This document shows, piece after piece, positions 1-43,558 of a DNA stretch of 43,558 nt. Made by a program: the position numbers and the translations under genes. Each line of letters begins with the position of its first letter. Position 1 is the first letter of the stretch. This DNA is from Desulfonatronovibrio sp. GTDB taxonomy: Bacteria > Desulfobacterota > Desulfovibrionia > Desulfovibrionales > Desulfonatronovibrionaceae. The stretch is taken from NCBI GenBank assembly GCA_003557865.1, contig PWNK01000037.1, forward strand, positions 1-43,558, read 5' to 3'. The notes under the pieces were generated by a model. It was not told the DNA's origin. It was given only the letters and a program-made list of their open reading frames with translations, and did not search any database.

Positions 1-57
1 GCTTTCGTCATTCAAATTTTTCTGTAAAAGCTCAAGGGCCTCTTCTCTGTGCATCAT
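1..57 (-). CDS. N-terminus of a gene cut by the window edge (possibly HD-domain phosphohydrolase)
   Basis: Nineteen codons are visible, starting with two consecutive ATGs at 57 and 54 and reading MMHREEALELLQKNLNDES before the window ends. A GGGGAG ribosome-binding site lies about ten bases upstream of the first ATG. The opening (REEAL-LL, then a polar stretch) resembles the start of small HDIG-type HD-domain hydrolases, but no catalytic residue is in view, so the family is only a guess. The gene is divergent from htpX, with a MITE-like element in the shared upstream region. Confidence 0.5.
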   Translation of the reverse strand, partial: MMHREEALELLQKNLNDES

Positions 58-134
58 AATAATTTTTCTCCCCTGGGTGCGGCAGCTGGTCGCTTCTGGA
101 TAATAGATCCTGCAAATTATATTTTTGAAAAAAT

Positions 135-356
135 GTAACTGTTCACCATATTATTATCCTGGAGCCTGGCCGGGTTTCGAAATGTTGCAAAACTCCCTGT
201 CGCGGCTCCGTTAGACAAAACCTGTATTTTTTGGGTTTAATAAAACAAGTTCAGTTTTGGCCTAACGGAGCCGTCGAAGGTCAAACAATGCAACATTTCG
301 AAACCCGGCCAGGCTCCAGTCTTTTGAATTTTGTACAAGCCGTGGTGAATAGTTAC
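135..356 (+). mobile_element. MITE-like element, family A copy 1 (IS66-type ends)
   Basis: A 222-bp non-coding palindrome. The ends are 14-bp terminal inverted repeats (135-148 and 343-356, GTAACTGTTCACCA against GTAACTATTCACCA, 13 of 14 identical). The 8 bases on each side are a perfect direct repeat, GAAAAAAT, at 127-134 and 357-364, the mark of a target-site duplication. Inside are perfect 31-bp arms (159-189 and 289-319) and an 11-bp pair (204-214 and 262-272), so the strand can fold into one long hairpin. IS66-family termini begin GTAA and give 8-bp duplications, so this is probably an IS66-mobilised MITE. Copy 2 at 9443-9676 shares both ends and interior. It fills most of the 58-531 gap between two divergent genes. 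No transposase is present. Confidence 0.85.
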
Positions 357-470
357 GAAAAAATAGTCTTTTCCTCCGGTCCTGTAAAGCTTCCCGGGAT
401 GCAGGTCATCTTCAGGCCGGTTCAGACATTGACAATCAGTGAATTAGTCAATAAATATGTGTTTAACTGA

Positions 471-498
471 TTGATATGTATGCTGATTAATTTATGAT
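471..498 (+). promoter_or_regulatory. Candidate sigma-70 promoter of htpX
   Basis: TTGATA (471-476) and TATGAT (493-498) are separated by 16 bp. Each matches the consensus at five of six positions. The predicted start near 505 would give a leader of under 30 bases carrying GGAGG at 517-521. Position and spacing fit htpX, but no heat-shock-type promoter was recognised, and there is no experimental support. Confidence 0.45.
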
Positions 499-531
499 AT
501 TCTTATATAAATTGTTGGAGGATTTTAAAAA

Positions 532-1422
532 ATGAAGAGAGTTTTTCTGTTTCTGGTAACCAACATAGCCATTCTGGCTGTTCTGTTCGTGGTACTCAGC
601 CTGCTGGGCGTAACAGGGATACTGGATGAGCAGCGGGTCGGCATTGATTACTACAACCTGCTGATCTTTGCAGCAGTGCTCGGCTTTGGCGGTTCATTCA
701 TATCTCTGGCCATATCCAAGTGGATGGCCAAGCGCCTGACAGGAACCAGGGTCATAACCAGCCCGGGGAACGAACTGGAGAACTGGCTGGTCAGGACAGT
801 CAGGCAGCAGGCCTCCAGGGTTAACATCGGCATGCCTGAGGTGGGCATTTTTGATTCTGAGGCCCCCAATGCCTTTGCTACCGGGATGAACAAGAATAAG
901 GCCCTGGTTGCCGTAAGCACCGGGCTGTTGAGAAACATGAACCAGGATGAGGTCGAGGCGGTGCTGGCCCATGAAGTCAGCCACATAGCCAATGGAGATA
1001 TGATCACCCTGACTCTTATCCAGGGGGTGGTCAACACCTTTGTAATTTTTATTTCCAGGATTGTAGGCCATTTTGTGGACCGGGTGGTTTTCAAGAATGA
1101 AGAGGGTCACGGCATAGGATTTTTTGTGACCACTATTGTCGCCCAGATAGTTTTTGGTATCCTGGCCAGCACCATTGTCATGTGGTTCAGCAGGCAGCGT
1201 GAGTTCAGGGCGGACGATGGAGGCGCCCGTCTCGCAGGCCGGGACAAAATGATTTCCGCTCTGGAAAAGCTCAAGAAGGGCATCCAGGAACCCTTGCCGG
1301 ATCAGATGGCTTCCTTTGGTATCAACGGTAAATCAGAGGGATTTGACTGGAAGGCTCTGTTTATGAGCCATCCTCCCCTTGATAAAAGAATTGCCGCCCT
1401 GAAAGGTCAGCTCCAGAAATAG
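532..1422 (+). CDS. htpX: Membrane zinc metalloprotease HtpX (peptidase M48)
   Basis: HtpX is an inner-membrane, zinc-dependent endopeptidase that degrades misfolded or damaged membrane proteins together with FtsH. The 296-residue product has the usual family length. It begins with a hydrophobic membrane segment (about 4-25), followed by a second (about 43-62). The zinc motif HEVSH lies at 147-151. Two more hydrophobic stretches follow (about 165-180 and 195-220), then the [12 protein letters not shown] segment supplying the third zinc ligand. GGAGG lies about ten bases before the ATG. The gene stands alone, with a candidate promoter at 471-498 and a strong terminator at 1449-1479. The preceding intergenic space carries a MITE whose right end lies about 115 bp from the promoter. 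Identification is secure; heat-shock control is family knowledge, not seen here. Confidence 0.97.
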
Positions 1423-1448
1423 CCGTTTATTCCTGAGCAAATGTCTAA

Positions 1449-1479
1449 CAGCCCGGGGCATGCCCCGGGCTGTTTTTTT
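1449..1479 (+). terminator. Rho-independent terminator after htpX
   Basis: A near-perfect GC-rich palindrome (1449-1472, CAGCCCGGGG-CATG type) is followed directly by seven T residues. It ends the htpX transcript and also faces the 3' end of the convergent gene at 1520. Confidence 0.92.
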
Positions 1480-1519
1480 GCTTGTTCCAGCAAGCGGTTG
1501 GCCCACAGAAGAGGCAATA

Positions 1520-2881
1520 TCAGGCTTGAGTGTCTGCTGAGCCCTTGAGCATGGCCAGGGCGATCTTCATCTCCTGGTTGAAGCGGCTTTGAACAGCGGT
1601 CTGGACAGCATGGGTCGAACCTGAGAACCTGGTTCTTCTTTCCTGGTATACAGCCTGGATTATTTCCCGCTCAGGCGGCCTGAGTTCCCGGGCATCAAGT
1701 CTGTCAGCCACACGCTCAAAGATATTCATGGCCCCGTGAACCCCATGCTGGACGGCAGTGCTCCAGAGAACTTCGCGCAGGGCAGGGGATGCACTTCCCA
1801 TTTCCAGTCCTGTCCTTGCCTGAACACCTCTGGCGGCAGGCAGATAAAAGTTTTCATATATGAATTCATGCTGCAGGCTGGAGAACCTTTCAGGCTGCTG
1901 GGAACTGATTGTCTTCCATTCCAGGGGCATTGCCCCGGACCGGCCTCCTGTGTTGGCAGGGCCGGCTTGTCGGAGGCGCCGGGATATATCCGGTGCCTTT
2001 TCATCCAGAAAGTCTAGAAATTCACCCATGGTTCCCATGCGCGAGGACAGCTGGTAGATGCCGTAACAGGTTCCACCCCTGCGGTCATAGCCTATGGCCC
2101 CTGATTTGTTGGAAGATTCAAACCTTGCAGCCAGATGTCCCGGCCTGGTCGAATTCTGGTTGGTGGTCTGAATTATGACGGAGCTGCCTGCCGGATTGAA
2201 GGCTGGGTGATCTGCATACGCCAGGGTTTTATCTTTGGGTTTTTCTAAACTGTTTTTGCCGGCAATCAGTAGGCTGCCCTTTTCAGGAGTAGGTTCCCTG
2301 TCTCCTCTGAGGCCGTATTCAGCTCCGGCCCTGTCCAGGATGCTTTTCGGTTCGTTCAGGTCCTTGGTCTGCATGGAAACAGATCCAAAACCCGAACCCC
2401 GGACCCTGTCGGTGCTCAGTGATGCAGCCAGATGATGCCGCGCATCGGGTCGGATTCCGGTACAAACAGATCTGTCCGGCTGAGCTTTGTTTTCAGGTGG
2501 TGCCTTCTTTGACTGATCAGGTCCCTGGACTGGCGGGGCAGACTGAAAGTCAATTTTTTGTCGAACCTCATTGACTGCAATTCTGGGCGTTTCTGCAGAT
2601 ACAGTCATTCTGATCCTGGAACCTTGTGCCTGTGGATGACTGATCTTTTCAGGACTGGATTCAGGGTCTGCTCCGCCCTTAGGGACCGGTCGGTTTCTGA
2701 CAAGCAGTTCAGGAGGAATGGAGGATGATACCCCTGGAACAGTTGAAGGAGGTGCTGATGCCAGCTTGTTGTTCATGATCAGTTCAAACAGGTTGCCTTG
2801 GGATCTGCTGGTGCCAGCAGCGCTGCCCTTCATGAGTCTTTGCTGCAGGTCTGTCATGTGTTGTTCGGGATTGCTGATAAT
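1520..2881 (-). CDS. Lysozyme-like (peptidoglycan-cleaving?) protein with disordered N-terminal region
   Basis: From the ATG at 2881 the product is 453 residues; that start has AAGGA seven bases upstream. The frame is open to 2929, which would add 16 residues. The first half is low-complexity, rich in Pro, Ser, Gln and charged residues, and looks disordered. There is no signal peptide or membrane segment. The last ~190 residues form a folded domain opening FESSNKSGAIGYDRRGG and followed by TCYGIYQLSS, a Glu-plus-YG-YQ pattern typical of lysozyme/chitosanase-like muramidase folds, including lysozyme domains of phage-tail and VgrG-type proteins. Peptidoglycan cleavage is therefore plausible, with the Glu of FESS as candidate catalytic acid. 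The neighbours (htpX, a transporter) give no role. Flagellar, secretion-effector or cell-wall functions are all possible. Confidence 0.7.
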   Translation of the reverse strand: MISNPEQHMTDLQQRLMKGSAAGTSRSQGNLFELIMNNKLASAPPSTVPGVSSSIPPELLVRNRPVPKGGADPESSPEKISHPQAQGSRIRMTVSAETPRIAVNEVRQKIDFQSAPPVQGPDQSKKAPPENKAQPDRSVCTGIRPDARHHLAASLSTDRVRGSGFGSVSMQTKDLNEPKSILDRAGAEYGLRGDREPTPEKGSLLIAGKNSLEKPKDKTLAYADHPAFNPAGSSVIIQTTNQNSTRPGHLAARFESSNKSGAIGYDRRGGTCYGIYQLSSRMGTMGEFLDFLDEKAPDISRRLRQAGPANTGGRSGAMPLEWKTISSQQPERFSSLQHEFIYENFYLPAARGVQARTGLEMGSASPALREVLWSTAVQHGVHGAMNIFERVADRLDARELRPPEREIIQAVYQERRTRFSGSTHAVQTAVQSRFNQEMKIALAMLKGSADTQA

Positions 2882-2914
2882 CATGGCCGGATCCTTCGAT
2901 ATTTTCATTAATTG

Positions 2915-3182
2915 GTAATGATTGACCATAGTCCTGGCCTGTCTGGGACTAAGTTTTCTTTTGTTGCCAAATTCCTGTCGCGGTTTAGGAGGACAAACAA
3001 CTTTTTAACTGCCACTAACCAACTGAGAGGATAAACGAGTCTGGATAATGATCAAAACCTTAAAGGCGCGCAGGTTTGTCCAGCGGAACCGTCGACGGCA
3101 GGCATCGCAGGCATTGACGAAACCTTGCCCCCGGGCAGGCCTCTAATATCGGGGTTAGACCAAAACTATGGTCCTTAGTTAG
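2915..3182 (+). repeat. Possible degenerate family A element
   Basis: The left end GTAATGATTGACCA (2915-2928) and right end TGGTCCTTAGTTAG (3169-3182) match the family A termini at 11 and 10 of 14 positions. Internal blocks recall copies 1 and 2: TTCCTGTCGCGG near 2970, and CGGAACCGTCGACGG near 3083 against CGGAGCCGTCGAAGG in copy 1. No 8-bp flanking duplication is seen (ATTAATTG left, TTTTCATC right). This may be an old, eroded copy. With the family B copy that follows, it accounts for most of the 2930-3513 gap; 3366-3513 shows nothing recognisable. Confidence 0.35.
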
Positions 3183-3365
3183 TTTTCATCCGTAAACGGT
3201 TCTTTTTCCTTTTGGCGGCGTCAATCTGCACAATTATTCGTCAACGTATGAAGATACGCCTCCTCATAATTGCTTGATTTCCTTGCCAAAAGAAAAAACT
3301 CCTCGTTTCCGGAAAGAAAACCAACAGTTTCCATCCGGAAAGAAAGACTTTCCGGATGGAAACTA
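3178..3365 (+). repeat. Fold-back repeat, family B copy 1
   Basis: About 188 bp with ends TAGTTTTCATCC and GGATGGAAACTA. The inner pair CTTTTGGC and GCCAAAAG brackets a central CGTAT/ATACG hairpin. The right end is itself a perfect 17-bp stem with a 5-base loop (3326-3342 and 3348-3364). It has the same orientation and order of blocks as copies at 7349-7515 and 26592-26788. It contains no sizeable ORF and no transposase. No clear target duplication is visible. A MITE-like element or a repeated structured intergenic sequence are both possible. Confidence 0.8.
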
Positions 3366-3513
3366 TTTTCATTACTTCTTTTCAAAAATCAGGCCAGACA
3401 ATCAAAAGATGCGGCACTGTCCTTGTGCAGACATCGACAAATGATAAAGCACAGGGTAGGATGATTACCACAACGGCGAACATTAACAACCATAGCTGCA
3501 AACTGATTTGACA

Positions 3514-4422
3514 ATGATTTCCTCAAGTCCCGGCCGGCCCATAAAGTGGGTCGGCTTTGCTTTTGCCCTGGGTGCGACCATGATCTGGTCCGGGAATTTC
3601 ATAGTGGCCAGAGGGCTCAATGAGCTTGTAAATCCGGCCACCCTGGCCCTTATGCGCTGGATTACAGCCTGCCTGTTCATGTTGCCGGTTGCCGGCAGAA
3701 CTGCCTGGGAGCAGCGAAAGATCATCCAGAAACATATCAGATACCTTTTGCCTACGGCCTTCCTGGGGGTCACGGTGTTTAATACCCTGATATATGTGGC
3801 AGCTCATTCTTCAACCGCCCTTAATCTATCCTTGATAGCCACTTCCACTCCGATATTCATAATCCTCTTCGCCAGAATGTTTCTGCGGGAGCCAATAACC
3901 GCGTCCAGAGTCGCGGGGCTTTTGCTGGCCGTGTCTGGAGTTGTGCTGCTGATTACCAGGGGGGATTTCTCAGTGCTCCTGGGACTCTCCTTTGCGGCAG
4001 GGGATATCTGGATGATTCTGGCAGCTGTTATTTTCGGGGGTTACAGCATTCTTATCAGAAAGAAACCTCCCGAAATAAGCCTGGGCGTCTTTCTCATGTC
4101 AACCTTTCTGCTGGGCCTGCTTATGCTTGTTCCCTGGGCTTTGTGGGAAATCTTCTGCATGGGTTTTCCGGCACTTTCCATGGATATTGTCGGTTCCGTG
4201 CTCTATATCGGCATCGGAGCTTCACTGGCAGCCTTTTTTCTTTGGACCAGGGCCATTGAGATTATCGGGCCTTCCGCTGCAGGGCTGATATACTATACAC
4301 TGCCGCTATTCAGCGGTTTTGGGGCATTCCTTATTCTTGGAGAGCCTGTAGGCTGGGTCCATGCACTAAGCGGGATAATGATCTTTGGAGGAATAATCAC
4401 CGCAACCAGAAGGCAGCAGTGA
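3514..4422 (+). CDS. DMT-superfamily (EamA) transporter
   Basis: An inner-membrane exporter of the drug/metabolite transporter superfamily; substrate unknown. The 302-residue product (ATG at 3514; a TTG two codons earlier is possible) has about ten hydrophobic segments arranged as two EamA repeats. The first begins near WVGFAFALGATMIWSGNFIVAR, and the second near residue 150 (GDIWMILAAVIFGGYSIL). The ending GEPVGWVHALSGIMIFGGI is typical of the family. No good ribosome-binding site is visible, and a family B repeat lies about 150 bp upstream. It is convergent with the thioredoxin gene, which ends 31 bp away. Family assignment is firm; the start is less certain. Confidence 0.92.
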   Translation: MISSSPGRPIKWVGFAFALGATMIWSGNFIVARGLNELVNPATLALMRWITACLFMLPVAGRTAWEQRKIIQKHIRYLLPTAFLGVTVFNTLIYVAAHSSTALNLSLIATSTPIFIILFARMFLREPITASRVAGLLLAVSGVVLLITRGDFSVLLGLSFAAGDIWMILAAVIFGGYSILIRKKPPEISLGVFLMSTFLLGLLMLVPWALWEIFCMGFPALSMDIVGSVLYIGIGASLAAFFLWTRAIEIIGPSAAGLIYYTLPLFSGFGAFLILGEPVGWVHALSGIMIFGGIITATRRQQ

Positions 4423-4453
4423 ACACCGGGAAAAATCAGAAGGCTGACTTGCT

Positions 4454-4885
4454 TTAAATGGCCGTGACTTTTGAAGCTGTGTTCTGTTTATCCAGCAGTT
4501 CTTCCAGGATTGCGGATATTGAGTTTTTGTCCATAAATCCCTGATGGCGAAAAACTTCCCGGCCGTTATGGTCAAAAAAGAGCTGTGTGGGAATGGTCAT
4601 TATCTCAAACCTCTGTCCGTAATGGGTGTGCTTCCAGACATCAACATAGGCTATTTTGGCCTGATCCTGATATTGGATTTTCAGTTCTTCCAGAAAAGGC
4701 TGCATCATTCTGCAGGGCAAACAGGAGTCAGCTCCCATGTTGACAAATGTTACCATGCCTGGAACAGGTATCTCGGGAAGGGACTCCCGGATGGCCTGTT
4801 CATGCTTGTACTCCTGCGCTGTGTGCAGAAACATGATGGTAAAAACTGCTCCGATAAATATGGTAACTGCAACGAATCTTTTCAT
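4454..4885 (-). CDS. Membrane-anchored thioredoxin-like protein
   Basis: A 143-residue protein with an N-terminal hydrophobic segment (about 4-21) that acts as a signal anchor or uncleaved signal, placing a thioredoxin fold in the periplasm. The redox pair is C55-LP-C58 within the segment MGADSCLPCRMMQPF. The cis-proline loop is MTIPTQLFF, and the phrase DVWKHTHYGQRFEIM precedes it as in thioredoxin-like proteins. GGAG lies before the ATG. CLPC differs from the CGPC of cytosolic thioredoxin, so the partner and redox direction (reductant, thiol-disulfide exchange or cytochrome maturation) cannot be told. It is a single gene, convergent with the DMT transporter and divergent from recD2. Confidence 0.88.
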   Translation of the reverse strand: MKRFVAVTIFIGAVFTIMFLHTAQEYKHEQAIRESLPEIPVPGMVTFVNMGADSCLPCRMMQPFLEELKIQYQDQAKIAYVDVWKHTHYGQRFEIMTIPTQLFFDHNGREVFRHQGFMDKNSISAILEELLDKQNTASKVTAI

Positions 4886-5098
4886 GACTGTCTCCTGCTG
4901 TCTTCCGAGTATTAACTGATATCACACACCCGGGCTTTTGTCCAACGTGATTGACTGGATGGGCTAGAATGGTCTTGAGTTTGGACAGTTTTTTTTCGAT
5001 ATGTCATTATATGTATTTTGCAGTCCTTCAGATATGGGCTATGGCAGCTCATCAGCAATGGCTGATTCCAGTACGCCCTTAATCTCCAACAGCAGTTT

Positions 5099-7267
5099 AT
5101 GAATCTGATTAAAGCTGAAGTAAACAGCCTGGTTTTTATCAATGAAGATAACGGCTATGTTGTGGCCCGGGTGATTTCCGCCCAGGAGCCAGGTCTTGTC
5201 ACCGTTTGCGGAAACATGGGCAGGCTTGTCCCTGGAGAGATGCTTTCTCTGAAAGGCCAGTGGAAGGAGCATCCAAAATATGGAAGACAGTTTATCGTCT
5301 CCGAATTTGAGCAGCTTATCCCGGCCACTGTCAACGGGATCAAACGATATCTCGCCTCGGGCATGATCAAGGGGGTCGGACCGGTCATGGCCGGAAAAAT
5401 GGTCAAAGTCTTCGGCAAAAAAGTTCTGGACATTCTTGAACAGGATCCGGACAGGCTTTTGGAAATTGACGGGCTGGGACCCAAGAAGCTGAAGAAGATC
5501 AAAGACTCATGGGCTGCGCAGCGTGAAATCAGGAGCCTGATGCTTTTTCTGCAGACCCATGAAATACCGACCACCTATGCCGGTAGGATATATCAGAAAT
5601 ATGGAAACGAATCCGTTGCCAGAATATCAGACAATCCCTACGACCTTGTCTACGATATCCGGGGAATCGGCTTTAAAACAGCGGACAGAATGGCCCTGAA
5701 GCTGGGCGTAGCTCCGGATAGTCCTCAAAGGCTGCAGGCAGCTGTTGTCTATGTATTGTTTCAGCTCAGTGAAAAAGGACATCTGTTTTATCCCGCCCGG
5801 CAGCTGGTGGAAAAGGTTTCAGAGGCCCTGGGGGACATGGGCCTGGAAATGATAGAAAGCGCAGTTGCCTCCCTGGAAGATAGAAAAAAAATCATTGTGG
5901 AAGACCTTCCGGAACAGGGAATATCAAGAGCAGTATATCTGGTCTTTTTTTTCAAAATGGAAGTGGAGACCGCCCAAAGACTGTGCAGCCTGACAACCCA
6001 TCCGGCTGCCCTGTCGGAGGATAAAGTCCGCATCCGGATATCTCAGCTGGAAAACAGTGAGAAGATCAGCCTGACCTCCCAGCAGAAGCAGGCGGTTCTG
6101 GATGCCTGCCTGAACAAGGCTTATATAATAACTGGCGGGCCTGGAACCGGCAAAACTACAATTACCAGGATGATTGTCAAAGCGCTGACTGGGCTGGGGC
6201 TCAAGGTTGTACTGGCCGCTCCAACCGGACGAGCCGCCAAAAGACTGTCCCAGGCCACTGGCACGGAGGCCGCAACTATTCACCGTCTGCTCAAGTATAA
6301 TCCGGCCGGTGGCTTTGATCATAACGAGGAAAACAAGCTCAAGGCCGACGCAGCCATCATCGACGAAGCATCAATGCTTGACGCCCAGCTTATGACCCAG
6401 CTTTTGCGTGCCCTGCCCGTGACTTGCAGGCTGATCCTGGTGGGAGATGTCAACCAGCTTCCGGCCGTTGGTCCAGGCAATGTGCTCAAGGACATTTTGT
6501 CCAGTGAAACAGTGCCCAGGGCAGTTCTGACCAGCATTTTCAGGCAGGCCAGACAGAGTACCATTGTAGTCAACGCTCACCGGATCAACGCCGGCAGCTT
6601 TCCGGTCAATTCGTCAAAATCGGCTCCCCATGCAGATTTTTTCTGGATTGAGCAGGAGGATTTGGCTAAAATATCCGAGCTCATCACCTATATGGTCTGT
6701 GATGGCATACCCAGAGTTTATGGCCTTGATCCGCTGAAGGATATTCAGGTCCTGAGCCCCATGCACAAGGGTGCAGTGGGCACTCAGGAACTGAACAGGA
6801 TCCTTCAGGACAGACTCAACCCCGGTCCTGAAGCAGTTGTCCGCGGTTTCCGGTCTTTTCGGATAGGGGACAGGGTGCTTCAGATCAAAAACAACTATGA
6901 AAAGGAGGTTTTCAATGGAGACCTGGGCTGGATTTCAGCTTTTGACCGGGAAGAGTCTGAACTGCTGGTTGATTTCGATGGCAGAAAGGTTGGTTATGAT
7001 CTGGATGAAATCGATGAACTGACCCTGGCTTATTCTGTTAGCGTGCATAAGTCACAGGGCAGCGAGTATCCTGCAGTGGTCATGCCTGTAGTCACGCAGC
7101 ACTACATGCTGCTGCAGAGAAACCTGATCTATACCGGACTGACCAGGGCGAGAAGGCTGGCGGTGATCATCGGTTCCAGAAAGGCCATGGGCATGGGCAT
7201 CAGCAACCAGGGATCAGGCAGAAGATTTACCCATCTGCGCTACAGGCTGCAGCAGGCTTTTTGCTGA
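5099..7267 (+). CDS. recD2: ATP-dependent RecD-like DNA helicase RecD2
   Basis: A superfamily 1B 5'-3' DNA helicase of the RecD2/TraA type, acting in DNA repair or replication-fork handling without RecBC. The 722-residue product has the RecD2 N-terminal extension (OB-like start NEDNGYVVARV at about 15-25, helix-hairpin-helix near GLGPKKLKKIK at 125-135). Walker A is GGPGTGKT at 346-353, Walker B IIDEASML at 420-427 and motif III LVGDVNQLPAVGPG at 447-460. The C-terminal motifs are SVHKSQGSEYPAVV and LIYTGLTRAR. An in-frame TGA lies 12 codons upstream of the ATG, so this is the only good start, although no clear ribosome-binding site precedes it. It stands alone. RecD of a RecBCD enzyme is less likely because of the long N-terminus and absence of recB or recC. 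Confidence 0.96.
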   Translation: MNLIKAEVNSLVFINEDNGYVVARVISAQEPGLVTVCGNMGRLVPGEMLSLKGQWKEHPKYGRQFIVSEFEQLIPATVNGIKRYLASGMIKGVGPVMAGKMVKVFGKKVLDILEQDPDRLLEIDGLGPKKLKKIKDSWAAQREIRSLMLFLQTHEIPTTYAGRIYQKYGNESVARISDNPYDLVYDIRGIGFKTADRMALKLGVAPDSPQRLQAAVVYVLFQLSEKGHLFYPARQLVEKVSEALGDMGLEMIESAVASLEDRKKIIVEDLPEQGISRAVYLVFFFKMEVETAQRLCSLTTHPAALSEDKVRIRISQLENSEKISLTSQQKQAVLDACLNKAYIITGGPGTGKTTITRMIVKALTGLGLKVVLAAPTGRAAKRLSQATGTEAATIHRLLKYNPAGGFDHNEENKLKADAAIIDEASMLDAQLMTQLLRALPVTCRLILVGDVNQLPAVGPGNVLKDILSSETVPRAVLTSIFRQARQSTIVVNAHRINAGSFPVNSSKSAPHADFFWIEQEDLAKISELITYMVCDGIPRVYGLDPLKDIQVLSPMHKGAVGTQELNRILQDRLNPGPEAVVRGFRSFRIGDRVLQIKNNYEKEVFNGDLGWISAFDREESELLVDFDGRKVGYDLDEIDELTLAYSVSVHKSQGSEYPAVVMPVVTQHYMLLQRNLIYTGLTRARRLAVIIGSRKAMGMGISNQGSGRRFTHLRYRLQQAFC

Positions 7268-7348
7268 AGACATATTTTTGCGGGGAAAGCTTCCAGTCTT
7301 GTTCAAACCATGCTTTCCAGCTTCCTTTACAATATCCTGCCCCGGGAT

Positions 7349-7515
7349 TAATTAGTTTTCATCCGGAAACGGTTCTTTCTCCTTTTGGCGGCGTCAATCT
7401 GTACAATTATCCGTCAACGTATTAAGATACGCCTCTCATAAATTGCTTGATTTCCCTGCCAAAAGAAAAACTATCCGTTTCCGGAAAGAAAGACTTTCAG
7501 GATGGAAACTAATTA
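7349..7515 (+). repeat. Fold-back repeat, family B copy 2
   Basis: A 167-bp palindromic element. The outer arms (7349-7364 and 7500-7515, TAATTAGTTTTCATCC against TAATTAGTTTCCATCC) match at 15 of 16 positions. The inner arms GGAAACGG...CTTTTGGC and GCCAAAAG...CCGTTTCC are perfectly complementary, and a CGTAT/ATACG hairpin sits at the centre. TAATTA occurs at both tips; being palindromic, it cannot be assigned to target duplication or terminal repeat. It is the shortest and most symmetrical copy. It occupies the 7268-7649 gap between recD2 and glnS. The rest of that gap (7516-7649) shows no recognisable feature beyond the glnS leader. Confidence 0.85.
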
Positions 7516-7649
7516 CCTTTTGAGTTGCTTTTTTCACGGCCATGAGCAAAAAGGTCTTTGCCCGGCCAAGAAGTATTTCAGTTCACTTGGGAAACAGCTG
7601 AAGAAGAGGGCCTGCAGGAGTAACTTTCTAAACCAGGATTTCCGGTTTT

Positions 7650-9335
7650 ATGGATATTAACAAGCAGTCAAATTTTATTCGGGATATTATTGAGCAGGAC
7701 ATGGCATCAGGAAAACATGACCTGATTGTAACCCGTTTTCCGCCTGAGCCTAACGGCTATCTGCACATCGGGCATGCTAAATCTATCTGTCTCAACTTCG
7801 GGGTAGCCAGAGATTACGGCGGCAGATGCCATCTTCGTTTTGACGACACCAATCCCAAGAAGGAAGACCCGGAATATGTCCGTTCCATAATGGACGATGT
7901 GCGCTGGCTTGGTTTTGACTGGGGGGAGCATCTTTATCATGCTTCCGATTATTTTGAAGAGCTTTACCAGTTCGGCCTGGAACTTATCAAAAGGGACAAA
8001 GCATATGTCTGCAGCCTCAGCCCCGAGCAAATCAGGGCGTACAGGGGCACATTGACTGAAGCCGGCAAAGACAGCCCTTACCGCGGGAGGGGCATTCAGG
8101 AGAACCTGGATCTTTTCCAGAGGATGAGAAAAGGTGAATTTGATGAAGGAGATCATGTCTTGCGGGCAAAAATCGACATGTCCTCACCTAATATAAATCT
8201 TCGCGATCCCGTAGTTTTTCGCATAGTCAAGGCGGACCATCACCGGACAAAGGACGACTGGTGCATTTATCCCACATATGACTACGCCCACTGCCTGTCC
8301 GACTCTATAGAGGGCATCACCCACTCCCTGTGTTCCCTGGAGTTTCAGGACCACAGGCCTCTTTATGACTGGATTCTGGAACAGCTCCCGGTGAAGTGTC
8401 ACCCCAGGCAGATCGAATTTGCCAGGCTTAATCTTAACTACACGGTCATGAGCAAGAGAAAGCTGGCCAGGCTTGTTCAAAAGGGTGTTGTCAGCTCCTG
8501 GGATGACCCCAGAATGCCCACCTTGTCAGGACTGCGGCGCAGAGGCTATACCCCTGAATCAATAAGGAGATTCTGCGATTTGATTGGGGTGGCCAAAAGC
8601 GAGAACATAGTTGACATGTCCATGCTTGAGTACTGCGTCCGCGAGGATCTGAACAGGAAGGCTCCCAGGGTTATGGCCGTCCTTGATCCTGTCAGGCTGA
8701 TCATAACCAACTATCCTGATGACCGGGTTGAAGAACTTGAGGCAGTAAACAACCCCGAGGACCCCTCCATGGGCACTAGAAAGGTTCCCTTCTCCCGGGA
8801 GCTGTACATTGAACGTCAGGATTTTATGGAAGATCCTCCCAAAAAGTTTTTTCGTCTTTCCCCGGGAAAAGAGGTAAGGCTCAGGTACGCTTTCTTTGTA
8901 ACCTGCCAGAATGTTGTCAAGGATCCTGAAACAGGGGAAATAGTTGAAATCCATTGCAGCTACGATCCTGCCACCAAGGGAGGCGACTCCCCTGATGGGC
9001 GCAAGGTCAAGTCCACATTGCACTGGGTTAGCGCCAGGCATGCCAGAAGGGTCGAGGTCAGACTTTATGACCGGCTTTTTTCCAGGCCCAACCCTGCTGA
9101 AGATGAAAGAAAGGGAGTTGATTTTCTTGCGCATGTGAATCCTGATTCACTGAAAGTGATCAGGAACTGCTTTATGGAGCCTGGCCTTGAAAATCTTTCT
9201 CCCGGCGACAAATATCAGTTTGAACGGCTTGGGTATTTCTGTGTGGACCCCGATTCCACAACTGGGATGCATGTATTCAACAGGACGGTGACATTGCGGG
9301 ATGCATGGGCCAGGATTCAGAAAAAGAAACATTGA
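7650..9335 (+). CDS. glnS: Glutaminyl-tRNA synthetase
   Basis: Charges tRNA-Gln with glutamine in the cytoplasm. The 561-residue product is full length for bacterial GlnRS. The class I signature HIGH is at 39-42 within [16 protein letters not shown], and the KMSKS-equivalent VMSKR is at 266-270. The GlnRS-specific insertion [16 protein letters not shown] follows the Rossmann start. The C-terminal beta-barrel anticodon-binding region begins near 345. A weak AGGA lies 11 bases before the ATG. Presence of glnS implies that at least some Gln-tRNA is made directly; gltX is also in this window (29477-30865). A family B repeat lies about 135 bp upstream and a family A MITE about 110 bp downstream. 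Confidence 0.98.
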
Positions 9336-9442
9336 TAACCAAGGCTGGTCAAGTTCAGCCAAACTTACGGATGAATTGCCAGCCTTATTCTTTGAATGGA
9401 TCAGGCTGGTTGCGCATAAGGGTTTCTTTTACTTATTTTTGC

Positions 9443-9676
9443 GTAACTATTCACCATGCTGCGATGTCAGCCTGCATCCTGATTTGTTTTCTGTTGCTGC
9501 AAACTCCCAGCATGATCCCGTAATTCAAAACCATTAATATATTCAAGTAGCTTTGAGGTTTTCCTTGTCCATGATTTTGACTAACGGGCTCATGGCTGGT
9601 CAAACAAGCAGCAATGGCGAAAACAAATCAGGATGCGGGCTTTATCTGAAAGTAGAGAAATGTGGTGAACAGATAC
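9443..9676 (+). mobile_element. MITE-like element, family A copy 2 (IS66-type ends)
   Basis: A 234-bp element with 14-bp terminal inverted repeats, GTAACTATTCACCA (9443-9456) and the complement of GTATCTGTTCACCA (9663-9676), matching at 12 of 14. The flanks are a perfect 8-bp direct repeat, ATTTTTGC (9435-9442 and 9677-9684). Long internal arms (9469-9500 and 9608-9641) include an uninterrupted 18-bp match. Interior blocks resemble copy 1, such as TTGCTGCAAACTCCC and the CTAACGG near 9581. It has the same orientation as copy 1 and no coding capacity. It fills most of the 9336-9721 gap; the remaining 9336-9434 holds an 8-bp inverted repeat (9341-9348 and 9379-9386) with a long loop, of doubtful meaning. 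Confidence 0.85.
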
Positions 9677-9721
9677 ATTTTTGCTATATAAAACAGTAAA
9701 TTAATGCAGAGATGAAATGAC

Positions 9722-10546
9722 ATGAGCGGGACTTTAAGCTGCGCCTTAACTATTGCCGGATCTGATTCAGGAGGAGGGGCAGGCATTCAGGCCGATCTCA
9801 AGGCCTTTGCCATGCACGGTGTTTATGGCCTGTCTGTGCTGACTGTTTTGACGGCCCAGAACACAGTGGGCGTCCAGGGTCTTTCAGTTCCGGATCCCGG
9901 TTTTGTGACCAGGCAGCTGAATAGCGTTCTGGATGACTTTCCTGTAAAAGCAGCCAAAACAGGCATGCTTTTCTCCGCCGAGATCATCTCCGAGGTAGCC
10001 TCAGCGATGAATAAAAACAGTATTCCCCTGGTTGTGGATCCTGTCTGTGTCAGCCAGAGCGGACATCCACTTCTTCAGGACAGCGCAGTTGAGGCTATGA
10101 AGTCACAGATTATTCCCAGGGCCTTCCTGCTGACTCCCAATAAGCCTGAAGCTGAGCTTCTTACCGGGATATCAAACTTGAATACCGGAGAAAAAATTCT
10201 TGAAGCAATGAAAATTTTCAGGAAAATGGGGGCCTCTTCGGTTCTGGTCAAAGGGGGGCATTTTGAATCCAGCGGGGTAATGACTGACTGGCTGGCCATC
10301 GAGGACAATGATCCCTTTCCAGTAACCAGGCCCAGGATAAATACCAGAAACACTCACGGAACAGGATGTACCCTTTCTGCGGCCATTACCGCCAATCTGG
10401 CCAAGGGATTGGGCCTGGAAGACGCGGTACTCAGGGCCAGAGATTATCTGCAGCAGACAATAAAATACAGTTTTGACCTGGGCAGAGGTGACGGACCTGT
10501 CAATCATCTGGCCGGTCTGACTCAGGTCGGGATTTTGAATTGGTGA
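9722..10546 (+). CDS. thiD: Hydroxymethylpyrimidine/phosphomethylpyrimidine kinase
   Basis: ThiD phosphorylates HMP and HMP-P to give HMP-PP, the pyrimidine half of thiamine. The 274-residue product starts with the ribokinase-fold signature TIAGSDSGGGAGIQADLKAF. It carries VVDPVCVSQSG in the middle and the C-terminal catalytic/anion-hole motif NTHGTGCTLSAAI, where the second Gly-Thr-Gly-Cys region holds the catalytic Cys and backbone. No separate ThiE domain is attached. The ribosome-binding site is weak (GAGATGAA). Only 37 bp separate the start from the right-hand duplication of a family A MITE, so the element lies close to or within the promoter region. No TPP riboswitch was recognised upstream. 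lipA follows 72 bp downstream. Confidence 0.96.
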   Translation: MSGTLSCALTIAGSDSGGGAGIQADLKAFAMHGVYGLSVLTVLTAQNTVGVQGLSVPDPGFVTRQLNSVLDDFPVKAAKTGMLFSAEIISEVASAMNKNSIPLVVDPVCVSQSGHPLLQDSAVEAMKSQIIPRAFLLTPNKPEAELLTGISNLNTGEKILEAMKIFRKMGASSVLVKGGHFESSGVMTDWLAIEDNDPFPVTRPRINTRNTHGTGCTLSAAITANLAKGLGLEDAVLRARDYLQQTIKYSFDLGRGDGPVNHLAGLTQVGILNW

Positions 10547-10618
10547 TTGACTCTTACAGTTATTTGGGCATGACCATCCCTTTGCAGCCTTGTGCTGCAT
10601 GTTTGGCGTTAACCAGAC

Positions 10619-11485
10619 ATGATGATGCACAATAATATTTCAAAACCACCCTGGCTCAGGGTCAGGCTCCCTGCTACGCCAGAGTTTGCAAAGGTGGTCA
10701 AAACCCTGTCCGGGTTGCGCCTGAATACAGTATGTGTCAGCGCCAGATGTCCCAACATATTTGAATGCTTCAGCCGGAAAAAGGCCACATTCATGATCCT
10801 TGGAAGCAGCTGTACCAGAAACTGCGGTTTCTGCGCTGTTTCCAAGGACCCTCCAGAAACTGTAGACCATAATGAACCCCAAAAAATCTCTGAGGCCGTA
10901 TCAATTCTCGGATTGAGGCACATAGTGCTTACTTCGGTGACCAGGGATGATCTTAAAGACGGAGGAGCACTTCATTTTGCAAGGGTTCTCAACCGGCTGG
11001 GCCGTGATCACCAAGAGGCCACCCTGGAGGTTCTGGTCCCTGACTTCGGGGGCAGGCTACAATCCATTGACAGGGTACTTGAATCCGGACCACACGTATT
11101 CGGGCATAACCTTGAAACCGTTAGCAGGCTTTATCTTCGGGCAAGACCTCAGGCTGATTACCGGACAAGTCTTCAAATACTGCAGTACGTCAGTGATGCC
11201 GCTCCTGAGGTTCCGGTTAAGACGGGCATTATGGCCGGTCTTGGGGAAAGTGATGCCGAGATTCTTCAAGCCCTGGAGGATATTGCCGGTTCCGGGTGCA
11301 AAGCGGTGACGGTTGGTCAGTATCTCAGGCCTTCCAGGTCCAGCCTGGAAGTAAGGCGCTATGTCCCGCCGGAACAATTTACAGAATACGAAGAAGCCGG
11401 AATAAAACTGGGCCTGGTAATGTCCTGCGGGCCCTTGATCAGAAGCAGCTACCGCGCGGAAAGCCTTGGCCTGAGAAGGTCATGA
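10619..11485 (+). CDS. lipA: Lipoyl synthase
   Basis: A radical SAM enzyme that inserts two sulfurs into octanoyl groups on lipoyl-carrier proteins (2-oxoacid dehydrogenases, glycine cleavage H protein). The 288-residue protein has both cluster motifs: the LipA-specific auxiliary cluster C39-X4-C44-X5-C50, and the radical SAM cluster C65-X3-C69-X2-C72 (CTRNCGFC). The RSSY motif near the C-terminus (275-278) supplies the serine ligand of the auxiliary cluster. Three adjacent Met codons begin the ORF and no strong ribosome-binding site is visible. The octanoyltransferase gene lipB, often adjacent to lipA, is not in this window. A weak terminator follows at 11528-11554. Confidence 0.97.
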   Translation: MMMHNNISKPPWLRVRLPATPEFAKVVKTLSGLRLNTVCVSARCPNIFECFSRKKATFMILGSSCTRNCGFCAVSKDPPETVDHNEPQKISEAVSILGLRHIVLTSVTRDDLKDGGALHFARVLNRLGRDHQEATLEVLVPDFGGRLQSIDRVLESGPHVFGHNLETVSRLYLRARPQADYRTSLQILQYVSDAAPEVPVKTGIMAGLGESDAEILQALEDIAGSGCKAVTVGQYLRPSRSSLEVRRYVPPEQFTEYEEAGIKLGLVMSCGPLIRSSYRAESLGLRRS

Positions 11486-11527
11486 AAAACTTCAGGGCCC
11501 TAACCACGGCAAAGACCTGAGACCATG

Positions 11528-11554
11528 GCAGCGGACACAAGGGCTGCTGTTTTT
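11528..11554 (+). terminator. Possible intrinsic terminator after lipA
   Basis: A 5-bp stem (GCAGC 11528-11532, GCTGC 11543-11547) with a 10-base loop is followed by TGTTTTT. The stem is short, so strength is doubtful, but its position between convergent lipA and pnp fits. Confidence 0.4.
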
Positions 11555-11625
11555 CAGAGCCTGTCAGATACGGCCATGCACTCATCTTCCAAAGAAAGCT
11601 ATTTCTCTGGCGAAACAGATCAGGT

Positions 11626-13830
11626 TTATCTTCTGGGTCCGCCTGAACGGTTCCTGTCTCTGTCTGAGCCTCGCCCCTTGGGGGCAGGCCTGGAAGCGGA
11701 CTTAAGGTCGAATCTTTGACCGCTTTCCTCCATGAGAACGGCCATGCGACTCAGGCGAACCTTGCCCCGGTCCCCGATTTCAATAACCTTGACCTTGATC
11801 ATGTCCCCGATCTTGACCACGTCGCTGACTTTGTCAATGCGGCTGGTATCCAACTGGGATATGTGCACCAGCCCGTCAACTCCGGGCAGAATCTCAACCA
11901 CCGCCCCGAAATCGAGTATTCTTTTGACCTCACCTTGATAATCTTTTCCCAGCTCCGGCTTCTGGTTGTAGAACAGGATCATTTCTCTGGTCTTGTCCAG
12001 GACCTCCTGCGTGGGGGAAAATACCGTTATCTTACCTGAATCTTCAATGTCGATGGAAGATCCTGTTTCCGCGGTGATGGCCTTGATGTTTTTGCCTGAA
12101 GGACCAATGACATCCTTGATTTTGTCCGTATCCACATAAACGATCTCAGTCTTGGGGGCATACTTGGACAGTTCTGATCTTGGTTTGTCAATGACCTCGT
12201 TCATGCTTTCCAGGATGGTTTTTTTGGCCTGCCCAGCCTGTTCAAGGGCCTTGTACATGACATTCATTGGAATTCCGGGGATTTTTATGTCCATCTGGAC
12301 AGCAGTCACACCGGAATATGTCCCGGCTATCTTGAAATCCATGTCCCCAAGGTGGTCCTCATCTCCCAGGATGTCGGTAAGAACAAGATACTCATTTCCC
12401 TCCTTTATCAGGCCCATGGCGATTCCCGCAACCGGCTCCTTGATGGGCACCCCGGCATCCATGAGGGACAGGGTGCTTCCGCATACTGTTGCCATGGAGG
12501 ATGAACCGTTGCTTTCCATGACTTCGGAGACAATTCTCATGGTGAACGGAAAATCTTCAGCAGAAGGCAGAACCGGAGTCAAGGCCCTCTCAGCCAGGAT
12601 TCCATGACCGATTTCCCTTCTGGAAGGTCCTCTCAGAAACTTTACCTCTCCCACGCAATAAGGAGGAAAATTGTAGTGGAGCATGAACCTTTTGGTGCTG
12701 TCACCGGTAAGAGTTTCTATGCGCTGTTCGTCTGAGCTGCTTCCGAGGGTGGCTATACACAGGGACTTGGTTTCTCCCCGGGCGAACAGAGATGAACCAT
12801 GGGTCCTTGGAAGCAGGCCGATTTCCATGGCCAGAGGCCGGACCGTGGTCAGATCTCTGCCGTCAATTCGCGTTTTGCTGTCCAGTATTTTCTGTCTGAC
12901 GATGCTTTTTTCCAGCTCTTCAAAGATCTGCCTGGCCCTGGTCAGCTTTTCTGAATCCTCACCCAGCTGCTCGTTTATTGTCTCGTAAAACTTTGTGGAG
13001 ACTTTTTTCTTGGCTTCCCTGCGCTCCATTTTGTCAGGGATAAAAAGTGCCCTGGAAAGATCAGCTGATGCCAGATCAAATATGAATTTTTCCAGATCCG
13101 GATTTTTTTCAGGTTCAGCAGGAGCGGGGAGCTTTTCCCTGCCGCATTTTTCCCGGAGAATTTCCTGGGCGTCCAGCAGGGGCATGATCTGTTCCTGACC
13201 CCAGTTGATGGCGTCAGCGATTGTCTTTTCAGAGAGGAACTGGGCAAACCCCTCCACCATGAGCACACCGTTTTTTGCCGCCGCCACAATCAGGTTCAGA
13301 TCGCTTTGTTCAAGCAGCTTATGACTGGGGTTGAGCACAAACTGGTCATCAATATACCCGATCCTTGCTCCGGCTATGGGTCCTGAAAAGGGTATCCTTG
13401 AAATATGCAGTGCGGCGGAAGCTCCGCTGATGGCAAGAACATCAGGGTCATTTTCCGGATCAGCGGAAAGAACAGTGGCAATAACCTGGACTTCGTCCTT
13501 GAAGGTTTTGGGGAACAGAGGTCTTATGGGACGGTCAATGAGCCTGGAAACAAGAGTCTCCCGGTCGCTGGGCCTGCCTATTTCCCTTTTGAAGTAACCT
13601 CCGGGGATTCTCCCGGAAGCATAGGACATTTCCTGGTAGTTGACCACCAGGGGAAAATAGCCGGGGTCATTCTGCATGGTCTGGGTGACCGCAGTGACCA
13701 GGACCACGGTATCACCGGCCCGGACAACGACTGCTCCGTCCGCCTGGTTGGCCAGCTTGCCCGTTTCAAATATTATTTCGCAGTCTCCGGCCATGGCGCT
13801 GGTTGAGATGGTTTTGAATGTGTTTTCCAT
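11626..13830 (-). CDS. pnp: Polyribonucleotide nucleotidyltransferase (PNPase)
   Basis: A phosphorolytic 3'-5' exoribonuclease and core degradosome enzyme. The 734-residue product has the expected order: first RNase PH domain (1-~230), alpha-helical linker (~235-310), second RNase PH domain with the GEVKFLRGPSRREIGHG region and the SNGSSSMATVCG stretch, then KH (GPSGKNIKAITAETG, ~555-570) and S1 (YQGEVKRILDFGAVVEILPG, ~622 onward). A Gly/Arg/Asp-rich basic tail ends the protein. AGGA lies eight bases before the ATG. It is the last gene of the rimP-pnp operon, 161 bp after rpsO. The spacer carries a GC-rich hairpin that may act in processing or termination. Confidence 0.98.
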   Translation of the reverse strand: MENTFKTISTSAMAGDCEIIFETGKLANQADGAVVVRAGDTVVLVTAVTQTMQNDPGYFPLVVNYQEMSYASGRIPGGYFKREIGRPSDRETLVSRLIDRPIRPLFPKTFKDEVQVIATVLSADPENDPDVLAISGASAALHISRIPFSGPIAGARIGYIDDQFVLNPSHKLLEQSDLNLIVAAAKNGVLMVEGFAQFLSEKTIADAINWGQEQIMPLLDAQEILREKCGREKLPAPAEPEKNPDLEKFIFDLASADLSRALFIPDKMERREAKKKVSTKFYETINEQLGEDSEKLTRARQIFEELEKSIVRQKILDSKTRIDGRDLTTVRPLAMEIGLLPRTHGSSLFARGETKSLCIATLGSSSDEQRIETLTGDSTKRFMLHYNFPPYCVGEVKFLRGPSRREIGHGILAERALTPVLPSAEDFPFTMRIVSEVMESNGSSSMATVCGSTLSLMDAGVPIKEPVAGIAMGLIKEGNEYLVLTDILGDEDHLGDMDFKIAGTYSGVTAVQMDIKIPGIPMNVMYKALEQAGQAKKTILESMNEVIDKPRSELSKYAPKTEIVYVDTDKIKDVIGPSGKNIKAITAETGSSIDIEDSGKITVFSPTQEVLDKTREMILFYNQKPELGKDYQGEVKRILDFGAVVEILPGVDGLVHISQLDTSRIDKVSDVVKIGDMIKVKVIEIGDRGKVRLSRMAVLMEESGQRFDLKSASRPAPKGRGSDRDRNRSGGPRR

Positions 13831-13935
13831 TTTCTTAATCCTTATGCTAAGATGATTTTTTGGGAGTGAAAGAAAAGAGGACAGAGATCGGGAGGAATAT
13901 CAAAGAGAAATATTTTCTCCCTGACATACAAAGGC

Positions 13936-13982
13936 TTAAAACAGGGCGCGCGGATTCCCGCAAAACAGGCATGCGCGCCCTG
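13936..13982 (-). promoter_or_regulatory. GC-rich stem-loop between rpsO and pnp
   Basis: Perfect 10-bp arms (13942-13951 and 13973-13982, GCGCGCCCTG type) enclose a 21-base loop. Read leftward, the stem is followed by TTTTAAGCC. It may be a weak terminator/attenuator after rpsO or an RNase III processing site in the pnp leader, as known for enterobacterial rpsO-pnp. The sequence alone does not decide between them. Confidence 0.55.
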
Positions 13983-13991
13983 ATGCTGGCT

Positions 13992-14261
13992 TTACTTTCG
14001 AAGACCCAGGCGGGTAATGATTTCCCGGTATCTTTCAATATCTTTTTTCTTGAGATAATTGAGCAGGTTCCTTCTTTTGCCAACCAGTTTCAGCAGGCCG
14101 GTTCTGGAATGAAAGTCCTTCTTGTGGGTTTTGAAATGCTCAGTCAGATACTTGATTCTCTCGGTGAGCAGGGCAATCTGGACTTCCGGTGAACCAGTGT
14201 CATTGTCGTGTTTTTTGAATTCATGTATTACACCGGCCTTTTCTTCTGGATTCATGACCAC
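13992..14261 (-). CDS. rpsO: 30S ribosomal protein S15
   Basis: Primary 16S rRNA-binding protein of the 30S platform. The 89-residue product has the standard length and the signatures [21 protein letters not shown] and [23 protein letters not shown]. An AAGGAGG ribosome-binding site lies eight bases before a GTG at 14261 (reading MVMN...). The alternative ATG at 14255 would be 14 bases away, so GTG is favoured. truB ends 17 bp upstream and pnp follows, the conserved truB-rpsO-pnp order. Confidence 0.98.
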
Positions 14262-14278
14262 AGCGATATCCTCCTTGA

Positions 14279-15193
14279 TTAATTGTCATTTTCACTTGAC
14301 CATAAGCCGCGCTTAACGGTCCACATCAGCCTTCCATCCTTTTCCCTCTCCAGCCTGGCAAGAGCTTCAGGGTTTCCACTCGAAGAAACCATCAGGGCCA
14401 TGCTTTTTACCTGAGCATCCGCCGGAGGAAGAAGGGCAGAGTCAATGGGCCTGCCGTTTCTGACAAGAGCTTTGAGCCGGTTGTCAAGGATAAGCCTAGG
14501 CCAGTGAGCCAGAGCCTGGGAAATGGGCAGCAGAATATGCTGCAGATCATCTGACTCCAGCAGCCAGTCCAGGTCAACGGCTGCATCCAAAGAGAAAGGA
14601 TGGCTTTTTTCCCGGACAAGTTCTGTCAGAACAGCGCCGCAACCCAGTCGCTTCCCCAGGCTGTGGGCCAGGGAGCGTACGTAGGCACCTGCGGAGCAGG
14701 TTATCCGGAAAGTTGACAGGGGAATGTCTGTTTCTATGACATCAGCCCTGAAAATTTCAATATTCTTAATCTTTATGGGCACGGTTTGTCCAGCCCTTTG
14801 CAGGGCGTAGAGCGGTTTTCCCCTGTGCTTGGCGGCAGAAACAGGGGGAACCTCCTGGGAAGTCAATGCTTCCCAATCCTTTATGGCCTTGGCGACCTGT
14901 TCCCTGGTGATCCTGTTGCAGTCACGTTCCTCTAAAACTGAGCCTGTAATGTCGTAGGTGTCTGTCTCCAGACCCAGTCTCAGTGTGCCCTTGTAGGTTT
15001 TGCGTCCCTCCATGATGAAGTCGGCCAGCTTGGTGGCCTGACCGATCATGGCCACCAGCACCCCTGTTGCCATGGGGTCCAGGGTCCCGGCGTGCCCGAT
15101 TTTTTTAATCCTGAATTTTTTTTTGATTCTGTTCAGGCACTCGGCCGAGGTGAGCCCCTGGGGCTTGTTCAAAACAATTATCCCGTCTTTCAT
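14279..15193 (-). CDS. truB: tRNA pseudouridine-55 synthase
   Basis: Makes pseudouridine 55 in the T-loop of nearly all tRNAs. The 304-residue product opens with [20 protein letters not shown]. The catalytic motif [14 protein letters not shown] has nucleophile Asp39. The later motif [14 protein letters not shown] (~168-181) is typical of TruB. The C-terminal ~90 residues correspond to the PUA-like/TruB C-terminal region. It lies 21 bp after nrnA and 17 bp before rpsO, in the long leftward translation operon. No clear ribosome-binding site precedes the ATG, so translation may depend on coupling. Confidence 0.97.
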
Positions 15194-15214
15194 TTGCTAA
15201 AAAAGAGAATCAGT

Positions 15215-16177
15215 TTAAGCCTGAAGATGCCTGGAAACCACTTCCTTGATCATGGTCCGGGCATTTTTCATATCAGCGTAAATAATGCCTCCGGATGCGT
15301 TTTTATGACCGCCTCCGTCAAATTCAGCGGCCATGCGCTGAACATTTATTCTTCCTGTGGAGCGGAGGCTGAACTTTACCCTCTTTGCATCCTCCTCGCG
15401 CAAGGATATGGCGACCTCTACGCTTTTAACATTTCTCAAGGTATTGACCAGGCCTTCGCAGTCCTCAGAAGAAGCACCGGTTCTTTCAAGCATTTCCCTG
15501 GTTACCCAAATCAAGCCGATCCTGCCGTTTAAATAAAATATTGCCTGCTGCATGGCCAGCCCATGGAGGTGGAGTCTTTCCACGGACCATTGATTGAGTA
15601 TCTTTGCGTTGATCAGTCCAGGATTGATTCCGTTGCGGATCAGTTTGGCCGCAAGTTCCAGCACTTCAGGAGAGGTGTTTCCGAAACTGAAGAAGCCGGT
15701 ATCTGAGACCATGGCAAGGTAAATACCTTCAGCCAGATGGCCGTTTATTCTTATGTCCAGGCGATCGGCGAGCCTGGCTACCATTTCCCCTGCCGATGAA
15801 TAGTGCGTGCTTACCCAGTTGATCTGTCCAAATCCTGGATTGCCATGGTGATGATCGATATTGATGATTGGTTCAATTGCCTCGGCTGCCAGTTTTTCCC
15901 CGGTTCTTTTCAGGTCGCCGCAGTCCAGAGCGATTATCCAGGAATGAGACCCGGGAAAGTATTGGTTATCCACAGGACAGGGCATCTTAACCCACTGGAA
16001 TTTATCAGGTATTCTGCTGGCATTATATATGGAGAATTTTTTCCCCATGGCCTTGAGCAGGTATCCCATGGAAGCCATAGAGCCAACAGCATCTCCGTCG
16101 GGATTTTCGTGAGAGGTGATTAAAAATTCGTCGTGAGTCCTTATGATCTGTTCAATCTCACTTATTTTTTGAATCAT
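15215..16177 (-). CDS. nrnA: DHH-family nanoRNase / pAp phosphatase NrnA
   Basis: A DHH-DHHA1 phosphoesterase that degrades very short oligoribonucleotides and, in characterised homologues, dephosphorylates 3'-phosphoadenosine 5'-phosphate. Metal-binding motifs are HENPDGDAVGS near the N-terminus, ALDCGD, the eponymous NIDHHHGN, and SDTGFF. The C-terminal DHHA1 motif is FDGGGHKNASGG. The start is taken at 16177 (320 residues) because GAGG lies nine bases upstream; the frame extends six codons further, which would deepen the overlap with rbfA. As placed, it overlaps the rbfA 3' end by 20 bp, suggesting coupling. The rbfA-nrnA-truB order is common in bacteria. Confidence 0.95.
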   Translation of the reverse strand: MIQKISEIEQIIRTHDEFLITSHENPDGDAVGSMASMGYLLKAMGKKFSIYNASRIPDKFQWVKMPCPVDNQYFPGSHSWIIALDCGDLKRTGEKLAAEAIEPIINIDHHHGNPGFGQINWVSTHYSSAGEMVARLADRLDIRINGHLAEGIYLAMVSDTGFFSFGNTSPEVLELAAKLIRNGINPGLINAKILNQWSVERLHLHGLAMQQAIFYLNGRIGLIWVTREMLERTGASSEDCEGLVNTLRNVKSVEVAISLREEDAKRVKFSLRSTGRINVQRMAAEFDGGGHKNASGGIIYADMKNARTMIKEVVSRHLQA

Positions 16178-16487
16178 AAACCATATCCTCGACAAAGGAA
16201 TCCCAGGTAAATCTCAGTTCTGGAACGTAACGCAGCTTAAGGTTTTTTCCCAGGTTTGAACGCAAAAAACCCCGGGCATTGCCCAGGCTTTTTTCCAGTT
16301 CAGCACTGTGTCCCTGAAAATGAGTGTAGAGGACCTCTGCAATGCTCAGGTCTTTGTTGAGCCGGACACCGGTAATGGTTAAAAACTGAAGTCTGGGATC
16401 CTGGCTTTCCTGGACGATGGTTCTTCCCAGTTCACGCATTATTTCATCAGCCATTCTTGATGATCTTCTGGTTTTTGAAGCACGCAT
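16158..16487 (-). CDS. rbfA: Ribosome-binding factor A
   Basis: A KH-type assembly factor that matures the 16S rRNA 5' end in the 30S subunit and helps cold adaptation. The product is 109 residues from the ATG at 16487 (MRASKTRRSSRMADEIMREL); the frame stays open ten codons upstream. The conserved core is DPRLQFLTITGVRLNKDLSIAEVL, and the C-terminal end is ELRFTWDSFVEDMVYDS. The start lies just after the DUF503 stop codon, and GGAGG is 17 bases away, so translational coupling is likely. It sits between DUF503 and nrnA in the infB operon. Confidence 0.94.
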   Translation of the reverse strand: MRASKTRRSSRMADEIMRELGRTIVQESQDPRLQFLTITGVRLNKDLSIAEVLYTHFQGHSAELEKSLGNARGFLRSNLGKNLKLRYVPELRFTWDSFVEDMVYDSKNK

Positions 16488-16488
16488 A

Positions 16489-16776
16489 TCAGAGCCTGAA
16501 AACCTCCATTCTGACATTTCTTATGTCATCTGTGCTAATAGCTTCAACCATGGCCAGAGCTTTGTTGAGCACTTCTTCAACCCTGTTTTTTTCATTGGCC
16601 AGGGTTACCATGCCCAACTCCAGATAATCGAGACTGTCATGGTGACCCACTTCAGCTACGGCCAGGTTGAACTTGTTTTTGATCTTCTGTTTCAGACTGT
16701 TGCTTATCTTCCTCTTGGATTTAAGAGAAGTTATTCCATGCAGCCGGAACTCGATGTTTAGGGCGCCTATAAGCAT
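16489..16776 (-). CDS. DUF503 (YlxP-like) protein
   Basis: A 95-residue protein of the DUF503/YlxP family, a small dimeric ferredoxin-like fold of unproven role encoded beside infB and rbfA in many bacteria. Visible family marks are the hydrophobic opening IGALNIEFRLHG, SLKSKR at 17-22 (ITSLKSKRKISNSLKQKIKNKF) and VAEVGHHDSLDYLELGMVTLAN. A part in ribosome assembly or RNA binding is inferred from context only. No ribosome-binding site is obvious; a 14-bp perfect palindrome lies in the short space before the gene. Confidence 0.92.
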   Translation of the reverse strand: MLIGALNIEFRLHGITSLKSKRKISNSLKQKIKNKFNLAVAEVGHHDSLDYLELGMVTLANEKNRVEEVLNKALAMVEAISTDDIRNVRMEVFRL

Positions 16777-16792
16777 AAGAGTCTGTTATCGT

Positions 16793-16806
16793 CCCGGATA
16801 TCCGGG
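16793..16806. repeat. 14-bp perfect palindrome between infB and DUF503
   Basis: CCCGGATATCCGGG is a perfect palindrome in the 69-bp spacer between infB and the DUF503 gene. It could form a hairpin with a tight loop in the polycistronic RNA, or be a protein-binding site. No T-run follows, so it is not a standard terminator. Confidence 0.45.
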
Positions 16807-16845
16807 TTGTGGCCAGCTGTTTTAAAGCTGCCAAAAGGGAGTCGT

Positions 16846-19473
16846 TTACAAAGTAGCCTTTTCCTCCACCTCTTCAAAGGCTTCAATTATATCCCCGATT
16901 TTGATGTCATTAAATTTTTCAAGTCCGGCACCGCATTCATAGCCCTTGCCGACTTCCTTGACATCATCCTTGAATCTTTTAAGGGAGCTGAGTTTGCCGG
17001 TAATGACGACCACCCCGTCCCGAAGCAGCCTGACCTTGGCGTTTCTGGTCAGCTTGCCGTCTGAAACCATGCACCCGGCAACGGTTCCGACTTTGGGAAC
17101 GCTGAAGGTCTGGATGACCTCGGCCTGGCCCAGATACTGTTCCCTGATGACCGGGGCCAGCATTCCGGTCATTGCATCCCGGATGTCATTGACCAGGTTG
17201 TATATGATGTCATAAAATCTTATCTCCACTTTCTCCTGTTCGGCCACATCCTTGACCCTGGACGTAGGTCTGACGTTGAACCCTATGATTATCGCCGATG
17301 ATGCGGAGGCCAGGAGAATGTCTGATTCTGAGATTGTTCCGGCTCCGGCATGGATGATGTTGATTTTCACAGCGTCGGTGGACAGCTTGTTCAGGGCTTC
17401 TGATATGGCTTCAAGTGAACCCTGAACGTCAGCCTTGAGGACCAGATTCAGATTGAGCACTTCCCCGTCAGCCTTGGAAGCCAGAAAGCTTTCCAGTGTG
17501 ATCTTGGATTCCCTGGCCAGTTCTTTTTCCCTTTGCTTGGTCTGTCTGGTTTCGGAGATTTTTCTGGCCACTTTTTCGTCCTTGACCACCACAAATTCAT
17601 CTCCGGCTTCAGGAACTCCCTCAAACCCCTGAACTTCAACCGGGGTTGACGGTCCTGCAAAATCAATCTTCTGTCCCTGGTCATTGAACATGGCCCTGAC
17701 TTTACCATGAACAAGGCCGCATACAAAAGCATCTCCCTGCCTGAGGGTCCCGCCCTGGACCAGCAGAGTTCCTATGGCGCCTCTTCCCTTGTCAAGGCGG
17801 GCCTCTACAATGTGTCCCAGAGCGTGTTTATCCGGATTGGCTTTGAGTTCAAGCACTTCTGACTGCAGAATAACCATTTCCAGCAGGGAGTCGATGCCCA
17901 GCTTTTTCTTGGCTGATACTTCCGTAAAAATGGTGTCCACTCCCCAGTCTTCGGGAACCAGGCCGAGGTCGGCCAGTTCGCGCTTGACCCTGTCCGGGTT
18001 GGCACCTTCCTTGTCAATCTTATTGACAGCCACCACAATGGGCACACCTGCGGCTCTGGAGTGGTTGACCGCTTCCCTGGTCTGATCCATTACCCCGTCG
18101 TCGGCAGCTACAACCAGGATGACAATGTCAGTAACCTGGGCACCCCTTGCCCGCATGGCGGTAAAGGCCTCATGGCCGGGTGTGTCCAGGAATACCAAGT
18201 CTCCTCTTGGGGTTGTAACGTAATAGGCCCCGATATGCTGGGTGATCCCTCCGGCCTCACCCGAGGCTATCTTGGACTCCCGGATGGAATCCAGAAGGGA
18301 TGTCTTGCCGTGGTCCACGTGACCCATGATGGTCACCACCGGGGATCTGGGCTTTAACTTATCAGGATCGTCCTTTTCTTTGGGGAGCATGAAAATGTCT
18401 TCTGAAAAGCCTGTTTTTTCGACCTCGAACTCGTATTCGGCAGCAATAATTGCAGCCGTATCAAAATCAATGGACTGGTTGATTGTGGCCATGATCCCAA
18501 GACCGAGCAGGGTCTTGATCAGATCCTGGGCCTTGATGCCCATCTGCCCGGCTAAATCGGAGACGCGAATGGCTTCATCAATCCTGATTTTTTTTCTGGA
18601 GGGCCTGGTGGTGTGAGGTTGAGTCTTGGCCTGTTCATCAATCTTCGATTTCTTGTCCTTAAGCAGTTTGATCTTGCCGCCGGTCCTGTCCGCAACTTTG
18701 CTCGATTTCTGTTTCCGGAAATCAATGGAGGTCTTTTTGGCTTCTTCAATGTCCTGGTAATATCCCTTGAAATCAACTACCCGCTTGTCTTTCTTCTCTT
18801 TCTTTCTTTTTCTCTTCTTTTTTGCTTCCTTGGCTTCCTCAGTATCTTTGGCCGGTGCTTCCACAGCCTGACCCGGAATGGCCTGGGCTGCGGCCCTGTC
18901 TGGTAAAGTTTCAGCTGAAACTGGTTCAGGCTTGGGTTCAGGCTTGGAGATAATTGTAACCTGAGGTTCAGGAACAGTTTTTCTGGGTTTTCTGGTTTTT
19001 TTGGCTTTTGGTACGGACGGAGTTGTTTCCAGGGTTTCTTCTTTCAGGGGGGCATCCTGTACTTGGGACGCCAGTTCCTTATCTTCTAAAACCGGCTTTT
19101 CAGGTGTGGTTTGATCTTTATCTTGTTTTAGCTGTTCAGTCTCCTGATCTTTAGCCTGTTCAGGGGCAGAGGGCTCTCCGGACAAATCAGGGGTTACATC
19201 AAGCCCTGCTTTTTCAGCTTCAGGTGCTGGTTCGGGCTCCCGGGCTATTTTTTTTCTTCTTCTGACAATAACACCTGTTTTTGCGACTGTCTGGGTAACT
19301 TTTTCCGGGGAGGACTGGGAATGTCTTTTGCGGGCCTGGGCAGCCTGATCCTCATCAAGGCTGCTCATGTGGCTTTTGTCCGAGATATCCAGTTCCCGCA
19401 GCAGCTGAATCAGCTCCTTGTTGGAGATGCCCAGTTCCTGGGACAGTTCTCTGACTCTGATCTTATCGGACAT
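16846..19473 (-). CDS. infB: Translation initiation factor IF-2
   Basis: A GTPase that brings initiator tRNA to the 30S subunit and promotes subunit joining. From the ATG at 19473 (AGGGGG upstream) the product is 875 residues, starting [20 protein letters not shown], the IF2-N domain. A long charged linker (about 55-295) rich in Lys, Glu and Pro follows, then a second IF2-N-like segment (about 297-335). The G domain has GHVDHGKT at 384-391, DTPGHEAF, and NKID. The remaining C-terminal beta-barrel and IF2-C domains include [13 protein letters not shown]. The ATG shares one base with the upstream rnpM stop codon (TAATG), a tight coupling. The linker has very biased composition but no exact repeats. 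Confidence 0.98.
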
Positions 19474-19709
19474 TACAAAACCCCCTTGCACTTATGGATC
19501 CATCCCCTGAATCTGTCAATTTTTTCCGCGCATGCCTTTTCCGGGCAAACATAGAAGCCCCTGCCCTGTCTTGCTCCCTGTGGGTCAGGTATGGGTCTGC
19601 CGGCCCGGTTTTGCGGACAGGTGTATCTCAGCAGCAAGGCCTTGGGCTTCTTAGCGCGGCAAATCACGCATGTTCTGACAGGAACATGTTTATTCATAAC
19701 TTCTGACAT
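19473..19709 (-). CDS. rnpM: RnpM/YlxR family RNA-binding protein (DUF448)
   Basis: A 78-residue protein of the YlxR/DUF448 family, shown in Bacillus to bind RNA and modulate RNase P (RnpM). The family pattern is clear: [14 protein letters not shown] at the start and [16 protein letters not shown] near the C-terminus. Four Cys residues (two CxxC-like pairs) could bind zinc, as in some members. The start may be the first ATG (19709) or the fifth-codon ATG (19697). It lies directly after nusA and overlaps the infB start by one base, the standard nusA-ylxR-infB order. The RNase P role here is inference from homologues. Confidence 0.92.
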
Positions 19710-19712
19710 CGA

Positions 19713-21086
19713 TTATTTGCTGCCTTCTTCATTAATCCGGCCCTGGTCGCTCAATTCGGGATCAGCGGACATGTCCGGACCAGGGGAATCAGCTGAGTCA
19801 GCCGCCTCGTCTGATGTTTGCGAAGGATCATCCTTGTCCTTATCTTCAGTCTGCTCTCTTGGTGCCAGAAAATATACGGCGCTCATGAGGCTGGCCAGGT
19901 TCTCATCTGAAAGCCCAAGGGTTTCCTGGATTTTTTCCTCGCCTGTCTCCACCAGCTGCTCAAGGCTTTCAATCCCATGACTGGAGAAATCGCTGACTGA
20001 AACACCTGCAGCGCTGGCCAGCTGTTCCATTATCTGCTGATGCTCGTTTATCTGAGTGTATTTTGTTTCTGTGTAGACATCGATTTTCCAGCCCAGAAGG
20101 GTGGAGGCCAGCTTTACGTTCTGGCCTTTTTTCCCGATGGCGGGTGTAAGCTGGTCGTCTGGAACAACAACTTCAAGGGTTTTTTCATCTTCATCAACGG
20201 TTATTCTTGAAATCCTGGCAGGTGAGAGAGCGTTGGCCGCATATGTAGCAATATCCGGCTTCCAGATCACGATGTCTATTCTTTCCCCTTTCAGTTCCTG
20301 AACAATGTTCTGAATGCGAGAACCCTTGACCCCGACACAGGCCCCGATGGGATCAACATCCGAGTCCTTGGACATGACCGCAACTTTGGCCCTTTTGCCG
20401 GGATCCCTTGCCACGTTCATGATTTTGATTGTTCCGTCCGAGACTTCCGGGACTTCACGCTTAAACAGGGCCAGCATGTATTCGGGGTGGGACCTTGAGA
20501 CTACGATCTGAGGGGTCCGGCTTTCTTTGCGAACATCGATAATATATGCTTCAACCCGGTCTCCACGGTGGAATCGTTCTTTGGGTATCTGCTCCGATCT
20601 GGGTAGAACTGCTTCAGTTCTGCCCAGGTTTATTATCCATCCGGCCCGGTCCCGGCGCTGTATTATTCCGCTGATAATCTCCCCGATGCGGTCTTTGTAT
20701 TCCTCATAGATTATTTCCTGTTCAGCGTCGCGCATTTTCTGGATCAAAACCTGCTTTGCCGACTGGGCTGCGATCCGTCCCAGATCCTTGACGTTAAGAG
20801 CGAATCCGATTTCATCCTCAAGCTGGACATTGGGATCATGCTTCAGGGCTTCTTCAAGCAGGATCTCGTTTTCCGGATCAGAAATCTCCTCTACTACAAC
20901 CTTGTACCGGTATACATCCATCTCTCCGGTGTCTTCATTGAAATTCACCTCGATATCCAGAATGTTGCCAAACTTCTTGTTGACAGAAGTCCGAACAGCC
21001 TCTTCCAGGGTGTCCACCAGCAGATCTCTGTCAATCCCCTTGTCCTTGCTTATCTGTTCGATAACTCTTTTCAGCTCCAGGCTCAT
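19713..21086 (-). CDS. nusA: Transcription termination/antitermination protein NusA
   Basis: An RNA polymerase-associated factor controlling pausing, termination and antitermination. The 457-residue product has the N-terminal polymerase-binding domain (1-~130), S1 (about 134-198), KH1 with IGACVGVKGSRIQNIVQEL (about 247-265) and KH2 with TPAIGKKGQNVKLASTL (about 314-330). A helical segment (~355-405, DFSSHGIESLEQLVETGEEKI) resembles a single AR repeat-like or HhH module. The last ~45 residues are a very acidic Asp/Ser/Glu tail. GGAGG lies seven bases before the ATG. It follows rimP by 39 bp in the operon. Confidence 0.98.
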   Translation of the reverse strand: MSLELKRVIEQISKDKGIDRDLLVDTLEEAVRTSVNKKFGNILDIEVNFNEDTGEMDVYRYKVVVEEISDPENEILLEEALKHDPNVQLEDEIGFALNVKDLGRIAAQSAKQVLIQKMRDAEQEIIYEEYKDRIGEIISGIIQRRDRAGWIINLGRTEAVLPRSEQIPKERFHRGDRVEAYIIDVRKESRTPQIVVSRSHPEYMLALFKREVPEVSDGTIKIMNVARDPGKRAKVAVMSKDSDVDPIGACVGVKGSRIQNIVQELKGERIDIVIWKPDIATYAANALSPARISRITVDEDEKTLEVVVPDDQLTPAIGKKGQNVKLASTLLGWKIDVYTETKYTQINEHQQIMEQLASAAGVSVSDFSSHGIESLEQLVETGEEKIQETLGLSDENLASLMSAVYFLAPREQTEDKDKDDPSQTSDEAADSADSPGPDMSADPELSDQGRINEEGSK

Positions 21087-21125
21087 GGCCTTCCTCCATA
21101 AAAAATATTTCCTGCGGCAAAAACT

Positions 21126-21593
21126 CTAAAAAACAAGCTTAGCCTTATCAATCTCGCTCCATTCGAAACTCCATTTTTCAGGAGTTTTTGAGTCGAGGAC
21201 TACTCTTTCTCCTTCAATTTTCAGCAGGTCAGCAGTAAAATTTTTTCTGCCGCCCCGTGGCTGTTTCAAGGTGAGTTTGACTTTGTTTCCGACAAATTTC
21301 TTCATCTGTGCAGGGTTGAAAAAGATCCTGTCCAGACCGGGAGAAGAAACTTCAAGGGTATAGCTGCCAGGAACAATATCTTCCACGTCCAGAACCACGC
21401 TCAGGTTCCTGCTCAGTTCGGCGCACTGTTCAACGCTTACCCCGTGCTGCGAGTCAATATAAATCCTGAGGATACCTTTCTTTCCTCCAGGGCCGGGAAA
21501 AAATTCCATTCCCCACAGCTCAATCCCCATGATCCGGCAGCTGGTTAGGGCCAGGTCCCAAAGCCTGGCTTCAGTCTGCTGATAATCAACCAT
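21126..21593 (-). CDS. rimP: Ribosome maturation factor RimP
   Basis: A 30S assembly factor. The 155-residue product starts at the ATG at 21593 (MVDYQQTEARLWDL), which has GGAG six bases upstream. The frame extends to a TTG at 21611, but that codon lies inside the T-run of a terminator, so it is unlikely to be used. Family marks are GIELWGMEFFPGPGGKKGILRIYID and SYTLEVSSPGLDRIF, with a C-terminal SH3-like domain ending EIDKAKLVF. It is the first gene of the rimP-nusA-rnpM-infB-DUF503-rbfA-nrnA-truB-rpsO-pnp operon. An intrinsic terminator separates it from the tRNA gene upstream. Confidence 0.95.
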   Translation of the reverse strand: MVDYQQTEARLWDLALTSCRIMGIELWGMEFFPGPGGKKGILRIYIDSQHGVSVEQCAELSRNLSVVLDVEDIVPGSYTLEVSSPGLDRIFFNPAQMKKFVGNKVKLTLKQPRGGRKNFTADLLKIEGERVVLDSKTPEKWSFEWSEIDKAKLVF

Positions 21594-21609
21594 CCAACTC
21601 TCCGAAATC

Positions 21610-21636
21610 AAAAAAAAAGTGGACCAAAAGGCCCAC
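21610..21636 (-). terminator. Intrinsic terminator between tRNA-Gly and rimP
   Basis: Read leftward, a 7-bp stem with one G-U pair (21630-21636 and 21619-21625, GTGGGCC against GGTCCAC) encloses a TTTT loop and is followed by nine T residues (21610-21618). It would end the tRNA transcript only 17 bp before the rimP ATG, so partial read-through could feed the nusA operon. Confidence 0.9.
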
Positions 21637-21663
21637 CCCAGTTAGTGTCAACAATTCATGGAG

Positions 21664-21739
21664 TGGAGCGGGTGACGGGGATCGAACCCGCGACACCAAG
21701 CTTGGGAAGCTTGTACTCTACCAGCTGAGATACACCCGC
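21664..21739 (-). tRNA. tRNA-Gly (anticodon CCC)
   Basis: A 76-nt cloverleaf on the minus strand with encoded CCA. The acceptor stem is GCGGGTG paired with CACCCGC, with T73 as discriminator. The anticodon stem CAAGC/GCTTG encloses TTCCCAA, giving CCC, which reads GGG. The T-arm is GCGGG-TTCGATC-CCCGT with a G-U at its base. The D-stem keeps three pairs, but position 10-25 is U-U rather than the usual G-C. U8, the AGCTGGTA D-loop and TTC of the T-loop are normal. It lies upstream of rimP in the same direction. Confidence 0.96.
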
Positions 21740-21787
21740 TCTGTTAAATAAATATGTCTTTCTGCTGGAAAATGCAACGATTGTCAA

Positions 21788-21821
21788 GAAAAAGAACATG
21801 AGGGCCGGAAAAAACTCATGT
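21788..21821 (-). terminator. Intrinsic terminator after carA
   Basis: Read leftward, 7-bp arms ACATGAG and CTCATGT (21815-21821 and 21796-21802) enclose a 12-base loop and are followed by TCTTTTTC (21788-21795). It ends the HD-ddl-waaA-kdsB-carA operon just before the tRNA gene. Confidence 0.75.
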
Positions 21822-21868
21822 CCTCTGGACCTTGCTGACTGTTGATGCTCCGGAAGGAAGTCTTCAGG

Positions 21869-22984
21869 CTATTGGGTTATCATCCTCTTGAACCGCGAAA
21901 AAAAGTACCTGCTGTCATGAGGTCCTGAGCTGGCCTCGGGATGGTGCTGGACTGCTATGATCGGTCTGTTTTTGTGCTTGAATCCTTCAAGGGTTCCGTC
22001 ATTGAGGTTGACATGGGTCTGCTGCAGATAGTTCAGCCCATCTATGTCAATGCAGAAACCGTGATTTTGGGCCGAGATTTCAATTTTTCCGGTTTCAAGG
22101 TCCTTGACCGGGTGATTTGCACCGTGATGACCGAATTTGAGCTTGAAGCTTCTTGCCCCCAGGGCCAGCCCAAGCAACTGGTTGCCAAGACATATTCCAC
22201 CGACAGGAAACCTGTCGCAAATTTGTGTGATATTTTCAATGCTCATGGACATTGCTGCCGGGTCACCGGGCCCATTGGTCAGAAAAACACCATCAGGGTT
22301 CAGCAGGCAGACCTGTTCAAAACTGAAAGAAGCCGGAACAACGAGTATGTCCAGGTCCATTTCCTTGAGCAGCCTTAAAATATTCCATTTTACTCCGTAA
22401 TCGTAAACCAGGATCCTTGGTCCTTTCCCGGGCCATTTATAAACTCCCTGGTCCAGACGGACCGGGACAGGGCCTTCATTGGTCCAGGCGTAAGGCTCTG
22501 AGGATCCGGCCTTTTCAGCCAGGTTCCGTCCTTCCATGGGGGGGAGGTTTCTTGCTTTTTCGCTTAATGTGACCGGATCGAGTTCCATTGTGGACATCAA
22601 TCCGCGCATGGCTCCGTGAAGCCTGAGGTGAGTAGTCAGGGCCCTGGTGTCTATTCCTTCTATACCCATTACGTTCTGTCTTGAAAGGTAATCGGGCAGG
22701 GTTTCAGTGGAGCGCCAGTTGGAGGGCTCTTTGCAGCATTCCTTGACGATAAGTGCAGCGGCCTGAATCCTGGAAGATTCCACGTCTTCAGGGTTGACTC
22801 CGTAATTGCCCATCAGCGGATAGGTCATGCAGACCATCTGTCCGATATAGGAGGGGTCAGTGATAATCTCCTGATACCCGGTCATTCCGGTGTTGAAAAT
22901 GACTTCACCTCCGGACTCACCTGACCCTGTAAATGAACGGCCTTCAAACCAGGTTCCGTCTTCAAGGGCTAAAACTGCTTTCAT
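21869..22984 (-). CDS. carA: Carbamoyl-phosphate synthase small (glutaminase) subunit
   Basis: Hydrolyses glutamine to supply ammonia to CarB for carbamoyl phosphate (pyrimidines, arginine). The product is 371 residues from the ATG at 22984, chosen for its AGGAG site; the frame continues 23 codons upstream inside kdsB. The N-terminal half starts [17 protein letters not shown] and contains [16 protein letters not shown]. The class I glutaminase domain has the nucleophile Cys in [13 protein letters not shown] and the His-Glu pair in [12 protein letters not shown]. The gene overlaps kdsB by 23 bp. The large subunit gene carB is not adjacent. A terminator follows. Confidence 0.97.
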
Positions 22985-23723
22985 TATGTTTCTCCTGAAT
23001 AATTTTAGTGACTTTCTTGATGTCTTCGGGGGTGTCAACCCCGTGGCTGACACGTTCTGTAACCATGACCTGAATGGGGATATCAGCCTCTAAAAGCCTT
23101 AACTGTTCAAGCCTTTCGATTCTTTCCAGCCGGCCCTGGCCCATTTTGCTGAATGACTTGAGAAGTTTCATTCTGAAGGCGTACAGGCCCACATGGGCGA
23201 ACAGGGAAGCATTTTCACCCGGGTGGGGGATTACGCTTCTTGAAAAGTAGAGGGCCTTGCCTGTCCCGGAAAAAACAACCTTGACCAGATTGATGTTTTG
23301 GGCCTCGTCAAAGCCCACCGGCCTGGCCAGAGTGGATATGCCTACATCTGTTCCAGATACAAAAGGACTAAGCAGCTGGTCAAGCATTTCAGGGTCAAGG
23401 GCCGGCTCATCTCCCTGAATGTTGACAATGACCGATTGATCAGAGGCGCCCAAGGTCTGTGCCGCCTCAAGAACCCTGTCGGTTCCGCTGTTGTGTTCCC
23501 TGGAAGTCATGACTGCAGGGATAAGCAATCCTTTTGCCGCTTCAAGTATTCTTAAGTCATCGGTGGCCAGCAGGACGCGGTCGAAAAGGCTGCATTTCAA
23601 GGCCTGATGGTATACGTGCCAGAACATGGGTCTGCCCAGAATATCGGCCAGAGGTTTGCCTGGAAATCTGGCGGATGCATATCTGGAGGGAATGATCCCG
23701 ATGAATTTCTGATCTGCAGTCAT
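22962..23723 (-). CDS. kdsB: 3-deoxy-manno-octulosonate cytidylyltransferase (CMP-Kdo synthetase)
   Basis: Activates Kdo with CTP for lipid A-core assembly. The 253-residue product (ATG 23723; a GTG two codons earlier is also possible) opens with [26 protein letters not shown]. It contains [17 protein letters not shown], the metal-binding [12 protein letters not shown] and HVGLYAFR, all diagnostic for KdsB. It lies 12 bp after waaA and overlaps carA at its 3' end. Pairing with waaA places it in lipopolysaccharide inner-core synthesis. Confidence 0.97.
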
Positions 23724-23735
23724 AATCACCGCTGG

Positions 23736-24977
23736 TCATTGAATTTTTTTAATCAGTTCCCTGGTCCCGCCCTGCCGTTTCTGAATGAATTGATTAAAAT
23801 CCGAAAAAACCCTGTCCTTTGATACGGACGGGGGCTTTATCAGTCTGGCGTAAAGCTCACGTTCATCTTCAATCCGGCAGAGAAGGTCTGAACTTACTAT
23901 CTCTTGGCCGACCCACTCAAAGTTGTCCCAGAAGGGTCCCACGCACGGAACAATCCCCTGGGAAAGGGGTTCCAGAAAATTCTGACCTCCGCACGGGGCC
24001 AGGCTGCCGCCAACATAAACCGACTTGGCAAGAGCGTAGGCATATACCAGCTCTCCAAACATGTCCCATAAAATAACACCGGGCAAAGAAGGTCTGTTTT
24101 CAAGATCTGAGCGTCTGGACCAGGGTATACCTTCATTTTCCAGGAATTCCTGCCAGCTTTTAATTCTCTCCATGTGTCTGGGAAACAGGGCGATGGTTGT
24201 TTTGGGGTGATCAGAAGAGACCCTCTTGACCAGCCGTCTTATATATATCTCCTCTTCCTTGCGGATCGAACCCAGGACTATGAGGGGATGGCCGGGTTTG
24301 AAATAGGAGGCAAGAGGATTTTTAACATATGGAACAGGACTGGCTTCACTGACAGTATCAAACTTGATGTTGGACATTATTTCTTGATCTGATCCCGAGA
24401 ATATCCATGAAAATCTCTCATTGTCCTTTTCTGAGACGGAAAGAATTCTGACCGGTTTTATCTGGCTGAACAGTCCGGACAGGGGATAATACCTGCAGAA
24501 ACTTTTAAGGCTCATGCGCGCGTTGCCAATGGTCACATCAATGGATCTCTGCCTGCAGTAAAACAGAAGAGCCGGCCATATCTCTGTCTCAAGAAGCAGT
24601 ATCCGCCTTGGCTGAACCCTTGCCAGAGCAATGCTCCATGATGTTAAAAGGTCAAAGGGGAAAAAAACAAGCTTTGTCTGGTCATCTGCATGGCTTTCTA
24701 AGACCTGCATGCCTGAACTGGTGTTGGAGCTGACAATCACTTTGGGGAAGCGCTCCCTGGGCAGTTCTCCCAATACCTGAAGGGCCAGCTTGGCTTCTCC
24801 CACTGAGGAGGCATGAATCCAGAGATCAAAAGGGCCGGACGGCATGCCCAGGCCGAAACGCTGCCGGGAAATGGGCCTTAATCTTTTCACAAAAAAAAGG
24901 AAAGGCAGGGCAAGCAACCAGGCTCCAAAGTAAAGTGCCTGGAAAAAATACAGTGAAAAGGAAGCCTTTCGGGTCAT
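23736..24977 (-). CDS. waaA: 3-deoxy-D-manno-octulosonic acid (Kdo) transferase
   Basis: Transfers Kdo from CMP-Kdo to the lipid A precursor at the inner face of the inner membrane. The 413-residue product has an N-terminal membrane anchor (about 8-28). The acceptor-side motif WIHASSVGEAKLA follows near 53, with the later stretches LLLETEIWPALLFYC, IGNARMS and the C-terminal GGSLAPCGGQNFLEPL, all typical of WaaA. The start ATG overlaps the ddl stop (ATGA). Whether it adds one, two or more Kdo residues cannot be judged from sequence. Confidence 0.96.
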   Translation of the reverse strand: MTRKASFSLYFFQALYFGAWLLALPFLFFVKRLRPISRQRFGLGMPSGPFDLWIHASSVGEAKLALQVLGELPRERFPKVIVSSNTSSGMQVLESHADDQTKLVFFPFDLLTSWSIALARVQPRRILLLETEIWPALLFYCRQRSIDVTIGNARMSLKSFCRYYPLSGLFSQIKPVRILSVSEKDNERFSWIFSGSDQEIMSNIKFDTVSEASPVPYVKNPLASYFKPGHPLIVLGSIRKEEEIYIRRLVKRVSSDHPKTTIALFPRHMERIKSWQEFLENEGIPWSRRSDLENRPSLPGVILWDMFGELVYAYALAKSVYVGGSLAPCGGQNFLEPLSQGIVPCVGPFWDNFEWVGQEIVSSDLLCRIEDERELYARLIKPPSVSKDRVFSDFNQFIQKRQGGTRELIKKIQ

Positions 24978-25897
24978 ATTCTCCTCCTGGTGCGTTTTCC
25001 TGGGTCCAGGGCAAGACTTAGAAGCTTGCCCACAAGGTCTGTAAAATCGAGACCAGCGGCCATGGCTGCCCTGGGAACAAGACTGGTCAGGGTCATTCCG
25101 GGCAGGGTGTTGGCTTCGAGAATATAGACACTGCCCTCTTTGTCCATCATGAAGTCAGTTCTGCTGTAATGCTTGAGGCCCAGTATTTTATGTACCTCAA
25201 GAGCCATTTCCTGAACCATGCGGATGGTTTTTTGAGGTACAGGGGCAGGACATATCTCTGTGGCTCCGTCCGGATCATATTTGCTGTCATAATCAAAGAA
25301 ACTGCCCTTCAAAGGCTTTATGAGCACCGGAGGAAGGGCATCCTGGTCCAGGACAGCACAGGTCAGTTCCAGGCCTTGGACATAGTCTTCAAGTATGATT
25401 TCCTGGTGTTTAGAAGAGAACTGTTCCAGGTAAAGGAGGAGTTGATCAGGGTTTTCAATAATTGCCATGTTCAGGCTTGAACCGCCAGTGTTGGGTTTGG
25501 CCACCAGAGGGTATTTCAACCCGGGAGGAATTCTGTGGCCGTAACCCGGGAGCAAAACCCAGTCTGGAGTTGGCAGTCCGTGGTTTCTCAGGATCTGTTT
25601 GGTCAATGACTTGTTAATGGCCAGAAAGGAGCCCAGCGGTCCTGAACCATGATAGGGAACTCCCAGATCATCGAGAAGGGCCTGGAGCGTCCCGTCTTCC
25701 CCGGGACAGCCGTGCAGGTTGATCATGGCAGCATCGCTGTTCCGGGCCAATTTGATTAATGCATCCAGGTCTGGTTCCAGGTCGAAAAATATTACCTCAT
25801 GTCCCATGTCTTTAAGGGCTTTTTCAATCTGGACTGCTCCGTTCAGGGATACTTCCCGTTCATTAGACCATCCGCCTGCAATTAAAAGCACACGCAT
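24974..25897 (-). CDS. ddl: D-alanine--D-alanine ligase
   Basis: An ATP-grasp enzyme making the D-Ala-D-Ala end of peptidoglycan stem peptides. The 307-residue product has the N-terminal LLIAGGWSNEREVSLNGA, substrate motif NLHGCPGEDGTLQALLD, ATP-binding LVAKPNTGGSSLNM and metal-binding LEANTLPGMTLTSLVPRAA. The usual EINTLPGMT reads EANTLPGMT here, a mild change. It overlaps waaA by 4 bp (ATGA) and the HD-domain gene by 35 bp, so it is clearly part of the operon. Confidence 0.96.
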   Translation of the reverse strand: MRVLLIAGGWSNEREVSLNGAVQIEKALKDMGHEVIFFDLEPDLDALIKLARNSDAAMINLHGCPGEDGTLQALLDDLGVPYHGSGPLGSFLAINKSLTKQILRNHGLPTPDWVLLPGYGHRIPPGLKYPLVAKPNTGGSSLNMAIIENPDQLLLYLEQFSSKHQEIILEDYVQGLELTCAVLDQDALPPVLIKPLKGSFFDYDSKYDPDGATEICPAPVPQKTIRMVQEMALEVHKILGLKHYSRTDFMMDKEGSVYILEANTLPGMTLTSLVPRAAMAAGLDFTDLVGKLLSLALDPGKRTRRRI

Positions 25898-26453
25898 TGA
25901 AATCAGTCCCGAATTTTTGGTTTAACTTGTCCTGGATAGCAACGGCCTGATTCCAGGACCTGTGAATAAGCCCATTCATTGGCCCGTTAGTTCCATATCG
26001 CTGAAAAAGATCTTCGAACCTGGTTTCCAGAGAAACCACCCGGTCATGCTTTACCCTCTTATCACTGTAGATGATGACCAGTGGCAGAAAAAACCTGACG
26101 ATGTCAATGTCCCCGGGCCAGTAGACATGATGCATGACACCCTGGGCTATGGCCGGATTCCCGGTGAGATCCATCACCAGGCTGGCTCCGAGCTGACTGT
26201 GGAAGCCGCCGTGTTCGATACAGTAAAATTTGCCAAGGTCATGGAGAAGGGCACTGGCTACGACCGCCTCTGCCGGAACAGGAAGATCATCCCCGGCCAT
26301 CTGGCAGATTTCATGGGCGACATCCGCCACCCGGCTGCTGTGCTCCCGAATGTGACCGGGCAGGCTGAACTCATCCCAGAAATTGAAACATTCTTTTCTT
26401 GAAGGAACCTTCCAGCTTATGTCGTAGGGGTAGTAAAAGGGTTTGAAGGTCAT
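25863..26453 (-). CDS. HD-domain phosphohydrolase
   Basis: A 196-residue protein from the ATG at 26453; a TTG three codons earlier is also open. The metal-dependent HD pattern is visible: first His in REHSSRVADVAHEI, the HD pair in ASALLHDLGKFYCIEHGG, and later HHVYW, with DKRVKHDRVVSLETRFEDL near the C-terminus. Proteins of this kind hydrolyse nucleotides or other phosphomonoesters; the substrate is not predictable. It overlaps the start of ddl by 35 bp and leads the ddl-waaA-kdsB-carA operon. No clear ribosome-binding site is seen. A family B repeat lies about 140 bp upstream. Confidence 0.85.
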   Translation of the reverse strand: MTFKPFYYPYDISWKVPSRKECFNFWDEFSLPGHIREHSSRVADVAHEICQMAGDDLPVPAEAVVASALLHDLGKFYCIEHGGFHSQLGASLVMDLTGNPAIAQGVMHHVYWPGDIDIVRFFLPLVIIYSDKRVKHDRVVSLETRFEDLFQRYGTNGPMNGLIHRSWNQAVAIQDKLNQKFGTDFNACAFNCRRMV

Positions 26454-26591
26454 GTGATGCAATAATTATGATGATTATTTCACGAAGATTAAAAATTAGC
26501 ATCACTTGGGATAAAAGGCAAAATAAAACTTGTGATGCAGCTGGAAACCGTCGTTGACCTTTGCCACCCGGCTGACTATGTATGCCTTTTA

Positions 26592-26788
26592 AACTGGTTT
26601 TCATCCGGAAACGGTTTTTTTTCCTTTTGGCTTCTTCAATCTGCACAGTTACTGGTTAAGGCATCAAGGTACATTGCCTTATAACTGACTGATTTTCTGG
26701 CCAAAAGAACAAACTCCTCGTTTCCGAAAAGATAGTCAGTAGCTTCATCATCCGCAAAGAAAGACTTTCCGGATGAAAAAAACTAGTT
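26592..26788 (+). repeat. Fold-back repeat, family B copy 3
   Basis: About 197 bp, same orientation as copies 1 and 2. The left end AACTGGTTTTCATCCGGAAA and right end GGATG-AAAAAAACTAGTT are imperfect inverted repeats. The block CCTTTTGGC and its partner GGCCAAAAG are kept. The right-end stem (CATCCGCAAAG/CTTTCCGGATG around AAAGA) survives with one mismatch. The centre has diverged more than in the other copies. It ends two bases before the hypC ribosome-binding site. In the 26454-26802 gap, the part before it (26454-26591) holds only a loose inverted repeat, AGCATCAC and GTGATGC. Confidence 0.75.
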
Positions 26789-26802
26789 GCGGAGGTCTTG
26801 AT

Positions 26803-27033
26803 ATGTGTCTTGCAATACCCATGGAAATAATTTCCATAGAAGATAATGTGGCCCGTGTGGAAGTGGGTGGAGTGAAAAATCAGGTCCGCCTTGATATTAT
26901 TGATGAGCAGGCTGCAGTGGGTGACTTTGTGATCGTTCATGCAGGTTTTGCCCTGCGTAAGATTGACAGGGAGGAGGGCCTTGAAACCCTGAGGCTTTTC
27001 CAGGAGGGACTTGGGCTTGAACTTATTAAATAA
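26803..27033 (+). CDS. hypC: [NiFe]-hydrogenase maturation chaperone HypC
   Basis: A 76-residue chaperone that, with HypD, carries the Fe(CN)2CO unit to the large subunit of [NiFe]-hydrogenase. The start MCLAIP, with the essential Cys2, is the family hallmark. GGVKNQVRLDII, VGDFVIVHAGFALRKID and a C-terminal acidic helix follow. GGAGG lies seven bases before the ATG, immediately after a family B repeat. The 3' end overlaps hypD. This predicts at least one [NiFe]-hydrogenase elsewhere in the genome. Confidence 0.97.
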   Translation: MCLAIPMEIISIEDNVARVEVGGVKNQVRLDIIDEQAAVGDFVIVHAGFALRKIDREEGLETLRLFQEGLGLELIK

Positions 27034-28099
27034 ATTCAGGGACCCAAAGCTTTGTCAAAATCTTTTGAGTCAGATCAAAGAAGAGCTTGAGGATGAGTTC
27101 AGATTCATGGAAGTTTGCGGGACACATACCGTGGCCATTTTTCAGAGCGGAATCAGAAGTCTGCTTCCCCAGGGCATGGTTCATCTCTCAGGCCCTGGAT
27201 GCCCTGTGTGTGTAACTCACGACAGGGAAATTGCCGCGTATCTTGCTCTTTGTGAAAAGGATCTGCTGGTCGCCACCTTTGGCGATTTGATCAAAGTCCC
27301 GGGACCGGGCGGGAGAAGCCTGAAAACAGCTCAGGCTGAAGGGGCAAGAATCAAGGTTGTTTATTCCGCGCTTGACGCCTTAAACATTGCCCTTGAAAAT
27401 CCGGGACAAAGGGTTGTTTTTCTGGGGGTGGGCTTTGAGACAACAGCGCCAACAGTTGCCGCTGTTATCAAAATGGCCGGAAAGCAGGGGATTAAGAATT
27501 TTTCCGTTCTTTCCTTTCACAAGCTTGTCCCTCCTGCTCTTGCCGCTCTGGCAGCCGACAGACAGATAAGCGTAGACGGTCTGCTCCTTCCGGGTCACGT
27601 CTCAGCTATAATCGGGATCAAGCCCTATCTTTTCCTGGCTGAAGAATACGGATTGCCAGCGGTCATTGCAGGTTTTGAACCTCTGGATATTCTTCAGGCC
27701 ATACTGGTTATGATCAGGCAGAAGCATGAGTCCAGGGCCCGGGTTGAGAACAATTACAGACGTGTTGTGGCTGATCAGGGCAACCTTAGGGCCATGGAGG
27801 TCATGGACGATGTTTTTGAGAGATGCGACGCCCTGTGGCGCGGTCTGGGAACAATTCCCGGAAGCGGTCTGGCCATCAGCAGTAAGTACGAGGAGTTTGA
27901 TGCATCCAAGGTATACGGACAGGAGCTGCCCCTGGTGGAAGAGATTCCTGGATGCAAATGCGGGGATGTCCTCAAGGGCTTGATTCAGCCTGATAAATGT
28001 CCGCTCTTTGATACCAGGTGCACCCCGGCCAGACCGGTGGGACCGTGCATGGTTTCAACTGAAGGCTCCTGCGCTGCTTATCACAGGTACGTTCTCTAG
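27017..28099 (+). CDS. hypD: [NiFe]-hydrogenase maturation protein HypD
   Basis: Fe-S scaffold on which Fe(CN)2CO is assembled. The start is taken as the TTG at 27017 (reading MNLLNKFRDPKLC), nine bases after GGAGG and matching the usual HypD opening; a TTG at 27011 is too close to that site. The product is 360 residues. Diagnostic motifs are MEVCGTHTVAIF, GPGCPVC, LLPGHVSAIIG, and the cluster region IPGCKCGDVLKG with later Cys residues. It overlaps the hypC 3' end by 17 bp. The gap to hypE is 130 bp with no recognised feature. Confidence 0.96.
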   Translation: MNLLNKFRDPKLCQNLLSQIKEELEDEFRFMEVCGTHTVAIFQSGIRSLLPQGMVHLSGPGCPVCVTHDREIAAYLALCEKDLLVATFGDLIKVPGPGGRSLKTAQAEGARIKVVYSALDALNIALENPGQRVVFLGVGFETTAPTVAAVIKMAGKQGIKNFSVLSFHKLVPPALAALAADRQISVDGLLLPGHVSAIIGIKPYLFLAEEYGLPAVIAGFEPLDILQAILVMIRQKHESRARVENNYRRVVADQGNLRAMEVMDDVFERCDALWRGLGTIPGSGLAISSKYEEFDASKVYGQELPLVEEIPGCKCGDVLKGLIQPDKCPLFDTRCTPARPVGPCMVSTEGSCAAYHRYVL

Positions 28100-28229
28100 C
28101 CTGCGTTCCTGCAGGTGCAAGGGTCAGAACCTGTAATTATGTTCAGCCTAAGAGCCGCTCCATCTCGCCACTGTGAATGTCACGGCTGGGACCTTCATGT
28201 CACCAAAGATAAATGATGGATTGCAATAA

Positions 28230-29237
28230 ATGTCTGAAAGAATAACCCTGGATTACGGAAGCGGAGGCAGGGCCTCCCAGCGGCTGGTAAAGGAATTGTT
28301 TGTCAGGCATCTGGGAAACCCCGGCCTGAACAGGCTTGACGATGCAGCCTTGATAACAGGTCTTGAAGGTCCTTTGTCCATGAGCACTGATACCTTTACC
28401 GTTGATCCCATTTTTTTTCCCGGGGGAGACATAGGTTCCTTAGCTGTTCATGGAACGGTCAACGATGTGGCCATGCTGGGGGCAATACCCAGATTCATGA
28501 GCTGTGCCTTTATCCTGGAGGAAGGTCTGGACATGGGTGATCTGAACAGGATTGCCGCCTCCATGGCCGGGGCTGCGCGGGATGCCGGGGTGTCCATCGT
28601 TACCGGTGATACCAAAGTTGTGCCCAGGGGCGCAGTTGATAAGATATTTATCAACACCACCGGCATAGGTTCGGTAATAGCAAACCCTTCCCCTTCAGGA
28701 AGCAGTGCTTCCCCGGGTGATCTGATCCTGGTCAGCGGCAGCATCGGTGATCACGGCCTGGCCATACTATCCCATCGCCAGGGGATAGCCTTTGAAACGG
28801 ATATCCTCAGCGACTCGCAGGCCCTTAATCATCTGACGGTCAAGCTGATCAAAGAAGCAGGCCCCATTCATGTTCTTCGCGATCCGACCAGGGGAGGGCT
28901 GGCCACAACATTAAATGAAATCGCCCAGCAATCAGGCGTAGAGCTTCTTATTGAGCAGGAAGTAATTCCTGTGCGCAAGGAAGTTGAGGGTGGCTGTTCC
29001 TTTTTGGGACTTGACCCGTTGTACCTGGCCAATGAGGGCAAGTTCATCTGTATTCTGCCTGAAAAATCAGCCAGGAAAGCCCTGGAGATAATGAGAAGCG
29101 ATCCCGCAGGCTTGGGGGCAGCAGTGATCGGTCAGGTCCGGGAAGGCAGAAAGGGCAGGGTTATCCTCAGGACCCCTCTGGGGGGACACAGGCTTCTGGA
29201 TATGCTGGAAGGAGAACAGCTTCCCAGGATATGTTAG
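28230..29237 (+). CDS. hypE: Carbamoyl-dehydratase HypE
   Basis: Dehydrates the carbamoyl group received from HypF on its C-terminal Cys to thiocyanate, the source of hydrogenase cyanide ligands. The 335-residue product has the PurM-like start LDYGSGGRASQRLVKELF, then DDAALI, STDTFTVDPIFFPGGDIG and AVHGTVNDVAMLGA. It ends PRIC, the required C-terminal Cys. hypA, hypB and hypF are not in the window. No strong ribosome-binding site precedes the ATG (GATTGCAATAA). DUF2905 follows nine bases after the stop. Confidence 0.97.
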   Translation: MSERITLDYGSGGRASQRLVKELFVRHLGNPGLNRLDDAALITGLEGPLSMSTDTFTVDPIFFPGGDIGSLAVHGTVNDVAMLGAIPRFMSCAFILEEGLDMGDLNRIAASMAGAARDAGVSIVTGDTKVVPRGAVDKIFINTTGIGSVIANPSPSGSSASPGDLILVSGSIGDHGLAILSHRQGIAFETDILSDSQALNHLTVKLIKEAGPIHVLRDPTRGGLATTLNEIAQQSGVELLIEQEVIPVRKEVEGGCSFLGLDPLYLANEGKFICILPEKSARKALEIMRSDPAGLGAAVIGQVREGRKGRVILRTPLGGHRLLDMLEGEQLPRIC

Positions 29238-29246
29238 AGTTTTCTC

Positions 29247-29471
29247 ATGAATGACTGGTCCGGGCTTGGAAAAGCCGTTATCTTTATCGGAGTGCTGCTG
29301 ATATTTATGGGTGCGCTGATCCTGTTAAAAGACAAGCTGCCTTTCGGCCTGGGCCGTCTTCCCGGTGACATATCCATTGAAAGGGAAAATTTCAGGTTTT
29401 ATTTTCCCCTGGGGACATGCATTGTAATCAGCATCATCCTGACCCTGGTCCTGTCTATCTGGAGGAAGTAG
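29247..29471 (+). CDS. DUF2905 small membrane protein
   Basis: A 74-residue integral membrane protein with two hydrophobic segments (about 9-29 and 52-70). Between them lies the conserved KLPFGLGRLPGDISIERENFRFYFPL loop that defines DUF2905. Function unknown. It starts nine bases after hypE, so it is probably co-transcribed with hypCDE, though a role in hydrogenase maturation is not established. Its stop is only five bases from the end of convergent gltX. Confidence 0.88.
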   Translation: MNDWSGLGKAVIFIGVLLIFMGALILLKDKLPFGLGRLPGDISIERENFRFYFPLGTCIVISIILTLVLSIWRK

Positions 29472-29476
29472 CTTTT

Positions 29477-30865
29477 CTATGAAGACATCAGCTTGAGGCG
29501 GTTGACCACCCTTTCCCTGCCCAGAACCTCCATGGTTTCAAAAAGTCCCGGGCTGGCGGTCTTCCCGGTAATGGCCACCCTCAGGGGCTGGGCAATAACC
29601 TTGAATTTTATTTCTTTATTCCTAATGTACTCCCCAAGATCCTGTTCAAGGGCTTCCTGGTCAAAGGAGTCAAGCTTTTCCAGCCTGGAGGCAATCTCAG
29701 ACAAGAGCCTCTTGGTTTCAGGAGTGAGGAATTTTTGCACAGCCTCTTGGTCATAATCCAGCTTATGATCTTCAACCAGGAAGAACATGGCCATTTCAGC
29801 CATTTCTTTAATGGTTCCGGCTCTGGGCTGAAGAAGCGGGATTATTTTTTCAAGATACATTTCTTTCGGGGAGATATGTTCAGAATGAAGATGGTCCATG
29901 AGTATTTTGGCCAGCCTGGGGACACTTCCTTCCTTGATATAATGGGAATTGAGCCAGGTCAGCTTTTTCATATCAAAGACACAGGCTGATGAGCCCAGGT
30001 TTTCCAGGGAGAACTTCCGGATCAGGTCTTCCCTGGAAAAGATCTCCTCATCTTTGTAAGACCATCCCAGGCGCACCAGGCAGTTAAGCATGGCTTCGGG
30101 CAAAAATCCCATTTGTTTATAAGCCATGACTGAAAGCGCTCCATGGCGCTTGGATAGCTTTTTCTTGTCCGGACCAAGGATCATGGGCACGTGGCCGAAC
30201 AGGGGAGGGGTGATTTCCAGGGCCTGGTAAATATGCAGCTGCCTGGGAGTATTGTTGACGTGGTCATCGCCCCGCAGAATGTGGGTTATGCCCATTTCAG
30301 CATCGTCTACAACTACGGCAAGATTATAGGTGGGGGTTCCGTCCTTCCTCTGCAGGACAAAGTCATCCAGTTCCTGGTTTTCAAAAGAAATATGTCCCTT
30401 GACCAGGTCGTTGAACACTACCTGACCATCCAGGGGAGCTTTGATCCTGACAACGGTTTCCGGTCCCGGCTCTAGACCAAGATCCCGGCATTTGCCGCTG
30501 TATTTAGGCTTTTGTCCCCGCTGCCTGGCCTCCTGGCGCATGGCTTCCACTTCATCCGGGGTGCATCCGCAGTAATAGGCATTCCCTTTTTGCACGAGCC
30601 TCAGAATATAGCTTAAATACAGATTTTTTCTTTGACTCTGAAAAAAGGGCCCATCATCGTGATCAAGACCCAGCCAGTTCATGGAGTCAATAATAGCCCT
30701 GGTCATTTCCGGAGTTGATCGTGCCTGGTCTGTATCCTCCACCCTGAGAATGAACCTGCCCTTCATTTTTCTGGCGAAAAGCCAGTTGAACAGCGCGGTC
30801 CTGGCCCCTCCGATGTGCAGGTATCCGGTGGGGCTTGGAGCGAACCTGGTGATTGTTTTGTTCAT
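29477..30865 (-). CDS. gltX: Glutamyl-tRNA synthetase
   Basis: Charges tRNA-Glu, supplying translation and tetrapyrrole synthesis. The 462-residue product has the class I HIGH-type motif HIGG at 17-20 within FAPSPTGYLHIGGARTALF and KLSKR at 236-240. A zinc-type site is suggested by C99-G-C101 and C126 in YSGKCRD. The C-terminal half is the helical anticodon-binding domain of bacterial GluRS. AAGG lies eight bases before the ATG. A strong terminator lies just upstream (30893-30921), so the gene probably has its own promoter in the short space after it or relies on read-through. Confidence 0.98.
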   Translation of the reverse strand: MNKTITRFAPSPTGYLHIGGARTALFNWLFARKMKGRFILRVEDTDQARSTPEMTRAIIDSMNWLGLDHDDGPFFQSQRKNLYLSYILRLVQKGNAYYCGCTPDEVEAMRQEARQRGQKPKYSGKCRDLGLEPGPETVVRIKAPLDGQVVFNDLVKGHISFENQELDDFVLQRKDGTPTYNLAVVVDDAEMGITHILRGDDHVNNTPRQLHIYQALEITPPLFGHVPMILGPDKKKLSKRHGALSVMAYKQMGFLPEAMLNCLVRLGWSYKDEEIFSREDLIRKFSLENLGSSACVFDMKKLTWLNSHYIKEGSVPRLAKILMDHLHSEHISPKEMYLEKIIPLLQPRAGTIKEMAEMAMFFLVEDHKLDYDQEAVQKFLTPETKRLLSEIASRLEKLDSFDQEALEQDLGEYIRNKEIKFKVIAQPLRVAITGKTASPGLFETMEVLGRERVVNRLKLMSS

Positions 30866-30892
30866 GTTTAATGCCTTGAATTGGTTTTTTTC

Positions 30893-30921
30893 GAAAAAAA
30901 GGCGGGCCAGAGTAGCCCGCC
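30893..30921 (-). terminator. Intrinsic terminator between nfu and gltX
   Basis: A perfect 7-bp stem GGCGGGC/GCCCGCC (30901-30907 and 30915-30921) with a 7-base loop. Read leftward it is followed by seven T residues (30894-30900); on the other side seven A residues make it potentially bidirectional. It ends the transcript that carries the Nfu-type gene. Confidence 0.88.
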
Positions 30922-30985
30922 GGAAAAAAAGAGTGACATCCCCTGCTGAAAAGGAAGGGGTTTTAGTGCTCAGATGAGAAGTGTC

Positions 30986-31210
30986 TCAGGATGCCGGCTC
31001 AACTCCTTTTATCTCAGGCAGTTCTTTTAACAAAAAGCGCTCTATTCCGTTTTTCAGAGTCATCTGAGACATGGGGCATCCTTTGCATGCCCCGGTCAGA
31101 CGCACCTTGACGATCCCCTGAGGGGTAACATCTACAAGTTCCACATCTCCTCCGTCGGCCTGAAGGGATGGTCTGATTTTATCAAGAACTGCCTGCACTT
31201 TTTCCTTCAT
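30986..31210 (-). CDS. NifU C-terminal (Nfu) domain protein
   Basis: A 74-residue stand-alone Nfu domain, a carrier that binds a [4Fe-4S] cluster between two monomers and delivers it to target proteins. The core [12 protein letters not shown] and the cluster motif C42-KG-C45 in [20 protein letters not shown] are intact. It lies 54 bp downstream of the FTR-like gene, whose cluster it might serve (inference). A terminator follows at 30893-30921. Confidence 0.93.
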
Positions 31211-31264
31211 CAGTTAGCTCCGTGATGGTTATAATTGTTGATAAGCATAAAAGGCTGCAAGTCA

Positions 31265-31597
31265 TTAGAATGTAATTTTTTCCAGAGGGCGGCGTTCTGG
31301 TACACACTCATGCGGGATCTTATCTTCGTTCCATTCCCGGGAAACATAAAGGCCGCAGTAGCAGCTTCCAAATTCGCGCACGTCTTCTTCACGATAGACG
31401 CAGGGGCAGATTATGTCCCTGTCATCCTGCTGACTGCCGGAAGCAAGCCTGCAGGGACAGGCCATGTACCCGTAACGGTCCTTGTTTTCCAGAAGTCCCT
31501 CCATTAACTCCATGACCATGGTCCTGTTTTTGTTGAACAGGTAGCCCTTGGGTTCCTGGAGCTTTTTCAGGGTTTCATAAAGCTTTTCCGGGGTCAT
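31265..31597 (-). CDS. Ferredoxin:thioredoxin reductase catalytic-subunit-like protein
   Basis: A 110-residue Fe-S/disulfide protein related to the catalytic (beta) chain of ferredoxin:thioredoxin reductase, which passes electrons from ferredoxin to a disulfide through a [4Fe-4S] cluster. The start at 31597 overlaps the glutaredoxin stop by four bases (ATGA), with GAGG upstream. The six Cys are C47-P-C49, C64-P-C66 and C79-Y-C81, followed by GLYVSREWN. By analogy, C49 and C81 form the redox disulfide and the other four bind the cluster. Spacing (X14, X12) and CYC differ from the plant/cyanobacterial pattern CPC-X16-CPC-X8-CHC. No variable (alpha) subunit is present. The adjacent glutaredoxin-like protein is the likely partner. 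Confidence 0.9.
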   Translation of the reverse strand: MTPEKLYETLKKLQEPKGYLFNKNRTMVMELMEGLLENKDRYGYMACPCRLASGSQQDDRDIICPCVYREEDVREFGSCYCGLYVSREWNEDKIPHECVPERRPLEKITF

Positions 31598-31845
31598 TTT
31601 CCACAAGCCTCCAGTATTTCATCCTGCTTGAGACCGACAATGGTCTTATCTCCATCAATTACAATGGTGGGAAAAGAGAGCTTGGGGTTGTATTTCCTGA
31701 CTTCTTCAATGGCTTTTTCCCGCTCCTGACCACTGAGCTTGTCCACATAGACATAATCATATTCAATGTTTTTTTCATCTAGAAATTGCCTGGTATTTCT
31801 ACAGTGTACACAGGTGCTGAGTGCGTAAAGGTAAACATTTGCCAT
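31594..31845 (-). CDS. Glutaredoxin-like protein
   Basis: An 83-residue glutaredoxin/NrdH-type thiol-disulfide protein. The redox pair is C12-VH-C15, with the cis-proline motif SFPTIVIDG and C-terminal GLKQDEILEACGK. The CVHC site differs from the glutathione-type CPYC, so electrons more likely come from an Fe-S or thioredoxin-reductase-type donor than from glutathione. AAGGAG lies seven bases before the ATG. Its stop overlaps the start of the FTR-like gene, which suggests the two proteins form one electron-transfer pair. Confidence 0.93.
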   Translation of the reverse strand: MANVYLYALSTCVHCRNTRQFLDEKNIEYDYVYVDKLSGQEREKAIEEVRKYNPKLSFPTIVIDGDKTIVGLKQDEILEACGK

Positions 31846-31916
31846 TTTGAACTCCTTGAAGAGCTTTCAGGTTTGCTGTTTCGGGGTTATGCCTCTGGTC
31901 TAAAAATTATCAATGG

Positions 31917-32579
31917 TCAGGGATTGTCCCTCATCCAGAAAAGAAGGTCGAAATCAAGCTCCACCTTGCTTTTAAGGGAATTCTCCTTTGCCTTGTCCAG
32001 GTCCTGGATTCTCATGTATACGTGCCTGGTTCCCTGAGCTTTCTGGTCATGGTAAGTCAGCACGCTGATGATCCTTGCGCCGTGTGATCTCAATAAATCA
32101 AGAACGGGCTTGAGTGTGCCCGCTTGGCTGGAAAGTTTCAACCCTATCTTGATCCCTCCCTGAAAGGCCCCGGTTATGTTCACCAGCGCCTTGAATATGT
32201 CGGTTTCGGTTATGATGCCGACTACTTTTCCCTTGTCATTGACAACGGGCAGCCCTTCCACTTTTTTTTCCAGCATTTTGATGGCAGCCTTTTCCAGGCT
32301 GTCATCAACGTTTATGGTGAAGGGGTTGGGGGTCATGATGTCTTTGATTTTAATTTCAGAAAGAAGATAATAAAGTTCATGCACGTCAAGGGTGGTGGCC
32401 TTGGACGGCGAAGCATCCTTTATGTCCCTGTCGGTGACAATCCCCACCAGGCTGCCGTCATCATCTACTACTGGAAGTCTGCGGAAATTGTTGTCCTTGA
32501 AAATTTTGGAGGCCTTGAGCATGGAGGTGTCTTTGGTCACTGTAACTATTTCGCTGCTCATCCAGTCCTTTATCAGCAT
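31917..32579 (-). CDS. CBS-pair protein with C-terminal ACT-like domain (AcuB-like)
   Basis: A 220-residue cytosolic protein with two CBS motifs (about 1-60, opening IKDWMSSEIVTVTKDTSM; about 77-135, opening KIKDIMTPNPFTINVDDSL). A C-terminal region (about 140-215) looks like an ACT domain. CBS pairs bind adenine nucleotides and ACT domains bind small effectors such as amino acids, so the protein is probably a ligand-sensing regulator. Its target is unknown. A GGGGG ribosome-binding site lies before the ATG. It is separated by 71 bp from the glutaredoxin gene downstream and may share its transcript. Confidence 0.9.
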   Translation of the reverse strand: MLIKDWMSSEIVTVTKDTSMLKASKIFKDNNFRRLPVVDDDGSLVGIVTDRDIKDASPSKATTLDVHELYYLLSEIKIKDIMTPNPFTINVDDSLEKAAIKMLEKKVEGLPVVNDKGKVVGIITETDIFKALVNITGAFQGGIKIGLKLSSQAGTLKPVLDLLRSHGARIISVLTYHDQKAQGTRHVYMRIQDLDKAKENSLKSKVELDFDLLFWMRDNP

Positions 32580-33156
32580 CTTGTCCCCCTTGGTTGTGTT
32601 GGCAGTGATGAAAAGCTTTGTATTATTAACATAAGACCAAAAAAACGTAAATCAATATCTTGGTCTGAACAAAAATGAGCATTAAAGGTTATGATAATAT
32701 ATGAAAACTCGGCTGACTGCCTGATGTTTTCCTTCCGGCATTATTCCGAGGGGAGTTTTAAGGACCTTGGCTGACTGGTTAGGGCAACTTTGGCGACTTT
32801 TATGAGGATAAACATTGGTCTTTGATGCGAACTGAAAATACAATTTTGTAACAGGTGTCATGTATCCCTGAATTATGCTGCCCTGGATCAGGTCTTTGAC
32901 CTCGAAGGAGCATCATGGGCAAAATATATCTTGAAAATTATGGACGGGGCAGGTGACAGGTCTTATGTACTGATGTGGAAAGTAAACCCTTGATCAGGCG
33001 TGGTTTGTGCAGGTGTTTGCAGATACCCTGGCCTGGATGCACTTCCCGCAGAGCAAAGTGATTATCAGGGCACTGATAAGAATGATTTCATCCATGTTAA
33101 CTGCAAATATCCGGATGAGGCGGGCTGCTAAAAACCCGCTTTTAAAGAAAGGTATA
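32580..33156. other. 577-bp intergenic region between divergent CBS-ACT gene and moxR
   Basis: No convincing gene was found. A 13-codon ORF (32915-32956, MGKIYLENYGRGR) has a good GAAGGAG site but no recognised relatives. A 27-codon ORF begins at 32690. The moxR frame is open back to about 32985, but the extra residues look non-coding. Just before moxR, a short hairpin (33120-33124 and 33135-33139, GCGGG/CCCGC) is followed by TTTT and could attenuate transcription into moxR. The promoters of both divergent genes should lie in this stretch; none stands out. Confidence 0.4.
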
Positions 33157-34056
33157 ATGAGCAAACAATCGAATCTGATTCAAACCATACTTGAAACCTT
33201 AAGCAGTGTCCTTCTGGACAAGCCTTTGCAGATCCGTCTTTCTCTGGCTTCATTTCTGGCCGGGGGTCATCTGCTGATTGAAGATATCCCGGGAGTGGGC
33301 AAAACCACCCTGGCCCTGACCATGGCAAGGGTTCTCGGCCTTGATTTTGCCAGGATTCAGATGACCAGCGATCTATTGCCTGGAGATGTGCTGGGCGTAT
33401 CCATGTTTGATCCGAGAATTAATGAATTCCGGTTTCACCCGGGACCAATATTTCATTCCATTGTTCTGGCCGATGAGATCAACAGGTCATCACCGAGGAC
33501 ACAGTCCGCACTGCTTGAGGCCATGGCTGAAAAGCAGGTTTCAGCAGACGGGAAAACCTATCCCCTTCCGGAGAATTTCCTGGTCATTGCCACGCAGAAT
33601 CCTCTGGAGGAGCACGGTGTCAATCCCCTGCCCGACAGTCAGATGGACCGGTTCATGATGAGCATCACCCTGGGTTATCCAGGACCTGAAGCAGAAAGAG
33701 AGCTATTGACCAGGGGAGGGATGAGTCCGGATATTGAGCCGGTAGTGAGCGGTATTGACCTCTCTGATCTGCGCCGGTTGCGCCGAAGGGTGTTTCTCAG
33801 TCAGGAGATTGCGGAGATGATTATCTCCCTGACCAGTGCTACCAGGCAAAACCAGGAAGTCAGGGCCGGACTCTCTCCCAGAGGCATGCTTGCCCTTAAG
33901 GCTGCAGCCCAGGCCTGGGCCATGATGGAGCAAAGGGATTATGTCATTCCCGAAGATCTGATCAAAATTGCCTACAACGTAATGGTGCACAGGATCAGTT
34001 TTGTCTCTGGAAACAGAGAATACCTCTTGAGAAGAATTATCGATGAAACCTGGTGA
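33157..34056 (+). CDS. MoxR-family AAA+ ATPase
   Basis: A 299-residue MoxR-type AAA+ chaperone-like ATPase, thought to remodel or activate partners encoded nearby. The start is placed at the ATG 33157 (MSKQSNLIQTIL) after AAAGG; the open frame further upstream lacks family similarity. Walker A is EDIPGVGKTTLA, Walker B IVLADEINRSSPRTQSALLEAM. The motifs ATQNPLEEHGVNPLPDSQMDRFM and LSPRGMLALKAAAQAWA mark the MoxR family. It overlaps the DUF58 gene by 14 bp, and the moxR-DUF58-tgpA order is widely conserved. Confidence 0.95.
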   Translation: MSKQSNLIQTILETLSSVLLDKPLQIRLSLASFLAGGHLLIEDIPGVGKTTLALTMARVLGLDFARIQMTSDLLPGDVLGVSMFDPRINEFRFHPGPIFHSIVLADEINRSSPRTQSALLEAMAEKQVSADGKTYPLPENFLVIATQNPLEEHGVNPLPDSQMDRFMMSITLGYPGPEAERELLTRGGMSPDIEPVVSGIDLSDLRRLRRRVFLSQEIAEMIISLTSATRQNQEVRAGLSPRGMLALKAAAQAWAMMEQRDYVIPEDLIKIAYNVMVHRISFVSGNREYLLRRIIDETW

Positions 34057-34978
34057 AACCGCAAAGCCTGAAAAAATACGGGCCAGACTCAGTTTTTCAG
34101 GATGGATTTATGTTCTGCTGTGCCTGCTTGTGGGACTGGCTGCAGTCAACAGCAACAATAATGTCCTTTTTCTGATCACATCGCTGCTTCTCAGCCTTCT
34201 TTTTCTCTCAGGGCTGGCAGCCATATACAATATTTCAGGAATCAGGGTTCTGGCATGGGGGCAAAGCGTCCTGACCAGGGGTCAGTCCGGACCTGTAGTG
34301 GTCAGAGTGGAAAACAGCAAGCGCTTGTCTTCTCTGGTGATCAACGTCAGATTGGGAGACGGCTTTGTTTCGATCCCTGTAATTCCTCCAGGTAGTCACA
34401 GGGAAGTCTTTTTGGTCTGGGTCCCCCCCCGGAGAGGGAGACCGTATCTGCCCCGGATCAGCGTAAGTTCCTCTTTTCCCTTCGGTTTCGTCAGACGGGG
34501 CGGCCTTTTTGATGCACAGGCCAGGATTCTGGTTTCACCGGACCCTTACGGGGTCATTGCCGATCATGCTTCCATGGGAAAGGAAGAAGATGCCTTCAGT
34601 CATTCCAGTGGCCGGGGCAGAGGAGAGTGGACAGGAATCAGGCCCTATCGTCCTGGGGAAGGAAAGGCAAATATCGTCTGGCGGCGACTGGACTGGCAAA
34701 AACGCGAAATGGGAGGGGCCGGCGGGCAGTGGCCTGCCCACAGTTTTGCCAGGCAAAACTCAAAGCCCGTTGTTCTGGACTGGGATGATCCAGCGTTTGC
34801 CCACCTTGATGTTGAAAAAAGGCTGTCCGCAATAAGACTGATCCTGGACAGGGCCGCACTCGGCAATGCCGCTTGGGAACTGAAGGTCCCCAACAGAGTT
34901 GTCTCAGGCATGGGCAAAGTGAGTTATGAAAGTGCCCTGATGGCCCTGGCTCTTGTAGAACCCCTGCCCCATCCCTGA
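34043..34978 (+). CDS. DUF58 domain membrane protein
   Basis: A 311-residue protein with two adjacent N-terminal membrane segments (about 18-40 and 44-66). A long soluble region contains the DUF58 signature GEWTGIRPYRPGEGKANIVWRRLDW (about 195-220), the REYxPGDxxxxIxW-type motif of the family, distantly related to von Willebrand A folds. DUF58 proteins co-occur with MoxR ATPases and TgpA-like transglutaminases; the biochemical role is unknown. It overlaps the end of moxR by 14 bp, and tgpA follows 70 bp later. Confidence 0.92.
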   Translation: MKPGETAKPEKIRARLSFSGWIYVLLCLLVGLAAVNSNNNVLFLITSLLLSLLFLSGLAAIYNISGIRVLAWGQSVLTRGQSGPVVVRVENSKRLSSLVINVRLGDGFVSIPVIPPGSHREVFLVWVPPRRGRPYLPRISVSSSFPFGFVRRGGLFDAQARILVSPDPYGVIADHASMGKEEDAFSHSSGRGRGEWTGIRPYRPGEGKANIVWRRLDWQKREMGGAGGQWPAHSFARQNSKPVVLDWDDPAFAHLDVEKRLSAIRLILDRAALGNAAWELKVPNRVVSGMGKVSYESALMALALVEPLPHP

Positions 34979-35048
34979 GCATACAGTATTTGGGCAGCTA
35001 TCCCTGACAGAACCTTTGACCCCATTCTGAAACAGGCATATTTTTGCA

Positions 35049-37127
35049 ATGAATGCTTCAGCAATATCCAGAAACAATTTTCGACTCAGGTTTCTTTCTC
35101 CATCAGTGGCAATAGGCGCCGGATCATGCGTAGTGTTTTCTCTGGAGATCATGCTGGCGGAGTGGGTGGCCCTGTTCTGGATTTTTTCATGCCTGGCAGT
35201 GCTTTGGGCGACATACCGGAGAAGCAACGAGTTTTTTTCATATAATTTCAGACTGATATCCACTTTGCTTTTGATCAGCCTGGCCATTGCCGCCCATTGG
35301 GCTCAGGGATGGCAGTATGTACTGGCTCAGGCCCTGGTGCTTATGCTGGGCATCAAGCTGCTGGAGCTGAGAACCCAGCGGGACTGTTTTCAGTTCTGCG
35401 GTCTGGGAGTTCTCGGGCTTGGAGTTTCCTCGCTGGTCAGATTTGATTTAGGTTTTGGGGTCATGATCTTTTTGTTCTTTTTTCTGGGGCTGGTTCTGAC
35501 CTTATGGCAGCATATCGTTGACCAGACCGGAACGAATCCGGAATCAAGGAATGCTGGATGGTTTTTTCCCCTGAAAATTATGACTTTTGCCCTGTTCCTG
35601 ACAGTGATGACCATCGTCCTGGGACTCTTTCTTTTTTTTGTTTTTCCCAGAAACATCAACCCCATGCTGAACCTGAGTTCAGGAATGAATATCCACAGGA
35701 CAGGATTCAGCCCGCAGATGAGGCCTGGAAGCGTTGGCGAGATAGTATTGTCCGGCAGAGTGGCCTTCAGGGCCACGATTGACGGTGATGCCGATCCTTC
35801 CATGCTTTACTGGCGGGGAGCAGTATTGTGGGAAACAGACGGAACCTCCTGGAAGCCGGGAAGCCCCAACGACCACAGGGTCCGTCCCGCCATTGCCTCA
35901 GGGAATGAGTCTGGAGTTATAAGTCAGAACATAACTCTAAATCCGGGCCGGACAGAGTATCTGTTCGGGCTTTTTTTCCCGGGCATGGTTCAGAATTATT
36001 CCCCTGTGTACTACAGCAGGGACGCAACGATTATAACCAGGGATCCGGTTGATATCGCCATCAGGTATCAGGTCTATTCCAGGCGAAGCGACAAAACAGA
36101 GCTGACGCCTCAGGAATTGAGGGCCGCACTTGATGTTCCCTCCGCTCTGGATCCCGGGGTTATAAGCCTGGCCCGGGAGTTTGAGGATGTACATGATCCA
36201 TGGAACAGGGCTCAGGAGGTGTTGAAATATTTTGGAACCAGTGGATTTGAATACAGCCTGGTTTCTCCTGGAGGTTCCGGACAGGGACAGACCCTGGCCA
36301 GTTTTCTGCTGGAAACCAGAACTGGATATTGTGAGCTTTATGCTGCAGCCACTGCAGTCCTGCTGAGGCTGAACAACATCCCGTCCAGGATTGTTGTGGG
36401 GTTTATGGGAGGCGAGTTCAATCCTGTTGGCGAGTACTGGGTAGTCAGGGACAGCATGGCCCATGCCTGGGTAGAGGCATGGTTTGAAGACAGGGGATGG
36501 GTACTTCTTGATCCCACCGCAATGCTGGACGGTTCCGCAGTTGATCAGGCAGAGCAGGCATGGCCATCCCCGGCGTCCGGGGAGATTATTCCGGAACAAT
36601 TGATGAGCCCCGGTTTAAGGGTTGTGGACTGGATGCGCTGGCAATGGACCAACGCGATCATTGATCTGACTCCTGCCAGACAGATGCGTATGTGGAGGTC
36701 CTTAAGGTCAGGCTTCCAGGAGACCTGGACTGGCCTGTCGGCCCCAAGGGCCAATGTTTCAAGAAACTTTCCTGAGGGCTTCAGCTTGTCACCGGTTTTG
36801 GGGGCATTGATAATTGGAGCAGGCTTTATTATTGTACTGTGGGCATTAAAGGGCAGGTATTCCGGCATGGACCGCGATCAGATACTGAGAATCAGAGCCT
36901 GGAAAAGGCTTTCCCGAAAGACCCCGGGCAGGCACGAGCTATTGACCCCTGGAAGAGAAAGGTCCATCCTTGACTGGTGGGAAAGAAATCATCCTGACAA
37001 AGCCTTGGAGCTGAAAATAATATACCATGCCCAAAGATATGGCCCCAGTCCTGATCTGGAAAAAGACAAGAAGCTTAAAAGCCTTCTCTCCGGAATGTAC
37101 ACGAGAGCACTGCCTGTGAATGATTAG
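35049..37127 (+). CDS. TgpA-like membrane transglutaminase (DUF3488/transglutaminase core)
   Basis: A 692-residue protein. The N-terminal region (about 1-190) has several membrane segments of the DUF3488/TgpA type. A periplasmic transglutaminase/protease-like domain follows, with catalytic triad Cys428 (RTGYCELYAAAT), His472 (DSMAHAWVEAWF) and Asp488 (WVLLDPTA). A further membrane segment lies near 575-597 and a cytoplasmic C-terminal tail follows. In Pseudomonas aeruginosa the homologue TgpA is essential. The substrate is unknown; cell-wall or surface-protein cross-linking or cleavage is inferred. It belongs to the moxR-DUF58 operon; M23 peptidase follows 26 bp after the stop. Confidence 0.93.
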   Translation: MNASAISRNNFRLRFLSPSVAIGAGSCVVFSLEIMLAEWVALFWIFSCLAVLWATYRRSNEFFSYNFRLISTLLLISLAIAAHWAQGWQYVLAQALVLMLGIKLLELRTQRDCFQFCGLGVLGLGVSSLVRFDLGFGVMIFLFFFLGLVLTLWQHIVDQTGTNPESRNAGWFFPLKIMTFALFLTVMTIVLGLFLFFVFPRNINPMLNLSSGMNIHRTGFSPQMRPGSVGEIVLSGRVAFRATIDGDADPSMLYWRGAVLWETDGTSWKPGSPNDHRVRPAIASGNESGVISQNITLNPGRTEYLFGLFFPGMVQNYSPVYYSRDATIITRDPVDIAIRYQVYSRRSDKTELTPQELRAALDVPSALDPGVISLAREFEDVHDPWNRAQEVLKYFGTSGFEYSLVSPGGSGQGQTLASFLLETRTGYCELYAAATAVLLRLNNIPSRIVVGFMGGEFNPVGEYWVVRDSMAHAWVEAWFEDRGWVLLDPTAMLDGSAVDQAEQAWPSPASGEIIPEQLMSPGLRVVDWMRWQWTNAIIDLTPARQMRMWRSLRSGFQETWTGLSAPRANVSRNFPEGFSLSPVLGALIIGAGFIIVLWALKGRYSGMDRDQILRIRAWKRLSRKTPGRHELLTPGRERSILDWWERNHPDKALELKIIYHAQRYGPSPDLEKDKKLKSLLSGMYTRALPVND

Positions 37128-37153
37128 AACCGGTTGCAAGGAGACATCTAAAT

Positions 37154-37990
37154 ATGAAGAAACTTTTAGTTGTTTTAGTGATTATGTTTTTCTGGGCTAT
37201 AAGCGCCCATGCCCTGACTGTTTCCTTTCCGGAGGAGGTCGGACAGGGAGAGCCTTTCTGGTTGGAGATAGTTTCAGAAAAGCAGCCTGCTGGGGTTACT
37301 GTCATCTGGATGGGAAAAGAAGTTGATTATCCTGTGGATCTTCCCGGCACACAGAGGATTCTGCTCGGAGCCGGTCTTGATCAGAAAGGCAGCTTTCCCC
37401 TTGCCATTTCCTTTGATTTGCCTCAAGGCCCCTTGAGCAAGCACTTTCAAGTATCCATTGTGGAAAAACAGTATCCAATACAGCACCTAACTCTTCCAGA
37501 TTCAATGGTCACTCCGCCTCAGGAGGTGATTGACAGAATAGTGCGTGAGCGCGAAAAAACTGTGGCCGCCCTCAATGTCCTGAGCAGGCACCGTTATTTC
37601 TCAGAAGAGTTTCTTCGTCCCGTGCCAGGCAGTGTCAGTTCCCCCTTCGGGGTACGCAGGTTTTTGAACAACCAGCCAAGATCCCCTCACCGGGGAGTGG
37701 ATCTGAGAGGGGCTGAAGGAACCCCGGTGCAAGCCGTCAGCAGCGGCAGGGTTATTCTGACCGGAGACTTTTACTATGGAGGACAGACGGTTATTGTGGA
37801 TCATGGCCTTGGACTGCAGACGGTATATATGCATTTGAGTGATAAAAAGGTCAGCGAAGGCCAGCTTGTCCATAAAGGGGATCTTGTGGGTCTGGTGGGA
37901 ATGACCGGAAGGGCGACCGGACCTCATCTGCATCTTGGGGTTTATATCCTGGGGGAGGCGGTTGACCCCATGTTTTTGTTCAGTGATTAG
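37154..37990 (+). CDS. Secreted M23 (LytM-type) metallopeptidase
   Basis: A 278-residue protein with a signal peptide (hydrophobic 4-17, cleavage probably after AHA, residue 20). An Ig-like N-terminal region (about 21-105) follows, then a linker helix and the M23 domain (about 160-278). Zinc ligands are visible as H179 and D183 (SPHRGVDLRG) and H258/H260 (GPHLHLGV), so it looks catalytically intact. The expected role is periplasmic cleavage of peptidoglycan cross-bridges or stem peptides. AAGGAG lies 11 bases before the ATG. It is probably co-transcribed with the transglutaminase gene, a link suggesting a shared envelope process. Confidence 0.95.
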   Translation: MKKLLVVLVIMFFWAISAHALTVSFPEEVGQGEPFWLEIVSEKQPAGVTVIWMGKEVDYPVDLPGTQRILLGAGLDQKGSFPLAISFDLPQGPLSKHFQVSIVEKQYPIQHLTLPDSMVTPPQEVIDRIVREREKTVAALNVLSRHRYFSEEFLRPVPGSVSSPFGVRRFLNNQPRSPHRGVDLRGAEGTPVQAVSSGRVILTGDFYYGGQTVIVDHGLGLQTVYMHLSDKKVSEGQLVHKGDLVGLVGMTGRATGPHLHLGVYILGEAVDPMFLFSD

Positions 37991-38064
37991 CCTGGAGGGG
38001 AAAATAGGTGTCCCTTGAAACCGGGCTCCAAAGACCAGGCAGGCACTCTCAAGCCCATGATCTG

Positions 38065-38448
38065 TTAATCATCCACAAGCCGTTCCAGGATCAGGCCGAA
38101 AAACATTGACTTATCCCGGGGCTGGTAGCTCCATCCCAGCTGGAAGTGACAGTTTGAGCAGATCAGGGTCTGCCAGGAGCAGCCCGGAAACCAGGTGAAT
38201 TCAGAGGTGACGGGGCCAATCCCGGACAGGTTCTCTGCCTGGCAAAAGCATCCCACTTCAAAGACCAGGCCAGCAGGGTTGACAAAAACGTGTCTGTGGC
38301 TGCCGTTAATCTCAACCGAGGCCTCCTTCCAGGTGATTTTTATCCTGCAGGTTGAACAGAGAAGGGCTTTTCTGGGGAGGATGGTCCTGGGTTCATCTCT
38401 GGTTTGGGCTTCGAAAACACGCCCTGGATGAAGTTCTTGTCTGTACAT
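38065..38448 (-). CDS. Bacterial cereblon-like CULT-domain protein
   Basis: A 127-residue protein that is almost entirely one CULT domain, the fold that binds thalidomide-type ligands in eukaryotic cereblon and is known in some stand-alone bacterial proteins. Zinc ligands are C31-X2-C34 and C97-X2-C100. The three cage tryptophans are W86, W92 and W106, spaced 6 and 14 apart exactly as human W380/W386/W400. The flanking words FTWFPGCSW and LGWSY match human SWFPGYAW and IGWKF, and GSHRHVFVNPAGLVFEVGCF is typical of the bacterial group. No signal peptide is seen. One cage-loop Tyr is replaced by Cys90. It is a single gene, convergent with the M23 peptidase. The biological ligand is unknown; C-terminal cyclic imides and related compounds bind homologues. 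The minus-strand TTGACA at 38564-38569 is a possible -35. Confidence 0.9.
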   Translation of the reverse strand: MYRQELHPGRVFEAQTRDEPRTILPRKALLCSTCRIKITWKEASVEINGSHRHVFVNPAGLVFEVGCFCQAENLSGIGPVTSEFTWFPGCSWQTLICSNCHFQLGWSYQPRDKSMFFGLILERLVDD

Positions 38449-38659
38449 GGATTATTTTTGCCGACCAACTCCAGCTGGCGGCTCTTTAGATTTTTGGACC
38501 CGAGTAAGGGGACATGAATCTGCAACGTTGATAATTACGATAAATGTTAGCTTTTGCATAACTTGTCAAGGAGCTGGGCCGGGTTCTTTCAGCCTGCCAT
38601 CTACCTTTAGCTGTTAGAGAATAAACCGCCAAACCTTAAATTTTCAGGAAAGTGAGATC

Positions 38660-39457
38660 ATGAACGAAACAACTGTCCCTGGCATTATAAGTGCAAAACA
38701 TATCCGAAAACTGGTCATGGTTACCGCATATGATTACTCCATGGCCAGGCTGGTGGACCAGTGCGATATTGATATGGTGCTGGTGGGAGATTCCCTGGCC
38801 ATGGTTTCTTTGGGACATGAGGATACTCTTTCGGTGGGGATGAAGGAAATGCTTCACCATACCGGAGCTGTCAGCCGCGGTGTCCAAAAGGCCCTGGTTG
38901 TGGCGGATATGCCTTTCATGTCTTATCAGACCGGTGTTTCCAGGGCGGTATTCAACGCGGGCAGGTTTCTCAAGGAAGCTCGGGCCGGAGCGGTCAAGGT
39001 TGAGGGAGCTGCGGGAGTAACTCCCCAGATTAAAGCCATGGTTGAAGCCGGCATCCCGGTCATGGGTCATCTGGGGCTGACGCCCCAGAGTATTGCCGTG
39101 TTCGGGGGGTTCAAGGTCCAGGGTCGGGGAAAGTCAGGACCTCTGATTCTCTCCCAGGCCAGACAGCTTGAACAGGCGGGGTGTTTCAGTCTTGTGCTTG
39201 AGGCAGTGCCTGTGGAGCTTGCCCGCCAGATCACGGAAAGCGTCAGTATTCCGACCATTGGTATCGGCGCAGGACCGCATTGTGACGGACAGGTTCTGGT
39301 GGTCAATGACCTGCTGGGCATAAACGAGCAGTTTGCTCCCAGATTTGTCAAAAGATATGCCGACCTGTCAGCAACAGTCAGAAATGCTGTTTCAGACTAC
39401 AGCCGGGAAGTCAGGTCTGGTCAGTTTCCCGGACCTGAACACTGTTATAAGGATTAG
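38660..39457 (+). CDS. panB: 3-methyl-2-oxobutanoate hydroxymethyltransferase
   Basis: Makes ketopantoate from 2-oxoisovalerate and methylenetetrahydrofolate, the first committed step to pantothenate and CoA. The 265-residue product carries MVTAYDYSMARL and the metal-binding VLVGDSLAMV. It also has ADMPFMSYQ, VKVEGAAGVTPQIKAMVEAGIPVMGHLGLTPQS, and IGIGAGPHCDGQVLVVNDLLG, all diagnostic. Upstream is a 211-bp divergent region shared with the CULT gene. No panC or panD is nearby. dtd follows 29 bp downstream. Confidence 0.97.
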   Translation: MNETTVPGIISAKHIRKLVMVTAYDYSMARLVDQCDIDMVLVGDSLAMVSLGHEDTLSVGMKEMLHHTGAVSRGVQKALVVADMPFMSYQTGVSRAVFNAGRFLKEARAGAVKVEGAAGVTPQIKAMVEAGIPVMGHLGLTPQSIAVFGGFKVQGRGKSGPLILSQARQLEQAGCFSLVLEAVPVELARQITESVSIPTIGIGAGPHCDGQVLVVNDLLGINEQFAPRFVKRYADLSATVRNAVSDYSREVRSGQFPGPEHCYKD

Positions 39458-39486
39458 CCGGTGCGTGGTATAGGCGCGGGAAAATC

Positions 39487-39951
39487 ATGAGACTGGTTCT
39501 GCAAAGAGTCAAGTGGGCCAGGGTGCTTGTGGATGACCAGATGGTGGGAGAGATCGGGAACGGCCTGGCGGTTCTGGCGGGATTTTCAGCCGCAGACAAT
39601 GATCTGAACTACAAAAGATCCTGGAAGGTTATGCACGATAAGTTGCTGGGTCTGAGAATATTTCCAGACCAGGAGGGCAGGCTCAACCTGAGTCTTGAAG
39701 ATGTTCAGGGAGGCATCCTGCTTATACCTCAATTCACTCTTTATGCCGACTGCCGTAAAGGGCGCAGGCCGGGGTTTTCAGGCTCAGCTCCTTTTGATCT
39801 GGCCAGGACCCTTTTTGATAGGTTCGCAGCCGGCCTCAGGAAAAGATGGCCTCAGGTTGAACTTGGAGTGTTCGGTGCCGAGATGGAGGTGGAGCTGAAT
39901 AACTTTGGACCGGTAACCATAATTCTTGACAGCCGTGATTATGACGGCTGA
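39487..39951 (+). CDS. dtd: D-aminoacyl-tRNA deacylase
   Basis: Removes D-amino acids (and glycine mischarged on tRNA-Ala) from tRNAs. The 154-residue product starts MRLVLQRVKWARVLVDD and contains GRRPGFSGSAPFDLA and the C-terminal NFGPVTIILDS with the Gly-cisPro pair that gives chiral selection. The second motif, normally SQFTL, reads PQFTL here (IPQFTLYAD), with the Thr preserved. It probably shares a transcript with panB. Downstream lies element C and the glycosyltransferase genes. Confidence 0.96.
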   Translation: MRLVLQRVKWARVLVDDQMVGEIGNGLAVLAGFSAADNDLNYKRSWKVMHDKLLGLRIFPDQEGRLNLSLEDVQGGILLIPQFTLYADCRKGRRPGFSGSAPFDLARTLFDRFAAGLRKRWPQVELGVFGAEMEVELNNFGPVTIILDSRDYDG

Positions 39952-40005
39952 AATATGACGGTGGCCAATAATCCCTGAAAGCCCGCCATAGACGGCAATG
40001 ATGAA

Positions 40006-40155
40006 GGGAGCATTGCGCATATTTTGAAAATAGTTGGGGACAGTCCCCAAGCCAGGGACAGTCCCCGTGCCAAGTCGGTATTTTTTACCTTTTCCACAGA
40101 CAATAGCTGTTTTAATCAATGTTCAACCTGTTTTCAAAATATGCGTAATGCTCCC
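40006..40155 (+). mobile_element. MITE-like element C with 25-bp terminal repeats and 8-bp target duplication
   Basis: A 150-bp element. The terminal inverted repeats 40006-40030 and 40131-40155 differ at one of 25 positions and begin GGGAGCATT. Both flanks are ATGATGAA (39998-40005 and 40156-40163), a perfect 8-bp duplication. The interior holds the palindrome TTGGGGACAGTCCCCAA (40034-40050) and a second GGGACAGTCCCC (40055-40066), motifs also found in REP-type repeats. No protein is encoded. The parent transposon family was not identified; several with 8-bp duplications fit. The right duplication is the start of the next gene's coding sequence. Confidence 0.85.
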
Positions 40156-41862
40156 ATGATGAACAGCAGAACCTACAGCATAAAACCCGTTTACCACAAC
40201 GAAAGTCTTGTTGATTTTAAGATTGAGAGTTCCGGTCGCTGCTTCATGCTGCTGGGCAGATTTCATGAGCGTTTTTTAAACAGCGTGAAAGAGGAGCTTA
40301 AGCAAAACCTGGGCTGTCTTCCTGTTCTGATCGGCGCGGCAACAAAAGAGTACCTGGGCCATGTGCTCAAGATTCACCCTGGACCGCTGGCAGTGGTGGA
40401 CAGGGAGGAGATGATCATGCAGGCCGCCGGTACACTGGAGCTGATGGAGCGGTTTAAAGACAGGATTCTTTTTATAAACACCGCGTCAGCCCGGGAGGCC
40501 CTTTCCAGGCTGACGAGATGGCAATGGGCTAATTCCTGCCGCCCCTTTATTCCCGTTGCAGTCCATTCATACCTGCGTCTGGACCAGGATTATTACAAGT
40601 CAATATTTTCAGCTCTCAAGGCCAGCAATAAGTGCGATTTCTGGTCCAGGACAAGATATCCCCGGTTCAGAAATAAACTTCCAAGAATACTGCTGATCAC
40701 CTCCAGTTATTTTTTGATGGGTGAGATAATCGCTTCCTGCCAGCGCCTGGGCATTGAGCACCGTTTCCTCAATCTTGAGAACCAGGAAGTGGGGAAAGAT
40801 GATTTTGTCAGGGATTTCCTGCAGGCAGTGGTTGAATTCAGGCCTGATTTTGTTTTTACCATAAACCATCTGGGTATAGACAGGGAGGGGATCCTTCTGG
40901 ATCTTCTGGAAAGAATGAAACTGCCCCTGGCCTCCTGGTTCGTGGATAATCCTCACCTGGTTCTTTATCTTTACGCGAACCTGAACAGTTCCTGCTGCTC
41001 CATTTTTTCCTGGGATGCAGACAATATCCAAAGCCTGAAGGCCCTGGGATTTGAAAATGTATACTATCTTCCGCTGGCCACTGATGTCCACAGATTTTCA
41101 CCGGGGAAAGTCCTGCCCGGTTTTGCCCCGGAGGCAAGAGACGTCTCTTTTGTGGGCAATTCCATGTCCGCAAAGGTATCAATCAGGCTGGAAAAGGTAA
41201 GAGCCAAAGACATCAGTGGCCTGCTGGCGGACAGCTATCAGCGGGTAGCTGCTCGCTTTGTGGGCAGCAGCGAAAACCTGGTCTATCCTTTGCTTGCAAA
41301 AGAATTCCCGGAACTTTGGCCGGGCTTTGAATCACTTCCAGGCGTAGAATCCAGGCTTGACTTTGAAACCCTGGTCACCTGGGAAGCTACCCGGGTGTAC
41401 AGAAAGACATGCCTGGAGCAGGTGATGTCCTTCAGGCCCTTGATAGCCGGTGACCAGGGCTGGAAGGATACTTTTGCGCAGAGCGACAATTGGGACTACC
41501 ACCCTGAGTTTAATTACTATGCTGATCTTCCCGGATTTTACCCTCACGCCCGGGTAAACTTCAACGCCACCAGCGCCCAGATGAAGGGAGCGGTCAACCA
41601 GCGGGTTTTCGACGTTCCTGCCTGCGGAAGTTTTCTTATAACCGACTACAGAAGGCAGATTGAAGATCTCCTGGAGCCCGGAAAAGAAGTGATCTACTAC
41701 CGGGAAGTTGGGGAAATCAGACAGCTGATCAGACACTACCTGACCCATCCTGAACAAAGAAAAAAAATTGCCCTGGCCGCCAGAAAGAGAATCCTGGCTG
41801 AGCATTCCTATGACCACAGGCTGCTGGAGATCTGCAGGCGGATGAAGGATGTTTATGGCTAA
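40156..41862 (+). CDS. CgeB/DUF3880-type glycosyltransferase
   Basis: A 568-residue protein from the ATG at 40156 (MMNSRTYSIKPVYHNESLVDFKIE). The reading frame is open back to a TTG at 40024, but that part is mobile-element DNA. The middle region (LLITSSYFLMGEIIASCQRLG, then ASWFVDNPHLVLY) is the DUF3880 N-terminal Rossmann part. The C-terminal ~200 residues, with FYPHARVNFNATSAQMKGAVNQRVFDVPACGSFLITDYR and a terminal helix, are the GT-B nucleotide-sugar-binding region of CgeB-like spore-maturation and flagellin glycosyltransferases. Donor and acceptor unknown. No ribosome-binding site remains upstream, since element C directly abuts the ATG. It overlaps the next gene by 8 bp. Confidence 0.88.
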   Translation: MMNSRTYSIKPVYHNESLVDFKIESSGRCFMLLGRFHERFLNSVKEELKQNLGCLPVLIGAATKEYLGHVLKIHPGPLAVVDREEMIMQAAGTLELMERFKDRILFINTASAREALSRLTRWQWANSCRPFIPVAVHSYLRLDQDYYKSIFSALKASNKCDFWSRTRYPRFRNKLPRILLITSSYFLMGEIIASCQRLGIEHRFLNLENQEVGKDDFVRDFLQAVVEFRPDFVFTINHLGIDREGILLDLLERMKLPLASWFVDNPHLVLYLYANLNSSCCSIFSWDADNIQSLKALGFENVYYLPLATDVHRFSPGKVLPGFAPEARDVSFVGNSMSAKVSIRLEKVRAKDISGLLADSYQRVAARFVGSSENLVYPLLAKEFPELWPGFESLPGVESRLDFETLVTWEATRVYRKTCLEQVMSFRPLIAGDQGWKDTFAQSDNWDYHPEFNYYADLPGFYPHARVNFNATSAQMKGAVNQRVFDVPACGSFLITDYRRQIEDLLEPGKEVIYYREVGEIRQLIRHYLTHPEQRKKIALAARKRILAEHSYDHRLLEICRRMKDVYG

Positions 41863-43249
41863 GCCCATACTTATCCTGCAGATGCAGAGAATGGGGGATC
41901 TGATCATGTCATTCCCCCTTTTTTTGTGGCTTCAGAAGACCTTCCCTGACAGCAGGATACATGTGGTTGCTGAAGAATCTTTCTACCAAGGCCTGGTGGC
42001 CCTTTCCCCGCAGGTTCTGTATATTCCGTGGCCAAGACATGATCATGTCCTTAAAGAAAATTTTTCCCTGGCAATTAACCTCAGCCACAGGCCGCGGGCA
42101 GCCTGGCTGGCCGGCAGGGTCAGGGCTGATGAGATAATCGGCCCGTATACTTCAGAAAATGTCCTGCGTGTTGCCGGCAATTGGCAGCTATACCGTTCAA
42201 GCCTGGTCCAGAACAACCGCTATAACAGGTTTCACTGGGCGGAACTCAATGCGCTTGACGCGGTGGATCCGGCAATGATCAAAAGGACCAGCTGGCCAAA
42301 ACTTATTCTCCAGCCGGATAACAGGAGGGTGGGCGTTTTTATCGGGGCCAGCCAGGAGGACAAGAGGCCAAGGCCGGAGTTTTTTGCCCTGTTGTGCAAG
42401 GAACTCATCAGACGTCAGTATCATCCAGTGATACTTGGCGGACCCCAGGAGAAGGATCTGGCCGAAATGGTCCTTAAGCTTTGCAGCGTCAAGCCCCTGA
42501 GCCTGGCTGGAAAACTCAGCCTTCCCCAGCTGGCCGGGCTGTTTAAAAGCCTCGGCCTGCTCATCACTCCTGACACCGGACCAATGCATCTGGCGGCCTG
42601 GACCGGTCTGGCCACCCTCAATCTGTCTCTGGGTCCGGTTAATCCCTGGGAAACAGGTCCTTATCAGCCGGGGCATACAGTGATACGTTCAAACATAAGC
42701 TGTTCAGGCTGCTGGGAATGCATCCAGAAAAAACCTTTGTGCTCGGATTCATTCACGGTCAGGCAGGTCGTGATCCTTGTGGAAAGAATAAGGTCTGGAC
42801 AATGGTCAGACCTGAAGACTCAGGAACTAAAGGGAATTAATGTTCATGAATCAGGACGCAAAAACGGCCTGTACAACCTTGCAGGGCTTAAAACATCCAA
42901 AACCGCAGCCAGCTTGATGGCTTCCTTCTGGCATAGTTTCTGGGCAAGCCGCTTTGGACTGGGACAGGAGTCAAAGGCAATAAAAAAAGCAGCCCTTTTG
43001 AAGCAGAATTATCCGCTTGTGCATGGCAGGTTCAGGCAAAGCGCCATTGATTTTCTTGTTCAGCTCAAAATCTCAATTAAAAAAGGGGAGCATCCTGATC
43101 CCGAATTCTGGAGAAAATCGCCCCCCTGCTTTCGCCCGCTTTCCGGCTATGCCCATCTACTGTGGCAAAACAGTGACTACTCATCCTCCTCATTTAGATC
43201 TTCCATAAGAATGGTTCAGGACCTGCTGGACATTCTTCCCGGCGCGTAA
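41855..43249 (+). CDS. Glycosyltransferase family 9 (heptosyltransferase-like)
   Basis: A 464-residue GT-B enzyme of the ADP-heptose:LPS heptosyltransferase family. The start ATG 41855 (MAKPILILQMQRMGDLIM) has AAGGA just upstream; an ATG two codons earlier is possible. Family marks are RMGDLIMSFPLFLWLQ at the N-terminus, GVFIGASQEDKRPRPEFFALL, VILGGPQEKDLA, and ITPDTGPMHLAAWTGLATLNLSLGPVNPWETGP. Four Cys (SCSGCWECIQKKPLCSD, about 286-302) follow, as in several GT9 proteins. The C-terminal ~130 residues are an extra helical region not typical of short GT9 enzymes. It overlaps the CgeB-like gene by 8 bp, so they probably act on the same glycan. Confidence 0.9.
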   Translation: MAKPILILQMQRMGDLIMSFPLFLWLQKTFPDSRIHVVAEESFYQGLVALSPQVLYIPWPRHDHVLKENFSLAINLSHRPRAAWLAGRVRADEIIGPYTSENVLRVAGNWQLYRSSLVQNNRYNRFHWAELNALDAVDPAMIKRTSWPKLILQPDNRRVGVFIGASQEDKRPRPEFFALLCKELIRRQYHPVILGGPQEKDLAEMVLKLCSVKPLSLAGKLSLPQLAGLFKSLGLLITPDTGPMHLAAWTGLATLNLSLGPVNPWETGPYQPGHTVIRSNISCSGCWECIQKKPLCSDSFTVRQVVILVERIRSGQWSDLKTQELKGINVHESGRKNGLYNLAGLKTSKTAASLMASFWHSFWASRFGLGQESKAIKKAALLKQNYPLVHGRFRQSAIDFLVQLKISIKKGEHPDPEFWRKSPPCFRPLSGYAHLLWQNSDYSSSSFRSSIRMVQDLLDILPGA

Positions 43250-43317
43250 TTTCTCCAGTTTCAATTCCTGAAAAAGTGGAACAGGATTTGATATGTACTC
43301 CAGCAAGGAGTACAGCC

Positions 43318-43558
43318 ATGCAAAAATTTCCTACCCTGGATCTGTTTTCCGGTTTTGATCCAAATTATAAGTTCTGTCTTGGAAGCAGCACTGTTTCGGA
43401 CTCATGGACCGAGGAGTTTAAAAGTATTTTTCAGGATGCAGTCAGCACCGGCAGTCAAGGACAAAGTGGCTGGTCCGTTGTCCAGGACTGGAACAAACAT
43501 GGCCGTCAGACCATGAACCGGCAAAATGACCATTGCCTTCACCACGAGCCCATTACCA
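43318..43558 (+). CDS. 5' part of an unrecognised gene running off the right edge
   Basis: An open frame of 80 codons with no stop before the window ends, starting MQKFPTLDLFSGFDPNYKF. An AAGGAG site lies eight bases before the ATG, 68 bp after the GT9 stop. The sequence is polar (Gln, Ser, Asp, His) with no signal peptide or membrane segment. I do not recognise a family. Association with the glycosyltransferase pair would fit a surface or flagellar structure, but that is only a suggestion. Confidence 0.7.
   Translation, partial: MQKFPTLDLFSGFDPNYKFCLGSSTVSDSWTEEFKSIFQDAVSTGSQGQSGWSVVQDWNKHGRQTMNRQNDHCLHHEPIT

Follow-up and report, generated by a model that had tools for sequence, protein, structure and literature searches.

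A stand-alone CULT-domain protein of Desulfonatronovibrio with a conserved tryptophan cage, and a LonC-like protease clustered with distant relatives

Human cereblon reads C-terminal cyclic imides through its CULT domain, according to passages in PMC11974815 and PMC12117711 that cite Ichikawa 2022 and Heim 2022. Such imides arise by chain breakage or through the action of PCMT1, a homologue of PIMT (PMC11974815). Stand-alone bacterial CULT proteins, mainly deltaproteobacterial and including one from Desulfonatronospira, were published in 2015 (PMC4287342), and the NPxG motif of CULT domains is described both there and in PMC4449219. The member used for comparison here is MsCI4 of Magnetospirillum, which also binds uridine, with an affinity comparable to that for thalidomide (PMC4449219). 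Hydrogen bonds between its Tyr83 and a neighbouring region stabilise the pocket, and this residue does not contact the ligand (PMC4449219), while Glu76, Phe77 and Pro51 line a channel for the part of the ligand that protrudes from the cage (PMC8900816). In the literature searched, no physiological ligand was found for any bacterial CULT member.

The gene, its fold and its putative binding pocket

The gene described here lies in a stretch of 43,558 nucleotides from Desulfonatronovibrio sp. (contig PWNK01000037.1), referred to below as the window. Its features, with invariance scored in a 45-row alignment of diverse relatives and residue frequencies taken from 92 CULT sequences of the window's order and a few from outside it, are:

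38065..38448, minus strand: CULT-domain gene, 127 amino acids plus stop (open reading frame, PDB sequence match, model, fold search)
38347..38358, minus strand: first zinc pair CSTC (C31-C34), invariant in the 45 rows, Cys in 90/92
38269..38280, minus strand: NPxG hairpin N57-P58-A59-G60, with N57, P58 and G60 invariant in the 45 rows
38173..38202, minus strand: cage loop EFTWFPGCSW (residues 83-92) with Trp86, Cys90 and Trp92, the two Trp invariant in the 45 rows
38149..38160, minus strand: second zinc pair CSNC (C97-C100), invariant in the 45 rows, C97 in 90/92 and C100 in 91/92
38125..38133, minus strand: Trp106 (91/92) and the cage-base Tyr108, a position that is Tyr or Phe in 84/92

The open reading frame is intact, with an ATG start followed through 127 codons to a stop; it runs on the minus strand, which the preliminary description did not specify. 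The start is supported by the MYR... N-terminus that the protein shares with its closest ortholog (G060, 60% identity). Between these two genes dN is 0.26 and dS 1.98 (NG86), and 67 of the 124 base differences fall at third codon positions, which argues that the gene is under purifying selection and maintained.

A phmmer search against all PDB chains placed MsCI4 at the top (E 1.8e-21 to 1e-18) with human and other vertebrate cereblons second (E about 1e-9 to 1e-10), the matches spanning residues 28-126, and gave no further significant match beyond these two groups. The Pfam matches were all below threshold, the best being Yippee-Mis18 with 22.7 bits against a cut-off of 26.6, and a search of NCBIfam gave no match, so automatic annotation overlooks the protein. 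An AlphaFold2 model built from 45 relatives has a mean pLDDT of 88.4, with 98 residues at 90 or more and values above 90 from about residue 30 onward. When the model was compared with the PDB using Foldseek, the top folds were all MsCI4, ligand-bound structures first, with an rmsd of mostly 0.9-1.5 Å over about 102 residues and a TM score (target) of about 0.9; the deoxyuridine complex 4v31 was among the closest, and human cereblon followed with a TM score (query) of about 0.75. Judged by sequence match and predicted fold, the 127-residue protein is a genuine stand-alone CULT protein with the β-tent fold. The preliminary description had proposed a stand-alone bacterial CULT domain with an intact cage of three tryptophans, and the phmmer matches, the model and the fold search all bear this out: the best profile match is to CULT rather than to an unrelated zinc-ribbon family, and the model fits onto ligand-bound MsCI4 at 0.9-1.3 Å. 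The caution of that description over function was appropriate too. The protein consists of the CULT domain alone and, with 127 residues, has no second domain; the LON domain and the DDB1-binding segment of cereblon are both absent from it.

The details proposed earlier for the pocket also agree with what we found. Both CxxC pairs are present (C31/C34 and C97/C100), the spacing of 6 and 14 between Trp86, Trp92 and Trp106 is that of W380, W386 and W400 in human cereblon, and Cys90 aligns with human Tyr384, the usual tyrosine of the cage loop. In the phmmer alignment the three tryptophans correspond to W79, W85 and W99 of MsCI4. From this one-to-one alignment, together with a backbone superposition at about 1.2 Å, we infer that their side chains converge on one pocket. 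Among the 92 sequences W92, W106 and the zinc cysteines are essentially invariant, and W86 is lost solely in a set of mostly tandem paralogs. The fourth cage residue, Phe402 in human cereblon and Tyr101 in MsCI4, was missing from the earlier list and is Y108 here; this position is Tyr in 50 and Phe in 34 of the 92 relatives. Position 90 is more variable (Y 43, H 12, F 11, G 9, T 7, C 6), so that a tyrosine in the cage loop is common but not universal and hence not defining, and Cys90, though unusual, is a normal variant inside the family range. Since the tyrosine at this place in MsCI4, Tyr83, supports the pocket without contacting the ligand, the cysteine may cost some stability or affinity.

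On the channel side F84, N57 and P58 are invariant in the 45 diverse relatives and E83 is nearly so, with E83, F84 and P58 corresponding to Glu76, Phe77 and Pro51 of MsCI4. The conservation of these exit-channel residues hints, if weakly, at a ligand that reaches beyond the cage, for example a peptide end. Elsewhere in the domain, bacterial CULT proteins almost always have Cys followed by Phe at C67-F68 (87/92 and 88/92).

Distribution and neighbourhood

CULT is carried by 101 of the 199 genomes of the window's order, by 130/348 in the class and by 39/395 of those sampled across the phylum. Its presence is consistent within lineages, with tallies of 24/25 in g22, 9/9 in g21 and 0/37 in g12. 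In the tree the window protein falls in a clade with its own genus and family (support 98/96, 11 rows), a placement that indicates mainly vertical inheritance with losses. As about half of the genomes of the order are without CULT the function is dispensable. An origin from a mobile element was considered and rejected, as searches of phages, plasmids and viral contigs gave no CULT relative. In genus g21 two or three CULT genes stand in tandem at six loci (L062, L053, L063, L065, L092 and L108). The additional copies group in a single clade (100/100); they have lost Trp86 and the NPxG motif but retain W92, W106 and the two zinc pairs, which suggests that their ligand has changed. At L116 (genome G052) only the C-terminal half of the CULT domain is in frame, and this is possibly a decaying copy.

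The immediate surroundings of the window gene are:

37154..37990, plus strand: M23 murein peptidase, convergent neighbour 74 bp from the CULT gene (context)
38449..38659, no strand: intergenic region of 211 bp between the divergent starts of the CULT gene and panB, without a sigma-70-like site
38660..39457, plus strand: panB, ketopantoate hydroxymethyltransferase, divergent neighbour, near CULT in 9 loci

Given the convergent M23 gene on one side and the divergent panB on the other, the CULT gene is most likely transcribed alone; no sigma-70-like promoter was found for it in the 211-bp intergenic region. The recurrence of panB beside CULT in 9 loci is family-level synteny. Beyond panB lie dtd and then two glycosyltransferase genes, and the nearest other identified peptidase, of the M48/HtpX type, is 37 kb away. 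The earlier statement that the gene is unlinked to any degradation gene thus stands for the window locus, where M23, panB and dtd lie beside it, but not for the family, since in one distant clade the CULT genes are tied to a Lon-like protease (see below). At 33007-37127 of the window one run of genes, in an arrangement common in bacteria, encodes a MoxR-type AAA ATPase, a conserved 311-residue protein that matches no Pfam family, and a TgpA-type membrane transglutaminase.

The neighbours were then surveyed at 57 CULT loci, roughly one per genus, with simple gene calling by which some genes are missed or misplaced. The flanking gene lies on the same strand downstream in 31/57 and upstream in 27/56 loci, which is near random, and a same-strand neighbour within 60 bp occurs 6 times upstream and 10 times downstream in the 57 loci. 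No Pfam family appears more than three times among the 105 nearest neighbours, and those neighbours that do recur are specific to lineages, as panB is in the window's family. A conserved operon partner for the clade of the window protein was therefore rejected. Domain fusions were rejected as well, because the long frames at some of the hits, which reach 831 codons, are over-extended frames in high-GC genomes, in which inspection found no recognisable N-terminal domain. CULT is accordingly widespread in the order and not mobile, it mostly lacks an operon partner, and the neighbourhood of the window's clade offers no genetic clue to function.

A divergent CULT clade and a LonC-like protease

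A lead came from outside the window's clade, after 156 neighbour families had been scanned in genomes many of which are fragmented. Two LonB/LonC-like proteases appeared in the scan and both adjoin divergent CULT genes. These genes belong to a clade with an N-terminal SGNG/GGNG motif and, in most members, a histidine at the position of human His378, well separated in the tree from the window protein. In L177, L178 and the SGNG/GGNG clade this position is mostly His and FWGIL occurs near the C-terminus.

All genomes examined for the divergent clade (8/8) also encode a dedicated LonC-like protease. In the order of G476 the divergent CULT is found in 6/85 genomes and a LonC-like paralog at least 65% identical to L180:6424-8907 in 11/85, including all six CULT carriers; an overlap of 6 in 85 genomes gives a hypergeometric probability of 1.1e-6, uncorrected for phylogeny. 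Five of the 85 genomes have the protease paralog and no detected CULT, and a paralog at 38-49% is general in this order. In 5/6 of the CULT carriers of this order the CULT, LonC-like and BFN-domain genes form a same-strand cluster, in two gene orders:

L180:5917-9391, L176:5902-9739 and L206:3414-6712: cluster in the order CULT, LonC-like, BFN
L204:4929-8408 and L205:1918-5569, minus strand: cluster in the order LonC-like, BFN, CULT

The LonC-like gene, or the cluster, is closely preceded by a conserved gene for about 165 residues without a Pfam match (L176:4241-4732, L204:8490-8993, L205:5644-6135). In G479 and G722, CULT carriers from other families, a 61-67% paralog of the protease lies elsewhere in the genome.

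The clade-linked protease keeps the serine motif EGDSAS, and no Walker A motif is recognisable in it. In both respects, the catalytic Ser motif and the absent Walker A, it is like LonC, an ATP-independent protease of damaged or unfolded protein (PMC3391209). The clustering is seen in one order only, and since the adjacency is absent from the sister class (0/11 genomes with the same divergent CULT clade) it may be lineage synteny. It nevertheless provides a concrete and testable bacterial tie of cyclic-imide recognition to proteolysis, which excludes the window's own gene, and it is this cluster in remote relatives that deserves further work.

Possible functions and comparison with known systems

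By analogy with MsCI4 and human cereblon, the window protein can be expected to bind planar cyclic imides or glutarimide-like ligands in its tryptophan cage. The explanation that we favour, tentatively and at a little short of an even chance, is that it reads protein damage in the form of C-terminal cyclic imides, which are handed to proteolysis; that the ligand is a peptide end and that it is delivered to proteolysis are the less firmly suggested parts. We prefer it over the rivals in view of the CULT-LonC-like association, and the conserved cage and channel residues speak for it too. Against it stand the separation of the protease-linked clade from that of the window protein, the lack of a recurrent neighbour in the latter, the missing adjacency in the sister class, the many genomes of the order that do without CULT, and the uridine binding of MsCI4. 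In such a mechanism a small soluble cytoplasmic protein would be expressed alone, with one zinc on C31/C34 and C97/C100 joining the two halves of the β-tent. The cage of Trp86, Trp92 and Trp106, with Tyr108 as its floor, would take the planar imide ring, which F84 and W86 would hold through hydrogen bonds of their backbone; as with MsCI4, the pocket probably becomes folded around its ligand. The physiological ligand would most likely be a C-terminal aspartimide or glutarimide formed by chain breakage or cyclisation at Asn or Gln, and the CULT protein would flag damaged fragments or pass them to a housekeeping Lon-family protease. A source of the mark exists, as PIMT homologues are encoded in 199/199 genomes of the order. 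Lon is likewise present in 199/199 and LonC-like genes in 191/199; being near-universal, none of the three can be tracked by the presence or absence of CULT, and co-occurrence with PIMT or Lon was set aside as a functional clue because it has no power.

The most serious of the rivals, though rather unlikely, would be a binder of uracil, uridine or a related nucleobase, acting as a buffer or sensor of pyrimidines or their breakdown products and unrelated to protein damage. The cage of MsCI4 holds uridine and deoxyuridine as it holds thalidomide, with comparable affinity (PMC4449219), and the window protein keeps that cage and Tyr108. No pyrimidine gene recurs among the CULT neighbours, however, the authors of the uridine work found no biological context for it (PMC4449219), and in the 45-row alignment conservation reaches the channel outside the ring pocket. 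MsCI4 takes many small imides and lactams, for example valerolactam in 5ohb (PDB titles), and the patchy but lineage-consistent presence of CULT is what might be expected of an accessory metabolic trait, so that a sensor or carrier of a lineage-specific cyclic imide, lactam or hydantoin metabolite can also be envisaged. We consider this unlikely, given that genes for biosynthesis, transport or regulation do not recur nearby and that the protein carries no fused effector or DNA-binding domain.

Cys90 raises a different prospect, namely that imide binding has been lost with Tyr384 and that the protein survives as a zinc-binding module for protein interaction. The Y384A mutant of human cereblon is deficient in thalidomide binding and Tyr83 of MsCI4 stabilises the pocket by hydrogen bonds (PMC4449219); moreover CULT paralogs with a degenerate cage do exist, in the tandem arrays of one related genus. 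Those paralogs, though, lose Trp86 and NPxG instead, whereas the window protein keeps all three tryptophans, Tyr108, E83, F84 and NPxG, and position 90 varies widely (Y, H, F, G, T, C) among relatives with an invariant cage, making such a loss distinctly unlikely. Very improbable is a cage that catalyses or assists the opening of the imide ring in the repair of cyclised protein ends. It would draw on the relation of the β-tent fold to MsrB and to glutathione-dependent formaldehyde-activating enzyme (PMC4287342) and on the near invariance of C67 in bacteria (87/92), but a conserved catalytic dyad cannot be made out in the cage and thalidomide-type imides are found bound in many MsCI4 crystals (PDB titles).

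The damage-reading explanation can be widened to bacterial CULT proteins in general, which would recognise C-terminal cyclic-imide degrons and supply them to proteases of the Lon family, a quality control free of ubiquitin that would be best preserved in the CULT/LonC-like/BFN cluster. This is a doubtful proposal but a real prospect, and if it were true the logic of cereblon would predate or parallel its eukaryotic use.

Compared with what is known, the window protein is one more member of an already described family, one known as common in bacteria of the sulfate-reducing type, and the object itself is of low novelty, its use being mainly that automatic annotation overlooks it. MsCI4 (MGR_0879, 'cereblon isoform 4', from Magnetospirillum gryphiswaldense) is likewise a stand-alone bacterial CULT protein, with 35-38% identity; the two share the zinc pairs, the cage tryptophans, the cage-base tyrosine and the NPAG hairpin, and the model lies 0.9-1.3 Å from the MsCI4 crystal structures. 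They differ in Cys90, which is Tyr83 in MsCI4, in the N-terminal tail and in lineage, MsCI4 being alphaproteobacterial. From bacterial CULT group I (Lupas et al. 2015), which includes Desulfonatronospira thiodismutans WP_008870657 and has the same single-domain architecture and lineage, the window protein differs in nothing essential. Yippee and Mis18 are sister families of the β-tent fold, and their match is under the Pfam cut-off while CULT matches far better. The protein does not belong to the LonC-linked SGNG/GGNG clade, whose motif it lacks and whose neighbours it does not share. With the CULT (thalidomide-binding) domain of human cereblon it shares the fold and the cage spacing, but it has Phe84 for His378, Ala59 for His353 and Tyr108 for Phe402, and neither the LON domain nor the DDB1-binding part accompanies it; at His378 and FWGIL the SGNG/GGNG clade is closer to human cereblon than MsCI4 is.
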